A stretch of DNA of 64,000 nt from Myxococcus xanthus (lineage in GTDB: Bacteria > Myxococcota > Myxococcia > Myxococcales > Myxococcaceae), in contig NZ_FNOH01000004.1 of the NCBI RefSeq assembly GCF_900106535.1, positions 310,001 to 374,000 on the forward strand. The letters run 5' to 3'. The position numbers were made by a program, and so were the translations under genes. The notes under the pieces are model-generated. The model searched no databases. It was not told where the DNA came from and was given only the letters and a program-made list of their open reading frames with translations. Below are positions 1 through 64,000 of this stretch, one piece after another. The first letter of the stretch is position 1, and every line of letters starts with the position of its first letter.

Positions 1-549
1 CGGGAGCAGGAAGAAGCCGAAGCCCTCGTCGGGGTCCACGACCGAGCCGGTGCCGTTCTCCAGGTCCGCGAAGAGCAGCGGCAGCAGCGGAGATGACTCC
101 ACGGCCCGCCGCGCATTCTCCGGCCCCACGAGCCGCGCGTAGAAGTCCATCAGCGGCTCCACGTGGCCGCGCAGCTCGGGCAGCCACATGACGGTGCGCG
201 CGCTGGAGGGCACCGCGCGCAGCACGGGCCGAGGCACCACCGTCAACTGGACGCGGCCAACCTCCGCGCCCTCGTGCAGGGCGCGCACGGTATAGGCGCC
301 TGCCCGAGTGAACGCGTGAGACACCCACGGCGCCGTCTGGGCGTCGCTGCCGTCACCGAAGTCCCAGGTGACGGCGGTGGCGTCCTCGCGCTGCGAGCCG
401 AGGTCGACCGGCACGCCCGCTTCCACCGTCCGGTCCTGCCCCAGGTCCGGCCGCACCGCGCGACGGCAGCCGGAGGCCCAGGGGCCCACGGCGACCGTCA
501 ACAGGAGGAGCGCGACAAGAGACCCAGGGCGGCGCGGAATGAGCGGCAT
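1..549 (-). CDS. PKD-domain lipoprotein, 3' end cut by window edge
   Basis: Read on the minus strand from ATG at 549; 183 codons are visible with no stop before base 1. The N-terminus has Arg residues, a hydrophobic stretch (LVALLLLTVAVGP) and a lipobox-like ASGC near residue 28, so it is probably a lipoprotein. Residues about 40-105 look like a PKD/immunoglobulin-like fold: the block VTWDFGDGS followed by VSHAFTRAGAYTV is the classic PKD signature. The remainder (visible to about residue 183) is unassigned. It starts 7 bp after the stop of the barrel gene at 557-1285, so it is the third gene of a surface operon. Substrate or partner is unknown. Confidence 0.75.
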   Translation of the reverse strand, partial: MPLIPRRPGSLVALLLLTVAVGPWASGCRRAVRPDLGQDRTVEAGVPVDLGSQREDATAVTWDFGDGSDAQTAPWVSHAFTRAGAYTVRALHEGAEVGRVQLTVVPRPVLRAVPSSARTVMWLPELRGHVEPLMDFYARLVGPENARRAVESSPLLPLLFADLENGTGSVVDPDEGFGFFLLP

Positions 550-556
550 GAGCCGC

Positions 557-1285
557 TTAGTAGTCCAGCGCCAGTCCGAACATCCAGCGCCGGTTCGACA
601 GGTTCAGCCCCGGCCCGCCGAAGTTGTCCACATCCGCATAGGTGTACTCGGCGAAGATGTAGCTGTGGTTGACGCCCAGGTCGGAGTCGAAGTCGCGCGC
701 GAAGCGCGGTTCCAACACGTCCAGCAAGAAGGCCACGCCACCCGTTGCGCCCCAGCCCCACTTGCCGCCCGAACCCCGGTTGCCCCCCACAGCCTCAGTG
801 CCCGTGCCCTTGAGGATCCACCAAGGCGTGTAGATGAGCCCCAGCTTGCCGTAAGGCACCAGCGGGATGCCCCACTCGAAGGCGGCGTAGTCGAACTTGT
901 AGAATGCGTTGAGGCTCAGGGGAATCAGACGCAGCGCAGTACGCTCCGCGGCGTCCGCACCGGAGGCCAGCTTCGCCGTTCCGTACTTCTCGCCGTAACC
1001 CGCAGAGAAGCCCACGCCCGCCGTACCCACGCCCTGGTAGAAGTATCGCTGGAGTTCCACCTCGAACGTCAGCAGCGACTCGCCGCCAAAGTAGTCCTCG
1101 TACGGCGTGCCAGTGAGGCCGGACTCTTCGTCGATGAGGGGCTTGTAGCCACCCAAGCGGAATTGAATGCCGCCCGAACGTGGCGAGCGCAGCGAGACTT
1201 CCTCCTCCACCACTACCGTGTCCTGCCCCCAGGCGGGCAGCGTGGCGAGCAGCGCCACGACTCCCAGGGCCGATGCCCGACTCAT
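557..1285 (-). CDS. Outer-membrane beta-barrel protein (myxobacterial family)
   Basis: 242 residues starting at ATG 1285, which overlaps the stop of the upstream gene by 4 bp (ATGA). A Sec signal peptide ends near LPAWGQ. The rest alternates polar and aromatic/hydrophobic residues with many Gly/Tyr/Phe and ends in an aromatic-terminated strand (MFGLALDY), as outer-membrane barrels do. I recall a family named after M. xanthus MXAN_2562 for this type of protein, adjacent to a MYXO-CTERM protein exactly as here; that is memory, not a search. Function is unknown; the context suggests a surface complex with the two neighbours. Confidence 0.75.
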   Translation of the reverse strand: MSRASALGVVALLATLPAWGQDTVVVEEEVSLRSPRSGGIQFRLGGYKPLIDEESGLTGTPYEDYFGGESLLTFEVELQRYFYQGVGTAGVGFSAGYGEKYGTAKLASGADAAERTALRLIPLSLNAFYKFDYAAFEWGIPLVPYGKLGLIYTPWWILKGTGTEAVGGNRGSGGKWGWGATGGVAFLLDVLEPRFARDFDSDLGVNHSYIFAEYTYADVDNFGGPGLNLSNRRWMFGLALDY

Positions 1286-2181
1286 GACCGCTTCCTCCTC
1301 GACGACAGCCAGACTCCGAGGGACGCCAGCATCGCGCATCCCGTGATGCCACCACCCGCCGCGGCGCAGCCACCTGTCTCCGCGCCGCCGGCTCCGAGGT
1401 ACCCTTGGTAGAAGCCGTTGCTCGCAACAGGCGTCCCTGTCGCCGCGGGCGAAGGTTCGCTTTGGTTCCCCGCCCTGTCGATGGCAATCGCCTGGACGGC
1501 ATACTCGACGCCGTTCTCGAGCCCTTGATCCATGCGGAAGACCGCGTTCGACGAAACCTGCCGCTTCTTCGAAATCACTTCACCCGCGCCCACACCACCG
1601 TCCTCGCCCGGAACGGACTGAAGGACCTGCACTTCCATGGACACCGCATCGCTCGGCACCTTGACAGAGACACTCAGCGCGGCGTCCAGCCCCGTGACGC
1701 TCGGGGTCTCCGGCACCGCAGGGGGCTCCGGGTCATAGATGAAGCTGATGGAGGGCGTCCCAACCGAAACGAACGAGTCGTCGCAACCGCCCAAAGTCCC
1801 CAGCCGCTTGGTCGTGGCGCAGAGCCGGAACGTCTTGGTTGACGTCTGTGACTCGCACTTGGCGCCGTCCGCCACCAGCGCGTCGGACGCGTTGAAGGTC
1901 ACCGTCCCCGTCAGCCGAGTATCATTTACCGGGATATCAGCGAGAGACAGGTCGCCCGCCCCTGGCGTCCCCGTGCAACTCGATTCGTTCGAGAGCCAGA
2001 GGTGGAGCACGTCGCAATTGCCGGCGACACGCGTCCAGTTGACCGTGCGGTCCAAGCCGCAGTTCTCCTGGGAGACGACAATCTGATCGTTCTGGAGGAT
2101 TTCGGCCGAGGCTGAAAACGTCACGGTCTGCCCCAGGGCAGTCGACGCGAAGAGCAAGAGGCCAACGAGAGTGAGGCGCAT
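1282..2181 (-). CDS. MYXO-CTERM-like anchored, fibronectin-type surface protein
   Basis: 299 residues from ATG 2181; a longer reading upstream has no signal peptide and is unlikely. The N-terminus is a clear Sec signal (MRLTLVGLLLFASTALGQ). The middle is rich in beta-strand sequence with several Cys, and residues about 165-255 resemble an Fn3-like domain (VPETPSVTGLDAAL to TGTPVA). The C-terminus has a Gly/Cys linker, a hydrophobic segment and a basic end (SSRRKRS), the tripartite pattern of MYXO-CTERM sorting tails. In the known system the tail Cys is processed and the protein reaches the cell surface, reportedly through type II secretion. First gene of a three-gene operon. Confidence 0.75.
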   Translation of the reverse strand: MRLTLVGLLLFASTALGQTVTFSASAEILQNDQIVVSQENCGLDRTVNWTRVAGNCDVLHLWLSNESSCTGTPGAGDLSLADIPVNDTRLTGTVTFNASDALVADGAKCESQTSTKTFRLCATTKRLGTLGGCDDSFVSVGTPSISFIYDPEPPAVPETPSVTGLDAALSVSVKVPSDAVSMEVQVLQSVPGEDGGVGAGEVISKKRQVSSNAVFRMDQGLENGVEYAVQAIAIDRAGNQSEPSPAATGTPVASNGFYQGYLGAGGAETGGCAAAGGGITGCAMLASLGVWLSSRRKRS

Positions 2182-2306
2182 GGGTACGCCCAGGCTAGCA
2201 AGCGGGAGGCCACATGAAACGCCTTCCCGTCCGCTGGGCATCACTCCGGGAGGGCCGTCCCGCCGCGCCAAACAGGCAGGACGGCCCCGGAGGCTTTGCC
2301 AAATTG

Positions 2307-3341
2307 TCAGGCGGGGCGCTCGGCCAGGCGGAGTCCGGCTTCCACCAGGTTGAGGGCGGCGCCCCGGCTGGCGTTGTCCACCGAGGCGAAGAGCGTCACC
2401 CACTCCGGCGCCTGGGGGAATGCGCGCACCCGGCCCACATGGACCGCCGGGTCGGACGTGACGAGCATGGGCATGGGGTACACACGCTCACCGGGCACAT
2501 CCAGCACCTTCAAGGCCCCGGACGTCTTGAGGGCCGCGCGCACCTGCTCCACCGGGCCCGCCTTCTTGAGCTGCACGTTGAGGGTGAGGCCATGGCCGTA
2601 GAAGGTAGGCACCTGCACCGCCGTCCCGGCGATGACGGGCACATCCCCCTTGGACGAGAAGAGCCGGGCCGCCTCCAGCGTCCAGCCGCCCTCCTCCTCC
2701 GTCCAGGGCGAATTCACCATGAAGCCGCCCACCTGGGGCACCAGGTTGAACCCCACGCGGTGGGGAAAGGCGTGCGGCTCCGGCTCGCGGCCCGACAGCA
2801 GGTCCGCCGTCTGCTTCTCCAGCTCCGCCACACCGCGCACACCCGCGCTGGACGCCGCCATCAGCGCCGTCACCTGCGCGCGCGCCACGCCGAAGGCCTT
2901 CCGCAGCGGCTCCACCACGTGCACCGCGGCGGTCGTCACCGCCCCCGGCAGGCACACGATGCGGCCCTTGAAGGTGAAGCCCGCGCCCAGCACATCCGTG
3001 TTGAAGCCCGGCAGCACCATGGGGACGTTGCCGTCACCTCGGAAGGCACTGCTGGCGTCCACCACCCACGCGCCCGCGGCCTGCGCGGCCGGAGCCAGCG
3101 TGCGAGAGGCCTCGGCGGGCGTGGCGAGCAGCACCAGCTTCACACCCCGGAAGGCGTCCGGCGTCGCCTGCTCCACCTCGAGCGAGTCCTCGCCGTACTC
3201 CACCTCCATGCCCTTGGAGCGCTCGGAGCCGAAGACGCGCACCTGTTCAGCGGGCACGTCCTGCGCGTACAGCGCGGCGAGCACCTCGCGGCCCACCACG
3301 CCCGTCGCGCCCACCACGCCAATCGTCAAGTCGTCTCTCAT
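2307..3341 (-). CDS. Aspartate-semialdehyde-dehydrogenase-like protein lacking the catalytic Cys (Usg-1-like)
   Basis: 344 residues. The NAD(P)-binding motif GATGVVG lies at residues 11-17 and the overall layout follows ASADH: DASSAFR near 95-101, a block resembling SGAGxxGxxEL, and FYGH with the second active-site His region. In the enzyme the catalytic Cys lies in an NPNCSTIQ-type motif. Here the aligned stretch reads LPGAVTTA (132-138 region), so the Cys is Ala134 and the flanking Asn and Gln are also gone. The protein is therefore probably not a dehydrogenase; it resembles the Usg-1 paralogue family. It is the last gene of the uppS-cdsA-rseP-rlpA-tsaB run, 52 bp after tsaB. Confidence 0.75.
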   Translation of the reverse strand: MRDDLTIGVVGATGVVGREVLAALYAQDVPAEQVRVFGSERSKGMEVEYGEDSLEVEQATPDAFRGVKLVLLATPAEASRTLAPAAQAAGAWVVDASSAFRGDGNVPMVLPGFNTDVLGAGFTFKGRIVCLPGAVTTAAVHVVEPLRKAFGVARAQVTALMAASSAGVRGVAELEKQTADLLSGREPEPHAFPHRVGFNLVPQVGGFMVNSPWTEEEGGWTLEAARLFSSKGDVPVIAGTAVQVPTFYGHGLTLNVQLKKAGPVEQVRAALKTSGALKVLDVPGERVYPMPMLVTSDPAVHVGRVRAFPQAPEWVTLFASVDNASRGAALNLVEAGLRLAERPA

Positions 3342-3393
3342 GGCGCGTCCTTTACGCCACCGGAGGCCGGGAGCGCGAGCACCACGAGGCGGC

Positions 3394-4131
3394 TCAGTCT
3401 TCCTTCAACCGTGCGGTGGGCGCCGGCCCGGGCAGCGGCGGGAACTTCGGGTTGCGCTCCGGCTCCGAGGCCCGCACGTAGTGCGGCTCCATGGCGAAGA
3501 GCGCCTCCAGTGACTGCGCTTCCGGAAAGCGCGCCAGTTGCGCCAGCGCCACCGCCGACGGGAAGGTCGGCGCCGCCAGCAGCCGGTGTGGCGCCACGCC
3601 CTGCGACTCCAGGGCGGCGCGGTAGTCCACCAGTGCGGGCCCCAGCGCCACGGCCCGGGGCTCGGCGGCCATGCGCGCGGCCACCTCCGCGGGTGACATG
3701 GCCGTCTCCGGCTCCAGCGGCTCCACCGTCCCGCCCTGGCGCACGTAGGCCCCCAGGTACAGGTCGTCCTTGCGCGCCACCGCCAGGCAGTACAGCGGCA
3801 CGCCCTCGGGGCCCTCCAGCGCCACCGCCGCCAGCGACGAGGCCCCGGCCACCTTCAGCTTCGTCGCGTAGGCCAGCGACTTCACCGTCGCCAGGCCGAT
3901 GCGCAGCCCCGTGAAGGAGCCCGGCCCCAGGCCCACCACCAGCCCCTCCAGGGCGGGCAGCGTGGCGCCATGGCGTTCGAGCAGCTCCCCGACGATGCCG
4001 GGCAGCAGCTCGCTCTGCTTCCGCGGCGGACCCACCACCACGTGCTCCAGCGTGCGCAGCGCGCCATCCGGCGCTCGCTCCACCAGGGCCAGCGACAACG
4101 TCAACGTCGAGGTGTCCAGCGAGAGGAACAT
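3394..4131 (-). CDS. tsaB: tRNA threonylcarbamoyladenosine biosynthesis protein TsaB
   Basis: 245 residues. The N-terminus FLSLDTSTLTLSLAL and the GLGPGSFTGLRIGLAT segment are hallmarks of the ASKHA-fold TsaB/YeaZ family. TsaB is the non-catalytic scaffold that joins TsaD, and in many bacteria TsaE, to form t6A37 in ANN-decoding tRNAs in the cytoplasm. I chose ATG 4131; a GTG at 4143 that overlaps the rlpA stop is an alternative and would add four residues. The length is typical. It is probably co-transcribed with rlpA upstream. Confidence 0.85.
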   Translation of the reverse strand: MFLSLDTSTLTLSLALVERAPDGALRTLEHVVVGPPRKQSELLPGIVGELLERHGATLPALEGLVVGLGPGSFTGLRIGLATVKSLAYATKLKVAGASSLAAVALEGPEGVPLYCLAVARKDDLYLGAYVRQGGTVEPLEPETAMSPAEVAARMAAEPRAVALGPALVDYRAALESQGVAPHRLLAAPTFPSAVALAQLARFPEAQSLEALFAMEPHYVRASEPERNPKFPPLPGPAPTARLKED

Positions 4132-4142
4132 GGGACGGCTCA

Positions 4143-4646
4143 CTACACCGGCGCGGCCCACATTTCCTGCGGAATCTCCGACACCCGGTCCGCACAGCGG
4201 TACAGCCGGACGCGCACCACGCCTTTGTCCAGCATGTCCAGCTTCCGGGCGGCGCCCTTGGACAGGTCCACGATGCGCCCGTCGATGAAGGGCCCCCGGT
4301 CATTCACGCGCACCTTCACCGCGCGCCCGTTCTCCATGTTCACCACGCGCAGGCACGAGCCGAAGCGCAGCTTGCGGTGCGCGGCCGTCATCGCCTCCTG
4401 GTCGAAGCGCTCCCCGCTCGCGGTGGGCCGCCCGTGCAGGCCGGGGCCATAGAACGAGGCCAGCCCTTCGCCCAGGTACGAGCGCGGCATCTGCTCGCGC
4501 CGCGCCACGCCGGGCGTACCACTGCGGGACTTCGGCGACTTCGACGGGCGGACGGGTTCCTCCACCGGGTCGGGCCTGGCCGCGCGCGAGGCGCACGCGG
4601 AGGTGAAACCGAAGCAGAGCAATCCGGCAACGGCGATTCCTCGCAT
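4143..4646 (-). CDS. rlpA: RlpA-like lipoprotein (double-psi beta-barrel)
   Basis: 167 residues starting at ATG 4646, with a signal ending in a lipobox-like TSAC (Cys18). After a Pro/Lys/Arg-rich linker, residues about 58-150 form the RlpA double-psi beta-barrel: LASFYGPGLHGRPTASGE, TAAHRKLRFGSCLRV, then VRVNDRGPF and DLSKGAARKL. The conserved His and the D of NDRGPF, implicated in lytic transglycosylase activity on denuded glycan strands, are present. There is no SPOR domain, so septal targeting by SPOR is not expected. It follows rseP by 7 bp. Confidence 0.85.
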   Translation of the reverse strand: MRGIAVAGLLCFGFTSACASRAARPDPVEEPVRPSKSPKSRSGTPGVARREQMPRSYLGEGLASFYGPGLHGRPTASGERFDQEAMTAAHRKLRFGSCLRVVNMENGRAVKVRVNDRGPFIDGRIVDLSKGAARKLDMLDKGVVRVRLYRCADRVSEIPQEMWAAPV

Positions 4647-4653
4647 GCGTCCT

Positions 4654-6285
4654 CTAGCGGGTGATGTCGTTGGTCACGGCCAACAGCATCAGCAGGACGA
4701 GCAGCGCGAGCCCCACCATGTTGGCCACCTCGCGGACGCGAACAGGGATGGGGCGGCGGCGAATTCCCTCCCAGGCGGCGGAAAGCAGGTGGAAGCCGTC
4801 CAGCACGGGGATGGGCAACAGGTTCATCACCCCCAGGTTGATGGAGATGAGCGCCATCAGGTGGAGGAAGCTGTCCAGGCCCTGCTCGGCGCTCTTCGAC
4901 GCCAGTTGGTACATCATGATGGGGCCGCCCACGGTGTTCATCGGCACCGAGCCCACCAGCAGCCCGCCGAGGACCCGCACCATCTGCCCGACAATCTTCG
5001 GGACGATGAGCGCGGCCTGCTTCAGCGCGGCGCCCGGCCCCAGATGCACCGTCACCTCGTCCAGCACCGGCATGTCCGCCGCGGAGAGCACCCAGTTGCG
5101 CACGCCCAGGACGATGGGCGAGCTCGCCGTGCCCATCTCGTCCTCCGTCTTCAGCGGCGCCTGCGCCAGCGTCTCCGTGCGCTCGCCGTCAGCGCCCCGC
5201 CACGTCAACTGGAAGGAACGCTCCTTCAGGGCGTTCAGCTTCGAGGAGAACTTGACGAAGGACTCCGGCTTCTCGCCATCCAGGGCGATGATGCGGTCTC
5301 CGGGCCGCAGGCCGCCCTTCTCGGCCGCGCTCCCCGGCGCCACGGTGGCCAGGTACAGGTCGGACGTCTCCGCGCCCACCGTCGCCAGCCCCACTCCCGG
5401 CTGCTTCGGCACGGTGAGCTTCAGCACGGAGGGTACCCGCCCCGTCACGACGCCCGCCGCCACGGAGTCCATGCGCCGGAGGGTGAGCTCCAGGGGCGTG
5501 CCCTCCGCGTGCTTGTCCAGCTCCTGCTGGAAGCGCGCTTCCGTCTCCACGCTCACGCCGTTGACGGCCAGGATGCGGTCGAAGGTCCGCAGTCCGGCCT
5601 GCTCCGCCACCGAGCCCGGCGGCACGCCGACGATGGGCGGCTTCGACACGGCCTCCACGCCAATGGAGCCGCGCTCCACCGTGTCGATGGGGGACGTCTC
5701 CACGTTCTTCGTGGGCGTCACGTCCAGCGTCAGCTTCTGGCCATTGCGCTCCAGGACGATGGGGACGGGCCGCTCGAAGCGGCCGACGAACGCCTCCCGC
5801 ATGTCGTTGAACGTGCGTACCGGCTCGCCATCCACGGACAGGATGCGGTCTCCAGGGCGGATGCCGGCGGCCTGCGCGGGCATGCCCTCGCTCACCGTCC
5901 CCACGTAGGTGGACGTGGCCTGGTGCGGGCCCAGGAAGACGAAGAAATAGACGAGGATGGGGAAGATGAGGTTGAAGGCCGGCCCCGCCAGGACGATGAG
6001 GCCGCGCTTCCATGGGGGCTGCGCCAGGAAGCCCCGGCTGGCCTCCTCCGGGCTGAGCTCCTCGTGGGGCATGTCGCCCGCCATCTTCACGTAGCCGCCC
6101 AGCGGCAGCAGGGCAATCTGGTACTCCGTCTCGCCCTTGGTGAAGCCGATCAACTTGGGTCCGAAGCCGATGGAGAACTTCAGGACCTTCACACCACAGG
6201 CCTTCGCCACCAGGAAGTGGCCAAGCTCGTGCACCGTGACGAGCACGCCGAGCAGAATGACGAAGAACCCGATGTTTTGGAGCAT
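4654..6285 (-). CDS. rseP: Site-2 intramembrane zinc metalloprotease RseP with three PDZ domains
   Basis: 543 residues from ATG 6285; a start 12 codons upstream is possible but adds a non-hydrophobic leader before the first helix. The zinc motif HELGH is at residues 19-23 and the third ligand lies in NLLPIPVLDG near 488-497. Between the membrane segments there are three tandem PDZ-like units, each with a core of the type AGIRPGDRILSVDG, near residues 125-195, 205-280 and 300-375. E. coli RseP has about 450 residues and two PDZ domains, so this is an enlarged version. The family cleaves anti-sigma factors and remnant signal peptides. It sits downstream of cdsA as in many bacteria, but dxr is not between them. 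Confidence 0.9.
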   Translation of the reverse strand: MLQNIGFFVILLGVLVTVHELGHFLVAKACGVKVLKFSIGFGPKLIGFTKGETEYQIALLPLGGYVKMAGDMPHEELSPEEASRGFLAQPPWKRGLIVLAGPAFNLIFPILVYFFVFLGPHQATSTYVGTVSEGMPAQAAGIRPGDRILSVDGEPVRTFNDMREAFVGRFERPVPIVLERNGQKLTLDVTPTKNVETSPIDTVERGSIGVEAVSKPPIVGVPPGSVAEQAGLRTFDRILAVNGVSVETEARFQQELDKHAEGTPLELTLRRMDSVAAGVVTGRVPSVLKLTVPKQPGVGLATVGAETSDLYLATVAPGSAAEKGGLRPGDRIIALDGEKPESFVKFSSKLNALKERSFQLTWRGADGERTETLAQAPLKTEDEMGTASSPIVLGVRNWVLSAADMPVLDEVTVHLGPGAALKQAALIVPKIVGQMVRVLGGLLVGSVPMNTVGGPIMMYQLASKSAEQGLDSFLHLMALISINLGVMNLLPIPVLDGFHLLSAAWEGIRRRPIPVRVREVANMVGLALLVLLMLLAVTNDITR

Positions 6286-6369
6286 GGGCGCAACAGTAAT
6301 CGTGGGCGCCCAGGCGGACAACGCGCAACCGGGCCCGCCGAGCAGACGGGCAGCCGGAAGGGGCGGTCC

Positions 6370-7200
6370 CTAGGGCAGCAGACCCCGGACGAACTGCACG
6401 TAGACGAACACCAGGGGCGCGTTGAACAGGAGCGCGTCGATGCGATCCAACACGCCACCGTGCCCGGGGATGAGGACGCCCGAGTCCTTCACCCCGTAGG
6501 CCCGCTTCAGCATGGACTCACACAGGTCGCCCACCGGCCCCAGGATGCCGCCGGCGATGCCCAGCAGCACGCAGTCCCACACCGTGAACACGGGGAAGAA
6601 GAACTGCCGGGCAATGAACATACCGCCCACCGAGCCCAGCATGCCCCCGAAGAAGCCCTCCCAGGTCTTGTTGGGGCTCACCTCCGGGTAGAGCTTGTGC
6701 TTCCCCAGGAACCGCCCGAAGAAGTAGGCGGCGGTGTCATTGGCCCAGGTGATGACCAGCGCGCAGATGACCCAGGCCAAGCCGTGGTCGGGCAACAGGC
6801 GCAGCGCGGACACGGCCGTGAGGCCCACCGCGCCGTAGAGGAAGCCGTTGACCAGGTGCGCCGTGCGGGTGGGCGCCTCCGCCAGCGGTCCCTTGAAGAG
6901 GTGGTAGATCCACGCGAAGAACGCGAAGACGATGGTGAGCCAGAAGGCCGTCTCGCCCGTGCGCGCCGCGTCCCGCATGGGCAGGAAAGGCAGCACCGCG
7001 GCGAAGGCCATTCCAACCCACGAGGCCACCGTCAGGCGCTTCTGGACGATGAGGTAGTACTCACCCACGCACGCGGCGGCGGCGGCGCCCAGCAGGGCCG
7101 CGCTCCAGTAACCACCGAGGAACAGCAGCAGGAGGACCAGCGGCAGCAGTGTCACCGCGGAGACGACGCGGATGACGAGGTTTCGGTTCTTGTCGTTCAC
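6370..7200 (-). CDS. cdsA: Phosphatidate cytidylyltransferase
   Basis: 276 residues, starting at GTG 7200, which overlaps the uppS stop (GTGA). Multiple hydrophobic helices fill the protein. The C-terminal signature is clear: SPNKTWEGFFGG and, near the end, GHGGVLDRIDALLF, which carries the metal-binding Asp residues of the CDP-alcohol-forming family. It makes CDP-diacylglycerol from phosphatidate and CTP in the inner membrane, the branch point for phospholipid synthesis. The uppS-cdsA-rseP order is conserved widely. Confidence 0.93.
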   Translation of the reverse strand: MNDKNRNLVIRVVSAVTLLPLVLLLLFLGGYWSAALLGAAAAACVGEYYLIVQKRLTVASWVGMAFAAVLPFLPMRDAARTGETAFWLTIVFAFFAWIYHLFKGPLAEAPTRTAHLVNGFLYGAVGLTAVSALRLLPDHGLAWVICALVITWANDTAAYFFGRFLGKHKLYPEVSPNKTWEGFFGGMLGSVGGMFIARQFFFPVFTVWDCVLLGIAGGILGPVGDLCESMLKRAYGVKDSGVLIPGHGGVLDRIDALLFNAPLVFVYVQFVRGLLP

Positions 7201-7988
7201 GCCTTGGCCTGCTGAGGAGCGTCCTCCCGCTGCACCTGTGCGGACGTGAGGCCGAAGCGGCGCTCACGCTGCTGGTACTGCGACACGCAGCGAAGGAACT
7301 CGTCAGTACGGAAGTCCGGCCACAAGGCGTCGGTGAAGCACATCTCCGCGTACGCCATTTGCCAGAGCAGGAAGTTGGACACGCGCAGCTCCCCACTGGT
7401 CCTCACCATCAGGTCCAACGGGGGCAGTCCCTGCGTCCAGAGGAACTGCTCGAAGTCGCTCTCCTCCAACCGTCCCGCCGCCAGTTCGCCTCGCTCCACG
7501 GCCTCGGCCAGCCGCCGCGCCGCGTGGAGGATTTCCTCCCGCCCGCCGTAGGACAACGCCAGCGACAGCACCATGCCGGTGTTGTGCGCGGAGTCGGCCC
7601 GGAGCCGGTCCAGCGGATCACGCACGTAGCGCGGCAGCCGGTCCACGTCTCCAATGGCGTTGAGGCGAATGCCGTTGTCCAGGATTTCGGAGCGCTCGCG
7701 CTCCAGATACTCCCGGAGCAGGTCCATCAATCCGGCGACCTCTTCCGCCGGACGCGCCCAGTTCTGCGACGAGAACGCGTAGAGCGTCAGCGCCTGGATG
7801 CCCAGGCGGCGCGCGGTGCGCGTCACTTCACGCACACTCGACGTCGCCTCCCGGTGCCCCTCCAGCCGGGGCAGCCCTCGGGACTCCGCCCATCGCCCGT
7901 TGCCGTCCATGATGATGCCCACGTGGCGCGGCATCGGCCGGGCCTTGACGGCTTGTTCCAGGGTGGAAATCACTGAAGGGCGTTCCAT
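7197..7988 (-). CDS. uppS: Undecaprenyl diphosphate synthase
   Basis: 263 residues from ATG 7988; the reading frame extends upstream without a plausible signal or alignment. The cis-prenyltransferase signature HVGIIMDGNGRWA with the catalytic Asp is near residues 21-33, followed by GHREATSSV. Near the C-terminus are LMVRTSGELRVSNFLLWQ and the AYAE segment. It condenses isopentenyl diphosphate onto farnesyl diphosphate to give the C55 lipid carrier for peptidoglycan and polysaccharide. First recognisable gene of the minus-strand operon; the 165 bp upstream show no other gene. Confidence 0.93.
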   Translation of the reverse strand: MERPSVISTLEQAVKARPMPRHVGIIMDGNGRWAESRGLPRLEGHREATSSVREVTRTARRLGIQALTLYAFSSQNWARPAEEVAGLMDLLREYLERERSEILDNGIRLNAIGDVDRLPRYVRDPLDRLRADSAHNTGMVLSLALSYGGREEILHAARRLAEAVERGELAAGRLEESDFEQFLWTQGLPPLDLMVRTSGELRVSNFLLWQMAYAEMCFTDALWPDFRTDEFLRCVSQYQQRERRFGLTSAQVQREDAPQQAKA

Positions 7989-8153
7989 GAAGCCGCGCAC
8001 CCTAGCGATGCCGCCGCGCGCCGTCCACGGGCGCGTGCCCCAACCGTCACGGTCGGCCCCTGAATGGTCGCCCGGTGGCGGTGGGTGGCCGCTCCCCGTC
8101 AGAGTGCAGGCACCATGTAGACACAGGTAGGCAACCACTCATTCGGTGGCCTC
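7989..8153. other. Intergenic stretch between uppS and the SDR gene
   Basis: 165 bp with no credible gene. It should hold the promoter for the uppS operon on the minus strand and the 3' end of the SDR transcript. I could not pick out a convincing -35/-10 pair or a terminator hairpin. Confidence 0.4.
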
Positions 8154-9107
8154 TCAGCCCAGGGGCCAATCCGGGCTGGCAATCTCCATGGGGCCGTCGC
8201 GCCAGGACGTGTAGGCGTCCTCGTCCGCGACCTGGTACGGCCTGCCGAAAGCGCGCGCGAAGTAGTCGCCCCAATGCGGCTGGGAGCCGTCGGCGTCCGT
8301 GAAGCCGTATTCGCGGGCCAGGGCCCAGGAGCTGAAGACGCGGCCGGCCTTGGCGCCCACGTTCGGATCCGCCGCGAGCGCCGCCACCGCCCGGCCCACG
8401 TAGCAGGGACTCTCCGAGGCGATGAAGTGCGGATCCTTCGCCGCGCCCTCGCGCCAGTTCGCTTCCGTGACGCCGAAGTTCTCCAGCATCTCCTCGGAGC
8501 GGAGGAAGCCGGGCGTCAGCGCCAGCGCGGTGACCTTCGTGCGGCGCAACTCCCAGGACATCCCGAAGGCGAGCCGGATGACGGACATCTTGACCAGGTC
8601 GTACCAGAGGTTGCCGCGGTAGCCGAACGAGTCCCCATCCGTGATTTCGACGATGAGCCCCCGCTCACCGCCCAGCATGAGCGGCACGGCGTGGCGGCTG
8701 GTGAGCAGGTGCGTGAAGACGGCGCGCTCGAACATCTGCTGCCCCTTCGCGGCGGACTGTTTCCAGAACGCCGGGCCGAACTCGGTGAGTCCGTCGCCGC
8801 CCCAGATGTCGTTCACCAGGATGTCGAGCCGCCCCTGCTCCCGCTGGATGCGCGCGCAAAGGGCTTCGACCTCCGATTCGACGGAATGGTCCACGCGGAC
8901 GGCGATGCCCCGGCCACCCTTGGCGTCGACGATTTCGGCGGTCTCCTCGATGGTCTCCGGACGCGAGCCCGTCGCGGGCCGTCCGCGCACGCTGCGCCCG
9001 GTGCAGTACACGGTGGCGCCCGCCTCTCCCAACATGGTGGCGATGCCACGCCCCGCGCCTCGGGTGGCTCCAGCGACCAGAGCGACGCGTCCTTCGAGTG
9101 GCTTCAT
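8154..9107 (-). CDS. Short-chain dehydrogenase/reductase (DHRS1-like)
   Basis: 317 residues. I chose ATG 9107 because AGGAG lies 8 nt upstream; a GTG at 9116 would sit inside that ribosome-binding site. The cofactor motif is GATRGAGRG near residues 13-21, followed by CTGRS, which suggests NADP(H) preference. The central block is WxDLVKMSVIRLA, with the YxxxK Tyr and Lys in NLWYDLVKM; the usual Ser lies in the TDGD region and is less clear. The substrate is unknown. It diverges from the WYL regulator at 9234 across a 45-bp dyad, so it is the likely target of that regulator. Confidence 0.8.
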   Translation of the reverse strand: MKPLEGRVALVAGATRGAGRGIATMLGEAGATVYCTGRSVRGRPATGSRPETIEETAEIVDAKGGRGIAVRVDHSVESEVEALCARIQREQGRLDILVNDIWGGDGLTEFGPAFWKQSAAKGQQMFERAVFTHLLTSRHAVPLMLGGERGLIVEITDGDSFGYRGNLWYDLVKMSVIRLAFGMSWELRRTKVTALALTPGFLRSEEMLENFGVTEANWREGAAKDPHFIASESPCYVGRAVAALAADPNVGAKAGRVFSSWALAREYGFTDADGSQPHWGDYFARAFGRPYQVADEDAYTSWRDGPMEIASPDWPLG

Positions 9108-9167
9108 GGCGGGCACTCCTCCAAGCCCACGGGCGACCGTGGACCGCAGTGGGTTCGTGTTCGCACC

Positions 9168-9212
9168 CTAGGCGGGGAATCCTGACATCCCCTGTCATGA
9201 TTCCCCGCCTAG
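9168..9212. promoter_or_regulatory. 45-bp nested inverted repeat, probable operator
   Basis: Perfect 14-bp outer arms CTAGGCGGGGAATC (9168-9181) and GATTCCCCGCCTAG (9199-9212) enclose inner arms TGACA (9183-9187) and TGTCA (9193-9197), all centred on 9190. It lies between divergent genes, 60 bp from the SDR start and 21 bp before the WYL regulator start. It cannot be a shared 3' terminator because no gene ends here. The best reading is a binding site for the adjacent regulator, controlling both genes. Confidence 0.7.
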
Positions 9213-9233
9213 ACTTCGCTTTGAGACCTGCCC

Positions 9234-10211
9234 ATGCGCGCCGACCGACTCGTCAGTTTGACGCTGCTCCTCCAGACACGCCCGAAGATGACGGCGGGCG
9301 AGCTGGCAAGGGAGCTCGAGGTCTCCGAACGGACCATCCACCGGGACCTCGACGCGCTCTCCGGCGCGGGCGTGCCCGTGTACGCCACCCGAGGCTCCGC
9401 GGGCGGCGTGGCGTTGATGGAAGGCTGGCGTACCCAACTCACGGGCTTCACCCGGGCGGAGCTGCATGCACTGGCGGCCGTGGCGGCACCGGGGGCCCTG
9501 GATGACCTGGGCCTGACGTCGGCGCTGCGTTCGGGGCTGGTGAAGATGGCGGCCTCCCTGCCCGCACTCCAGCAACCCGCGCTGGAGTACGCACGCCAGC
9601 GGCTTCACGTGGATGCGTCCTCGTGGTTTCCAGAACGCGAGGCCGTGCCTCATCTGGCGACGCTGCGCGACGCGGTCTGGCAGGACCGCCGCGTGTCCCT
9701 GACGTACCGGGACTTCGAAGGCAAGCCGAGCCGCAAGGTGGTGGACCCGTACGCGCTCGTCATCAAGGCGGACCGTTGGTACCTCGTCGCGAGCACGGGC
9801 GAGGATGAACCGCGTGTGTATCGAGGCTCGCGTGTGGACGGTGCACGGATACGCCCGGAGACCTTCATCCGGCCGGCGCGCTTCGACCTGCCCGCATTCT
9901 GGAAGGCGTGGTGCTCACGCTTCGCGGAGAAGCGCGCGCAGTACGAGGTCACGCTGCGCTTGACTCCGGAGGCGCTGGAGGCGCTGCGGAAGATTCGGCC
10001 GCGAGCGGAGGGTGCACGGCTTGATTCCGCGCCGTGCTCAGCGGATGGGCGCAAGACAGTGGTTGTGGACTTCGAGCGAGAAGCGATTGCCTTCAGTCAG
10101 CTCTGCGACGTCGGCTCGGAATTCGAGGTGCTCGCGCCGGAAGCACTGCGAACGAAGCTCCTGAAACTGGCGACGGGCATCCTCGACACGCATCGAAGTG
10201 CCACTCCTTGA
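9234..10211 (+). CDS. YafY/DeoR-type HTH regulator with WYL domain
   Basis: 325 residues. An N-terminal winged helix-turn-helix spans about 1-60 (TAGELARELEVSERTIHRDLDAL). A WYL ligand-sensing domain lies in the middle: VDPYALVIKADRWYLVAS carries the motif variant WYL itself. A C-terminal WCX-like region follows (YEVTLRLTPEAL onward). Such proteins act as transcriptional repressors or activators that sense small ligands or nucleic acids. The gene diverges from the SDR gene and its start is 21 bp from a strong dyad, consistent with autoregulation and control of the SDR. Confidence 0.85.
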   Translation: MRADRLVSLTLLLQTRPKMTAGELARELEVSERTIHRDLDALSGAGVPVYATRGSAGGVALMEGWRTQLTGFTRAELHALAAVAAPGALDDLGLTSALRSGLVKMAASLPALQQPALEYARQRLHVDASSWFPEREAVPHLATLRDAVWQDRRVSLTYRDFEGKPSRKVVDPYALVIKADRWYLVASTGEDEPRVYRGSRVDGARIRPETFIRPARFDLPAFWKAWCSRFAEKRAQYEVTLRLTPEALEALRKIRPRAEGARLDSAPCSADGRKTVVVDFEREAIAFSQLCDVGSEFEVLAPEALRTKLLKLATGILDTHRSATP

Positions 10212-10289
10212 CGCATGGCCTGGCGAAGCTTGCGCTGTTGGGTAAGCCTCGCAGGAACTACGCGGGCACTTCATTTTGCACGCCCTTTC

Positions 10290-10317
10290 TTAGACAATCG
10301 AACGAGCGTGGTAGCCT
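10290..10317 (+). promoter_or_regulatory. Possible sigma-70-type promoter for the 10326 gene
   Basis: TTAGAC (10290-10295), 16-bp spacer, TAGCCT (10312-10317). The predicted start of transcription falls about at the ATG of 10326, which would make the transcript almost leaderless. Motif match only. Confidence 0.35.
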
Positions 10318-10325
10318 TTCCATTC

Positions 10326-11180
10326 ATGGAAAGCTTTACTCTCAAGAAAGCACCGCTCCAGGTATGGGTGCTGAGCTACACGCTTCTGCTACCGGGATTG
10401 GCGCTCGGGCAAACCGTGACGGCCAAAGCCGCGCAAGCTAGTTCGCGCGACTCCTCGTTTCGCGCACGGCTGAAGGCGGCAGCGCAGCTCTATGAGGAAC
10501 TTGAGTACGAGCAGGCGCTGAAGACGCTCACCCAGGCCAAGGCACTGGCCACGACGGACGACGAACGGGCAGACGCCGCGATGTACGAAGCCATCGTCCT
10601 CGCCGATCTCGGGAGACGCTCACAGTCCCTCCGCGCATTCCGCGAAGCCCTTTCACTTCAACCAGACTCCCAGCTCCCCGTCAGGGTCTCTCCCAAGGTG
10701 GCTCGGGACTTCGACGACGTACGCAAGAATCTCCAGAGCGAACGCGTGGCTTCGGCCCCCGTCGAGCCACCGCCCGCCCCTTCGCAGGACCGCCCCGTCC
10801 TCGAACCCGAGGGAACCGCGTTGGCCGTCGCTACACCATCACCTGCTGCGCCAACCCCTTCACTCATCACCAGCGCCGAGCCCGAACTCATGGCACATGA
10901 GTCAACGGGCCTCCGCATCCGTCCCCTCCCCGTGGCCTTGCTTGGCGCAGGGGTGCTCGCGGGTGGCATCGGGAGCTACCTCGGCCTGCGCTCCCGGAGC
11001 GACATCCAGAGCGCGCGAGACACCTTCAGTATCGATGAGCAGATGGGACATCTGGACGCGGCGCGCGGCAAGGCGCTCGGCGCCAACATCTTGTTCGGTG
11101 TCGCGGCGACAGCGGCGGCGGGAGCGGTCATCACCTACTTCCTGGGTAACGAAGCCACGGCGCAGCGGGAGGCGCGATGA
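10326..11180 (+). CDS. Tetratricopeptide-like exported membrane protein, function unknown
   Basis: 284 residues from ATG 10326; the frame is open upstream but the sequence before this Met does not look exported. A signal-like segment (LQVWVLSYTLLLPGLALG) is followed by a helical repeat region at about 45-130 that resembles TPRs (AAQLYEELEYEQALKTLTQA, then AMYEAIVLADLG). A Pro-rich linker follows, and one or two membrane helices (VALLGAGVLAGGIGSYLGL and ILFGVAATAAAGAVITYFL) end the protein. The layout TPR-linker-membrane pair is common in myxobacteria beside MopE-type lipoproteins. It overlaps the next gene by 4 bp, so both are made together. Confidence 0.65.
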   Translation: MESFTLKKAPLQVWVLSYTLLLPGLALGQTVTAKAAQASSRDSSFRARLKAAAQLYEELEYEQALKTLTQAKALATTDDERADAAMYEAIVLADLGRRSQSLRAFREALSLQPDSQLPVRVSPKVARDFDDVRKNLQSERVASAPVEPPPAPSQDRPVLEPEGTALAVATPSPAAPTPSLITSAEPELMAHESTGLRIRPLPVALLGAGVLAGGIGSYLGLRSRSDIQSARDTFSIDEQMGHLDAARGKALGANILFGVAATAAAGAVITYFLGNEATAQREAR

Positions 11181-13312
11181 ACCGCATTTTTCTGGCGTGC
11201 CTTGTTCTCCTGTCCGGCATGGCCTGCACCGTGCCCAGCCTCGACGAACTCCACCCATGTGACATCAATGACCTCATGGGCGACTCCGTCGACGCATTCC
11301 TGGGTGACAGGCCGACGTGCAGAGCCCTCAAAGTGTCGATCGACTACTCGGGGTTCCTTCCTGGCTGCGTGCTCGTCAGTGCCCGGGACGAAGCCAGTGG
11401 GAAAGCGTCCACCGCCGAGATTGCCGGCAAGGGCGACCGCTCAGGAGGGTCCCTCGTCGCCAGTGTGTTTGCGCCGAGCAGTTGGGGCGACTCCGTCCAA
11501 GTGGAGGCGCGTGCATTTGAGCAGAACTGCGAAGCGACACCCGTGATGACGCGTTCGATACTCGTGAGCCCCAAAACGGGGAAGACCGAGACAGTGACGC
11601 TGTCGCTCCAAGCAACGGACGCGGACGGCGACGGCTACGTCTCCGTGCTCACCGGCGGAACGGACTGCAACGACAACAACGCGAGCATCCACCCGGCTGC
11701 AACCGAGCTTTGCAACGACGTCGACGACAACTGCAACGGACAGTCGGACACGGTAGAGCTGCGCCTGGGCCAGAGCTGCACGGAGGGCGAAGGCTGTGAG
11801 GGCGTCCGCGCGTGCGGTGGGAACGGCGAGGTTCTCTGCGACATGCCGTTGGCCGTGTATGCCTACCCCGACGTAGACCAGGACAGACATGGCGACCGGA
11901 AAGCCGCTCCCGTCGCATTCTGCACCGGTATCCCGCAGGGCTATGTCACGGGTCCCGCGGATGACTGCAACGACAACAACGCCAGCATCCGGCCTGGCGC
12001 GACGGAGCTCTGCAACGGCGTCGATGACAACTGCAACGACCAGATTGACGAGACCTTCCCCGACCTCGGCACGGCGTGCACCGCAGCCGCCCAGTGCGCT
12101 GGCGTCTACGTCTGTGACGCCTCCGGCATCGCCACCACCTGCCAGCCCACGATGTTCCCCAACAACTGGTACCTGGATGGCGACGGGGATGGCTTTGGTG
12201 TTGGCACGGCCGTGTCGTCCTGCGTCCCGCCTGGCACGGACTACGCCACCACCGGTGGCGACTGCAACGACGGCAACCCGTTCACCTACCCTGGCGCGCC
12301 GGAGTTGTGCGACGCCCTGGACAACAACTGTGACGGGAATGTCGAAGGCCCCGAGGTCTGCCCAAGCGGCGGTGCCAGTTGGGCAGCCCGCTCCGTGGGC
12401 GCGAGCGATCAGGAGTGGCGCTCCATCTTCACTGGACTCCCTGGCGATGTGACTGTCTCAGGGAACCAGGGAGGGACCGCGATACTCACGCCGTCCTCAT
12501 CCACGTTTCAGACCAACGCGACCAACTGCGGCGACAGCAACAGGGGCTGGAACGCTGTCTGGGCGGACATGGCCAACCAGGGCCGCCTCTACCTCGGCTC
12601 GTCGGGAGGAAGCCTCACCTTCCTGGACAGGCCACAAAATGCCTGCACCGAGACGCACGCCATGGGACGGTGGGTGGAGGGACTCGTCGGCATTCGACAT
12701 GAAGGTGTCTTGGAGATTCATGGCGTTACATCAACCTCTGGCACCTCCGGAAACGGGCTGACCTTCATCTGGACCGGATCGGTTGGCTCAAGTGCGCTGC
12801 GATTTGGAACGACCCCTGTCTCGGCGCTATACGACGTCCACGGCCGTACCAGGTCAGCGCTATTCGCGGTGGGTGGCTTCGACATCGGGAGCAGCAGGGG
12901 GCGCATCTATCGCTTCAACCAAAACACCAGGGACTGGCAAACGGAAGCTGCGCATGACTACATCCCTGGCCTGGGCCGCCTCCGTGGAGTCTGGGTGGTG
13001 AACAATCGAACCGCATTCGCAGTGGGCGAGTTCATGGGCACGCAGAACACTGTCCTCCAATGGGACGGCAGCACGTGGAGCAGGATGCCCTTCCCCAACA
13101 CGAACAACGAGACACTGACCTCCGTCGTCGCATTCGGCGCAAAGTCCGTCTACGTCACCGCCTACAACGGTCGCATCTACCGGTACGACGGCACGCAGTG
13201 GCAAATCATCTTCGAGAACACGAACCTCCGATTCAACGACATCGCAGGCACCAGCCCCGCAGACCTCTGGGTCGCAGGAAGCAACGGACAGATTCTCCAC
13301 TGGCCTCAATAG
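11177..13312 (+). CDS. Lipoprotein with MopE-type metal-binding repeats and C-terminal propeller-like domain
   Basis: 711 residues. The signal ends in a lipobox (LLSGMAC, Cys17). Residues about 145-400 hold three MopE-like units, each with a DxDxDG-type acidic loop, then DCNDNNASIxP or a variant, then an ATELCNDVDDNCNG-type Cys pair; the third unit reads DGDGDGFG and DNNCDGN. These are predicted to bind Ca or another metal and to be disulfide-stabilised. The C-terminal ~300 residues carry repeated WxxxxxxN/GTxxx blocks typical of secreted beta-propeller-like domains. Translationally coupled to the TPR protein upstream; ends at a strong hairpin. Confidence 0.75.
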   Translation: MNRIFLACLVLLSGMACTVPSLDELHPCDINDLMGDSVDAFLGDRPTCRALKVSIDYSGFLPGCVLVSARDEASGKASTAEIAGKGDRSGGSLVASVFAPSSWGDSVQVEARAFEQNCEATPVMTRSILVSPKTGKTETVTLSLQATDADGDGYVSVLTGGTDCNDNNASIHPAATELCNDVDDNCNGQSDTVELRLGQSCTEGEGCEGVRACGGNGEVLCDMPLAVYAYPDVDQDRHGDRKAAPVAFCTGIPQGYVTGPADDCNDNNASIRPGATELCNGVDDNCNDQIDETFPDLGTACTAAAQCAGVYVCDASGIATTCQPTMFPNNWYLDGDGDGFGVGTAVSSCVPPGTDYATTGGDCNDGNPFTYPGAPELCDALDNNCDGNVEGPEVCPSGGASWAARSVGASDQEWRSIFTGLPGDVTVSGNQGGTAILTPSSSTFQTNATNCGDSNRGWNAVWADMANQGRLYLGSSGGSLTFLDRPQNACTETHAMGRWVEGLVGIRHEGVLEIHGVTSTSGTSGNGLTFIWTGSVGSSALRFGTTPVSALYDVHGRTRSALFAVGGFDIGSSRGRIYRFNQNTRDWQTEAAHDYIPGLGRLRGVWVVNNRTAFAVGEFMGTQNTVLQWDGSTWSRMPFPNTNNETLTSVVAFGAKSVYVTAYNGRIYRYDGTQWQIIFENTNLRFNDIAGTSPADLWVAGSNGQILHWPQ

Positions 13313-13322
13313 CAAGCCCCAC

Positions 13323-13353
13323 CACCGAGGCCACGTATCAGGTGGCCTCGGTG
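13323..13353. terminator. Hairpin between convergent genes
   Basis: Perfect 12-bp stem CACCGAGGCCAC (13323-13334) and GTGGCCTCGGTG (13342-13353) with a 7-nt loop, between the stop of the MopE-repeat gene (plus) and the stop of the kinase gene (minus). There is no T-run, but symmetry and position fit a bidirectional terminator. Confidence 0.65.
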
Positions 13354-13363
13354 CGGGCACGGC

Positions 13364-15496
13364 TCACTCCGCTTCGAGATTGAGCTTGAACACAGTGGCC
13401 TGGCCTGCCTTCACATCAACGGTCCGGGTCACGTCCTTGCCCAGTTCCTTGTTGACGAGCCGGACGGTGTGTCGTCCCTCGGGTACCTCAACTGCGGCGA
13501 ACGGCGTCTGCCCCAGTACCTTCCCGTCCAACGACACCACGGCATACGGACGGATGCGGAACTCCAGGCGCCCCTTTGCAACAGCCGCCACCTTCTGAGT
13601 CGGTGCCCTTTCACGGACCCGCGATGGATTCGGCTCTGGATCCCCAGACGCCTTCGCGGGCTCACGCTTCGCCACGACAGCGCTCCCCTCCTTCGAAGCC
13701 GCTCCGCCGTTCTCAGGCGGAGCATCCTTCACAGTGGGAAGCCCTGCTTCGGGCGTGGTGGCATCCCGTGCGACGTGCGGTTCCTGCGGCACCACGGAGA
13801 CGTCCGTCGAAACCTGCGGCTTCGCTTGTGCCCCATCATTCGAATCCCGAGCACCTGCATTCACGTTCGCGGCCGGTTTCTCCTGCGGCACGTTCCTGCC
13901 GCCTTGGCTCGGCACCGCAGGCTCGCGCGGCAAGTGCGTGAGCGGCGGTGGATTCACACGAACGGGCGAGACCTCTGAATCATCACCCCGCATCACGGTG
14001 ACAGCGCCGCCCACCAACAGCGCAACCACGGCCCCGACGATGCCGGCAATCCGCCCTCCTGGCCGCCCTGACGGCACCGTCGCGGCGTACTCCGTGCTCC
14101 GCGTATGCACGGCGTCGTCCGCATCCTCGGGAGTCGTAGGCGCCGGTGAAGCGCCTCCTGATGGCGGCGACGAAGCAGCCGCCATCGCCACCACGTCTTC
14201 GTCACGCGCCTGCGGCGCCTGTACCTTCACCCCCGAGGCCCGGGACTGCGCCCTGGGCCGGGACGCTCCACGCGCTGACGCATCCGCCCGAAGCGCGGGC
14301 GTCTTCACGACCACCGGGTACGACTGAAGCGTGTCCTGCTGCGGGGAGGAGCGCGGCTCCAACGCCTGAACCACGCCACCGATGGCAACCGGCATGGGCG
14401 TCGTCGGCGACGTCGAATCCGCCGGCACCTCCACGGGTGCAACGAGCGACCGGGGCATCGGCGTCGTCGGCGACGTCGAATCCACCGGCGGCGACACCAT
14501 GGACGCGCTCCGGGCATCCGCCTTCGCCTGCGACGCCACCGCTCCCTTGCTGCCTCCCTGCGACGGCGTCATCGCCGGAGCCGCAGCCACCTCCGGCACC
14601 CACTGCGCGATGCGCTGGGCAATCTGATACGCGCCCACCGGCTCGCCCGTCGACAACACGAACCGCTCCAGGTCGTCCTGCAACGCCCGGCAGTCCGCGT
14701 ACCGCCGCTCCCGGTCCTTCGCGAGCGCCTTGTCGAGCACCTGCTGCAACGCCACGGGCACATCCGGCCGCCGCGCCGACACCGGGATGAACGACTCGAA
14801 CAGAATCGCCTGCATCACGCTCACGTCCGTCGTCGCATCGAACGGCCGCTTCCCCGTGAGCAGTTCGTACAGCACCACCCCGAGCGCGTAGACATCCACC
14901 CGCCGATCCATGGCCTTCGCCTGGAGCTGCTCGGGCGGCATGTACGCCACCTTGCCCTTCACCACGCCCGTCAGCGTCCGGTGCCCCTGCCCCGCCACCT
15001 TCGCGATGCCGAAGTCCACCACCTTCACCGCGCCCTGCCGCGACACCAGGATGTTGTCCGGGCTCACGTCGCGATGAATCAAGCCCAGCGGCTCGCCCGT
15101 CTCCACGTCACGGAACTCGTGCGCGTACGCCAACCCCTCCGCCGCGGCCGCCACCACCTTCGCGCAGAAGGCGGGGGGCAGCGCTTCCTCTGCGGCCCGC
15201 TTCACCAGCTTGCGCAGGTTCGGGCCGTCAATGAACTCCATGGCCAGGAAGAAGCTGCCCTCGGCCTCACCGAAGTCGAAAATTTGCACGATGTTCGGGT
15301 GCTCGAGCTGCGCCGCCAGCCGCGCCTCGCCCAGGAACATCTCTACAAAGGCCGCGTCCTCCGCCAGGTGCGGAAGGATGCGCTTGAGCACAAGCGTCTT
15401 CTCGAAGCCGCGTGGCCCCGCGGCCTTCGCCAGGAAGACCTCCGCCATGCCGCCTGACGCAAGCTTTCGCACCAGTTGGTACTTCCCGATTTGCAT
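13364..15496 (-). CDS. Membrane Ser/Thr protein kinase with C-terminal PEGA domain
   Basis: 710 residues. The kinase domain covers about 1-280: Gly loop [13 protein letters not shown] (12-24), ATP Lys in LVLKRI (38), HRDVSPDN (141-148), DFG (161-163), MPPEQ (186-190) and a [15 protein letters not shown] block. All catalytic residues are present; HRDVSPDN in place of HRDLKPEN is common in myxobacterial kinases. A long Ala/Pro/Ser linker contains repeated [10 protein letters not shown] segments. One membrane helix ([19 protein letters not shown], near 485-505) follows, then a Pro-rich region, and residues about 640-708 form a PEGA domain ([28 protein letters not shown]). The kinase is cytoplasmic and PEGA periplasmic. 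It diverges from a second kinase. Confidence 0.88.
14391..14490. repeat. Direct repeat inside the kinase linker
   Basis: Two 37-bp copies (14391-14427 and 14454-14490, period 63 bp) that differ at about three positions. They encode the repeated Asp-Ser-Thr-Ser-Pro-Thr-Thr-Pro linker segment of the kinase and look like an in-frame duplication. Confidence 0.7.
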
Positions 15497-15583
15497 TGAC
15501 TCGGGTTCTCCCAGGTTTGTCGGAAAAGTAAAACCACTTGCCGCCAGTTCTGCCGTGCGCCGAGCAATCAGGCGTTGCCAACG

Positions 15584-15613
15584 TTGACCCTGACGTGACG
15601 TGGTCCGTAGGAT
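15584..15613 (+). promoter_or_regulatory. Sigma-70-type promoter for the second kinase
   Basis: TTGACC (15584-15589), 18-bp spacer, TAGGAT (15608-15613). Predicted transcription start about 15620, a few bases before the ATG at 15625, so the mRNA would be nearly leaderless. The -10 is identical to the one proposed upstream of gltB. Confidence 0.45.
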
Positions 15614-15624
15614 TTCGACATCCC

Positions 15625-16767
15625 ATGCCCCTGAAGGTCATCGGTCCCTACCGCGTTCTGGAGACGCTTGGCAGTGGCGGGGCAGGAACCGTTTATCGGG
15701 CCCTGGACCGCCGCACCACCGACGAGGTCGCGCTGAAGCTGCTTTCAGCCGGCCCCGCGCGGGATGCTCGTGCCGCGCGCAGACTCGCCCGTGAGTTCGA
15801 CACACTCGTGGACCTGTCTCACCCCAACGTCGTGAAGGTGTTCGAGTCCGGCGTGCACCAGGGAGTGCCGTACCTGGCCATGGAGCTCATCGAGGGCCTC
15901 ACCCTCCGCCACTACCTCGACCTGAGCAGCGGCGACCGGCAAACCCCTCCGGGCAGCCACACGCCGCGCAGCCCCTTGTCCGTCCTCCGGACCGCGGACG
16001 ACGACTTCGGCCCCTTGAGCCGGAGCTTCTCCGATTCGATGGATGACTCGGAGGACAGCCCGTTTGACGGCACCTTCGGCCTGGAGGCCTTCGCGGAGGA
16101 GGCACCCAGCGAGGACCTCGAGAGCTTCGCCTCCAGTGCCAGCCCGCACGTGGGCATCGGCTCGGATGATTCGCTGGAGGGCTTCGACCTGCCGCCCCCC
16201 ATGCCGCGCCCCGCGGAGCCCGAGGAGGAGCCGGGGCGCGTGGTCCGCGAAGAGGACCTCAACCGGCCCGAACGCATGGGACGTCTCAAGGACGCCATGC
16301 TCCAGATTTGCGAAGCCCTGGCCTACATCCACGGCCACGGCCTGGTTCACCGCGACCTCAAGCCGTCCAACATCATGGTGGACGATGACCGGCAGGTCCG
16401 GCTGATGGACTTCGGGCTCGCCAAGTTCCTGGCGGACGACGCGGCCATCACCGAGGCCGGCAAGCTGGTGGGCACCTACCGGTACATGGCGCCGGAGCAG
16501 ATTCTGGGCGAGCCCCTGGATGGACGCGCCGACCTGTACAGCCTGGGGGTCATCCTCTATGAGCTGCTCAGCGGGCGGCCCCCCTTCGACGCGAAGACGC
16601 CGCACGAGCTCTGGCGCCAGGTGCTGGAGACGGAGCCGCCCCCCGTGCTGGCGCTGAACCTTCATGGGGACCCGCAGCTCGCGCGCGTCGCCCACCGCCT
16701 CATCCGCAAGGAGCCGGACGACCGGTTCCAGACGGCCGAGGAAGTCTACGAGGCCCTGTCCGAGTGA
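15625..16767 (+). CDS. Ser/Thr protein kinase with a large acidic insertion in the catalytic domain
   Basis: 380 residues from ATG 15625. The N-lobe is standard: [13 protein letters not shown] (15-27), ATP Lys in VALKLL (38), and [16 protein letters not shown] at the hinge (83-98). Then about 115 residues (101-215) with no kinase similarity, rich in Ser, Asp, Glu and Pro, precede the C-lobe: [19 protein letters not shown] (231-249), DFG (262-264), MAPEQ (288-292), [15 protein letters not shown]. All catalytic residues are kept. No membrane helix. It ends in a 4-bp overlap with the pseudouridine synthase gene, an unusual coupling. Confidence 0.88.
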
Positions 16768-17714
16768 ATCCCTCCAAGCTGCACACCCTCACCGTGGACG
16801 CCGACAAGGCGGGCCAGCGGGTGGACCTCTTCATTGGTGAAGCGCTGGGCCTGTCTCGCGCGCGGCTCAAGCGCCTCTTCGAGGCGGGCGCGGTGAAGGT
16901 GAATGGCCGCCCCGCGAAGAAGGGCCTCACGCTCACCGCCGGGCAGCACATCGCCGTCGAGGTGGAAGAAGAGTCCCGCGAGGCCGTGCCCGACGCGGAC
17001 TTCCCGCTCACCGTGCTGCACGAGGACGACTCGCTCGTGTTCGTGGACAAGCCCGCGGGCCGGCCGTCCCACCCCCTGCAGTCCGGAGAAACGGGCACGG
17101 TGGCCAACGCGCTGGTGGCCCGCTATCCCGAATGCGCTCTGGCCTCGCTGGACGCGCGCGAGGGCGGCCTGTGCCACCGGCTGGACGTGGAGACCTCTGG
17201 CGTCGTCGTGGCCGCGCGGACGCGGGACGCGTGGAACGCCGTGCGCGAGGCCTTTGGCAGCCGCGCCGTGGACAAGCGCTACCTGGCGCTGGTGACAGGG
17301 CCACTGACGGACGAGGGCGACATCGACCTGCCCCTGCGTCACCACCCCCGGCATCCGGACCGCGTGGAGCCCGCGCCCTACGGGGCCGAGGACGCCCGGG
17401 ACGCGGTGTCGAAGTTCACCGTGCTATCGCGCTCGGGTGAGTTCAGCGTGGTGGAGGTGAAGATTCTCACCGGCGTGCTGCACCAGGTGCGCGCGCACCT
17501 CGCGGGCATTGGCGCCCCCATCGTCGGCGACAGCCTCTACGGCGGACGAGAGGCCCCAGAACTGGGCCGCTTCTTCCTGCACGCCCGCTCCCTGGGCCTG
17601 ACGCACCCACAGACGCGGCGGAACATGACGGTCCACAGCCCCCTGCCCCCGGAGCTGCGCGCGGAACTGGAGCGGCGCGGCCTGCCCCTGCCCCGCGGTG
17701 AGCAGCGGGACTGA
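16764..17714 (+). CDS. RluA-family RNA pseudouridine synthase
   Basis: 316 residues starting at GTG 16764 (GTGA overlap with the kinase). An S4 RNA-binding domain covers about 10-70 ([21 protein letters not shown]). The RluA catalytic motif HRLDVETSG, with the essential Asp, is near residue 137, and [21 protein letters not shown] and DSLYGG follow as expected. It isomerises specific uridines in rRNA or tRNA. The exact target (RluC, RluD or another) cannot be told from this sequence alone. Confidence 0.88.
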
Positions 17715-17724
17715 GGGCTTTCCA

Positions 17725-18138
17725 CTATTCGCCCATCACCTTGACGATGACGCGCTTTCGGCGCTGGCCGTCGAACTCGGCGTAGAACACCTGCTGCCAG
17801 GGCCCCAGGTCCAGCTTCCCGCCCGTGACGGGGATGATGACCTGGTGGTGGACCAGCAGTGACTTGAGGTGGGCGTCGCCGTTGTCCTCGCCCGTGCGGT
17901 GGTGGCGGTAGTCGGGACCGGCGGGCGCCAGGTGCTGGAGCCACTCCCAGATGTCTTCATGGAGACCGGGCTCGTCGTCATTGACGAAGACGCCCGCGGT
18001 GATGTGCATGGCGGAGACGAGGACCATTCCCTCCTGGATGCCACTCTTGCGCACCAGGGCCGTCACGGTGTCGGTGAGACGGACCAACTCCCGCCGCCGA
18101 GGTGTCTCGAACCACAGGTACTCCGTCAGGCTCTTCAT
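17725..18138 (-). CDS. YjbQ/UPF0047 family protein
   Basis: 137 residues, full length for the family. Motifs are [38 protein letters not shown] and [21 protein letters not shown], with the conserved His, Asp and Glu residues in place. E. coli YjbQ has weak thiamine-phosphate-synthase-like activity, but its physiological role is not settled. It faces the pseudouridine synthase gene tail-to-tail with 10 bp between stops, and diverges from dinB. Confidence 0.88.
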
Positions 18139-18186
18139 ATCCGTATCCGCCAGGCGTCAGAGTGCCCCGTTAAAGTGACTCACACC

Positions 18187-19395
<1,209 letters not shown>

Positions 19396-19409
19396 GGGCC
19401 CCGGTAAGG

Positions 19410-19444
19410 GTGGGGCCTCACGCCCGTTCGCGGAGCGGCCCCAC
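19410..19444. terminator. Possible hairpin between dinB and pcnB
   Basis: GTGGGGCC (19410-19417) pairs with GGCCCCAC (19437-19444) across a 19-nt loop, just after the dinB stop. No T-run follows. A weak terminator or mRNA-end structure is possible. Confidence 0.3.
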
Positions 19445-19447
19445 ACC

Positions 19448-19568
19448 TCACGGAAGGGACTTCGACTCAGGCAGCGCCCGCCCCGGAAGACGAGCCGGTG
19501 CCCTCACATCACGGACGCGACCTCGAGTCAGGCGTCGCCCGACTCGGAGGACGAATCGGCGCTCTCAC
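19448..19568. repeat. Tandem 60-bp imperfect duplication of the pcnB 3' end
   Basis: Copies at 19448-19507 and 19509-19568 match at 47 of 60 positions by my hand alignment. The right copy encodes the last Ser/Asp/Glu-rich residues and stop of pcnB (minus strand). The left copy lies downstream of that stop and, read in the equivalent frame, still encodes a similar Gly/Ser tail ending in TGA. Confidence 0.75.
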
Positions 19569-21231
19569 CGGACGAGCCGTTCGCCGAGGGACGGCGGCGG
19601 CGGCGGCGGCGGCGGCGCTTGCGCTGGCCTCCCGCGTCGGACTCCTCGCCGTCCGCGGCGGCGGCACGCGGCTGCGGCACCTCGCCGGCCTTCCACGCCT
19701 CCAACTGCTCGCGATTCTCGCCCGTGGCCTCCACCGTCATCTCGAACACGGTGAGGGCCTCGCTGAAGAGCGGGTGCCGCTTGAAGGCCGCGCTGCGACG
19801 ACGGCGCTCACCGGACAGGGTGCGCTGGGCCAGCAGCAGCATGCGGCAACGCTCGGCGATGCGGCGCGGTAGACGCGCGGACTGGACGAAGCCCGCGAGC
19901 AGGTCTTCCACCACCTGCGACACGGACGGGCGGCCCTCCTGCGACTCCTCGGGCCCCGTCGAGCGGCTGATGGGAATCAGCAACATCGCCAGGAGGATGG
20001 CGTCGTCCAGCGCCTCGCCCGCGGACACGCGCCGGTCCAGCGACTCCGCGAAGGCGTAGAACGTCTTCTCCCCTTCCTTGCCGTGCTGCTTGAGGTACGC
20101 GTTGACGGGCGGCAGGAGGATTTTGAGCGCGTCCAGCGCGTCCAGCAGCTTCAGCGCCGGCGCGGACACACCGCCGCGGATGAGGCGGAACGTCTCCTCC
20201 AGCAGGCGCGCGGGCGCGCAGCGGGGCAGGTCCTCCACCGCGCCTTCCATGGCCGCGTACGTCCGCGACTCGATGTCCAGGCCCAGCTTCGCCGCGAAGC
20301 GCACCGCGCGCAGGATGCGCACCGGGTCCTCGCGCATGCGCACTTCCGGGTCGCCAATGGTGCGGATGAAGCGCTCATCCAGGTCACGGCGGCCCCGGAC
20401 GTAATCGATGACCCGCCCTTCGGCCACGTCGTAGAACAGGCCGTTGATGGTGAAGTCACGGCGGCGCGCGTCCTGCTGCGCGGTGCCGAAGACGTTGTCG
20501 TGGGTGATGAGCAGGTCCTCACCGTCCCCCTCATCCTCACCGCCGTTGGCCGCGTGCTCCAGCTCCGTCGGATTCGCACGGAAGGTGGAGACCTCGATGA
20601 TCTTCCCGCCTTTGAAGTAGACGTGCGCCAGCCGGAAGCGCCGGCCAATCAGGCGGCAGTTGCGGAAGATGCCGCGCACCTCGTTCGGCGTCGCGCTGGT
20701 GGCGATGTCGAAGTCCTTCGGCTTGCGCCCCAGCAGCAGGTCACGCACGCAGCCGCCCACCATGTACGCCTGATGGCCGTGCTGGTGCAGGCGGAGCACC
20801 ACCTTGAGGGCGTCCGGGTCCAGCTCATCGGGGTCGATTTCCGCCGGCTCGCCGCTGGGCCGGACATGGGGCGCGTGCAGCGCGCGCTCATCGGGCGTCG
20901 GCTCCGGTTCGGGCTCCAGGACGATGGGGACTTCCTCGGCGTCCTCGCCCCGGGCCTCGGCGGCGTCCTCGGCCTCGGCGGCGGCCAGCGCGGCCTCGGC
21001 GGCGCCCAGGACGGCGTCGTCCAGGCCCGACTCGGCCGGGTCTACCTCGTCGTCATCTTCCTCATCGTCGTCGTCGTCCTCGGCATCCGCGTCAGCGGGG
21101 GCCGGAGGCGGCTCGGCGGGGGTGGCGACCTGTATCGAGGGGATTTCAGCGGGGGCCTGCTCGTCGGCGGCCACGGGCTTGGAGGCGCTGTCCTCTTCGG
21201 GGTGCGCCGACAGCTCCAGTTGGGAGTTCAT
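19528..21231 (-). CDS. pcnB: Poly(A) polymerase / CCA-adding-type nucleotidyltransferase PcnB
   Basis: 567 residues from ATG 21231, which has AGAGG 5 nt upstream; an in-frame ATG at 21360 without a good ribosome-binding site would add 43 residues. About 120 N-terminal residues are low-complexity and highly acidic. The class II nucleotidyltransferase core follows: GGCVRDLLLG, KPKDFDIATSATP with the catalytic DxD, RRRDFTINGLFYD, and RMREDPVRILRAVRFAAKLG. The C-terminus has a run of ten Arg/Lys and a Ser-rich tail. PcnB adds 3' poly(A) to RNAs and promotes decay. The combination of acidic N-terminus and Arg-rich C-terminus is larger than in E. coli. Confidence 0.85.
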   Translation of the reverse strand: MNSQLELSAHPEEDSASKPVAADEQAPAEIPSIQVATPAEPPPAPADADAEDDDDDEEDDDEVDPAESGLDDAVLGAAEAALAAAEAEDAAEARGEDAEEVPIVLEPEPEPTPDERALHAPHVRPSGEPAEIDPDELDPDALKVVLRLHQHGHQAYMVGGCVRDLLLGRKPKDFDIATSATPNEVRGIFRNCRLIGRRFRLAHVYFKGGKIIEVSTFRANPTELEHAANGGEDEGDGEDLLITHDNVFGTAQQDARRRDFTINGLFYDVAEGRVIDYVRGRRDLDERFIRTIGDPEVRMREDPVRILRAVRFAAKLGLDIESRTYAAMEGAVEDLPRCAPARLLEETFRLIRGGVSAPALKLLDALDALKILLPPVNAYLKQHGKEGEKTFYAFAESLDRRVSAGEALDDAILLAMLLIPISRSTGPEESQEGRPSVSQVVEDLLAGFVQSARLPRRIAERCRMLLLAQRTLSGERRRRSAAFKRHPLFSEALTVFEMTVEATGENREQLEAWKAGEVPQPRAAAADGEESDAGGQRKRRRRRRRRRPSANGSSGESADSSSESGDA

Positions 21232-21635
21232 GGGAACCTCTTGTTCGCCGCGCTCGGAAGTCCCTGCCGCCTCGGAAGAGGCAACCTCGCGCGCGTCATT
21301 CTCGGGCGCAGGTGGCAGCAGACCGCCGGCAGGCGGCGTCTCAGTCAAATCTCGCGTCATCAGCCAGGGACACCCCATCGGGGCGCTTGTAGGCCTGCCG
21401 TCTATACCGCATCCTCCGGGTAGGGAGTAGCGATGGACGACATTGTTGTCGGATGTCACCGGGCAGCGGGCTCCCCCGCCCGCTTTCCTGCTCCCAACCA
21501 GGGGACAGGGCACGCGCGAAGCGTGGGGGCCGCGGGCCTGTGTCCTGTATCAACACAGCGTCCGCCGGAAACGTTCTGGGGCCGGCCCGCGAGGGGAACG
21601 CAGGCCCACCCGGGGGGCAGCCGAGCGGCCTGCCC
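21232..21635. other. Intergenic region between pcnB and the HAD-like gene
   Basis: About 400 bp. On the minus strand it holds the pcnB leader; a TATAGA (complement of 21401-21406) is a possible -10 without a clear -35. Just beyond the HAD-like stop, GCAGGCC (21600-21606) can pair with GGCCTGC (21627-21633), a possible terminator. A plus-strand open frame at 21433-21699 overlaps the HAD-like gene and looks non-coding. Confidence 0.4.
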
Positions 21636-22676
21636 CTACTGCGGCTTGGTGCGCCCCTTGTGGTTCCGGGGCAGCGCGTGGTGGATGAGGGAGACATAGT
21701 CCACCGCCTGCACCGGCGGGGGGGGCGGCGGCGTGCCCAGCGCGGCCAGGCGCTTGCTGAAGGCGGCCAGGATGTCCGGCATGGGCCGCATCGCCGCGAG
21801 CAGCTTGTTGGGCCCCTCCAGTGCCTGGGACAGCGCCACCGCCGCCTGCTGGAGCGGCAGCCCGCGCCGCAGCAGGTCCTGGAACGAGTTGGACAGGGTG
21901 ATGATGTTGTGGCCCGCCGTCTGCACCATCTCCACTGCGATTTTCAGCACCTGCGGTGCCGTCAGGTGGCCGTCCGCCAGCAGCACCAGCGCGGCCTGGA
22001 AGTAGTTGAAGATGGGCACCACGCGCGGTCCGTAGGGCGTGAAGTGCGCGGGGGGCGTCAGCCTGTCCAGGTGGATGAAGATGCGGCGCACCGGGTCGCC
22101 CACCGGAATCTTCTTCCACGCCTCGCGCACCCGCAGCGCGTCGTCCGGGTACACCCCGCCCGCCTCCAGCACCTGCGACAACACGCGCTCGTCCACGCGG
22201 CCCGCCACCAGGTCCGCGAAGAGCGAATAGATGAACGCGTCCGCCTCCGCGTCGTCACCGAAGAGGACTTCCTCCGCCTCCACCGGCGCATGCACCCGGC
22301 TCTCAAGAATCGCGGGCAGCTTGTAGCCCACCTGCCCGCGCAGGGCCCGAAAACGGCCGCGCAGCAGGTTGCCCACGTTGTCCTTGAGGACGAACTCGTC
22401 CCACCGCACGCCGTCCAGCTTGAGCTTCTCCTCCAGCACGGCCCGCATCTGCTTCGGACTGCCGGAGACGATGCACAGCCGCGAGTCCCCGTTCTCCGAC
22501 AGCTCGCGGATGAGCGCGCTGGCGCCCGGCACGGCCACCTTCTGGTGGGCCTTCTGGAATGCCGTCCGCACCAGGTCACGGAGCGAGTCGAACTCCGTCT
22601 GGAGGTACGTCTTGTCCAAATCCCAGCGGTAGATGCGCCGGGGCGGACGTGGGTCGATGCGGTCCGGCAAGCTCAC
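21636..22676 (-). CDS. HAD-superfamily hydrolase-like protein coupled to plsX
   Basis: 346 residues starting at GTG 22676, which overlaps the plsX stop (GTGA). The N-terminus YRWDLDKTYLQTEFD is a HAD motif I (DxDxT). Motif II appears as LCIVSGSPKQM, and a later acidic motif as LFGDDAEADAFIYSLFADL, which suggests an App1-like phosphatidate-phosphatase or related phosphatase. The C-terminal ~150 residues are helical and end in a Pro-run (TPPPPPPVQ). No membrane helix. Coupling with plsX points to a role in phospholipid metabolism, but the substrate is not shown by the sequence. Confidence 0.7.
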   Translation of the reverse strand: MSLPDRIDPRPPRRIYRWDLDKTYLQTEFDSLRDLVRTAFQKAHQKVAVPGASALIRELSENGDSRLCIVSGSPKQMRAVLEEKLKLDGVRWDEFVLKDNVGNLLRGRFRALRGQVGYKLPAILESRVHAPVEAEEVLFGDDAEADAFIYSLFADLVAGRVDERVLSQVLEAGGVYPDDALRVREAWKKIPVGDPVRRIFIHLDRLTPPAHFTPYGPRVVPIFNYFQAALVLLADGHLTAPQVLKIAVEMVQTAGHNIITLSNSFQDLLRRGLPLQQAAVALSQALEGPNKLLAAMRPMPDILAAFSKRLAALGTPPPPPPVQAVDYVSLIHHALPRNHKGRTKPQ

Positions 22677-23719
22677 TTCTTCAGGCCTTCCCGGATGGCG
22701 GCGCCCAGGTTGTTCGACACCACCTTCGCCGCGACCTTGCCCGCGTTGGCGATGGCCCACGACTTCGAACGCCCGTGTGCCTTGATGAAGATTTTATCGA
22801 ACCCCAGGATGGGGGCCCCGCCGTACTGGTTCCAGTCGGTGATGTCCTTGATGCGCTGGATGCCGCTGGACAGCATCGCGAGCCCCGCGCGCCACCGCAG
22901 GCTCTCCTTGTAGGCGTACTGGGCCAGCTCCACCACCGTGTCGTGGACGCCCTCCAGCATCTTCAGGCAGACGTTGCCCACGAAGCCGTCGGTGACGATG
23001 ACGTCCGCGGTGCCCTTCGGGATGTCGATGCCCTCCACGTTGCCGATGAAGTGGATGTCCTTCATCTCCGACAGGCGGGCATGGGCCTCCACCACGCGGG
23101 GCGGGCCCTTCTGCGGCTCGATGCCGTTGGACAGGAGCGCCACCTTGGGGCGCTCGTTCTGGGAGATGATGCGCGCGTAGGCGGAGCCCATCACCGCGAA
23201 CGTCACCAGGTCATCCGCGGTGGCCTCCACCGTGGCGCCCACGTCCAGGATGAGGGAGAACGGGTCCCCCTTCGCGCCGCGCACCGAGCGCGTCGGGTAC
23301 ACCGTGGCCAGCGCCGCGCGCCGCACGCCGGGAATGAGCTGGAAGTGCCGGGCACACGCCAGCACGCCCGCGCCCGTGTTGCCCGCGGACACCAGCGCCT
23401 GCGCCTCGCCCTCCGCCACCAGCCGCGCGGCCACCGCCACGGACGCGTTCGGCTTGCGCGCCAGCGCCTCGCCTGGCTTCTCGTCCATGCCGATGAAGTC
23501 CGCCGCGTGCTGCACGGAGATGCGCTCGCCGTTGTGCTTCGTCTCCGCCAGCGCGTCGTCGATGAGGGTGCGGTCCCCCACCAGGAGCGTGTGGATGTGG
23601 GGGGACTCGAGCGACAGCATCGCCGCTCCCCGGACCACCTCGGCCGGGCCGTGGTCCGTTCCCATGACATCGAAGGCAATCGTCACTGGCTGCGGCTGCG
23701 TCCCCACCATGTCCTCCAT
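22673..23719 (-). CDS. plsX: Phosphate acyltransferase PlsX
   Basis: 348 residues from ATG 23719, chosen because AAAGG lies 7 nt upstream; the open frame beyond it is Arg/Trp-rich and non-coding. Signature blocks are IAFDVMGTDHGPAEVVRGA, ALVSAGNTGAGV, VALLSNGIEP and DVIVTDGFVGNVCLKMLEG. PlsX makes acyl-phosphate from acyl-ACP for glycerol-3-phosphate acylation by PlsY. Usually plsX sits with rpmF and fabH; here the neighbours are an MFS exporter (1 bp upstream) and the HAD-like gene, so the context differs. Confidence 0.92.
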   Translation of the reverse strand: MEDMVGTQPQPVTIAFDVMGTDHGPAEVVRGAAMLSLESPHIHTLLVGDRTLIDDALAETKHNGERISVQHAADFIGMDEKPGEALARKPNASVAVAARLVAEGEAQALVSAGNTGAGVLACARHFQLIPGVRRAALATVYPTRSVRGAKGDPFSLILDVGATVEATADDLVTFAVMGSAYARIISQNERPKVALLSNGIEPQKGPPRVVEAHARLSEMKDIHFIGNVEGIDIPKGTADVIVTDGFVGNVCLKMLEGVHDTVVELAQYAYKESLRWRAGLAMLSSGIQRIKDITDWNQYGGAPILGFDKIFIKAHGRSKSWAIANAGKVAAKVVSNNLGAAIREGLKK

Positions 23720-23720
23720 C

Positions 23721-25007
23721 TTAGGACCTTTGCTCGGCCCCCGCGCCTGCCATTCTCGTCTGGGCCACCAGGGACAATCCCAGGAGCCCCGCCATCGCCA
23801 CCATGCCCGCCGCCGTCCCGTACGGGGCCGCGGGCCCCAGCCGGGTGAAGAGCCAGCCCCCCAGCGCCGGCCCCAGAATCCGCCCCAGCGAGCCGAAGGC
23901 CTGGTACGCCCCCAGCACCGCCCCCAGCCGCTCCGGCGGGGCATGCAGAGATACCAGGGCGGACAGACACGGTGTCACCAGCGCCGACCCCACCGCCAAC
24001 AACCCCATCACCGGGAACAGCCACGCATAATCCGGCGCTACGGGCAACAGGGCCAGCCCCGCCGCCGTCAGTCCGAAGCCCACCGTGGCCAGCAGCGCCT
24101 CGCGCCCTGGCGCGCTCCCGGGCCCACCCGTCAGCCGGCGAACCAGGCCGCCCTGCACCCCCGCGGAAATCACCCCAATCGCCGCGAAGAGCCAACCGGA
24201 GCGCAGGCTGGCCTCGCGCAGCACGTCCAGGTCCGTCACCGCCGCCCGGAGGAACAGCCCGCCTTCCTGGAGCGGCACCGGCCCGGACGACAGGAAGCGC
24301 GTCAGCAGGTAGACGGAGAAGGTGCCTTCCATCTGCGCGAAGGCGGTGGTGAACACCAGCATCAGCACCAGGCAGCGCCCCACCACGGGCAGGCTCATGG
24401 CCAGCGTGGCGCCCTTCAGCGTGCGCGCGTGCCCTTCCCCCGGGCGCCCCTCCACCCGCGTCTCCGGCAGGTAGAAGTACGTGCCCGTCAGGTTGATGGC
24501 CACCAGCCCCGCCGCGAACAGACCGATGGCGAGGTTGCCACCCCAGGCGCCCAGGAAGCCGCCCAGCGCCGGTCCCAGCACGAAGCCCAGCCCGAAGGCC
24601 GCGCCAATGACTCCCATACCCCGCGCCCTGTCCTTCGGCGTGGTGATGTCCGCCACCACGGCCTGTGCGGTGGAGATGTTGCCACCGGAGATGCCGTCGA
24701 TGACACGCGCCAGGAAGAGCAGCGGCAGAGACTGCGCGAAGGCGAACAGTAGGTACGCCAGCAGCGAGCCCACCTGGCTCACCAGCAGCACCGGCCGGCG
24801 GCCGTACCGGTCGCTGAGCCGGCCCAGTATCGGGGCCGACACCAGCTGCATCAGCGAGAAGACGGAGATGAGCAACCCCACCGTGAAGGGCGAGGCACCG
24901 AACCGCACGCCGTACACCCCCAACTGGGGAATCAGGATGCCGAACCCGATGAGGTCCAGCGCCACGATTCCGAAGACGACACGGAGTGACGCCGCCCGCC
25001 GCACCAC
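23721..25007 (-). CDS. Major facilitator superfamily exporter (TetA/MdtG-like)
   Basis: 428 residues with about 12 predicted membrane helices, starting at GTG 25007. The loop 2-3 motif GRLSDRYGRRPVLL is the MFS motif A, and GxLGPALGGFLG near helix 5 fits the drug:proton antiporter (TetA-like) group. An atypically long middle loop near residues 265-285 (LSSGPVPLQEGG to VTDLD) is present. The substrate is unknown. Its stop is 1 bp before the plsX start, so plsX is probably expressed from the same mRNA. Confidence 0.85.
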   Translation of the reverse strand: MVRRAASLRVVFGIVALDLIGFGILIPQLGVYGVRFGASPFTVGLLISVFSLMQLVSAPILGRLSDRYGRRPVLLVSQVGSLLAYLLFAFAQSLPLLFLARVIDGISGGNISTAQAVVADITTPKDRARGMGVIGAAFGLGFVLGPALGGFLGAWGGNLAIGLFAAGLVAINLTGTYFYLPETRVEGRPGEGHARTLKGATLAMSLPVVGRCLVLMLVFTTAFAQMEGTFSVYLLTRFLSSGPVPLQEGGLFLRAAVTDLDVLREASLRSGWLFAAIGVISAGVQGGLVRRLTGGPGSAPGREALLATVGFGLTAAGLALLPVAPDYAWLFPVMGLLAVGSALVTPCLSALVSLHAPPERLGAVLGAYQAFGSLGRILGPALGGWLFTRLGPAAPYGTAAGMVAMAGLLGLSLVAQTRMAGAGAEQRS

Positions 25008-25024
25008 CAGTTGCCCCTTTGCTG

Positions 25025-25067
25025 AAAAAAGAAAAACCGCCGGAGCGCGAAGATAGCGCCCCGGCGG
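25025..25067 (-). terminator. Strong intrinsic terminator of the gltB-gltA-gltC operon
   Basis: On the minus strand a 12-bp stem (25056-25067 with 25037-25048, one G-T pair) and a 7-nt loop are followed by a T-tract broken by one C (complement of 25025-25036). It lies 35 bp after the gltC stop, and separates this operon from the exporter gene. It is the clearest intrinsic terminator in the window. Confidence 0.9.
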
Positions 25068-25102
25068 CTCGAATGGGGGAGAAGTCCCGGGTCCGAAGGG
25101 CT

Positions 25103-27127
25103 TTACATCGCCTCGGCGGACTGGACTTTCCGGTTCGCGGTGTCGCGCTCGATGCAGCCCTTGGTCATCGTGTACTGGTAGGTGCCCAGCTCGTCACGCC
25201 AGTACTCGCCCTCGTACGGCCAGTAGAGCTGGTCGTCCTGCACGGCGACGGAGTACTTGTACTTCTTGACGATGGCCGTGCGGCCGCCCGCCTTGAGCTG
25301 CTCCTCCAGGAACTCCTTCTCCTTGGTGGTCGTCTCGAACTTGATGCGCAGGCCGTTGGCCAGGAGCTGTTTGAGCGCCACCAGCTCCGTCTCCAGCTTG
25401 CCCTTGGCCATGATGCCGGCCTTGGAGATGAGCGCCGTGCGCTGCACCTTGAGCCCCTCCAGCAGGGACTTGCTCAGCTCGGAGTACTTGAAGGTGTCCG
25501 CCCGGTTCGCGAAGGCATCCATCTCCGCCTCCAGCTCGAGGATGGAGTCGTTCGTCTTGCGCAGGTCCTGGTCCGTCAGGGCCAGCCGGAGGATGCGCTC
25601 CAGGATGATGTCCGTCTCGTTCTTCTCCAGGCCGTCCTTGTTCTTCTTCTGCACGTCGGACAGCACCGAGTAGTACTCGCTGGCCTCCATGTTCTTCTTC
25701 ACCAGCGCCTCCAACTGGTCGTGCACGGGCAGGTAGGTGCGCTCGAAGTCCTGGAGGATGATGTTGGACTCCCGGTAGCGGCAGTTCTCGTAGTAGATGA
25801 CCGCCTTCAGGATGAGCGCCTCCGGGAAGTACTCCTCGCGGAAGAAGGGCGACGACAGGGTGATGAGGCTGCCCAGCGCCTGCTCGTACTGGCCCACGCG
25901 GTAGTTGGCCCAGCTGGACTCGAAGAGGGCCTCCAGCCACTGGGTGTTTCCGCGCTCGACCTTGCCCAGGTAGAAGAGCGCGAAGCGGTTCTGCTGCATG
26001 CCGTAGTGCGTGCGGGCCAGCTGCATGAAGGCCAGCTCACGCAGCGACTTGTCCAGCTTCGCCTGGTCCGCCGTCTTGCCCGGCGCCGGACGCGTGAGGC
26101 GGACGACTTCCTTCATCGCCTCGATGGCGGCCAGCATCTCCCCGTTGGCGCGCTTGGCCGCCGCGTCCTTCTGACGGCTGCCGTTACGGAAGAAGGACAG
26201 GCCCTCCAGGTACTTGGCGCGAGGGAAGAACGGGTCGGTGCGCGGAATGGTCAGCGCCAGCCGCTTCACTTCCGAGAAGCTCTTGTCGGCTTCCTCGGGC
26301 TGCCCCACCTGGTCCAGCGCGCGGCCACGCACGAAGTGGTAGCGCGCCAGCAGGTAGCGGAACTCGTTGCGGTACTTCTCGGGGAACTCCTGGTTCGCGT
26401 GACGGGCAATCTCGTCGAGGATGACCGTCTCGTTCTTCGTCTTGCGGCTGATGAAGAAGAGCCACTCCAGGCTCGTCTTGAAGAACTTGGTGGACGGGCC
26501 CAGGGAGAGGATCTTGGAGAACTCGCCCAGGGACGAGTGGTACATGCCCATGCGGTAGAGCGACTTGGCCAGCACGTAGCGCGCCTCGGTGTGCAGGCCC
26601 GCCAGCTTCGGATCCTCCAGCAGCTCGTGCGCCGCCATGGAGGCCTTTTCGTACTCGTCGTTCTTGAAGAGGCTGACGGCCACGTCCAGGCGCTGGCGGT
26701 CCGCCGTCTTGCCGGAGACGTCCACCGCGTCGAAGGACATGGTGGGCGCGGCCGGCTTGGGCGCCTCCTGCGTCAGGTCCAGGCCCATGCCCATGCTCCC
26801 GGTGTTCGCGGGAGGCGAAGCCGGGGTGGGCGCGGGCGTGGAAGGGGCCGCCGCGGGTGCCGTCTCCGCGGGAGACACGCTCGTGGGCGCCTCGCTGGAG
26901 GAAGCAGCGGCGGCATCGTCGTCCGCGTCGTCATCCTGCGCCGGCGCGGGCTTCGCCTTGTCGGCGCGGCTCTTGCGGGTGGGCTTCTTCTTGGGAGTGG
27001 TGCGCTTCTTCTTCTTGGACTGGCCGGAGAGGTCCAGGCCCTCGAAGTTCTGCGCGTAGGTGGGGGCCGTCCACGCGAGCGACAGCCCGAGGACGGCGAC
27101 GCGGATGAGCCGGAAGGAGCGCATCAT
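25103..27127 (-). CDS. gltC: TPR protein of the gliding machinery outer-membrane module, GltC
   Basis: 674 residues with a Sec signal (AVLGLSLAWTAPTYAQ). A long disordered N-terminal part (30-150) has a Lys/Arg-rich patch, an acidic Asp/Ala stretch and Pro/Ala segments; it carries FEGLDLSG (28-35), MGLDLTQE (114-121) and FDAVDVSG (132-139). The rest is helical TPR-like sequence (SLFKNDEYEKASMAAHELL, YVLAKSLYRMGMYHSSLGEF and others) with a coiled-coil C-terminal part. M. xanthus GltC is a periplasmic TPR protein needed for Agl-Glt gliding, encoded next to two barrel genes exactly as here. It overlaps gltA by 4 bp (ATGA). Identified by architecture and context, not by a search. Confidence 0.82.
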   Translation of the reverse strand: MMRSFRLIRVAVLGLSLAWTAPTYAQNFEGLDLSGQSKKKKRTTPKKKPTRKSRADKAKPAPAQDDDADDDAAAASSSEAPTSVSPAETAPAAAPSTPAPTPASPPANTGSMGMGLDLTQEAPKPAAPTMSFDAVDVSGKTADRQRLDVAVSLFKNDEYEKASMAAHELLEDPKLAGLHTEARYVLAKSLYRMGMYHSSLGEFSKILSLGPSTKFFKTSLEWLFFISRKTKNETVILDEIARHANQEFPEKYRNEFRYLLARYHFVRGRALDQVGQPEEADKSFSEVKRLALTIPRTDPFFPRAKYLEGLSFFRNGSRQKDAAAKRANGEMLAAIEAMKEVVRLTRPAPGKTADQAKLDKSLRELAFMQLARTHYGMQQNRFALFYLGKVERGNTQWLEALFESSWANYRVGQYEQALGSLITLSSPFFREEYFPEALILKAVIYYENCRYRESNIILQDFERTYLPVHDQLEALVKKNMEASEYYSVLSDVQKKNKDGLEKNETDIILERILRLALTDQDLRKTNDSILELEAEMDAFANRADTFKYSELSKSLLEGLKVQRTALISKAGIMAKGKLETELVALKQLLANGLRIKFETTTKEKEFLEEQLKAGGRTAIVKKYKYSVAVQDDQLYWPYEGEYWRDELGTYQYTMTKGCIERDTANRKVQSAEAM

Positions 27128-27894
27128 GACTCGGACCCGAAGAAGAAGGAGACACCCAGCTCGAACAGGAGCTGGTTGCGCAGGTAGTTGCCAGAGACCT
27201 CGGTGCCCTTCTCCACGTAGATGAGGTCACGCAGCTCCGTGCGCAGCGTGATCCACCGGTTGAGGAAGAAGCGCGCACCAACGCCCAGGTTGGCACCCGG
27301 CGTGAGGTAGTTCTGCGCCTCCGCGCCCAGCGAGTCACCGGGGCCGCGGTACTGAACCACCGAGGCGCCCGCGATGCCGTACAGGTCGAAGTGGACGAAG
27401 GTCTCAGCCAGCAGCGACACCTTGCCGTAGATGGGCGCCCACTGGACGTCCGCGCCGCCCAGCAGCTTGATCTGCCCCGGCGCGTTCCCGTCCAGCTCGT
27501 CGAGCGTGGGCGGCACGCAGCCGCGCGTGGAGCCCTCGCCGCCGTCCCCGAACGTGCACTTCTGCGCCGCGCCGGCCACCGTGTTGATGGCGTAGCCCAC
27601 GCGCAGGCTGACGCCCAACGTCTCCATGGGGTGGTACGTCAGCGTGCCGCCGAAGATGTACTTGCTGTAGAACGCGTCGCGCAGCGACAGCGTCGCGGAC
27701 GGGCTGAACTCGAAGCGGCCCTTCTTGAGGAAGACGTGGCCGGAGACCGGCCGGACGCGCTCGCGCAAGGGCCCGAGCCGGTCCTTGTCGACCTCCGACA
27801 CGTCGCCGGCTTCCGCCTCTTCGGTGGTCTGGGCGAAGCCCAGCACGGGCGCCGTCAGACAGAGGGCGAGGAGCACACGGAAGAAACGCTTCAT
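27124..27894 (-). CDS. gltA: Outer-membrane beta-barrel protein of the gliding machinery (GltA-type)
   Basis: 256 residues with a Sec signal (LLALCLTAPVLGFAQ). From about residue 45 the sequence alternates in barrel fashion: VFLKKGRFEFSPSATLSLRD, FYSKYIFGGTLTYHP, YGKVSLLAETFVHFDLYG, ending in LLFELGVSFFFG. It is clearly paralogous to the gene upstream (shared LKKGRFE, FYSK and IYGKV blocks). In M. xanthus GltA and GltB are porin-like outer-membrane proteins required for gliding. Which of the pair is A and which is B follows my recollection of the order K-B-A-C and could be swapped. It overlaps both neighbours by 4 bp. Confidence 0.75.
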   Translation of the reverse strand: MKRFFRVLLALCLTAPVLGFAQTTEEAEAGDVSEVDKDRLGPLRERVRPVSGHVFLKKGRFEFSPSATLSLRDAFYSKYIFGGTLTYHPMETLGVSLRVGYAINTVAGAAQKCTFGDGGEGSTRGCVPPTLDELDGNAPGQIKLLGGADVQWAPIYGKVSLLAETFVHFDLYGIAGASVVQYRGPGDSLGAEAQNYLTPGANLGVGARFFLNRWITLRTELRDLIYVEKGTEVSGNYLRNQLLFELGVSFFFGSES

Positions 27895-28718
27895 TCCGAG
27901 TCCCTCCCCGTCGACTTGAACGGCAGGAACAGCGAGATGCCTGCGTTGAGCGTCATGACGTTCTGGATGGCGCCCTTGCTGCTACCCAGGGGCTGATCCA
28001 CATAAGAGGTGTTGATGAGGGCCACGTTGACGGCGATGTAGTCCTGAGCCACGAAGCGCATGCCCAGGCCCAAGTCAGCGGCCGGGTTGAGGCCTCGCCC
28101 CGGCAGCGCCGAGGTCTCCGTATTCACCACGCCCGCGCCCGCTAGCAGGTAGCCGTCGAAGTGGAGGATGGAGTTGAGGAACGCCACCTTTCCGTAGATG
28201 GGGCTCCACTCCACGTCGCCCATCGCGGACCACTGGGGCACCGAGTAGTAGATCTTGCTGTTGAAGGTCCGCTTCGCGGTGCGCACGTCGTCCGACGGCA
28301 CCACCTGCATCAGCGAGGCCCGGGCGGAGACAGCCAGCGTGTCCGCCAGGTAGTAGGCGCCCCGGACCGACAGCCCCACCTTCGAATAGAAGGGGTCGTT
28401 GACCGAGAGGCTCACCAGTGGCGTCAGCTCGAAGCGGCCCTTCTTGAGGTAAACCTTCCGCTGGACGCTCTTCACCCGGTCTTCCTGGGTGATGTCCGTC
28501 AGCGGCAACTGCGGATCCGCTTCCAATGGCTCGTCCGCGGGGCGGGACGCCGCGGCCGGTGTGGCCTCCTCCATCGGAGGAGGCGCGGGTGATTCTGCAT
28601 CCTGCGATGACTCGGCCTGCGACTCGTCGGTGAGGTCGAGTCCCATGCCTTCCTGGCTCTGGGCGGATGCCAGTGCGGGCACCAGACACAGGGCGAGCAG
28701 CAACTTGGGGCGGTTCAA
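27891..28718 (-). CDS. gltB: Outer-membrane beta-barrel protein of the gliding machinery (GltB-type)
   Basis: 275 residues if it starts at TTG 28718, chosen because the signal peptide (KLLLALCLVPALASA) begins right there and GGAG lies just upstream. An ATG at 28787 would put a non-signal leader in front and lies before the predicted transcription start. After the signal, MGLDLTDE and a Glu/Pro/Ala-rich region precede the barrel (VYLKKGRFELTPLVSLSVND, FYSKVGLSVRGAYYL, IYGKVAFLNSILHFDGYLLAG). First gene of the operon; paralogue of the next gene. The A/B naming could be swapped. Confidence 0.75.
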   Translation of the reverse strand: MNRPKLLLALCLVPALASAQSQEGMGLDLTDESQAESSQDAESPAPPPMEEATPAAASRPADEPLEADPQLPLTDITQEDRVKSVQRKVYLKKGRFELTPLVSLSVNDPFYSKVGLSVRGAYYLADTLAVSARASLMQVVPSDDVRTAKRTFNSKIYYSVPQWSAMGDVEWSPIYGKVAFLNSILHFDGYLLAGAGVVNTETSALPGRGLNPAADLGLGMRFVAQDYIAVNVALINTSYVDQPLGSSKGAIQNVMTLNAGISLFLPFKSTGRDSE

Positions 28719-28787
28719 ATCCGGAGGCTCCGTGAGGGAGGGGGGCGTAACTGCCACCGGGGGTTCAGCGCGACTCTCGGCTTCCAC

Positions 28788-28816
28788 ATCCTATCGGTCG
28801 TATTCCCAACCATCAA
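28788..28816 (-). promoter_or_regulatory. Sigma-70-type promoter for gltB-gltA-gltC
   Basis: On the minus strand TTGATG (complement of 28811-28816), 17-bp spacer, TAGGAT (complement of 28788-28793). Transcription would start near 28781, about 60 nt before the proposed TTG start of gltB. Confidence 0.5.
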
Positions 28817-28897
28817 CCGCGCTGAGCAAGCGTGGTTACCGTCTATCCCTCCGGTATTCCTTCACAATTCCACCCGCTGTACCGCCGTACGGGGACG

Positions 28898-28925
28898 TTG
28901 GTGTTCCAGGGGGCTGTGCTACCCT
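28898..28925 (+). promoter_or_regulatory. Possible promoter for gltK
   Basis: TTGGTG (28898-28903), 16-bp spacer, TACCCT (28920-28925), with the gltK start 63 bp further on. Weak match, but in the right place in the 270-bp divergent region between gltB and gltK. Confidence 0.35.
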
Positions 28926-28988
28926 CCCGAGGCTCGCGGGCCCCGAGGTCCCGTGCCCCATCCCCCCTTTGTAGAGGTCAGAGGTCCC

Positions 28989-29507
28989 ATGAAGATGTTC
29001 GTGCGAACCGCCCTCATGATGTCCGCCGCGCTCCTGTTGGGTGGCTGTGAGGTGGCCAGCGAGATTGGCAAGCCGTGCGCGCTGGTGCGAAAGGCGACCC
29101 CCGAGGAGTCGGCGGCCAACAACAACTCCGCAACCATGCCCATCCTGGAGCGGGAGATCGCGGCCCAGCAGGACTTCATCTCGTTCGGATCCGTGAACTG
29201 CGAGGATCTGATTTGCGTTCGGGACCAGGACTACCCTCGGGCCCTCAATGAGGATGGATCACTGAACGAGAATGCTCCGGCGATGGGCTACTGCAGCAAG
29301 CCCTGCGTCGAGGGCGGCTCGTCCTGCGAGGTGACGGACACCGACGACGTCAATCCGGACCTGCCCCGCCGGATGTCGTGCCGCCCGATGCTGCTGGATC
29401 AGGACACGCTGGATGCTCTCCGCTCCGCGGACGAGGCCTTCTATCGGCGGACGTTCGGCGAGAACAACTCGCCCTTCTTCTGCGCCGGCGCGCTCATCCC
29501 GGATTGA
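28989..29507 (+). CDS. gltK: Outer-membrane lipoprotein GltK of the gliding machinery
   Basis: 172 residues from ATG 28989 with AGAGG 4 nt upstream. A signal peptide ends in the lipobox LLGGC (Cys20), and the residue after Cys is Glu, so inner-membrane retention by Asp+2 is not expected. The mature part has nine further Cys (for example NCEDLICV, YCSKPCVEGGSSC, FFC), suggesting several disulfides. M. xanthus GltK is an outer-membrane lipoprotein that works with GltA, GltB and GltC. Here it diverges from gltB. Identification rests on neighbourhood, lipoprotein nature and size. Confidence 0.72.
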   Translation: MKMFVRTALMMSAALLLGGCEVASEIGKPCALVRKATPEESAANNNSATMPILEREIAAQQDFISFGSVNCEDLICVRDQDYPRALNEDGSLNENAPAMGYCSKPCVEGGSSCEVTDTDDVNPDLPRRMSCRPMLLDQDTLDALRSADEAFYRRTFGENNSPFFCAGALIPD

Positions 29508-29523
29508 CCCACCCGACACTTTT

Positions 29524-29551
29524 CGCGCGGAGGGGTAGACCTTTCCGCGCG
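29524..29551. terminator. Inverted repeat after gltK
   Basis: CGCGCGGA (29524-29531) pairs with TCCGCGCG (29544-29551) over a 12-nt loop, 17 bp after the gltK stop. No T-run follows; a terminator or a regulatory dyad for the next gene are both possible. Confidence 0.35.
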
Positions 29552-29602
29552 ACTGGTTCGTAAAGGGAGGGCCCGCGCTGTTTCCGCAAGGAGCCCTGCC
29601 TC

Positions 29603-31033
29603 ATGAACCGTACGGTCGTCTTCCTCAGTCTGGCTGGCGGTCTCGCGCTCACCGCATTGGTGCTGGGACTGCCCCAGATGGGCACCCCGCCGGAGCCGAT
29701 CGTCGTCGTCCACCCCACTCCACCGCCGCCCGCCCCGCCCCCGCCGCCCGTCGTGCCCGCCACGGTGGGCTCGCTGACGCTGACGAGCCGGCTGTCCCAT
29801 CCGTACGTCCCCGCGGGCACCTCCGAGGTGTTCGCCACCTTCGACCTGTCGGGCGCGCAGGTGCCCGGGGCACAGCGAAGCCCTGTCAATCTGGCGCTCG
29901 TCATCGACCGTTCGGGCTCCATGAGCGGCTACAAGCTGGCCCAAGCCAAGCAGGCGGCGCGGCACCTCATCGGGCTGCTGAATGACCAGGACCGGCTGGC
30001 CATCATCCACTACGGCTCGGACGTGAAGAGCCTGCCGTCCCTGGAGGCCACGGCCGCCAACCGAGAGCGAATGTTCCAGTACGTGGACGGCATCTGGGAC
30101 GAAGGCGGCACCAACATCGGCGCGGGCCTGTCCGCCGGGCGCTATCAGCTGTCCACCGCGCAGCGGACCTACGGCGTCAACCGCCTCATCCTCATGAGCG
30201 ACGGCCAGCCCACCGAGGGCCTCACCGCGGACGAAGAGCTGACGCGAATGGCGCGGGAGCTGCGCGCCACCGGCCTCACCCTGAGCGCCATTGGCGTGGG
30301 CACCGACTTCAACGAGGACCTGATGCAGGCCTTCGCCGAGTACGGCGCCGGTGCCTACGGCTTCCTGGAGGACGCCGCCCAGCTCTCCACCCTCTTCCAG
30401 AAGGACCTGCAGCAGGCCGGGACAACGGTGGCGCGCGGCGTGACGATGACCTTCACCCTGCCCCCCGGAACGTCACTGGGCGAGGTGCTGGGCTACCGCG
30501 CCAGCCAGTCCGGCAATCAGGTCCATGTGTCGCTGCCCGACTTCTCCGCGGGCCAACTGGAGCGCGTGGTGGTGCGGCTCAACGTCACCGGGGACTCGGT
30601 GGGGCGGACGGCGCGCGTGCTGGACCTGAAGCTGGCGTACACGGACCTCATCCGCGACGCGGAAGTGGCCAATGAAGCCTCGCTGTCCGCGGTGGTAACC
30701 AACCGGCGTGAGGAAGTGCTCGCCCGCCAGGACCGCGAGGCCACCGTCTACGCCGCCCGGGCGCGCAGTGCCGTCAACATGCAGAAGGCGGCCGAGGCCC
30801 TGAGCGAGGGCCGCAAGGACGAGGCGAAGCTCTATCTGCAACGCAACCAGGCGCTCTTCGACGAAGCCAGCGCGGTGTCCGGCAGCGCCGCGGTGGCGGC
30901 GGACCAGGCCGAACAGCGGGCGGTGATGGACGAGTACGACAGCGCGGAGGGCGAAGAGGCCCGGCGCTCGCTCGTGAAGAAGAGCAAGGTGAAGGCGCTC
31001 AAGAGCTTCGGCAAGCTCGGCTCCACGTACTGA
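29603..31033 (+). CDS. von Willebrand factor A domain protein
   Basis: 476 residues. An N-terminal hydrophobic segment (VVFLSLAGGLALTALVLGL) is a signal peptide or anchor, followed by a Pro-rich stretch (HPTPPPPAPPPPPVVP). The VWA domain spans about 90-280: the MIDAS motif DRSGSMS, with Thr in GGTNIGAGL and Asp in ILMSDGQPTEG, is complete and should bind a metal ion. After it comes a beta-rich region and a helical, charged C-terminus. No lipobox. It follows gltK by 95 bp on the same strand. M. xanthus CglB, a gliding adhesin, is also a VWA protein, but this is not obviously CglB because the Cys-rich lipoprotein features are absent. Confidence 0.85.
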   Translation: MNRTVVFLSLAGGLALTALVLGLPQMGTPPEPIVVVHPTPPPPAPPPPPVVPATVGSLTLTSRLSHPYVPAGTSEVFATFDLSGAQVPGAQRSPVNLALVIDRSGSMSGYKLAQAKQAARHLIGLLNDQDRLAIIHYGSDVKSLPSLEATAANRERMFQYVDGIWDEGGTNIGAGLSAGRYQLSTAQRTYGVNRLILMSDGQPTEGLTADEELTRMARELRATGLTLSAIGVGTDFNEDLMQAFAEYGAGAYGFLEDAAQLSTLFQKDLQQAGTTVARGVTMTFTLPPGTSLGEVLGYRASQSGNQVHVSLPDFSAGQLERVVVRLNVTGDSVGRTARVLDLKLAYTDLIRDAEVANEASLSAVVTNRREEVLARQDREATVYAARARSAVNMQKAAEALSEGRKDEAKLYLQRNQALFDEASAVSGSAAVAADQAEQRAVMDEYDSAEGEEARRSLVKKSKVKALKSFGKLGSTY

Positions 31034-31193
31034 GAGTCGTCCCGCACATCACCCTGACGCCCCGCCGCACTGCGTCGTGTTCACGATTGTGTGCAGGTGG
31101 GGCGTGAAGTTTCAGGAATGGGCCCACTCAGGATGCGTTCAGCCTTAAGCTGCGGCACCTCAAACCAACCTGTTTCCGAGTGGAGCCCCCCTC
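31034..31193. other. Intergenic stretch before the acyl-CoA synthetase gene
   Basis: 160 bp with no gene seen. It presumably carries the promoter for the gene at 31194; no convincing -35/-10 or hairpin was found. Confidence 0.3.
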
Positions 31194-33008
31194 ATGCAGC
31201 TCCCGCAGTTCCAGACCCTCATCGACATCTTCAAGCGCAGCACCTCCACCTTCGGCAGCCGCGACCTCTTCGGAGAGAAGAAGAACGGCCAGTGGGTCTG
31301 GACGACCTACTCCCGCTTCGGAGAGATGGTCGACGACCTGCGAGGAGGGCTCGCGCAGCTGGGCGTGGGCGCGGGCGACCGCGTGGCCGTCATCTCCAAC
31401 AACCGCCTGGAGTGGGCGGTGGGCGCGTACGCCACGTACACGCTCGGCGGCGCTTACGTCCCGATGTACGAATCGCAGCAGGTGAAGGAACTGCAGTTCA
31501 TCCTCAACGACAGCGGCGCCAAGGTCGTTTTCTGTGCCACGGATGACATCGCGCAGCGCATCCAGTCCGTGCGCGCGGAGCTGCCGCAGCTGGAGCACAT
31601 CATCCGCTTCAGCGGCACCACCAGCGACACGGACAGCTTCGCGACGTTGCTGCGGCGGGGGGCCGAGACGCCCACGCCCCTGGTGAGCCCCAAGCCGGCG
31701 GACCTGGCTGGCCTCATCTACACGTCGGGCACCACGGGACAGCCCAAGGGCGTGATGCTCAGCCACGCGAACATCGCCCGCAACGTGTCGGCGATGCACG
31801 AAGTGTTTCCCATGGGGACGGAGGACCGCTCCCTGGCCTTCCTGCCCTGGGCGCACGTCTTCGGCCAGACGGTGGAGCTGCACGCGCTGCTGTCCATGGG
31901 CGCGTCCATGGCCATCGCGGAGGCGGTGGAGAAGATCATCGACAACCTCTCCGAGGTGAAGCCCACGCTGCTGTTCAGCGTGCCGCGCATCTTCAACCGC
32001 ATCTACGACGGCCTGCAGAAGCGCATGGCCGGCGAGAAGGCGGTGACGCGGTTCATGTTCCACCGCGGCCTCGCGGTGGCGGCCCAGCGGCGCGCGCTCG
32101 CGGAGGCGGGCAAGTCGAGCGGCCTGCTGGACCTGCAGCACGCCTTCTTCGACAAGGTGGTCTTCTCCAAGGTCCGCGCGCGCTTCGGCGGGCGGCTGAA
32201 GTACGCCTTCTCCGGTGGGTCGGCCATCTCCAAGGAGGTGGCGGAGTTCATCGACAACCTCGGCATCACCGTCTACGAGGGCTACGGCCTCACGGAGACG
32301 TCGCCCATCGCCACGGCCAACTTCCCCAACAACCGGAAGATCGGCTCGGTGGGCAAGGCGCTGCCCGGGATTCGCGTGGAGATCGACACGGCGGCCACCG
32401 GCGAGGCGACGCAAGGCGAAATCGTCGTCCACGGGCACAACGTGATGATGGGCTACTACAACAAGCCCGAGGAGAACGAGAAGGTGTTCACCGGGAACGG
32501 CGGCTTCCGCACCGGTGACATGGGCTACCTGGATCCGGACGGCTACCTCTACATCACCGGCCGCATCAAGGAGCAGTACAAGCTGGAGAACGGCAAGTAC
32601 GTGGTGCCCAGCCCCATCGAGCAGTCGCTGGCGCTCTCCACCTACATCGCCAACGCGTTGGTCCACGGCATGAACAAGCCGTACAACGTGGCCATCATCG
32701 TCGTGGACGTGGACACGCTGAAGAAGTGGGCCACGGAGAAGGGCCTGGACACGACGTCCATGCCGGAGCTGCTCAAACGTCCCGAGGTGCTCCAGCTCTA
32801 CCGTGAGCAGTTGAACGAGTTCACCCGCGACGTGAAGGGCTACGAGCGCCCGCAGCGCTTCCTGCTCATCAGCGAGGACTTCACCGTCGCCAACGACATG
32901 CTCACCCCCAAGATGAGCGTGAAGCGCCGCAACGTCGTGGCCCGCTACAACGACGCCATCGAAGCCCTCTACCGCGAGGGCAGCGACCGCAACGTCTCCG
33001 CGGCCTAG
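31194..33008 (+). CDS. Long-chain acyl-CoA synthetase (AMP-forming, FadD15-like)
   Basis: 604 residues. Adenylate-forming motifs are complete: LIYTSGTTGQPKGVMLSH (A3), VYEGYGLTETSP (A5), GYYNKPEENEKVF and FRTGDMGYLDPDGYLYITGR (A7/A8). The adjacent IKEQYKLENGKYVVP matches the FadD15 type rather than E. coli FadD. It activates long-chain fatty acids to acyl-CoA in the cytoplasm for degradation or lipid synthesis. It stands alone on the plus strand between the VWA gene and purE, with about 190 bp of gene-free DNA after it. Confidence 0.9.
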   Translation: MQLPQFQTLIDIFKRSTSTFGSRDLFGEKKNGQWVWTTYSRFGEMVDDLRGGLAQLGVGAGDRVAVISNNRLEWAVGAYATYTLGGAYVPMYESQQVKELQFILNDSGAKVVFCATDDIAQRIQSVRAELPQLEHIIRFSGTTSDTDSFATLLRRGAETPTPLVSPKPADLAGLIYTSGTTGQPKGVMLSHANIARNVSAMHEVFPMGTEDRSLAFLPWAHVFGQTVELHALLSMGASMAIAEAVEKIIDNLSEVKPTLLFSVPRIFNRIYDGLQKRMAGEKAVTRFMFHRGLAVAAQRRALAEAGKSSGLLDLQHAFFDKVVFSKVRARFGGRLKYAFSGGSAISKEVAEFIDNLGITVYEGYGLTETSPIATANFPNNRKIGSVGKALPGIRVEIDTAATGEATQGEIVVHGHNVMMGYYNKPEENEKVFTGNGGFRTGDMGYLDPDGYLYITGRIKEQYKLENGKYVVPSPIEQSLALSTYIANALVHGMNKPYNVAIIVVDVDTLKKWATEKGLDTTSMPELLKRPEVLQLYREQLNEFTRDVKGYERPQRFLLISEDFTVANDMLTPKMSVKRRNVVARYNDAIEALYREGSDRNVSAA

Positions 33009-33201
33009 CCGTCCTGGGTGGCGGGCAGGGGCTCATCCCCCCCTGCCCCACCCTGTGTGCGAGTGCGCACCGGGAATGCAGGAAGGCCGGCGTGTCATCC
33101 TCGTCACCCGCGCCTTTCCGTGTTGACCCGCGGAATCCCCCCGCCCTATCTCCGCGTTCCTCCTGGTTTCGGCGGGACAGCGCACGGAGGCGCGCACACC
33201 A

Positions 33202-33695
<494 letters not shown>

Positions 33696-33699
<4 letters not shown>

Positions 33700-34838
33700 G
33701 CCCCCGCGTGGTGCTGCCCGGCGGCACGATTGGCATGCTCGGCGGTGGCCAGCTGGGGCGGATGATGGCCCTGGCCGCGCGCACGCTCGGCTTCCAGGTT
33801 CAGGCGTTGGACCCGGACGCGGACTGCCCGGCCCACTCCGTGGTGGACCTGTGTGTTACCGCGTCCTTCGGTGACACGGCGGCCGCGGAGACGCTGGCGC
33901 GCGCGTGCGACACCGTGACGCTCGAAATCGAGAAGATTCCCCTCCCCACGCTGGAAGCGGTGGCGCGGCACACCCCCATGCGCCCGGGTGCGGACGTGCT
34001 CCGCGTGATTCAGCACCGGGGCCGGCAGAAGGGCTGGCTCGCCAAGGGGGGCTTTCCCCTGGGCCCGTGGCGCGAGGCGCACTCCGCCGCGGAGCTGGCC
34101 GAAGCCATCCAGGCGCTGGGTGGACGCTGCTTCGTGAAGTCCAGTGAGGGCGGCTACGACGGGCGCGGGCAGGTGGAGGTGACCTCCGCGGACGAGGCCG
34201 CCCAGGCGTGGCGCGAGCTGGGTGAGCGCTCCGTGGTGGTGGAGGCCGCGCTGGCGCTCCAGTCCGAGCTGTCCGTGCTGGTGGCCCGCAGCCCCAATGG
34301 AGAAGTGGCGGTGTATCCGCCAGCCTTCAATCACCACGAGGAGCGCATCCTCGCGTGGTCGCTGCTGCCGGGGCCGCTGCCGCCCGCGGTGCTGGACACG
34401 GCCACGGAGCTGGCGCGCGGCATCACCGAGTCGCTCCAGGTCGAAGGCCTGCTCGTCATCGAGCTGTTCCTGCTGAAGGACGGCAGCGTGCTCGTCAACG
34501 AGCTGGCGCCGCGCCCGCACAACAGCTTCCACTCCACCGAGGTGGCGTGCCTCACCTCCCAGTTCGAGCAGGCGGTGCGCGCGGTGTGCAACCTGCCGCT
34601 GGGCTCCGTGGAGGTGGTGCGTCCAGCGGCCATCGTCAACCTGCTGGGCGACTTGTGGCTGAAGGACGGCGGCCCTCGCTTCCAGGAGGTGCTGGCCATG
34701 CCCGGCGTCCGCCTGCACCTGTACGGCAAGCGGGAGGCGCGCAAGGGCCGGAAGATGGGGCACCTGTCCGCGGTGGGCAGCTCGCCCGAGGACGCGCTCG
34801 CTCGCGTGCAGGCCGCCGCCACCGCGCTGGGGATGTGA
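33696..34838 (+). CDS. purK: 5-(carboxyamino)imidazole ribonucleotide synthase PurK
   Basis: 380 residues with an ATP-grasp fold. The N-terminus reads [18 protein letters not shown], then [23 protein letters not shown] and [25 protein letters not shown]. It makes N5-CAIR from AIR, bicarbonate and ATP, the step before PurE. Translationally coupled to purE and followed after 4 bp by ybaK. Confidence 0.93.
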
Positions 34839-34842
34839 GGCC

Positions 34843-35319
34843 GTGAAGACGAACAGCGCCCGACTCCTGGACTCGCTCGGCGTGAAGTACGCGCTGCGCG
34901 ACTACGACGTGGACCTGGAGGATTTGTCCGCGGAGTCGGTGGCGGCCAAGGTGGGCATGCCCGCCGAGCAGGTCTTCAAGACGCTGGTGGCGCGCGGCGA
35001 CCGCACCGGCGTGTTGATGGCGGTGGTGCCCGGCAACGCGGAGCTGGACCTGAAGGCCCTGGCCCGGCTCAGCGGAGACCGCAAGGTGGACACCGTGCCG
35101 CTCAAGGAGCTCCAGCCGCTCACCGGATTCATCCGGGGCGGCTGCACGGCCATCGGCGGCAAGAAGGACTATCCCGTGTACGTCGACGAGACGATGGAGT
35201 TGTTCGACGCCATCGCCGTGTCCGCGGGTGTGCGTGGCACGCAGCTCGTGCTCGCGCCCGCGGACTACCTGCGCGTGACGAAGGCGAAGACGGGCCCCAT
35301 CTCCCGCGACAAGGCCTGA
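34843..35319 (+). CDS. ybaK: Cys-tRNA(Pro)/Cys-tRNA(Cys) deacylase YbaK
   Basis: 158 residues starting at GTG 34843. YbaK/EbsC-family blocks are present: AEQVFKTLVARGD near 44-56 with the conserved Lys, and GGCTAIGGKKDYPVYVDET. It hydrolyses mischarged Cys-tRNA(Pro) in trans. It follows purK by 4 bp and ends 7 bp from the stop of the opposing oxidoreductase gene. Confidence 0.9.
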   Translation: MKTNSARLLDSLGVKYALRDYDVDLEDLSAESVAAKVGMPAEQVFKTLVARGDRTGVLMAVVPGNAELDLKALARLSGDRKVDTVPLKELQPLTGFIRGGCTAIGGKKDYPVYVDETMELFDAIAVSAGVRGTQLVLAPADYLRVTKAKTGPISRDKA

Positions 35320-35326
35320 GCCGGGC

Positions 35327-36367
35327 TCACAGTGATTCGCCCGGTGCCTGTCCCTGCGCGGGAACGAAGAGCACCTTGCCGGACGTCATGTCCGCGGAGG
35401 CGATGCGCAGCGCCTCGCCCGCTGACTCCAGCGGGAGCCGGGCGCGCACGGGCGTCTCCAGCGTCTGCCCCACCAGCGACGGCACGCCCATCAGCGCCTT
35501 GATTTGCGCGGCGCCAAAGCCCTGGCGGTGCCACTCCGACAGCCAGAAGCCCTCCACCCGCTTGCGCCCGAAGATGAGGTCGCTGGGCGCGATGCGGCAC
35601 TCCTGTTCGGAGAGCGAGCCATACACGATGACGGTGCCGCCCTCCGGCAGCGCGTGGAGCAACTGCCCGGTGAGCCGTCCGCCCACCGGGTCGAAGGCGA
35701 GCGACACCTTCAGCTCGTGACAAACGCGGAGCAGCCGCTCCTCGAATTCGGGCTCGTGGGTGCTCAGCACATACTCCGCGCCCAGGTCCTGAAGCAGGGA
35801 CACCTGCTCCGGGCGCCGCACCACGTTCACCATGGCCACGCCGCGTCGCTTCGCGAGCGCCAGCAGCATCCGTCCCATGGTGCCCGCGGCGGCCGTCTGC
35901 GCCAGCGCGGTGTGCCCCCCCTCCTTCGCACGCTCCATCAACACCCACGCGGTGAAGGGATTGATGAAGAGGCTGGCGCCCTGCTCGTCGGAGACCTGGC
36001 CCCGCAGCGGCAGGCACTGCCCCAGGGGCACCGCCGCGTACTCCGCCCATAAGCCGTCCCCCTCGCCGGGCGCCACACACGCCACGCGGCGCCCCACCAG
36101 GAGTCGGCCCGCGACGCCGCCCGAGGCCACCACCGTCCCGCTGGCCTCCAGGCCCGGCACCACGGGCAGCGGCTTGCGGATGCCGTACTGCCCACGCACG
36201 AACATCAGGTCCGCCGGGTTGATGGGTGCCGCCGCCACGCGCACCAGGACCTGGCCCGTGGTGGGCCGAGGCACCGGCCGTGATTCCACGCGCAGGGACT
36301 CCGGCCGTCCGTCATAGGCGGTGAGGACCAGCGCTCGCATCGTCTCGGGAACGACGGGGCTCTTCAT
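35327..36367 (-). CDS. Zinc-independent MDR oxidoreductase (quinone reductase-like)
   Basis: 346 residues from ATG 36367, preceded by AAAAGG at 8 nt. The GroES-like half has the block APINPADLMFVRGQYG and PVVPGLEASGTVV typical of NADPH:quinone reductase/enoyl reductase relatives of MDR. The Rossmann motif is AAAGTMGRMLLALAK. No structural or catalytic zinc Cys cluster is visible. It likely reduces quinones or enoyl substrates with NADPH; the actual substrate is unknown. It diverges from the coiled-coil gene at 36438 across 70 bp. Confidence 0.85.
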   Translation of the reverse strand: MKSPVVPETMRALVLTAYDGRPESLRVESRPVPRPTTGQVLVRVAAAPINPADLMFVRGQYGIRKPLPVVPGLEASGTVVASGGVAGRLLVGRRVACVAPGEGDGLWAEYAAVPLGQCLPLRGQVSDEQGASLFINPFTAWVLMERAKEGGHTALAQTAAAGTMGRMLLALAKRRGVAMVNVVRRPEQVSLLQDLGAEYVLSTHEPEFEERLLRVCHELKVSLAFDPVGGRLTGQLLHALPEGGTVIVYGSLSEQECRIAPSDLIFGRKRVEGFWLSEWHRQGFGAAQIKALMGVPSLVGQTLETPVRARLPLESAGEALRIASADMTSGKVLFVPAQGQAPGESL

Positions 36368-36437
36368 CGGCAGACCTTTTTCGCCACCCATGCGTGAAAG
36401 GAACAGTTCCTGCCCGGCCTACATCCGTGGGGAGTCG

Positions 36438-37664
36438 ATGAACGCCACTCTATTGCAGCTCCATCATCGCGAGGCCTTCGAGCAGACCGTAACGCGCGCG
36501 CTCACGGCCGGGGCCGGGGCCGGCGTGTTGCATCTGGCCATGACGCGCGTCGGGGTACCCCTGCCGTTGGCGTGGCTCGTCCCCGCTGCCGTCGTGCTCG
36601 GGTGTGCACGAGGCGACAAGTGGGACCGCGTGCTGCTCGGGGGTCTGGGAGTACTCCTCACCGCGCTGCCCTATGCCCTGGGCATGGCCCCTGGATGGAC
36701 GGTGGCGTTCAGCGCGGCGGCGGCGGGGGCGCTGCTGGTGCGCTCGCGACTCAGTGAGCGCGGAGAGAATGGCCAGGTGGCGGAAGCGCGCCCCACCCTC
36801 TTCCACTTCGGACTGGGCGCGGCGCTGTGCGCGGGATTGACGCTGGGCGGCATGGAGGTGTCCCGCGTCTTCTCCGCGCGACTGGCGGACCTGGCCACGC
36901 CGGCGCTCCTGGGCGCGGGGGTGGCGGGCGGCATCCTGGGCCTCTTCGTGGGATTGAGCGCGGTGGCCGCGCACCTGGCGCTTTCAGCGGACCCGGTGGA
37001 GGCGCGCGTGGAGGCGCTGTTGCCGCAGCTCGCCGGTGACTTCCATGCGCTGACCGAGCGGGCGTTGAACCTGTACCGGCAATGCGGTCAGTCCCTGGCG
37101 ATGCTCCCTCGCGAGCCCGCTCGCGAGGAACTGGCGCGCACCCTGGGAAAGATGACGCGCGACGCCGCGGAGCTCGCGTCTGAATGGGCGGGGGTGGAGG
37201 CCCAAATCGAGGAGCGCGCGCAAGCGGACCTCCAGGCCGAACGCGAAGACCTGGAGCGCAGCGCCCGCGCCAGCACGGATGCCATCGCGAGACGCCAACT
37301 CGAGCTGGCCGCGGCCTCCCTGGGTGAGGAGGTGGAGCGGCTGGGCGGCCTGAAACAACGGCGCGAGCGCATCCTCGCCCGCCTGAGGGCAGAGGTGGCC
37401 CAGTTGGAACGAGCCCGTGTGGCCCTGCTGTCACTGCGCAGCGGGCAGGCCCAACTCAAGGCCGCGGAGCTCTCTGCCCTGGCGCGCCGCTTCCGGGCCC
37501 TCTCCTCCCTCCAGCGGGAGGAAGCCCAGTCCATGGAGGACGTATCTTCAATGATTCAAGGGGCTTCCATGCACTCGTCTCCGCTGGAAGTCAGACAGGC
37601 CGAGGGCGAGGAAAGCCCGGCGTCTGGCCCGGCAAGCGAGCAGCCGAGGGTCGGCGAGTCTTGA
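36438..37664 (+). CDS. Membrane protein with long coiled coil, function unknown
   Basis: 408 residues from ATG 36438, preceded by GGGGAG. Residues 20-190 contain about five hydrophobic helices (for example PLAWLVPAAVVLGCA, VLLGGLGVLLTALPYALG, LLGAGVAGGILGLFVGLSAVAAHLAL). From about 195 to 375 the sequence is charged, Glu/Arg/Ala-rich and heptad-like, a predicted coiled coil. The C-terminus is a short Ser/Pro-rich tail. I recognise no family. The architecture suggests an inner-membrane protein projecting a long cytoplasmic rod. Confidence 0.65.
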   Translation: MNATLLQLHHREAFEQTVTRALTAGAGAGVLHLAMTRVGVPLPLAWLVPAAVVLGCARGDKWDRVLLGGLGVLLTALPYALGMAPGWTVAFSAAAAGALLVRSRLSERGENGQVAEARPTLFHFGLGAALCAGLTLGGMEVSRVFSARLADLATPALLGAGVAGGILGLFVGLSAVAAHLALSADPVEARVEALLPQLAGDFHALTERALNLYRQCGQSLAMLPREPAREELARTLGKMTRDAAELASEWAGVEAQIEERAQADLQAEREDLERSARASTDAIARRQLELAAASLGEEVERLGGLKQRRERILARLRAEVAQLERARVALLSLRSGQAQLKAAELSALARRFRALSSLQREEAQSMEDVSSMIQGASMHSSPLEVRQAEGEESPASGPASEQPRVGES

Positions 37665-37772
37665 GCGCCGGGGTTCCGGCCCTGGTGCACTGCCCCCCCG
37701 TGACATGCGGCCTTGCAGCTTCTTTCGGGGAGGGCATGGAGCCTGCGGTGTGTTCGGCTACAATTTCCCCAC

Positions 37773-38960
37773 ATGAGCCTGCCCCTCTCCTCCGCACCAG
37801 CGCCCGCCTGGCTGTGGAAAGGTGACGAGCCGAGCGTCACCTCGGTGTTTCAGCCCATCGTGGACTTGCTGCGTGGCGAGGTCATCGGGCACGAAGTGCT
37901 TTCGCGAGGACCCGGCGAGTTCCGCGAGCCGCACGTGCTCTTCACGCAGGCGCGATTGGAAGGCTACACGTGGGAGCTGGAGCGCGCGTGCTGGACGTCC
38001 GCGCTGCGCTGCATCTCCACGCTGCCGGAGGCGCAACGCAGCGCGCCCTTCTTCTTCAACGTCAGCCCGGACGTGCTGAGCGACCCGCGATTCGGGGATG
38101 GCTCCACGGAGGAGCTGCTCGCGCGCTACGGGCTGAACCCGAAGAACCTGGTGCTCGAAATCACGGAGAAGGCGGCGTTCGAGGACAACGCGCTGCTGCA
38201 ACGGCTGACGCGACAGTGTTCGGCGCTGGGCTTCGGCATCGCGCTGGATGACTTCGGCGCGGGGCACTCCGGACTGGTGACGCTGGTGAACAGCGCGCCG
38301 CAGTTCATCAAGCTGGACCAGGCGCTGGTGCGGGACATCCACCGACACAGCTACCAGCAGCACCTGGTGAAGTCGCTGGTGTCCTTCGCGGCCAGCGTCA
38401 ACGCGACGCTGATTGCGGAAGGCGTGGAGACGTGGAACGAGTTGGCCGTGCTGCTCCGCCTGGGCATCCGGCACGCGCAGGGCTACCTGGTGGCCCGCCC
38501 CGCTCCCGTCCCCGTGCTTCCCAGCGTCGAGTTCGAGGCGCGGCGCCATGAAGCCATGCGCGCGCTCGACTTCCGCGAGGACGAGGACGACGAGACGGTG
38601 GGCAGCATCGTCATCCGCCGCAACTGCGTGGAGCGGCCCGTGACGCCCGAGGAGTTGGAGCGGCTGTTCCAGCAGAAGGCCGACGTGGACCATGTCGCCG
38701 TGCTGCATAGCGAACGGCTGGAGGCGCTGGTGTTGCGGCGCGCGACGGCCACGAAGGGCGCGGCGCAGGTGGCTCCGCTCATCGTCGAGGACCGGATGGC
38801 GCTCACCACCCTGGCGCGGCTCGCCATGGAGCGCGCGCCCGAAGCGCTCTATGACCCGGTGGTCGTCACGGATGCCCAGAAGCGATTCCTGGGTACCGTC
38901 ACCATGCAGCAACTCATTCGCCGCATCACGGAGTTGCTGGAACGGCGCACGCCGGCCTGA
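37773..38960 (+). CDS. EAL-domain cyclic-di-GMP phosphodiesterase with C-terminal CBS-like region
   Basis: 395 residues from ATG 37773. The EAL domain occupies about 20-265. The signature reads EVL (41-43) instead of EAL but keeps the Glu. Other active-site residues are present: FFNVSP with the metal Asn, EITEKAAFED, DDFGAGHSG with both Asp, FIKLDQALV, AEGVET and QGYLVARP. It is therefore probably active. The C-terminal 120 residues (RPVTPEELERLFQQKADVDHVAVL and onward) resemble a pair of CBS repeats, and the last helices end the protein. No sensor or membrane segment. A PilZ protein is encoded 1.0 kb downstream on the other strand. Confidence 0.82.
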   Translation: MSLPLSSAPAPAWLWKGDEPSVTSVFQPIVDLLRGEVIGHEVLSRGPGEFREPHVLFTQARLEGYTWELERACWTSALRCISTLPEAQRSAPFFFNVSPDVLSDPRFGDGSTEELLARYGLNPKNLVLEITEKAAFEDNALLQRLTRQCSALGFGIALDDFGAGHSGLVTLVNSAPQFIKLDQALVRDIHRHSYQQHLVKSLVSFAASVNATLIAEGVETWNELAVLLRLGIRHAQGYLVARPAPVPVLPSVEFEARRHEAMRALDFREDEDDETVGSIVIRRNCVERPVTPEELERLFQQKADVDHVAVLHSERLEALVLRRATATKGAAQVAPLIVEDRMALTTLARLAMERAPEALYDPVVVTDAQKRFLGTVTMQQLIRRITELLERRTPA

Positions 38961-39069
38961 TGACGGACACGGCTGCGGCACGATGCGCACGACGCGGTCG
39001 TCCGACTTTGTTGCCTCAGTTCACGCGGGCACCGCCGCTCCGTCCCTCTGCCTGCGAACAGGAGCCCCC

Positions 39070-39330
39070 TTGAGCACGAAGCGATACTTCAAGCGAGATG
39101 CAGAATCCGAGTACGGAGCAGGCATCTGCTACATGGAAATCACGGGGGACTGGCCGAGCCGGCAGATTGAAATCTACGGAGAAACGTGGCGCTGGGGCGA
39201 CGAGAAACACCTCGAACACCTTGCGGATCAACCGTTCGAGGTTCTCGACCTGGGTGAGGAGTACGAAATCCCATCAGAGGAATTCGAACGCGCCTGGCAG
39301 GAAGCCATGAAACGCACCCCACCCAAATGA
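39070..39330 (+). CDS. Small conserved hypothetical protein
   Basis: 86 residues starting at TTG 39070, supported by AGGAG in the preceding bases. It is rich in aromatic and acidic residues (RYFKRDAESEYG, DWPSRQIEIYGETWRWGDEK, VLDLGEEYEIPSEEFERAW). There is no signal peptide or membrane helix. It may belong to a DUF6881-like group, but I cannot confirm this. Its function is unknown. Confidence 0.6.
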   Translation: MSTKRYFKRDAESEYGAGICYMEITGDWPSRQIEIYGETWRWGDEKHLEHLADQPFEVLDLGEEYEIPSEEFERAWQEAMKRTPPK

Positions 39331-39416
39331 GGCAGGGCTCACTCAGCCCCGAAGCCTGGCCTTTTGTAGGGCGTTCCAATGGGCATCGATGCGCGACGCC
39401 AGGTCATGAACATTCC

Positions 39417-39970
<554 letters not shown>

Positions 39971-39974
<4 letters not shown>

Positions 39975-40369
39975 GAGTGCGAGTGCAGCGGCTTGTTGAG
40001 CAGCTTCTCCGTCAGCTCGCCGCCGAGGCTGTCGGACATCAGTCCTTCCACCACCGTCTCGAACTCCACCCGCTGCGCTTCACTGCTGTAGATGAAACGG
40101 ATGCCCATGCCGGGCTCGTCCGCGTCCGCCTTGGACCAGACGACCTCGCCCAGCAGTTCGAAGGGGGCCTCCCGGTGTGGCACCGTCAGCTTGAAGAGGA
40201 AGCGCGTGCCGATGGGCAGCGGCTTCTTCGTCTTGATGAACGTGCCACCCTTGCTGATGTTCTTCGTGTAGTCCGCGAAGAACGAGTTGAGCTTCTTGTA
40301 GTCGACCTTCAGCTCGATGGGCGCGCGCCCGTTCTGGCGGTGCTCTGGACCTGTCTTCTGTTCGGACAT
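39971..40369 (-). CDS. PilZ-domain protein (myxobacterial type)
   Basis: 132 residues from ATG 40369; longer readings upstream overlap the opposite-strand gene and look non-coding. The PilZ c-di-GMP-binding elements are RQNGR (RxxxR) near residues 13-17 and NISKGGTFI near 38-46. The beta-barrel continues through RFLFKLTVP, GEVVWSK and GMGIRFI. It matches the myxobacterial TIGR02266-like PilZ group as I remember it. It probably binds c-di-GMP as a small effector. It is coupled to the DUF192 lipoprotein gene. Confidence 0.85.
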
Positions 40370-40394
40370 GCTGGCCGGGAGTATAGGAGAGGCC

Positions 40395-42755
40395 ATGCGG
40401 CAAGTCCTCACCCGCGCCTCTGGCCTGTTGCGTCGCCCTGCCGTCCTGGCCACCGTCCTCCTGCTCGCGGGCGGGGGCTCGGCGCTCGTCCTGCTCCCCC
40501 TCTTTGGCGTCCCCGGCTTCGAGCTGAGCCTGGCCCTCTCCATCGCCGTCGGCCTGCTCGGAGGGGGGATGGGCATCGCCGCGGCCGCCCAGGAGCGCCG
40601 CATCCTGCTGGGCACCGCTCCGACGCCACCAGGCGCCCTCCGGCCCCAGACGCCCGCAGGCGCGGTGGGCCGGGCCCTGGGCACCGCCCTGCTCCTCAAC
40701 ATCGGCGTCCTGGTGCCCCCCTTCCTGGTAGCCACCCTGTTCGCCTGGCTGCGCACCGCGTGTGACCCGTTCGCACTGGTGGGCTTCTATCCGATGCTCA
40801 CCCTCCCCTCGGCCGCGCTGGCCGCCTCCGCGGGCGTGCTGTGCGGCTTCACCGCCGAGCGCCCCCGCCGGGCCGCGGGGCTGTACGCACTCCTCATCCT
40901 CCTCTCAGCCGTGCCTACCGCGTGGCCCATCGTCGCCGGGCCCCAGGTGTTCGCCTTCAACCACTTCCTGGGACACATGCCCGGGCCCCTCTACGACGAG
41001 GCCCTGGGTGTCTCCGCCGCGCTCGGCTGGTTCCGCTTGGAGACGCTGCTGTGGGTCACCGTGCTCGCGGGGCTCACCTGCGCCCTGCTGGACCTGGGCA
41101 CCGGGCGCCTTCGCCGCGCCGGCCTGCGCCGCGCCACCCTGGCCGCCCTGGTACTGCCCCTGGCCGCCATCGCCTTCATGGAGGCGCGCGGCCCCGCCCT
41201 GGGCCTGCGGATGACGGATGCGTGGCTCACGCGGGAGCTCGGCGGCCTGCGGGAGACGGAACACTTCGTCTTCCACTACTGGCAAGGCAAGCCGCGCGAG
41301 GACGTGGACCGCTTCGCGCGGGACTTGGAGTTCCGCTGGGCCCAGACGCGGCACTTCCTGGGCGTGGCCCCTACCGAGCCCATCCACGTCTGGCTCTACC
41401 GCGACGAGCACGAAAAGCAGCGCCTGGTGGGCGCCGGCCGCACCCAGTTCGCCAAGCCCTGGCGCCACGAGTTGCACATCCAGGACCGGCCCTTCCCCCA
41501 CTCCGTGCTCCACCATGAGCTGGCGCACGTCATGGCGGCCCCCGCGGGCAGCGGCCCCTTCCGCGTCACCACCCGGCTGGGCGTCTGGCCGCTCATGGGC
41601 GTCATCGAGGGATTCGCCGTCGCCGCGGACGGCCCGGTGCAGGGCGACCTCACGCTGCACCAGTGGGCGGCGGGCATGCGCAGGCAGAAGCTGGCGCCGG
41701 ACATGCGCAAGCTGATGGGGCCGCAGGGTTTCTACCAGTCGGCCCCCGCACGCGCGTACACGGTGGCGGGCTCGTTCCTGCGCTACCTGGCGGACACCTA
41801 TGGCGCGGACCGGCTGCGAGCCGTGTATGCCCATGCGGACTTCAACGCCGCATACGGCCGTCCCCTGGGAGAGCTCGTCACCGAGTGGGAGCAGTACGTG
41901 GACGCGCTCCCCCTGGACGAAGCCTCCGTGGCGCGGGCCTTCGCGCGCTTCCGCACCGGCAGCCTCTTCACCCGCGCCTGCGCTCGCGAGGTGGCGCGAC
42001 TGTCGGATTCCGCCCGGCAGGCGCTGGCGAGTGACCCCGAGGACGCGCTGAAGCGCTACCGCCGCGCCGGCGAGCTCCAGCCCGAAGAGCCTGGCTTCCG
42101 CATCGGTGAGGCCGTCGCCCTGTCCCAACTGGAGCGCTACGCGGACGCGGACGCCGTGCTCGCCGAGGTGGGCGAACGCATGAAGGGCCAGGCCGTGCTG
42201 GAGGCGGAGGTGGCCATGGCGCGGGCGGACGTCGCGCTGCGCCGCGACCAGCCCGGCGAGGCCCGCCGCTTCCTCGACACCGTGCTGTCGAAGGACGCCG
42301 GGCCGGAGCTGACGCGCACCGCCCAGGTGAAGCTCGCCGCCATGGAGGACGCCGTGCGCCAGGCCCCCATCGAAGCGTACTTCCGGGCCGGCCAGGACGA
42401 GGTGCGTCTGCTGATCCTCGCGCGCGCCCTGGCCGCGGTGCCCACGGACCCGTTCCTCAACTACCTCATGGGGCGCCGGTTGCAGCAGGTGGGCTCGCCC
42501 GTGCTGGCCACGGGCTACCTGCAACAAGCCCTGGCGGCGGAAGGCCTGCCGGAAGCGCTCCGCCGCGAAGCCCTGCGCATGCGGGTGGAGTCAGCCTACC
42601 TGGCAGGAGACTGCGGCGCGGTGCGGCACGAGGTCGGTGCACTACCGGACTTTGGCGCCGCCTTCCGGGCCTCCGCCGACGAGTGGCGGGAGCGCTGCGA
42701 CTTCGAGGAGAAGACCTTCCGTGGACTGCTGGTGCCACGACAGGCTTTCCGCTAG
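40395..42755 (+). CDS. Polytopic membrane protein with gluzincin-like metallopeptidase domain and TPR tail
   Basis: 786 residues from ATG 40395, with AGGAGAGG just upstream. Residues 1-260 contain about six membrane helices. Residues about 285-490 look like a peptidase-MA type domain: HVWLYRDEHEKQ, then VLHHELAHVMAA (HELAH at 374-378) and a downstream Glu in IEGFAVAADG near 405, the third zinc ligand pattern. The C-terminal ~250 residues are TPR-like (YRRAGELQPEEPGFRIGEAV, DADAVLAEVGERM). It is likely an inner-membrane zinc peptidase facing the periplasm, with an unknown substrate. It diverges from the PilZ gene. Confidence 0.72.
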   Translation: MRQVLTRASGLLRRPAVLATVLLLAGGGSALVLLPLFGVPGFELSLALSIAVGLLGGGMGIAAAAQERRILLGTAPTPPGALRPQTPAGAVGRALGTALLLNIGVLVPPFLVATLFAWLRTACDPFALVGFYPMLTLPSAALAASAGVLCGFTAERPRRAAGLYALLILLSAVPTAWPIVAGPQVFAFNHFLGHMPGPLYDEALGVSAALGWFRLETLLWVTVLAGLTCALLDLGTGRLRRAGLRRATLAALVLPLAAIAFMEARGPALGLRMTDAWLTRELGGLRETEHFVFHYWQGKPREDVDRFARDLEFRWAQTRHFLGVAPTEPIHVWLYRDEHEKQRLVGAGRTQFAKPWRHELHIQDRPFPHSVLHHELAHVMAAPAGSGPFRVTTRLGVWPLMGVIEGFAVAADGPVQGDLTLHQWAAGMRRQKLAPDMRKLMGPQGFYQSAPARAYTVAGSFLRYLADTYGADRLRAVYAHADFNAAYGRPLGELVTEWEQYVDALPLDEASVARAFARFRTGSLFTRACAREVARLSDSARQALASDPEDALKRYRRAGELQPEEPGFRIGEAVALSQLERYADADAVLAEVGERMKGQAVLEAEVAMARADVALRRDQPGEARRFLDTVLSKDAGPELTRTAQVKLAAMEDAVRQAPIEAYFRAGQDEVRLLILARALAAVPTDPFLNYLMGRRLQQVGSPVLATGYLQQALAAEGLPEALRREALRMRVESAYLAGDCGAVRHEVGALPDFGAAFRASADEWRERCDFEEKTFRGLLVPRQAFR

Positions 42756-42821
42756 CCACGCTTTTCGGCTAGGCAGGCAGCCAGACAGCGGTGACGTGCC
42801 AGCCTGGCAAGGAGGACGTGG

Positions 42822-43349
42822 ATGCGTTTCGAGTCGCGGCATCGGATTCAGGGGACGGTGGATGAGGTGGAGCGCGCGCTCCTCGACGAGCGGTACTTCG
42901 AGTTCCTCCTCAAGCACCATGGCGTGCTGCTGGAGCTGCAGCCCCTGGAAGTGAAGCCGGACGGAGACGTCGTGCGCCGCCGCGTGCGCTACCGCCCCAA
43001 GCCCGTCATCGAGAAGATTGGCCCCAAGACGGTGCCCCCGGAGTGGTTCGCGTTCATCGAGACGTCCACCTATGACAAGCGCCGCAAGGAGTTGACGTTC
43101 GAGAACATCCCCACCTCGAACAAGATCTCCAAGATGCTGGTGAACACCGGCACCATGCGCTTCCGCGACGTGGGCGGTGGCCAGACGGAGCGGGTGATGG
43201 ACGGTGAAATCGCCCTCAAGCTGCCCTTCCTCCTCAAGCCGTTGGGGCTCATCGCGGAGAAGGTCATCCAGTCGGAGGGCCTGAAGATCCTCGACAACGA
43301 GGTGCCGGTGCTCAACCGGTTCATCGCCGAGGTCATCCGCCCCGGTTAG
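42822..43349 (+). CDS. DUF2505/SRPBCC-like protein
   Basis: 175 residues. The N-terminal MRFESRHRIQGTVDEVERALLDERYFEFLL resembles the start of DUF2505 proteins, which have the START/SRPBCC hydrophobic-cavity fold. The rest is beta-rich with EKVIQSEGLKILDNEVPVLNRFI as a C-terminal helix. No signal or membrane segment. Possible lipid-binding role by fold only. Confidence 0.65.
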   Translation: MRFESRHRIQGTVDEVERALLDERYFEFLLKHHGVLLELQPLEVKPDGDVVRRRVRYRPKPVIEKIGPKTVPPEWFAFIETSTYDKRRKELTFENIPTSNKISKMLVNTGTMRFRDVGGGQTERVMDGEIALKLPFLLKPLGLIAEKVIQSEGLKILDNEVPVLNRFIAEVIRPG

Positions 43350-43420
43350 TCGTCTTCCCGCCTCCGGCGGGGCCTGGGAATGGGTTGACTTCCGTTGGGT
43401 TGTCCCAATAAGGCCCCGCC

Positions 43421-43888
43421 ATGCTCAAACGCTTCCTCGCCTTCAGCGTCCTGTCCCTGCTGGCCGCCTGCGCCCCGAAGCGCATCCCCGGCACGGACAT
43501 CGTCGACAACTCCGACACGCGCGCCATTCTCGCCGTCATGGAGGAGTACCGCACCGCGCTGGAGGCCCGGGACGCCCAGGCCATCCAGAAGCTCGTCTCG
43601 CCTTCGTTCCAGGACGACGGCGGCACGCCGAACGACCCCAGCGACGACCTGACGGCGCAGAACCTGGTGCCCTACCTGGAGCGGGTGTTCCCCCGCATCC
43701 AGGGCCCTCGCATCGAGCTGAACATCCGCCGCATCCAGGTCGGTGACGGCGTGGCCGCCGCCATCTACTACTGGAACGCCTCCTGGCGGATGCCGTCGCT
43801 TCACTCGCGCCCGATGAAGGAGTCCGAGCTGGAGCAGATGGTGCTGCGCAAGGAAGACGGCACCTGGAAGATCCTCACCGGCATCTGA
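43421..43888 (+). CDS. Lipoprotein with NTF2-like domain
   Basis: 155 residues. The signal ends in LLAAC (Cys17). Residues about 35-150 have the layout of a SnoaL/NTF2-like fold: AILAVMEEYRTALEARDAQAIQKLVSPSF at the start and ELEQMVLRKEDGTWKILTG at the end. Usually this fold binds small hydrophobic ligands or is a structural scaffold. It is convergent with thrB, 13 bp away. Confidence 0.75.
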   Translation: MLKRFLAFSVLSLLAACAPKRIPGTDIVDNSDTRAILAVMEEYRTALEARDAQAIQKLVSPSFQDDGGTPNDPSDDLTAQNLVPYLERVFPRIQGPRIELNIRRIQVGDGVAAAIYYWNASWRMPSLHSRPMKESELEQMVLRKEDGTWKILTGI

Positions 43889-43901
43889 CTCCGTCGGGCC
43901 C

Positions 43902-44873
43902 TCACAGGCCCAACAGCGCGGCGAAGCCCTCGGGCCCCATGGCATTCAATGCCCGGGCCCGGTTGAGGTAGGTGCGGTAGTCCTTGCGCACCAGCTTGTC
44001 CGCAGGCAGCGGGGACAGGTGGTAGTCGCGGATGCGGCTCGCCGTGAAGCGCACCGCCCCGTAGAGCGCATGGCCGAAGAGGTTCGTGCGCTCCACGGCG
44101 GATAGCGGCCGGACGTCCACGTAGCCGCGAATGAAGGCCCGGCACAGCTCCGGCAGGTACTGCCCGCCGTCGAAGCACCAGGCATTGAGCGTGATGGCCA
44201 CGTCCAGGCCGTAGTCCTCCCGGCACGCCATCTCGAAGTCGAAGAAGGCGCCCACGCGGTCCCCCAGCCACTTCACGTTGTCCATGAAGAGGTCCGCGTG
44301 GATGACGCCGCGAGGCTCCAGCCCCTGCCGCGCCGCGCGCGACGTCTCCATGTCGCGTTGCAGCTCACGCGCCACGGCCGCCAGCTCCGCATCCGGGTGC
44401 GCCACCAGCGCCTCCAGCCAGCCGCTCACCGTCTCCGGTCCGTAGGGATTCTCCCTCGAGCCGGAGAAGGACTGCGTGTCGCGGTGCAGCTTGCCCAGCT
44501 CCGCGCCCAGCCGCTCCAGGTGGTCGGCGGTGAGGGCCGGGTGGCGCAGCTCCTCGCCCGGCAGCCAGCGGAAGACGCTGACGCGGCCACCCTCCAGCTC
44601 CAGGAAGGTCGCGCCGTCACGCGTCGTCACCTGCACGGGCCCGGGGAAGTGGTACGCGGCCAGGTGCGCGAGCAGCGCGGATTCGAAGCGCAAATCGTCC
44701 GCGGAGCGCACCGTGGTGTGGCGCACGAAGTAGCGCCCGCTCTGCGTCTCCACGCGGTGGTTGGTGTTGATGGAGCCCTGGGGAATGGGCGTCACCTCAC
44801 GCACAGCCCCGAGCCCGAATGCCTCCGCGACCCGCTCGAATGCCTCGCGGGGTAGCGCCGTGTGTACCGCCAT
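43902..44873 (-). CDS. thrB: Homoserine kinase (ThrB, aminoglycoside phosphotransferase-fold type)
   Basis: 323 residues. INTNHRVETQSGRYFVRH near the N-terminus and the Brenner motif GVIHADLFMDNV near residue 189, followed by FFDFEMACREDYGLDVAI, show the APH-type kinase fold. The later LYGAVRFTASRIRDYH block fits the APH-type ThrB family (for example Pseudomonas ThrB) better than choline kinases. It phosphorylates homoserine for threonine synthesis. Not clustered with other threonine genes here. It diverges from the TPR gene at 45010. Confidence 0.8.
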   Translation of the reverse strand: MAVHTALPREAFERVAEAFGLGAVREVTPIPQGSINTNHRVETQSGRYFVRHTTVRSADDLRFESALLAHLAAYHFPGPVQVTTRDGATFLELEGGRVSVFRWLPGEELRHPALTADHLERLGAELGKLHRDTQSFSGSRENPYGPETVSGWLEALVAHPDAELAAVARELQRDMETSRAARQGLEPRGVIHADLFMDNVKWLGDRVGAFFDFEMACREDYGLDVAITLNAWCFDGGQYLPELCRAFIRGYVDVRPLSAVERTNLFGHALYGAVRFTASRIRDYHLSPLPADKLVRKDYRTYLNRARALNAMGPEGFAALLGL

Positions 44874-44915
44874 ACCTCTGACCTCCCACGTCCGTGTTCA
44901 CGCCGCCGCCCCCCG

Positions 44916-44944
44916 TTGACAGTCGAGGGGACCGTTCCTATCTG
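44916..44944 (+). promoter_or_regulatory. Sigma-70-type promoter for the TPR gene
   Basis: Consensus TTGACA (44916-44921), 17-bp spacer, TATCTG (44939-44944). Transcription would start about 44951, giving a leader of nearly 60 nt before the ATG at 45010. Best -35 match in the window. Confidence 0.6.
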
Positions 44945-45009
44945 AGCGCGGCTTCTATACCCGGCACAACGGCCGGCGCACATCCAACTCCAGCGCAGGG
45001 GACAGGTCC

Positions 45010-46590
45010 ATGGGCACCGAAGGGCGCAAGGACTGGCAGCGGCGCGAAAGCCTCACCAGCGCGCTGGTTCAGGTGGGCGTGGTGGCGGTGCTGCTCGCGG
45101 GCGCGGTGGTTTTCTTCGTCCACCGAGGCACCGTCCGCAAGCAGACGGAGGAACACCTGCGCGCGGCCCGCACGGCCGCCATGCGTGGCAACCCCGCTGA
45201 CCTCGCCCGCGCGATGACGGAGCTGGACGCCCTGTTCCAGCTCGACGCCGAGGCCCGTGACGCCCAGGCCCTGGCTGCCGACATCCAGACGGTGCTGTGG
45301 CTGGAGCACCGGCAGCCCGGCGCGGACGCCAAGGCCCGCGAGCACCTCTCCCGCGCCGCGCAGTTGGAGTCGCAGTCCGGCGAGCGCTACGGCGCCCACG
45401 CACTGCATCTGCTGGCCGCGGGCAAGTCCGCCGAGGCGGAGCAGTACCTGGCCGGGCTCGAGGCCCGCGGCGCCAACAACGCCCGGCTGACGCTGGCCCG
45501 GGCCCTGGCGCTCCAGGCGCGCGGCGACCTTCCCGGAGCGAGGCAGGCCTTCGCTCGCGCGGCGGAAGCGTCCTGGCGCGATCCACGCTTCACCACCGCG
45601 TACGGCGAAGCCCTGATGGACGAAGGCCAGTACCCGCAGGCGGTGGAGGCCTTCGCCAAGGCCACCAGTGTCAACCCGGACCACCTGCTGGCCCGCGTGT
45701 CCACCGCGCTGGCCCACACCTACCAGGGGCGCAAGATGGAGGAAGCGCAGCAGGTGCTCTCCGGCGTGGAGGCCCGGGGCGCGGAGCTGACGCCCGGACT
45801 GAAGGCCCGCGCGGGCGCGCTGAAGGCAGAGCTGGCGCTGGCTCGCGGCGCGCCCGACGAGGCCCTCTCCGCCGCGGACGAAGCGCTGAAGGCCGTTCCC
45901 GATGAGCACTACGCCCTCTTCGCCCGGGCCCGGGCCCTGGCGGTGAAGCATGACGTCCAGGCCCGCGCGGCCTTCGAGGCGGCCGTGGCCCGGCGCCGCA
46001 ATGCCCCCCTGCTCTACCTGGACGGCGCGCGGGCGCTGCAGACCGCTGGTGACACCGACGGCGCGGTGGCCCTGCTGGACGCGTACGAGGCCACCTTCGG
46101 TCCGGTGCAGACCACCACCCCGGACGGCAAGAAGGCTGGCCTCTTGGAGAAGGACAGCCGCTACTGGCTGGCGCGCGGCGGCGTGCTGGAGGCCGCCTCC
46201 CGTCAGGACGATGCCCTGGTCGCCTACGACAAGGCCCTGGCGGCGCGCGGCGTGGAGCTGGCCCAGGCGCAGTACGCCAAGGGCGCGCTGCTGCTGGCGC
46301 GCAAGGACTACGAGGGAGCCCGCCCGCTGCTGGCCGCCGTGGCACCCGACAGCGGCGCGGGCACGATGGCGGAGGCCTACACCGCCATGGGGGACCTGCT
46401 CTTCGCGCAGGGCGAGCACGCCGCCGGCTGCCAGCACTACTTCTTCGGCCTCGCGCGAGAGCGGGCGCAGGGCACGCCCCGCGAGGCGCTGGCGGAGCGC
46501 GTGGAGGACATCCGGAAGCGGCTGGAGTCCGCCGGCCAGGCCAGCATGGCCAAGGCCTGGAAGGCGGAGTCGAGCTCGCTCCTAGAGTAG
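45010..46590 (+). CDS. Membrane-anchored TPR protein
   Basis: 526 residues. A single membrane helix (VGVVAVLLAGAVVFFVHRG) lies near residues 22-40. The rest, about 45-510, is Ala/Glu/Leu-rich helical repeat sequence with recognisable TPR pairs (AYGEALMDEGQYPQAVEAFAK, YTAMGDLLFAQGEHAAGC). The bulk probably lies on the periplasmic side, acting as a protein-interaction scaffold. Its 3' end overlaps the 3' end of the opposing gene by 9 bp (46582-46590). Confidence 0.8.
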   Translation: MGTEGRKDWQRRESLTSALVQVGVVAVLLAGAVVFFVHRGTVRKQTEEHLRAARTAAMRGNPADLARAMTELDALFQLDAEARDAQALAADIQTVLWLEHRQPGADAKAREHLSRAAQLESQSGERYGAHALHLLAAGKSAEAEQYLAGLEARGANNARLTLARALALQARGDLPGARQAFARAAEASWRDPRFTTAYGEALMDEGQYPQAVEAFAKATSVNPDHLLARVSTALAHTYQGRKMEEAQQVLSGVEARGAELTPGLKARAGALKAELALARGAPDEALSAADEALKAVPDEHYALFARARALAVKHDVQARAAFEAAVARRRNAPLLYLDGARALQTAGDTDGAVALLDAYEATFGPVQTTTPDGKKAGLLEKDSRYWLARGGVLEAASRQDDALVAYDKALAARGVELAQAQYAKGALLLARKDYEGARPLLAAVAPDSGAGTMAEAYTAMGDLLFAQGEHAAGCQHYFFGLARERAQGTPREALAERVEDIRKRLESAGQASMAKAWKAESSSLLE

Positions 46591-47082
46591 GTCGGTGGGG
46601 CTGATGGACTCCGGCCGGGCGCGCACCACGCGCCACTCGCCGTCCTCTTCCTTCTCGAAGGCGCCTTCGATGAGGTAGGCGTTCAGCACGCTGTCGGCGG
46701 CCAGGTGCTCCACCTTCTCCGCCTGGGAGCGGCCGAAGATGAAGCGCGCCTGGAACTCCCCTTCCGAGGGCGACACCTCGCGCACCTCCAGGTTCGTCAC
46801 GAAGACGCGCACCCACTGGCCACGCAGCACCTGCGCGGTGAGGATGCCGCGCACGTCCTTCTTCGACCAGCCGCCCTGCCCGTTGGAGCGGAAGCGCTCG
46901 GAGACGTGCTCCATCACCCCGCCCACGTCCTTCGCCTCCGCGGCGCGCGTCATCACCACCACCTGGCGGCGGATGGCCTCCTCCACGGTGAGCTGCTGCC
47001 GCGGCCAGAAGTACAGCACCGCGCCGGCCGCCAGCAGCGCCAGCACACCGCCCACCACCTGAGAGCGCGTCACGTTCACCAT
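46582..47082 (-). CDS. Membrane-anchored NTF2-like protein, function unknown
   Basis: 166 residues from ATG 47082, with GAGGGGG just before it; a GTG at 47094 that overlaps the upstream stop would add four residues. One N-terminal membrane helix (VVGGVLALLAAGAVLYFWP) is followed by a compact domain (VEEAIRRQVVVMTRAAEAKD, VRVNLEV-like strands, FARFIFG-like strands) that resembles small NTF2-like domains. Likely periplasmic. It follows the cyclic-nucleotide-binding gene with 8 bp between. Confidence 0.65.
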   Translation of the reverse strand: MVNVTRSQVVGGVLALLAAGAVLYFWPRQQLTVEEAIRRQVVVMTRAAEAKDVGGVMEHVSERFRSNGQGGWSKKDVRGILTAQVLRGQWVRVFVTNLEVREVSPSEGEFQARFIFGRSQAEKVEHLAADSVLNAYLIEGAFEKEEDGEWRVVRARPESISPTDLL

Positions 47083-47090
47083 GGCCCCCC

Positions 47091-48422
47091 TCACGCGGCC
47101 TCGGGCTCGAGCACCAGTTCGTCCGCGTCGATGATTTCCGCGGGCCGCAGCGCCTCGCCAATCTGCTTCAGCCGGCGGTCCGACAGCTGCTCCAGGTACG
47201 TGCGGATGTCCGGAACGGCCGTCACCAGTTCGTGGAAGGCCGCGCGCTCCAGGAAGGCCGCAGCCGTCTTGCGCGCCGCCGCCACCGTGGCCGTCGCGCG
47301 CAGGCCCGTCAGCAGGGAGATTTCGCCCGCGACCTCGCCCTCGCGCAGCATGCCCAGCGTCACCACGCCGCCCGCCGGGTCCTCCTTCTGCACCACCAGC
47401 TCACCGGCCAGCACCAGGAACAGCCCCGGCGAGTGCTCGCCCTCCACCAGCACCTTCTCCCGAGCCTGGAGCGCCCGGAAGGTGAAGCGCCGCAGCAGCG
47501 CGCCCCGCTCCGACTCCGGCATCGTCTGGAACATGGGCGAGGTGGCCATCAGGTTGCGCGCCATGCGCTGCTGCGCGAAGTCCGCCAGCACCTGCGGCAC
47601 CGCGGGGTGGCTCTTGGCGACCGCGTTGAGGTGCTCGCGGCGAATCTCGAAGACTTCCGTGTCCGACACCGCGGACACCGTCGCCGTGGGCGGAGCGCCC
47701 GTCAGCAGCGCGATTTCACCGAAGATGGAGCCACCGCCGAGGAAGCCCAGCGTGCGCGCCTCGCCCTCCATCTGTCGCGTCACCTCCGCCTTGCCGGCGA
47801 CCAGGACGTAGAGGGAGTCGGCGGGCTCGCCCTCGCGGCTCACCGCCTCCTCCGGCTTCACGCGGCGCCACGCCATCAGCCGCACCAGGTCCACGAAGGC
47901 ATCCCGGTCCAGCTCCGCGAACAGCGGCAACGGCGGACGGCTGTTGGGGTCCGCGGCGCCGCCCGGGTCCGTCGCGGCCAGCACTTCGATGGCGCGGCTG
48001 GACAATTCCTCGCCCTGCAGCCCCATCAGGTCCGTCTCCACCTTGCCGTCGTAGAGGGTTTCGGGCGGCAGCGGCGGAGGCACCACCGCGCGGCCCGGCG
48101 CGTTGCGCACCGCGCGCGAGTGCACTCGAAACAGCGTCTCCTTCAAGCGCCGCTCGTTGGGCGCCAGGTCCAGCGCCAGCTTGCACGCGGCCATGGCGGA
48201 CAACAGGTAGTCCCGGCGCAGCAAGCCCTCCGCGCAGGCGTGGTAGGCGGTGACGGCGCGCTCACGCTCGCCCAGTTCCGCCAGGCAGCGCGCGGCCAGC
48301 ATCCGCGAGCGGTGGTCCGCGGGGACGCGGCGAACCGCCTCGGCGAACACGGCCAGGGCTCGCTCGAACTGGCGCTCCTCGATGAGGTCCATCCCGAGCT
48401 CACGCAGCGACGACTCGTTCAT
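47091..48422 (-). CDS. TPR protein with two cyclic-nucleotide-binding domains
   Basis: 443 residues from ATG 48422, with GGGGAG 8 nt upstream. Residues 1-100 are TPR-like (LIEERQFERALAVFAEAVRRVP, MLAARCLAELGERERAV). Two CNB domains follow. The first (about 165-280) contains SLYVLVAGKAEV and FGEIALLTGAPPTATVSA. The second (about 295-405) contains LFLVLAGELVVQ and AGEISLLTGLRATATVAA. Both keep the FGE(I)AL..(R)AT-type phosphate-binding cassette, in the second as AGEISLL. There is no HTH, so this is not a CRP-type regulator; it may sense cAMP or c-di-nucleotide allosterically. Confidence 0.82.
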   Translation of the reverse strand: MNESSLRELGMDLIEERQFERALAVFAEAVRRVPADHRSRMLAARCLAELGERERAVTAYHACAEGLLRRDYLLSAMAACKLALDLAPNERRLKETLFRVHSRAVRNAPGRAVVPPPLPPETLYDGKVETDLMGLQGEELSSRAIEVLAATDPGGAADPNSRPPLPLFAELDRDAFVDLVRLMAWRRVKPEEAVSREGEPADSLYVLVAGKAEVTRQMEGEARTLGFLGGGSIFGEIALLTGAPPTATVSAVSDTEVFEIRREHLNAVAKSHPAVPQVLADFAQQRMARNLMATSPMFQTMPESERGALLRRFTFRALQAREKVLVEGEHSPGLFLVLAGELVVQKEDPAGGVVTLGMLREGEVAGEISLLTGLRATATVAAARKTAAAFLERAAFHELVTAVPDIRTYLEQLSDRRLKQIGEALRPAEIIDADELVLEPEAA

Positions 48423-48462
48423 CCCTTTTCTCCCCGGCAAATCATGGTCGGCCCGCCGCCAC

Positions 48463-50577
48463 TCACGGCTGGAGCTCGCTCAGATACATCTCCGCCTTGC
48501 GCTTGACGTCGGAGCCTTCCGAGGCCGTCTCGATGACGACCTTGAACATCTCCGCCGCGGCCTTCGGATCCCTGTCCCGCTGGATGTAGGCCCGGAGGAA
48601 GAGCTCCTCCGCCTTCTTCTGCAGGTTCTCCAGTCCTTCACGCGCCCGCCCGTCACCCGGGTTGAGCCGCAGCGCCTCGCGGAAGTGCGAGCCGGCCGCG
48701 CCCAGGTCGCCCTTCTTCAGCGCGCTCTGCCCCGCCGCCAGCGATGACGACGCGAGCTGTTCGTCGATGGTGTTCCCCAACGAGCCCCGGAAGCCAATCT
48801 GGCGGTACAGCTCCGCCGCGCGCCGCAGGGGCTTCGCCGCCGCCTCCAGCGAGTTCGAATCCAGCTTTTTCTGCCCGTCCTCCAGCGCGCGCCGGAACTG
48901 GGGAATCAGACGCTTGAGGGCCAGGGCCCGGTCCTTCACGTCCTTGTCCGCCCGGTACTTGTCCATCACCCGGTCGCACTCCAGGACGGCGCGCTGGTAG
49001 TCCCCCCCGTTGAAGCGGCGCTCCACGTCGGTGAAGGCCTCGGCGATGAACTCCTTGCGCTTCTCCTTGGCCACCTCCGCCGCGCGGGCGTTGGCGTTGC
49101 GGGTGCGGCGCGACGCATCCTGGGCCTCCTTCGCCAGCTCGGCCTCCAGGTCCGTCAGCTTCACCTCGTAGGCCGGCCGGTTCAACGGCGGCAACTGCGC
49201 GATGAGCGGGCGAATCGTCTCCGGGTCGCGCGAGGCGAAGGACTCCTCCACCTGCTGGAGCCGCCAGGCGATGTCCTTCTCCTCCAGCTCCGTCGCCAGC
49301 TTGCGGCGGATGTCATCCGTCTTCGCCGTGCCCTGCGGCGTCGCCTCCAGCTTCGCGCGCGCCTCGTCGAACTGCTTCTCCTCGATGAGGGTGCGGACGG
49401 CATCCAGCGCGGTCATCACCTCCAACTGCGTGCGCGCGCCCCGGGCCAGGTTGTCCGCGTCGATGCCCGGCACCAGCTTCTCCGCCTCGCCGACGAGGCG
49501 GACGGCGTTGGCGAAGTCATCCGCGCGCACGGACTCGCGCGCCTGCTGCATCAACACCTTCGCCTTCTCCACCTTCGGGTCCGGCGGAGGCGGAGGCGGA
49601 GGTCCGGACGGAATCAGCATCAGCCCGATGACCAGCACCACCACCAACGCGCCACCGCCGCCGATGAGCGCCTTCTGCTTGCCCGTCAGTCCACCGCTGT
49701 TCGAACGCGTCGGCGTGCTGCGGATGGGCGGACGGGGCCGGGGTACGGCCACCGCGCCCTTGCTGCCGGAGTTCTCCTTGAGCGAGTCAGGCAGCTTGTA
49801 GTTGGCGTTGGTGGCCTCGTTGAAGCGCGGGTCGTTCGGATCCACCTCGCTGCCACGCGCGGCGGCCTGGTTCTTCCGCTTCTCCTCCGCCTCGCGGGCG
49901 GCCGCCTCGCGCTCGCGCTTCTCCGCAGCCTCGCGGACCTCCGCCTGGGCGCGCAGCTCCTTGATCTGCTCCGATTCGTCCACGAAGCGCAGGCGCGTCT
50001 TGCCCATGGAGATTTCGTCTCCATGCTTCAGCAGACACTCGTCCACGCGCTGGTCATTGACCTGGGTGCCACTGACGCTGCCCAGATCCCGCATCACCAC
50101 GCCGGCCTGGCCGTACACCAACTCCAGGTGTCGGCGGGACACGGACTGGTCCTCCAGCACGAAGTCGCAGTCCTTGTTGCGGCCCACCACCATCCGCACG
50201 CTCTGGAAGCGCTTCTTGCGGCCCTTGTCCGGGCCGTCCAGCACATGCATCTGCACTGGCGGTCCGGCGCGCGTGGCGTCCGCGTTGTCGTCTTCGTCCT
50301 CGTCGCGGGAGCGCCGCTCCTCCTCCACGGACTCGATGGAGGCCACGCGCGTCTCACCCGTGCGGGAGCGGCCCGGTGACTCCTCACCATAGAGGTCCGG
50401 GTTGGGCGGCCCATCGTCTGGGTAGCCGTCCTCGCCGGATGCGGGAGCGGCGAAGTCCTCGTCCTCGGACGCAGGACGGCGCCGGGAGGGGGACTTCATG
50501 GAGTCTGGGTCCTCACCCGCAGAACCACCGGAACGGCCGGCGCCAGCACGGGAAGAGGGAGGAGGACGAGGAGGCAT
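48463..50577 (-). CDS. FHA-domain membrane protein with TPR-like C-terminus
   Basis: 704 residues from ATG 50577; ATG 50499 (27th codon) is an alternative. Residues 1-105 are disordered and acidic. The FHA domain (108-200) has the phosphothreonine-binding residues GRNKDCDF, SVSRRH and DLGSVSGTQVND. A charged coiled coil (205-250) leads to one membrane helix (302-322) and a Pro-run. The C-terminal ~370 residues are helical repeats (AGQSALKKGDLGAAGSHFREAL, LRLNPGDGRAREGLENL). It is probably cytoplasmic FHA plus periplasmic TPRs, reading a Ser/Thr kinase signal across the membrane. Confidence 0.82.
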   Translation of the reverse strand: MPPRPPPSSRAGAGRSGGSAGEDPDSMKSPSRRRPASEDEDFAAPASGEDGYPDDGPPNPDLYGEESPGRSRTGETRVASIESVEEERRSRDEDEDDNADATRAGPPVQMHVLDGPDKGRKKRFQSVRMVVGRNKDCDFVLEDQSVSRRHLELVYGQAGVVMRDLGSVSGTQVNDQRVDECLLKHGDEISMGKTRLRFVDESEQIKELRAQAEVREAAEKREREAAAREAEEKRKNQAAARGSEVDPNDPRFNEATNANYKLPDSLKENSGSKGAVAVPRPRPPIRSTPTRSNSGGLTGKQKALIGGGGALVVVLVIGLMLIPSGPPPPPPPDPKVEKAKVLMQQARESVRADDFANAVRLVGEAEKLVPGIDADNLARGARTQLEVMTALDAVRTLIEEKQFDEARAKLEATPQGTAKTDDIRRKLATELEEKDIAWRLQQVEESFASRDPETIRPLIAQLPPLNRPAYEVKLTDLEAELAKEAQDASRRTRNANARAAEVAKEKRKEFIAEAFTDVERRFNGGDYQRAVLECDRVMDKYRADKDVKDRALALKRLIPQFRRALEDGQKKLDSNSLEAAAKPLRRAAELYRQIGFRGSLGNTIDEQLASSSLAAGQSALKKGDLGAAGSHFREALRLNPGDGRAREGLENLQKKAEELFLRAYIQRDRDPKAAAEMFKVVIETASEGSDVKRKAEMYLSELQP

Positions 50578-50754
50578 GGGGTGGGTTCCAGTCTCGAAGC
50601 GCCGGACATCTTAGAGCGCCGTCTCCATGGTGGGAATGCGGACAGGCCGCGGATCAGGGAAAGAACGGGGGCCCTTGAGCGTTGCTCCTGGCGGCGCCCC
50701 CTCCTATGTAGGCTGTCACATACCCCATCGTCTTCACTGCGGGAGTCCCGAAAT

Positions 50755-52236
50755 ATGCCCCGAGCGTCTGCGCCCTCGAAGCGCGCCCTCTCATTGAAGC
50801 TCGCCCCACCGGTGGCCCGGCGGCCCACGCCCGTCGCCCTGCTGCCCCAGCCGCTGGTCGAGCGCCTGCTCGCCGTGGCCATGGAGCGGGGGGGCGACTT
50901 CGCGGAGGTGTACGTCGAGCGCACGCTCACCACGGCGGTGCGGCTGGAAGAATCCCGCATCAAGAGCGCGCAGACGGGCCTGGTCCAGGGCGTGGGTGTG
51001 CGCGTCATCTCCGGCGGCAAGGTGGGCTACGCCTTCTCCGACGACTGGGATGAGTCCGCGCTGCTGCGCGCGGCCTCCACGGCGGCCATGATTGCCCAGG
51101 GCGGCGGCGCCGAGCGCAGCTTCCCCGTGCGCCGCGCCGCGGTCCCCAGCCACTACCACGTCAGCCCCCCGCTGATGGACGTGGAGGTGTCGCTGAAGAC
51201 GGGACTGCTCATGCGCGCCGACAAGGCCGCCCGCGCCTTCGACGCGCGGGTGAAGCAGGTCAACGGCGGCTACGTGGACCAGACCCGGCGCATCGCCGTG
51301 GCCAACACCCACGGGCGCTACACCGAGGACACCCAGGACCTGTGCCGGATTTCGGTGATGGTGGTGGCCCAGGGCACGGGCGGCGAGCGGCGCACCGGCA
51401 TGTACGGCGGCGGCGGACGCGTGCCCTTCAGCCACTGGGACACCTTCTCCCCGGAGGACGTGGCCCGGGAAGCGGCGCGTCAGGCGGTGGCCACGCTGGG
51501 CGCGGTGGACTGCGTGGCCGGCCCGCAGACGGTGGTGCTGGCGCCGGGCTGGAGCGGCATCCTCCTGCACGAGGCGGTGGGCCACGGCCTGGAGGCGGAC
51601 TTCATCCGCAAGGGCACCTCGCTGTTCGCTGGGAAGCTGGGTGAGAAGGTGGCGTCCGACCTGGTCACCATCATCGACGACGGCACCGTGTCCAGCGGGC
51701 GCGGCTCCATCAACATCGACGATGAGGGCAACCCCGGCGAGCGCAAGGTCCTCATCGAGAACGGCGTCCTCAAGGGCTACCTCTACGACAGCCTGAACGC
51801 ACAGCTCATGGGCCAGCGCAGCACCGGCAGCGGGCGGCGCGAGTCCTTCAAGCACCTGCCCATGCCCCGCATGACAAATACCTTCCTGGCCCCGGGCGAC
51901 CACGCCCCCGAGGACATCCTCAAGGAGGTGAAGCGCGGCCTGTACTGCGCCACCTTCGGCGGTGGGCAGGTGGACATCACCAACGGCAACTTCGTCTTCG
52001 AGGTCAGCGAGGCCTATCAAATCGAGGACGGCAAGCTGGGCCGTCCCGTGAAGAACGCGACGCTCATCGGCGTGGGGCCGGAGGCGCTGAAGAACGTGTC
52101 ACGAGTGGGCTGCGACCCCATGCCGGACCCAGGCATGGGCATCTGCGGGAAGAATGGCCAGTCCATGCCCGTGGGCGTGGGGCTGCCCACCGTGCGCATC
52201 GACAACATCACCGTTGGCGGAACCAAGGTCGCCTGA
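50755..52236 (+). CDS. tldD: Metalloprotease subunit TldD
   Basis: 493 residues from ATG 50755. The TldD zinc motif HEAVGHG (HExxxH) is near residue 272, preceded by VVLAPGWSGILL and followed by a conserved GRGSINIDDEGNPGERKVLIENG. ATFGGGQVDITNGNFVFEVSEAY near the end is typical. TldD works as a heterodimer with TldE to trim peptides, for example microcin or modified peptide precursors. It is followed after 15 bp by tldE. Confidence 0.92.
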   Translation: MPRASAPSKRALSLKLAPPVARRPTPVALLPQPLVERLLAVAMERGGDFAEVYVERTLTTAVRLEESRIKSAQTGLVQGVGVRVISGGKVGYAFSDDWDESALLRAASTAAMIAQGGGAERSFPVRRAAVPSHYHVSPPLMDVEVSLKTGLLMRADKAARAFDARVKQVNGGYVDQTRRIAVANTHGRYTEDTQDLCRISVMVVAQGTGGERRTGMYGGGGRVPFSHWDTFSPEDVAREAARQAVATLGAVDCVAGPQTVVLAPGWSGILLHEAVGHGLEADFIRKGTSLFAGKLGEKVASDLVTIIDDGTVSSGRGSINIDDEGNPGERKVLIENGVLKGYLYDSLNAQLMGQRSTGSGRRESFKHLPMPRMTNTFLAPGDHAPEDILKEVKRGLYCATFGGGQVDITNGNFVFEVSEAYQIEDGKLGRPVKNATLIGVGPEALKNVSRVGCDPMPDPGMGICGKNGQSMPVGVGLPTVRIDNITVGGTKVA

Positions 52237-52251
52237 GAGAGAGCACCAACC

Positions 52252-53598
52252 ATGGACTACCAGCAGCTCGCGAAGAGAATCGTCCAGCGCGCCAAGCGCA
52301 AGGGTGCTCGCCAGGCGGAGGCCTTCCTGGAGGTGGGCCGCCAGAGCAGCGTGCGCGTGCACCAGGGGCAGATTGAAGACCTCACCCAGTCCACCAGCAA
52401 GGGCGTGGGCGTGCGCGTGGTGCTCAAGGACCGTCTGGGCTTCGCCTATACGTCCGACTTCGAGCCCTCCGCCGTGGACCACATCGTGGACCAGGCACTG
52501 AAGCTGGCCGAGTTCTCCGCCCCCAGCAAGCTCAACGGCCTGCCCTCCGGCAAGGATTTGGGCCGCTTCGGGGACACCGGCCTGCTCTTCGACACGAAGG
52601 TGGCCGAGCTTCCCGGAGACTGGAAGATCAAGACGGCGCTGGAGGTGGAGAAGGCGGCCCGGGCGGAGGACTCGCGCATCATCGCCTTCAACGGCGTGGG
52701 CGCCGGGGACTACGTGTCCGAGGTGTACATGGCCTCCACCGAGGGCGTGACGGGCGCGTACTCCGGCACCTACGTGTACCTGTACGCCGCGCCGGTGGCC
52801 TCCGACGGCAACGGGCTCCAGACGGGTTACTGGATGGACTACCGCCGCTTCCTGGATGACCTGGACGGGCCGGAGTCCATCGGCCGGGAGGCCACGCGCC
52901 GCGCGGTGCGGATGCTGGGCGCGAAGCGGGTGAAGACGCAGCAGGTGCCCGTGTTGTTCGACCCGCAGGTGGCCGCCTCCTTCGTGTCGGACGTGGCGGG
53001 CGCGGCGGACGGCAACGCCGTGTACCAGAAGGCCAGCCTCCTGGCCTCGCTGCTGGGCAAGCGGCTGGCGGGCGCGCACGTCACGTTGGTGGATGACGGC
53101 CTCATGCCGCGCGGACTGGCCACCGCGCCCTTCGACGGCGAGGGCGTGCCCACGCGGCGCACCCCCATCATCGAGCAGGGCGTGCTCAAGTCCTTCCTCT
53201 ACGACGCGTTCACCGCTCGCAAGGCGAAGGCCCGCACCACCGGCAACGCGTCACGCAGCTACAACGGGCTGCCCTCCATCGGAACCAGCAACCTGTACCT
53301 GGAGGCGGGCACGAAGTCGCCGGAGGAGCTGCTGCGCGAGGTGGACAGCGGCTTCTATGTCACCGCCCTGCTCGGCCACGGCACCGACCCGGTGACGGGC
53401 GAGCTGTCCGCGGGCGCCAACGGCCTGTGGATTGAGAAGGGCGAGCTGACGCACCCCGTGCAGGAGGTGACGGTGGCAGGCAGCCTGCTGCAGATGCTCA
53501 AGGACCTGGACGGCGTCGGCAGCGACCTCCAGTTCCGCAGCGGCGCGGTGGGCGCGCCCACTGTCCGCTTCCGGCAGCTCACCGTCTCAGGCGAGTAG
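52252..53598 (+). CDS. pmbA: TldE/PmbA subunit
   Basis: 448 residues. Family blocks include RQSSVRVHQGQIEDLTQSTSKGVGVRVV and DGLMPRGLATAPFDGEGVPTRRTPIIEQGVLKSFLYD, and a C-terminal TVAGSLLQMLKDL. It lacks the HExxxH, as expected for the non-catalytic partner of TldD. Transcribed with tldD. Confidence 0.9.
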   Translation: MDYQQLAKRIVQRAKRKGARQAEAFLEVGRQSSVRVHQGQIEDLTQSTSKGVGVRVVLKDRLGFAYTSDFEPSAVDHIVDQALKLAEFSAPSKLNGLPSGKDLGRFGDTGLLFDTKVAELPGDWKIKTALEVEKAARAEDSRIIAFNGVGAGDYVSEVYMASTEGVTGAYSGTYVYLYAAPVASDGNGLQTGYWMDYRRFLDDLDGPESIGREATRRAVRMLGAKRVKTQQVPVLFDPQVAASFVSDVAGAADGNAVYQKASLLASLLGKRLAGAHVTLVDDGLMPRGLATAPFDGEGVPTRRTPIIEQGVLKSFLYDAFTARKAKARTTGNASRSYNGLPSIGTSNLYLEAGTKSPEELLREVDSGFYVTALLGHGTDPVTGELSAGANGLWIEKGELTHPVQEVTVAGSLLQMLKDLDGVGSDLQFRSGAVGAPTVRFRQLTVSGE

Positions 53599-53692
53599 CC
53601 CACCCTTCCACGTCCCCCTACCGTGCGCCGGCGGGGGGACGTGTCAGGGCCTCCTCGTAGAACGCTTCAAGCAGCACGAGGAGGGTGCGCCC

Positions 53693-54700
53693 ATGGCAGC
53701 GAAGTCCGCACGCAAGTCCCCCGCCGCGAAGAAGGCGGCCACGCCGCGCAAGCCCCGCCGCAAGAAGGCGGAGCCGAAGTCCCGGGGCCTGTCCCCCGCG
53801 GAGGTGGCCAGCGACTCGGTTGAGTACCCCACGGAGCTGCTGGAGGCGGTGCGCGAGGACGGCGGCGAGGTGCTCGGCGTGTACCGCGACCCGCTGGGCG
53901 GCCACCCGGTGGTGTTCTCCGTGCTGCCCATCGACAAGGTGGAGCCCACGCCCTACCAGCGCGACGTGTCCGAGCCGCACGTGAAGCGTCTGGCCAACGC
54001 CATGGAGCGGTTGGATCGCTTCCTGGACCCCGTCATCGCCGTGCGCAAGGACGGCCGGTACTGGACGCCCAACGGCAACCACCGCCTCAACGCCAGCCGG
54101 CGCCTGGGCGCCAAGGCCATTGTCGCCCTGGTGCTGCCCGAAGAGGACGTGGCCTACCAGATTCTGGCCCTCAACACGGAGAAGGCCCACAACCTCAAGG
54201 AGCGCTCGCTGGAGGTCATCCGCATGTACCGCGGCCTGGTGGGCGCGGAGCGCAAGGGGCCGGAGACGGCCTTCGCCCACCTCTTCGAGGAGCCCGCCTT
54301 CATCACCCTGGGCGCCGCCTACGAGCAGCGCCCCCGCTTCTCCGCGGGCGCCTACCACCCCTTCGTGAAGGCGGTTGAGGACTTCCTCGACACGCCCCTG
54401 GAGGACGCCCTGCCCCTGCGCGAGGCCCGGGCCCGGCGGCTGCTGGAGCTGGACGACGCCGTGGTGTCCGTGGTGGACGCCCTCAAGGAGCGGGGCCTCC
54501 AGAGCCCGTACCTCAAGAACTTCGTCGTCGCCCGCATCAACTTCCTGCGCTTCCGCAAGGATGGCGGGAAGCCGGACTTCGACGCCACCGTGGACCGGAT
54601 GCAGGCCAGCGCCCGGAAGTTCAACGTCGACAAGGTGCGGCGCGAGGACATTGGCCGGATGGGCGGCGGGCCGCTGGAGCCGGACGAGGAATCCGCTTAA
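53693..54700 (+). CDS. ParB-like nuclease-fold protein (orphan)
   Basis: 335 residues. The first ~50 are Lys/Ala/Arg-rich and basic. Residues about 75-160 form a ParB/sulfiredoxin-like fold: VLPIDKVEPTPYQRD, MERLDRFLDPVIAVRKDGRYW, PNGNHRLNASRRLGA (the GNHR in place of GERR). A helical region then follows with no clear HTH. It is not next to parA or gid/mnm genes, so it is not the chromosome partitioning ParB. Role unknown. It ends 32 bp before the sigma-54 activator gene. Confidence 0.78.
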   Translation: MAAKSARKSPAAKKAATPRKPRRKKAEPKSRGLSPAEVASDSVEYPTELLEAVREDGGEVLGVYRDPLGGHPVVFSVLPIDKVEPTPYQRDVSEPHVKRLANAMERLDRFLDPVIAVRKDGRYWTPNGNHRLNASRRLGAKAIVALVLPEEDVAYQILALNTEKAHNLKERSLEVIRMYRGLVGAERKGPETAFAHLFEEPAFITLGAAYEQRPRFSAGAYHPFVKAVEDFLDTPLEDALPLREARARRLLELDDAVVSVVDALKERGLQSPYLKNFVVARINFLRFRKDGGKPDFDATVDRMQASARKFNVDKVRREDIGRMGGGPLEPDEESA

Positions 54701-54732
54701 GGGAACACGATTTGCAGGAGGTTGCGCCCAAC

Positions 54733-56139
<1,407 letters not shown>

Positions 56140-56224
56140 CAGGGCGTCACACGGCCCCCCGCCTGCTTTTGACAATTTGTCTGGCGGGGTTTCGGAAGGC
56201 CCGTCACGCGTCAGGGGCGCCTGC

Positions 56225-56251
56225 TATTCCGGAATAATTCCAAGTAGTTGG
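56225..56251. promoter_or_regulatory. Dyads upstream of the gspC promoter, possible activator site
   Basis: TATTCCGGAATA (56225-56236) is a perfect 12-bp palindrome, overlapped by GGAATAATTCC (56231-56241), then CCAAGTAGTTGG (56240-56251). They sit 33-60 bp before the -24 element. Enhancer-binding proteins normally use such upstream sites; binding is inferred from position and symmetry. Confidence 0.45.
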
Positions 56252-56284
56252 CCGTAGGTCCTGTCTTGCCCGCCTGGCCCGCGA

Positions 56285-56300
56285 TGGCACCTGGCTTGCT
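56285..56300 (+). promoter_or_regulatory. Sigma-54 (-24/-12) promoter of the type II secretion operon
   Basis: TGGCAC (56285-56290), 5-bp spacer, TTGCT (56296-56300). The GG and GC dinucleotides are at 56286-56287 and 56298-56299, 12 bp apart as the rule demands. Transcription would start about 56311, 20 nt before the gspC ATG at 56333. Confidence 0.8.
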
Positions 56301-56332
56301 CAATGAGGGCCCGGCTTTCTCCCGGAAGCGTG

Positions 56333-57247
56333 ATGGAACTCTTCTTTCGAAAATACTTTTGGACGGTGAACCTGGTGTTCATCCTGCTCGTCGGATTGCT
56401 GGCGGCGAGCACGGTGAACCTGTTCGTCGAGTCCGCCATCTCCCCGGTTCCCACCGGGGGGTCGTCCGCCCGCGCGCCTTCACAGCCGCGCCGCATCGAG
56501 ACGGCGATGGCGATGCTCGACCTGGACCGTCTGTCACGGCTGACGGGCATCAAGCTCCCCGAACCCGAGCCCGAGGTTCAGGAGCCCGGCGGCGCTTCGG
56601 CGGAGGTGGACCCCAACGCCGCGCCCGTGAAGAGCGGCCTGCGGGTCAAGCTGCTCGGCACGTTGGTGGCGAGCAACCCCGACTGGTCCTTCGCCTCCAT
56701 CCAGGACATGACGACGCAGCGTTCGCAGACCTACATGGTGGGCAACTCCTTGCAGGGAGCCACCGTGGAGAACATCGAGCGCGAGCGCGTCATCATCATC
56801 AACGGCGGCCGCCGCGAGTACATCGACGGCAATCCGGGTGACGGCGCCTTCGTGCCGCCCTCGCCCCCGGTGGCCCAGGCCAACACCGCTCCGCCCAGTG
56901 ATGGCAGTGGCATCCGCGCCACCAGCGAGAACGAGTACGAAGTCCCTCGCGCGGAAATCGACAAGACGCTCAACAACCTCAACAACGTCGCCATGCAGGC
57001 GCGCATCGTGCCCGCGTTCAAGGACGGTCAGGCGGTGGGCTTCAAGCTCTTCTCCATCCGTCCGGACTCCATCTACTCCAAGATTGGCGTCCAGAATGGT
57101 GACGTCATCCGTCGCATCAACGGATTCGACCTCAACAGCCCGGAAAAAGCGCTGGAGGTCTATTCGAAGATGAAAGACGCAGCCCGCATCGAGATCGAGA
57201 TCGAGCGCAACGGTGCGCCGATCCGCAAGTCGTACAACGTCCGTTAA
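56333..57247 (+). CDS. gspC: Type II secretion system protein GspC
   Basis: 304 residues from ATG 56333; an ATG at 56303 lies before the predicted transcription start and is not used. One N-terminal membrane helix (TVNLVFILLVGLLAASTVNLF) is followed by the HR domain (LRVKLLGTLVASNPDWSFASIQDMTT to YMVGNSLQ), a linker, and a C-terminal PDZ domain (about 205-300: AFKDGQAVGFKLFSIRPDSIYSKIGVQNGDVIRRINGFDL). GspC links the inner-membrane platform to the secretin. It starts the gsp operon, with gspD 25 bp downstream. Confidence 0.88.
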   Translation: MELFFRKYFWTVNLVFILLVGLLAASTVNLFVESAISPVPTGGSSARAPSQPRRIETAMAMLDLDRLSRLTGIKLPEPEPEVQEPGGASAEVDPNAAPVKSGLRVKLLGTLVASNPDWSFASIQDMTTQRSQTYMVGNSLQGATVENIERERVIIINGGRREYIDGNPGDGAFVPPSPPVAQANTAPPSDGSGIRATSENEYEVPRAEIDKTLNNLNNVAMQARIVPAFKDGQAVGFKLFSIRPDSIYSKIGVQNGDVIRRINGFDLNSPEKALEVYSKMKDAARIEIEIERNGAPIRKSYNVR

Positions 57248-57272
57248 TCACCTCCGCAGCGCCCGCTCCTCC

Positions 57273-59864
57273 ATGAAGACGCTCCCGTCCTGGATGCTCT
57301 GCCTGTGCCTCGCGCTCGCCGTTCCCGCGCAGGCCCAGCGCCGCTCACCGCCCTCTGGTTCCGCCGGAGAGCGGAAGATTTCCCCGCAAGGCCCTGGCGC
57401 TACCAGCGCTGGTGACGCCAACGCGGGTCCCCGCCGCACGCCGACGTGCGAGGAGGCCCGCCGCAATGCCCGTTACGGCATCTACTTCGACAAGGTGGAG
57501 ATCGAGAAGCTGGTCCAGACGGTCGCGGACGCCACCTGCCGCACCTTCATCCTGCCGGAGAACGTGCGCGGGAAGATCTCCATCATCGGCCCGGAGAATG
57601 GCCGGGTGGAGGTCAACGCGGACGCCTTCTACTCCGCCTTCCTCGCCGCGCTCGACGCCAACGGGCTCGCCGCCTACCAGTACGGCCGGTTCATGAAGAT
57701 CGTCGACAAGCGCTCGGCGAAGCAGAACCCCATCCCGACCATCGTCGAGGAGGGTGAGCCGTACACCACCAACGAGCAGATGGTGACCAAGCTGTTCCGC
57801 GTGCAGAACGTGGAAGTGGAGCCGCTGCGCGGCGTGCTCCAGCAGCTGGTGTCCAAGGACGGCGACACGATTCCGTATCCGCCCGACACCATCATCATCA
57901 ACGACGTGGGCTCCAACATCCACCGCCTGGAGCGCATCATCCACCAGCTGGACACGCGCGCCGCCAGCGACGAGATGCGCATCATCCAGGTGCAGTACGC
58001 CTCCGCGCAGGACGTGGCCAACACGGTGCAGCGCCTCTTCGAGGCCAAGGGCGCCCGCCCCGGCCAGCCCGCGGCCGCCGGGCGCAATGTGCCCCCCGCC
58101 GCGGCACAGGCCACGCCTCAAGCCGGCCAGGGCCAGGAAGGCGCCACCGGCGGTCCGGTGACGCTGTCGCAGATCATCCCAGACGAGCGCACCAACAAGC
58201 TCATCATCGTCGCCAGCCCCGCGGCCTTCGAGCGCATCCAGGACATCGTCGGGCAGATTGACATCCCCACCAGCGGCGGCGGACGCATCAACGTCTACTA
58301 CCTGGAGAACGCCAACGCGGAGGAGCTGGCCAGCACGCTCCAGTCGCTGGCCCAGGGCACCGGCAACGCGCCCCGTGGCCGCACCCCGGTGCCGGCCCGT
58401 CCGCCCGGCGCCCCTGGCGGCCCCACCACGACGCAGGCGGCGGAGCTGTTCAGCGGCGAGGTGAAGATTTCGGCCGACAAGGGCAGCAACTCGCTGGTCA
58501 TCGTCGCCAGCTCGGCGGACTACAAGAACATCGTCCAGGTCATCCAGCAGCTCGACAAGCCGCGCCGCCAGGTGTTCGTGGAGGCCGTCATCATGGAGGT
58601 CAACCTGGACCGCAACGCGCGGCTCGGCATGAACCTCCACAGCGGCTTCAGCCTGAGCACGTCGAACGGCGATCAGGTGCCCGGCCTCATCGGCACCAAC
58701 ACCTCCGGCCAGGGCCTGCCGCCGTCCCTGTCGCTCACCAGCCTGGCGTCCTACGGCGGCTTCCTCGCCGGCATCCAGGGCCCCGTCATCCCCGCGCTGG
58801 AGAAGCTGGGCATCCCGGCCTTTGGCGTGGTGCTGCACGCCATGCAGCAGAGCTCGGATGTGAACGTGCTCTCCACGCCGCACATCCTCACCAGCGACAA
58901 CGAGGAGGCGGAAATCACGGTGGGACAGAATGTGCCCTTCCAGTCCGGCTTCAACCCGACCTCGCTGGGCTCGCTCGGGGCCGGCGTGGGCGGCGGCGCG
59001 GGAGCACTGGGCGGCGGCCTGCTCGGCGGCCTGGGTGGCCTGGGTTCGCTCTACGCCCCCATCACCCGTCAGAACGTGGAGTTGAAGCTGACGGTGAAGC
59101 CGCAGATCAACGAGAGCGACTACATCCGCCTGGTCATCAACCAACAGACGGAGGAGATCGCCTCCACCGACCCGGTGCTCGGCCCCACCACGTCCCGCCG
59201 CAGCGCGAAGACGACGGTCATCGCGCGGGACCAGGAGACGCTGGTGATTGGCGGCATCATGCAGGACCGCACGCTGGAGAGCGTGTCCAAGGTGCCGCTG
59301 CTGGGTGACATCCCGCTGCTGGGCCACCTGTTCCGCGACACCACGCGCCGCAAGACGAAGACGAACCTGCTCCTCTTCCTGACGCCCTACATCATCCGGG
59401 GGCCAGAGGACTTCCGCGTCATCTTCGAGCGCAAGATGAAGGAGCGGCAGCAGTTCGTGGAGCAGTTCTACGGCCAGGTGCCCGGCTACGATGTGGCGGT
59501 GGACTTCAGCCGCAAGCCCGGTCCGCTGTCGCGCATGGGCCAGAAGGTGACGCAGGAGGAGCAGCGCGCGGAGAACGGCGGTCCGGGCCTTTCCGGCGAG
59601 CGCATCATCACCCCGGCCCCGCCCCCGGCCAGCAGCCCGGGAGCCGTGCCCTCCACGCAGCGGCAGGCGCCGGCCTCCCCGGAGGATGAAGGTGGACCGG
59701 CGGTGCGGGAAGGCATGCCGCCTCCAGATGGTTCGGAAGAACCAGTGCCCGCGCCCGCCCCGCAGAACTTCGAGCAGCCCCCGCCCGAGGCCATCCAGGT
59801 CCCCGAGGCAGGAGACGCCGAACGCCTGCGCATCCAGCACATCGAGCCGGGGCCGAGGGAGTAG
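57273..59864 (+). CDS. gspD: Type II secretion system secretin GspD
   Basis: 863 residues from ATG 57273 with a Sec signal (LCLCLALAVPAQAQ). N0 and N1 domains lie near 60-220, followed by N2/N3 (IIQVQYASAQDVANTVQRLF, INVYYLENANAEELASTL). The secretin core at about 430-720 has VNVLSTPHILTSDNEEAEITVGQNVPFQ, a Gly-rich loop, and VPLLGDIPLLGHLFR. The last ~130 residues are an unusual Pro/Glu-rich extension. GspD forms the outer-membrane channel. Larger than E. coli GspD (about 650) because of the linkers and the tail. Confidence 0.93.
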   Translation: MKTLPSWMLCLCLALAVPAQAQRRSPPSGSAGERKISPQGPGATSAGDANAGPRRTPTCEEARRNARYGIYFDKVEIEKLVQTVADATCRTFILPENVRGKISIIGPENGRVEVNADAFYSAFLAALDANGLAAYQYGRFMKIVDKRSAKQNPIPTIVEEGEPYTTNEQMVTKLFRVQNVEVEPLRGVLQQLVSKDGDTIPYPPDTIIINDVGSNIHRLERIIHQLDTRAASDEMRIIQVQYASAQDVANTVQRLFEAKGARPGQPAAAGRNVPPAAAQATPQAGQGQEGATGGPVTLSQIIPDERTNKLIIVASPAAFERIQDIVGQIDIPTSGGGRINVYYLENANAEELASTLQSLAQGTGNAPRGRTPVPARPPGAPGGPTTTQAAELFSGEVKISADKGSNSLVIVASSADYKNIVQVIQQLDKPRRQVFVEAVIMEVNLDRNARLGMNLHSGFSLSTSNGDQVPGLIGTNTSGQGLPPSLSLTSLASYGGFLAGIQGPVIPALEKLGIPAFGVVLHAMQQSSDVNVLSTPHILTSDNEEAEITVGQNVPFQSGFNPTSLGSLGAGVGGGAGALGGGLLGGLGGLGSLYAPITRQNVELKLTVKPQINESDYIRLVINQQTEEIASTDPVLGPTTSRRSAKTTVIARDQETLVIGGIMQDRTLESVSKVPLLGDIPLLGHLFRDTTRRKTKTNLLLFLTPYIIRGPEDFRVIFERKMKERQQFVEQFYGQVPGYDVAVDFSRKPGPLSRMGQKVTQEEQRAENGGPGLSGERIITPAPPPASSPGAVPSTQRQAPASPEDEGGPAVREGMPPPDGSEEPVPAPAPQNFEQPPPEAIQVPEAGDAERLRIQHIEPGPRE

Positions 59865-59869
59865 ACGCC

Positions 59870-61687
59870 ATGAACCTGACCGCCGACCCCGCCCTCACCA
59901 GCGCCGCCACCGGAGGCACGGTTTCCCCGCGCAACGACGCCACGCAGCTCGTGGCACACGGACAGGCCTACCTGTGTGGCCGCCCGCTGGGGGAAATCCT
60001 GCGCGCCATCGTCCCCTCGCTCACCGAGGAGAAGCTCCAGGAGGCGCTCGCCATCCAGGACGAGAAGGGGCAGCGCATTGGCGAGGCCCTCGTGGGGATG
60101 AAGGCGGTCTCCGAGGAGGACGTGGCCAAGGCCCTGGGGCACCAGTTGGACCTGCCCTACCTGGCGCGCATCTTCGCCGAAGAGGTGGACGCGGAGCTCG
60201 TCAAGCGCATCCCCATCAACTTCGCCAAGCAGTCACGCATCCTCCCGCTGTCCCTGGAGGGTGACACGGTGGCGGTGGCGGTGGCGGACCCGCTGGACAC
60301 CGCCGCGCTGGACCACGTGCGTGTGCTGCTGGGCCAGAGCGTCAGCCAGCGCATCGCGCTGGGCTCCACCATCACCGACGCCATCAACAGCGTCTACGAC
60401 CGCTCCGTCAACGAGACGGAACAGCTCGTGGACGAGATGGAAACGCAGGACCTGGACGCCATCGCCCACGAGCTGGACGAGCCCAAGGACCTGCTCGACG
60501 AGGACGACGAGGCGCCCGTCATCCGGCTGGTGAACTCCGTGCTGTTCCGCGCCGCCAAGGAGCGCGCCAGCGATATCCACATCGAGCCGATGGAGCGCGA
60601 GCTGCTGGTGCGCTTCCGCGTGGACGGTGTGCTGCAGGAGGTCATCAAGCCGCCCAAGCGCTACCAGAACGCCATCGTCAGCCGCGTGAAGGTCATGGGG
60701 CAGCTCAACATCGCGGAGAAGCGCCTGCCGCAGGACGGCCGCATCCGCATCAAGCTGGCCGGCCGCGACATCGACATCCGTCTGTCCACCATCCCCACGT
60801 CCTTCGGCGAGCGCATCGTCATGCGTCTGCTGGACAAGACGGCGACGCTGCTGGACCTGGCGGAAATCGGCATGAGCCAGAAGACGCTCGAGTCGATGGA
60901 AGCCGTCATCAAACGCTCGCACGGCATCATCCTGGTGACGGGCCCCACGGGCTCCGGCAAGACGACGACGCTCTACGGCGCCCTGTCGAAAATCAATACG
61001 CCCGACCTCAACATCCTCACCGTCGAGGACCCGGTCGAATACCAGCTCAAGGGCATTGGCCAGATGGCCATCAGCCCGAAGATTGGGCTGACGTTCGCGC
61101 AGGGGCTGCGCTCCTTCCTCCGCCAGGACCCGGACGTCATCATGGTCGGCGAGATTCGCGACAAGGAGACGGCGGAAATCGCCATCCAGGCCTCGCTGAC
61201 GGGCCACCTGGTGCTGTCCACCGTCCACACCAACGACGCCGCCGGCGCCGTGACACGTCTGGTGGACATGGGCGTGGAGCCCTTCCTCGTGGCGTCCTCG
61301 CTCACCGGCATCCTGGCCCAGCGGCTGGTGCGCCGCGTGTGCCCGGACTGCCGCGTGCCCTTCGAGCCCACCGACGCGGAGCTCAAGGAGCTGGGCCACT
61401 CGGTGGCCTCCTTCAAGCAGCGCTACGGCGTGGACCGCATCTACAAGGCCTCCGGTTGCCCCTCCTGCAACCGCAACGGCTACCGCGGGCGAACCGGCAT
61501 CTACGAGTTCCTCCCCGTGGATGACGACGTGCGCCAGCTCGTGCTGAAGAACGTGGACGCCTCCACCATCAAGCGGTCCGCCACGTCCAAGGGCATGACG
61601 ACGCTGCTGGATGACGGCGCGCGGAAGATTGCCCTGGGCGAGACGACCATCGCCGAGGTGCTCAGCATCACCCAGGAGGACATGTAG
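59870..61687 (+). CDS. gspE: Type II secretion ATPase GspE
   Basis: 605 residues. An N1E-like domain covers about 35-105 (LTEEKLQEALAIQDEKGQRIGEALV). The ATPase part has Walker A GPTGSGKTTTLYG, the Asp box and Walker B region with MVGEIRDKETAEIA, the His box TGHLVLSTVHTND, and a tetracysteine zinc motif (CPDC and CPSC). GspE powers pseudopilus assembly from the cytoplasm. It starts 5 bp after gspD. Confidence 0.94.
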   Translation: MNLTADPALTSAATGGTVSPRNDATQLVAHGQAYLCGRPLGEILRAIVPSLTEEKLQEALAIQDEKGQRIGEALVGMKAVSEEDVAKALGHQLDLPYLARIFAEEVDAELVKRIPINFAKQSRILPLSLEGDTVAVAVADPLDTAALDHVRVLLGQSVSQRIALGSTITDAINSVYDRSVNETEQLVDEMETQDLDAIAHELDEPKDLLDEDDEAPVIRLVNSVLFRAAKERASDIHIEPMERELLVRFRVDGVLQEVIKPPKRYQNAIVSRVKVMGQLNIAEKRLPQDGRIRIKLAGRDIDIRLSTIPTSFGERIVMRLLDKTATLLDLAEIGMSQKTLESMEAVIKRSHGIILVTGPTGSGKTTTLYGALSKINTPDLNILTVEDPVEYQLKGIGQMAISPKIGLTFAQGLRSFLRQDPDVIMVGEIRDKETAEIAIQASLTGHLVLSTVHTNDAAGAVTRLVDMGVEPFLVASSLTGILAQRLVRRVCPDCRVPFEPTDAELKELGHSVASFKQRYGVDRIYKASGCPSCNRNGYRGRTGIYEFLPVDDDVRQLVLKNVDASTIKRSATSKGMTTLLDDGARKIALGETTIAEVLSITQEDM

Positions 61688-61727
61688 CCGACCGCTCCTC
61701 CCTGGGAGGGGCCGGGGTTCCTGAACC

Positions 61728-62984
61728 ATGCCGGTCTTCGAGTACAGAGGTCTCAATTCCGCGGGCAAGCAGATCAAGGGCCTGCTCGAGGCGGACTCAC
61801 CCAAGACGCTGCGGTCCAAGCTGCGCGCCGACGGCATCTTCCTCACGGATGTGCTGGCCCAGGCCGAAGGCAGCCGCGCCGCCGTGGCCAAGGGCACCAA
61901 CGCGGCGCTGGTGGCGCGCGACATCGACCTGCGCAAGCTGGGCCGGGGCCGCGTCAACACCGACGACGTGGCCATCTTCACCCGGCAGCTCTCCACGCTG
62001 CTGGGTGCGGGCGTCACGCTGGTGGAGTCGCTCAGCGCGCTGGTGGACCAGGTGGAGAAGGAGCGCTTCAAGCGCGCCCTCTCCGACATCAAGCAGCGCG
62101 TCAACGAAGGCTCGTCCCTGGCGGAAGCCATGGGGCAGCACCCGAAAATCTTCCCCAGCATCTACGTGAACATGGTGCGCGCGGGTGAGGCCTCCGGCGC
62201 GCTGGACGCGGTGCTCACGCGCCTGGCGGACTTCACGGAGAACCAGGCCCGGCTGCAGCAGAAGATTCTCAGCACCATGCTCTACCCCGCCATCATGATG
62301 GTGGTGGGCGGCGGGATCCTCGTGGCCCTCATGGTCTTCGTGGTGCCGAAGGTGACGAAAATCTTCGAGACGATGAAGGCCACGCTGCCCCTGAGCACGC
62401 GCTTCCTCATCGCCTCCAGCAACTTCTTCCAGAGCTGGTGGTTCATCCTGCTGCCGGCCATGGCGCTGGGCGTGGTCCTCTTCATGCGCTGGACGAAGAG
62501 CCCCTCGGGAAAGCCCAAGTGGGACCGCATCACGCTCAAGGCCCCCGTGGTGGGCAACCTGGTGCGCCTGCTGTCCATCTCCCGCTTCGCCCGCACGCTG
62601 TCCACGCTGCTCAAGAGCGGCGTCCCGCTGCTGGCGGCCATGGACATCGTCAAGGCCATCATGACCAACACCGTCCTGGCGGAGGTCGTCGAGAAGGCCC
62701 GCGACTCCATCCGCGAGGGCGAGAGCATCGCCAACCCGCTGAAGCGCTCCGGGGAATTCCCTCCGCTGGTGTACCACATGGTCGCCATCGGTGAGCGCTC
62801 CGGCCAGTTGGAGGAGATGCTCACCAGCGTGGCGGACAACTACGAGACGCAGGTGAACGTGCGCATCAGCGCCCTCACCTCGCTGCTGGAGCCCCTCCTC
62901 ATCGTGGTGATGGGCGCGGTGATTGCATTCGTCGCGCTCTCCATCCTGATGCCGATTCTGCAGGTGAACTCGGCCATCCGGTGA
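61728..62984 (+). CDS. gspF: Type II secretion inner-membrane protein GspF
   Basis: 418 residues. Two T2SF domains: the first (about 80-200) has FTRQLSTLLGAGVTLVESLSAL and MVRAGEASGALDAVL; the second (about 280-400) has RFARTLSTLLKSGVPLLAAM and AIGERSGQLEEML. Membrane helices are near ILSTMLYPAIMMVVGGGILVALMVFVV, the middle FILLPAMALGVVLF, and the C-terminus (LIVVMGAVIAFVALSILMPI). The N-terminal ~25 residues are the FDSN-like segment. It is the platform protein. Confidence 0.93.
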   Translation: MPVFEYRGLNSAGKQIKGLLEADSPKTLRSKLRADGIFLTDVLAQAEGSRAAVAKGTNAALVARDIDLRKLGRGRVNTDDVAIFTRQLSTLLGAGVTLVESLSALVDQVEKERFKRALSDIKQRVNEGSSLAEAMGQHPKIFPSIYVNMVRAGEASGALDAVLTRLADFTENQARLQQKILSTMLYPAIMMVVGGGILVALMVFVVPKVTKIFETMKATLPLSTRFLIASSNFFQSWWFILLPAMALGVVLFMRWTKSPSGKPKWDRITLKAPVVGNLVRLLSISRFARTLSTLLKSGVPLLAAMDIVKAIMTNTVLAEVVEKARDSIREGESIANPLKRSGEFPPLVYHMVAIGERSGQLEEMLTSVADNYETQVNVRISALTSLLEPLLIVVMGAVIAFVALSILMPILQVNSAIR

Positions 62985-62995
62985 GGTGTGGCGGA

Positions 62996-63151
62996 ATGAT
63001 GAACGACATGGCGGACCGTTGGATTCAACGCGTCACCCTGGCGGCAATGGTCGCCATGGCGGCGGCGCTGCTGACCGTGGGGGCCCGGTTGTACGGTCCC
63101 CAGCAACCGCGCCCGCCCGCCGGGGCGGCGGACAGCGTCCGGACGCCCTGA
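62996..63151 (+). CDS. Small single-pass membrane protein in the type II secretion operon
   Basis: 51 residues from ATG 62996, 11 bp after the gspF stop. It has one hydrophobic segment (VTLAAMVAMAAALLTVGARL, residues 13-32) and a short Pro/Ala-rich, charged tail. It is too small for usual gene calling but occupies the 228-bp gap before gspG. A GTG at 62981 that overlaps the gspF stop is an alternative start. I recognise no family. It could be a small assembly or stability factor for the platform. Confidence 0.55.
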   Translation: MMNDMADRWIQRVTLAAMVAMAAALLTVGARLYGPQQPRPPAGAADSVRTP

Positions 63152-63212
63152 CAAGAAGACACGACGACACAAGGGTGGCCTGCCAGAAAGTCACCCGGGA
63201 TGGAGAGCACAC

Positions 63213-63638
63213 ATGCGCCAGAGCCAGAAGCAGCAGAGGAAGCAGCGCCGCAACCGCGGCATGACGCTCATCGAAATCATGGTGGTCATCACCATCCTCG
63301 GTCTCATCGCCGCGGCGGTGGGCGTGGCCGTCATCCCGCAGTTGGAGGCCGCGCGCCGGGATCGCGCCGCGCTGGACATCAAGAACATCCAGGGCGCGAT
63401 GAAGCTCTACTACACGAAGAAGGGGAAGTACCCGGACACGGCCTCCGGCCTGCAAGCGCTGGTGGAGGCGCAGGCGCTCGAGCAGATGCCCAAGGACCCC
63501 TGGAACAACGACTACGTCTACATCAACGAGGGCGGAAAGCCGGTCATCATCTCCTATGGCGCGGACGGCGCCTCCGGCGGTGAGGGCAACGACGCGGATA
63601 TCTCCTCCGCGGACGCGGCGACCTCCGCCAAGAAGTGA
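63213..63638 (+). CDS. gspG: Type II secretion major pseudopilin GspG
   Basis: 141 residues. A short basic leader ends in the prepilin-peptidase site RNRG|MTLIEIMVVITILGLI, where Glu is the conserved +5 residue. The C-terminal part has LYYTKKGKYPDTASGLQALVE, PKDPWNNDYVY and DGASGGEGNDADI, the Ca-binding loop pattern of GspG. After processing it assembles the pseudopilus. 61 bp separate it from the small gene before it. Confidence 0.94.
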   Translation: MRQSQKQQRKQRRNRGMTLIEIMVVITILGLIAAAVGVAVIPQLEAARRDRAALDIKNIQGAMKLYYTKKGKYPDTASGLQALVEAQALEQMPKDPWNNDYVYINEGGKPVIISYGADGASGGEGNDADISSADAATSAKK

Positions 63639-63678
63639 CGAACAAGTCGCGCGCGACACACGTTGACAGGGCTTGGGC

Positions 63679-64000
63679 ATGAAAGAGCACGACGCCATTC
63701 CATCCCCGACGCCCTCGCACGAGGGGCCGGACCGCCGCCGGAGACTGGGGCGGTTCCTCCTCGCGTTCGTCTTCGTGGCCGCCACGGGGCTTGCCTTCAC
63801 GCTGGTCTACGTGACGGAGGACCGGACGCTGGATACCAACCAGCGCCGGGCACGCACGGACATCCGCCAGTTGGAGAGCATGTTCAAGTCCCACCACCGG
63901 CTGATGGGCCGCTTCCCCTCCCAGGCGGAAGGCTTCACGCCGCTCATCCAGGCCCGGATCCTGGACCGCGTGCCGGAGGACCCCTGGGGCCATCCGTACG
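63679..64000 (+). CDS. GspG-like pseudopilin-related membrane protein, cut by window edge
   Basis: 107 codons visible from ATG 63679 and open at the end. After a 26-residue Pro/Arg-rich N-terminus comes one membrane helix (FLLAFVFVAATGLAFTLVYV). Next, TDIRQLESMFKSHHRLMGRFPSQAEGFTPLIQ and RVPEDPWGHPY match the GspG periplasmic domain. The usual G|FTLxE processing site is absent, so it would be anchored rather than processed. It may be an accessory component. It follows gspG by 40 bp. Confidence 0.65.
   Translation, partial: MKEHDAIPSPTPSHEGPDRRRRLGRFLLAFVFVAATGLAFTLVYVTEDRTLDTNQRRARTDIRQLESMFKSHHRLMGRFPSQAEGFTPLIQARILDRVPEDPWGHPY

Follow-up and report, generated by a model that had tools for sequence, protein, structure and literature searches.

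A conserved dyad between divergent WYL regulator and NapW-like reductase genes of Myxococcus xanthus, very probably the operator of the regulator

Described WYL regulators and the Myxococcus xanthus locus

WYL regulators are abundant (more than 15,000 according to the DriD preprint, PMC12340889) and few have known sites. DriD, an activator of Caulobacter crescentus that has single-stranded DNA as its ligand, has one of its sites in the interval that separates driD from a target operon transcribed divergently. The reported consensus is ATACGAC-X7-GTCGTAT with contacted guanines; the site overlaps the -35 region at a constant distance from the -10 box, and DriD is described as activating the divergent operon and not its own gene (PMC12340889). 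When we aligned the three DriD promoters printed in PMC12340889, the -10 box fell at +19 and a G at -14. BrxR and CapW are phage-defence WYL repressors of HTH-WYL-WCX architecture. BrxR sites lie upstream of brxR itself and are inverted repeats, the arms being 10 or 11 bp long and 5 bp apart (PMC9122589, PMC9122601), and Acinetobacter BrxR has an SRQQ contact motif (residues 37-40). Two mycobacterial WYL activators are the heterodimeric PafBC and SiwR, which controls DinB-like genes through a 19-bp imperfect palindrome between the -35 and -10 elements and which loses binding to its promoter motif upon R38A-R42A substitution (PMC10693628). Among SDR enzymes, NapW and SfmO1 are hemiaminal reductases; tetrahydroisoquinoline antibiotics alkylate guanine in DNA, and their hemiaminal is the group that NapW and related enzymes reduce (PMC8648761).

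The window analysed here, a 64,000-nucleotide stretch of M. xanthus DNA (contig NZ_FNOH01000004.1), carries the gene of a 325-residue WYL regulator (9234..10211, plus strand) and, divergent from it, the gene of a 317-residue SDR oxidoreductase, SDR1 (8154..9107, minus strand). The 126-bp gap between the two start codons (ATG 9107 on the minus strand and ATG 9234), that is the entire interval 9108-9233, holds a dyad that itself spans 45 bp (9168..9212). Its 20-nucleotide arms (9168-9187 and 9193-9212) lie 5 nucleotides apart and are 95% complementary, with 19 of 20 positions paired. The original prediction described two nested repeats about a common centre at 9190, and coordinates and pairing agree with this: 14 perfect outer pairs (9168-9181 with 9199-9212) and five perfect inner pairs (TGACA with TGTCA) are separated by a single mismatch (C9182/T9198) and enclose the spacer TCCCC (9188-9192). 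Its placement of the dyad between divergent WYL and SDR genes was likewise correct, as was its view that such a structure is far beyond chance. No further dyad with at least 17 of 20 positions paired was found in the window (20-bp arms, gaps of 0-12, the dyad's own registers aside), and 40 Markov-shuffled versions of the window together contained seven dyads with at least 17 pairs, one with at least 18 and none with at least 19. We rejected a repeat element because a 39-bp form of the dyad has a single copy in the 9.26-Mb genome when up to three mismatches are allowed, and a terminator because the dyad is located between divergent gene starts. Elsewhere in the window, 11177-13312 encodes a 711-residue protein with three matches to a MopE-type putative metal-binding motif, and the protein that precedes it (10329-11180) matches TPR weakly.

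The WYL protein passes the Pfam cut-offs for HTH_11 (residues 9-57; 56.7 bits, cut-off 25), WYL (139-205; 68.8 bits, cut-off 21.8) and WCX (236-316; 37.9 bits, cut-off 23.9). In a Foldseek search with the predicted model (mean pLDDT 85.4), all 30 rows with E at or below 0.001 were chains of DriD, PafBC, CapW or BrxR. Their TM-scores to the model were 0.23-0.40, and thus the domains match better than their arrangement. DriD chains had the lowest E-values but superimposed loosely over the whole chain (TM-score about 0.35, rmsd about 16). VIA Z scores were 11.9 for PafBC, 11.3 for the DriD C-domain and 10.3 for DriD, with the winged helices of NiaR and BirA close behind, and when a profile of the HTH only was compared with solved structures DriD was not among the matches listed.

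Set beside DriD, the M. xanthus locus has in common the GAC-N7-GTC core, a site over the -35 position at a fixed distance from the -10 box, both helix arginines, and one site between the regulator gene and a divergent target, here a presumed one. It differs in the base before GAC (T, and hence TGAC rather than CGAC half-sites), in the helix residue (H36 rather than Glu) and by one base in the -10 distance (+20 rather than +19). The promoter of driD is reportedly unregulated by DriD, whereas the two M. xanthus promoters have their -10 boxes equally far from the site. The statement in the original prediction that WYL operators are poorly defined went too far, given that DriD and BrxR sites are published and that the present site has the DriD core at nearly the DriD spacing. 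A search of 31 genomes with the printed DriD site gave one match (L307 in our numbering of loci), which had three mismatches, and the profile detected no WYL gene there. DriD relatives were obtained instead by a WYL family search of those genomes, and one of them (L378), aligned to DriD, has the helix VGRRTAERMRD with arginines at the places of R33 and R37. The R-x3-R pair of the window regulator has the spacing of the SiwR pair (R38, R42), and the two systems differ in the location of the site relative to the promoter and in the genes controlled. BrxR and CapW share the domain architecture, and BrxR operators, like the dyad, are inverted repeats with a 5-bp spacer. However, both proteins showed 12-16% identity in the fold match, their neighbours are defence genes and not an SDR gene, and the SRQQ motif of BrxR is absent from the window helix, VSERTIHRDLDAL.

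Conservation of the core and position of the -10 boxes

A protein search of 96 family genomes gave 47 orthologous WYL loci with proteins 58-100% identical, and comparison of these loci showed TGACA-N5-TGTCA without a mismatch ahead of the WYL gene in all 47. In a wider listing of 80 loci, the closest named relative was M. xanthus AM003 (WYL protein 98% identical). In the window the TGACA-N5-TGTCA core occupies 9183..9197, with GAC at 9184-9186 and GTC at 9194-9196 separated by N7, and it is also present in other phyla. At 45 of the orthologous loci the neighbour of the WYL gene is an SDR gene, although in one of these (L010, genome G067) only a remnant, residues 263-316, is left. The core was retained there and also by the WYL gene at L008 (genome G063), where the SDR gene is absent; at L030 a contig end keeps the SDR side from view. 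One WYL match (L023, genome G061) contains a TGA. No locus was found in which the gene pair had been kept and the dyad lost, and both the conservation in 47 of 47 loci and the persistence of the core at L008 and L010 support the reading of the dyad as a WYL operator. The adjacent WYL regulator very probably binds DNA at this dyad.

The expectation that the same arms would precede the orthologues was borne out for the core and not for the outer arms, which vary among relatives beyond a frequent GAATC-like flank. As the outer arms differ between relatives, we dropped the entire 45 bp as the operator. When 145 genomes from the order were searched for a longer pattern with GGGGAATC flanks (up to three mismatches), 19 of them, all in the same genus, had one site each.

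Putative -10 boxes were located by scoring T1, A2 and T6 of TANNNT (maximum 3) at every distance from the dyad centre. Across the 47 loci each direction had one clear peak, at +20, with a mean of 2.77 towards the SDR gene (next offset 1.21) and of 2.51 towards the WYL gene (next offset 1.11). The predicted boxes in the window, both at +20, are TAGGGT for the SDR gene (9165..9170, minus strand) and TAGACT for the WYL gene (9210..9215, plus strand). The CTAG ends of the outer arms are therefore the starts of two divergent -10 boxes, and this, together with their variability, leaves a reading of the outer arms as a second binding element without support. Counted from either promoter, the centre of the dyad is at about -32, the place of a -35 element. 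Neither promoter has a recognisable -35 element, in that the intergenic sequence has no TTGACA-like hexamer 16-18 bp from either -10 box.

The spacing extends beyond the family. TGAC-N7-GTCA was present within 160 bp in 40 of 65 loci outside the family (L108-L173 without L112), and removal of eight near-duplicates (seven of Lentzea type and L156) left 32 loci for scoring. In each direction these had a single clear peak, which was at +19 on the side facing the WYL gene (1.53; next 1.11) and at +20 on the opposite side (2.06; next 1.28). When 14 SDR promoters, a set that has three loci in common with the 32, were aligned on the site, the single clear -10 peak was at +19 (1.82; next 1.14). The 5-bp spacer of the operator is apparently non-random: the target strand is often purine-rich (GAGGT, GAGGA and GGAGG types) and G at +1 has 1.35 bits in the 14 SDR promoters, and thus the site is asymmetric at its centre.

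Reductase partners, further sites and the wider WYL family

The 9.26-Mb genome has three TGACA-N5-TGTCA sites: the present dyad, one at the start of a WYL paralogue on contig C9, and one (C10:320713) upstream of a second SDR gene, SDR2, the product of which is 57% identical to SDR1. Of 27 genomes from the genus, 11 carry SDR2, ten of them with the exact upstream site and the other (L318) with a one-base variant. Both the genome that lost SDR1 (G063) and that with the SDR1 remnant (G067) retain SDR2 and its site, and this presumably is why regulator and operator outlive SDR1. The 27 genomes together hold 139 TGACA-N5-TGTCA sites versus 12 of the reversed pattern (sums of forward columns). Two genomes are site-rich, G060 with 10 and G067 with 14 sites versus 2-8 in the other 25, and so have either further targets or chance sites. 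The C9 paralogue (G000:C9:89883; L079, L091) is a 248-residue open frame that has its site a few bases before the start codon and adjoins a divergent alpha/beta hydrolase gene. Its helix, like that of the window regulator, has H at position 36, and therefore both regulators may share sites. An adjacent WYL pair elsewhere in the genome (G000:C6:47779 and C6:48768; L088, L089) appears PafBC-like by eye. The M. xanthus WYL pair MXAN_1359/1360 is reported to be LexA-dependent (PMC12288472).

Both reductases match NF006159 (the NF006159/PRK08303 subfamily; 459.9 bits for SDR1, cut-off 364). The nearest solved relative of both is NapW (7bsx), with E-values of 5.3e-87 for SDR1 (next 2e-34) and 6.2e-151 for SDR2 (next 5.6e-32). 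Given that the SDRs fall within the NapW group, they likely serve to protect the cell from hemiaminal antibiotics that alkylate DNA or from comparable reactive compounds, the substrate being deduced from this kinship. Where they differ from NapW and SfmO1 is that the present SDR adjoins a WYL regulator; in the NapW paper (PMC8648761) the word 'regulator' appears once, in the reference list. It is possible, though we doubt it, that the SDR is instead a general metabolic reductase and that the regulator senses a metabolite and not genotoxic stress, a reading compatible with the other explanations considered below. In its favour, only two of the nicotinamide-side residues of NapW listed in PMC8648761 (Asp165 and Arg176) are kept in SDR1, which has Asp for Glu113, Gly for Asn177 and Phe for Trp213 (mapped by our own offset, chain number minus 20). 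However, among solved structures none comes near NapW as a relative of either SDR, the homologues assayed in PMC8648761, most of which were active, included one from Myxococcales, and the hand-picked partners of related WYL genes described below include detoxification-type families.

NapW-like SDRs were found in 11 of the 19 genomes searched, and in seven of the 11 the gene is beside a WYL gene. The pairs are divergent in Sorangium, Truepera and Paenibacillus and convergent in several Actinomycetota. Ten of the 11 SDR-bearing genomes have at least one SDR gene with GAC-N7-GTC within 160 bp upstream. No such site lies within 160 bp upstream of the lone Lentzea SDR (G150) or of the second copies L349, L350 and L352; the L351 site is about 220 bp from its SDR, beyond the distance scored, and L353 is a second reading of the L348 SDR. 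Five convergent pairs could be read on both sides (G149, G151, G153, G163 and L165). In four of these five Actinomycetota pairs GAC-N7-GTC precedes the SDR gene and none was seen before the WYL gene, and in G153 a site precedes each. Viewed from the WYL gene, GAC-N7-GTC is within 150 bp of the start at 58 of 80 loci, comprising all 19 from Myxococcota and 39 of the 61 from elsewhere, the remaining 22 having none in that interval.

A broader sample of 130 WYL-domain genes, part of the matches in 19 genomes, contained 120 with a usable HTH, or 119 after removal of one duplicate. We scanned 64 trinucleotides at 21 spacings (1344 patterns) with expectations taken from shuffles. GAC-N7-GTC was seen at 43 of the 119 genes versus 10.7 expected (z 8.3) and ranked second of the 1344 patterns, whereas other GAC spacings gave 2-23 and GTC-N7-GAC gave 7. 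ATG-N17-CAT stood above it by z (9.4; 22 seen, 3.0 expected) but was not taken as an operator because, in our reading, one recurring form near -100 is the start of a divergent gene on the opposite strand; its other occurrences are unexplained by that reading. Since 37 of the 119 are related to the window protein (at least 36% over 250 residues), we took the other 82 as a subset. In their -120 to -1 regions GAC-N7-GTC occurred at 21 genes and other GAC spacings at 0-9. By raw counts in the subset, for which no expectation was computed, CGG-N11-CCG (30) and GGA-N9-TCC (25) exceeded GAC-N7-GTC (21), which equalled GCG-N13-CGC (21); the first two patterns can be flanks of CGGAC-N7-GTCCG.

R33 and R37 of the window regulator are invariant in alignments A1, A2 and A4, and we propose H36 as the specificity residue. 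The set used to examine this residue had 37 symmetric sites within 120 bp, and in all 36 for which residue 36 was assignable it agreed with the base before GAC: Arg with G (16/16), Tyr or His with T (17/17), Leu with C (2/2) and Thr with A (1/1). The sole symmetric site without an assigned residue (L296) combines the helix RRTVERMR with CGAC, and DriD likewise combines Glu with CGAC. With asymmetric half-sites included, Arg had 33 G and one C; Tyr 29 T, two C and one G; His six T; Leu five C and one T; and Thr two A. Exceptions outside the scored set are L063, L064, L083 (Leu) and L084 (Ile), all with TGAC half-sites. Within 120 bp most genes lack a symmetric site: the 45 genes of the Arg class have 16 such sites and the 37 of the Tyr/His class have 17. 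The proteins form 11 clusters without contradiction at 50% identity but only four at 40%, and therefore shared descent accounts for part of the residue-base correlation.

The partners of ten TGAC-class WYL genes, hand-picked from 29 loci as an illustration and not a survey, are GyrI-like proteins (three), a glyoxalase, a GST, a NIPSNAP protein, a PNPOx protein, an alpha/beta hydrolase, a DinB match below the cut-off and one protein without a match. Frames that looked non-coding were omitted, as were apparently coding frames at L068, L115, L121, L129, L140, L169 and L172. We tentatively advance GAC-N7-GTC as an operator syntax that HTH_11-type WYL regulators share across the family, together with a one-residue code and a TGAC-class chemical-defence regulon. 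In this joint proposal HTH residue 36 would set the base before GAC (Arg-G, Tyr/His-T, Glu-C, Leu-C or T, Thr-A), and the TGAC-class regulon would be a widespread set of -35-less promoters dependent on a WYL activator that senses DNA damage by alkylating antibiotics, with NapW-type reductases, GyrI-like proteins and similar detoxifying genes as targets. Neither a general WYL operator rule nor a WYL-NapW link was stated among the open-literature matches listed, which is weak evidence of absence as two of the listings covered 20 of 556 and 25 of 5,511 matches and the 2022 and 2024 DriD papers lay outside the scope of that search.

Activation or repression at the two promoters

The explanation of the locus that we favour, and consider probable, is that a WYL dimer on the dyad acts as an activator that replaces the missing -35 element of both divergent promoters, with both binding and activation deduced from comparison with described systems. 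The homodimer would place one recognition helix on each GAC half-site, R33 and R37 reading GAC and H36 the preceding T, and would cover the place of the -35 element in both promoters, with the centre near -32. A ligand would switch the WYL domain, upon which the dimer would, most likely as DriD does, recruit RNA polymerase in place of a -35 element. The switched dimer would turn on SDR1, the distant SDR2 and perhaps the WYL gene itself. Candidates for the switch are single-stranded DNA and the antibiotic itself. The WYL gene itself may escape this control, since DriD reportedly does not regulate its own promoter. The main text of an M. xanthus mitomycin C proteome study names another WYL pair, MXAN_1359/1360, and no SDR, a point against this explanation. 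Further points against it are the 22 loci outside Myxococcota with no nearby GAC-N7-GTC, the SDR genes that lack the site, the two sites in G153 and the loose whole-chain match to DriD.

The same regulator could instead occupy the same operator as a ligand-released repressor that blocks sigma factor and polymerase at both promoters, a classical divergent autorepressor in the manner of BrxR and CapW. We consider this unlikely, although one site that spans two divergent promoters would suit a repressor, conservation of the site would be expected in this case also, the 10-11-bp arms and 5-bp spacer of BrxR sites resemble the dyad, and the PafBC paper mentions WYL repressors tied to immune systems. 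However, with no -35-like hexamer at 16-18 bp the two promoters look activator-dependent. Moreover, a repressor needs no fixed distance to the -10 box, whereas here it varies by no more than 1 bp between phyla and agrees with that of the promoters activated by DriD. Hence, the fixed -10 distance, the absent -35 element and the DriD precedent lead us to prefer activation. Hardly credible is a third explanation, in which the WYL gene is a bystander and the dyad serves another regulator of the SDR gene or is a structural, terminator or repeat element, for although a hairpin could form, the divergent starts exclude a terminator, the genome has a single copy, the core accompanies WYL genes in many different gene neighbourhoods and is shared by the DriD site as printed.

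A common core at a constant distance from the -10 box, with a residue from which the neighbouring base can be predicted, would make operators and regulons readable from sequence for many WYL regulators. The proposed regulon would link the WYL family, several members of which are DNA-damage regulators that sense single-stranded DNA, to kin of a reductase that destroys DNA-alkylating antibiotics. Such a WYL-NapW-type regulon would be directly testable in Myxococcus xanthus.
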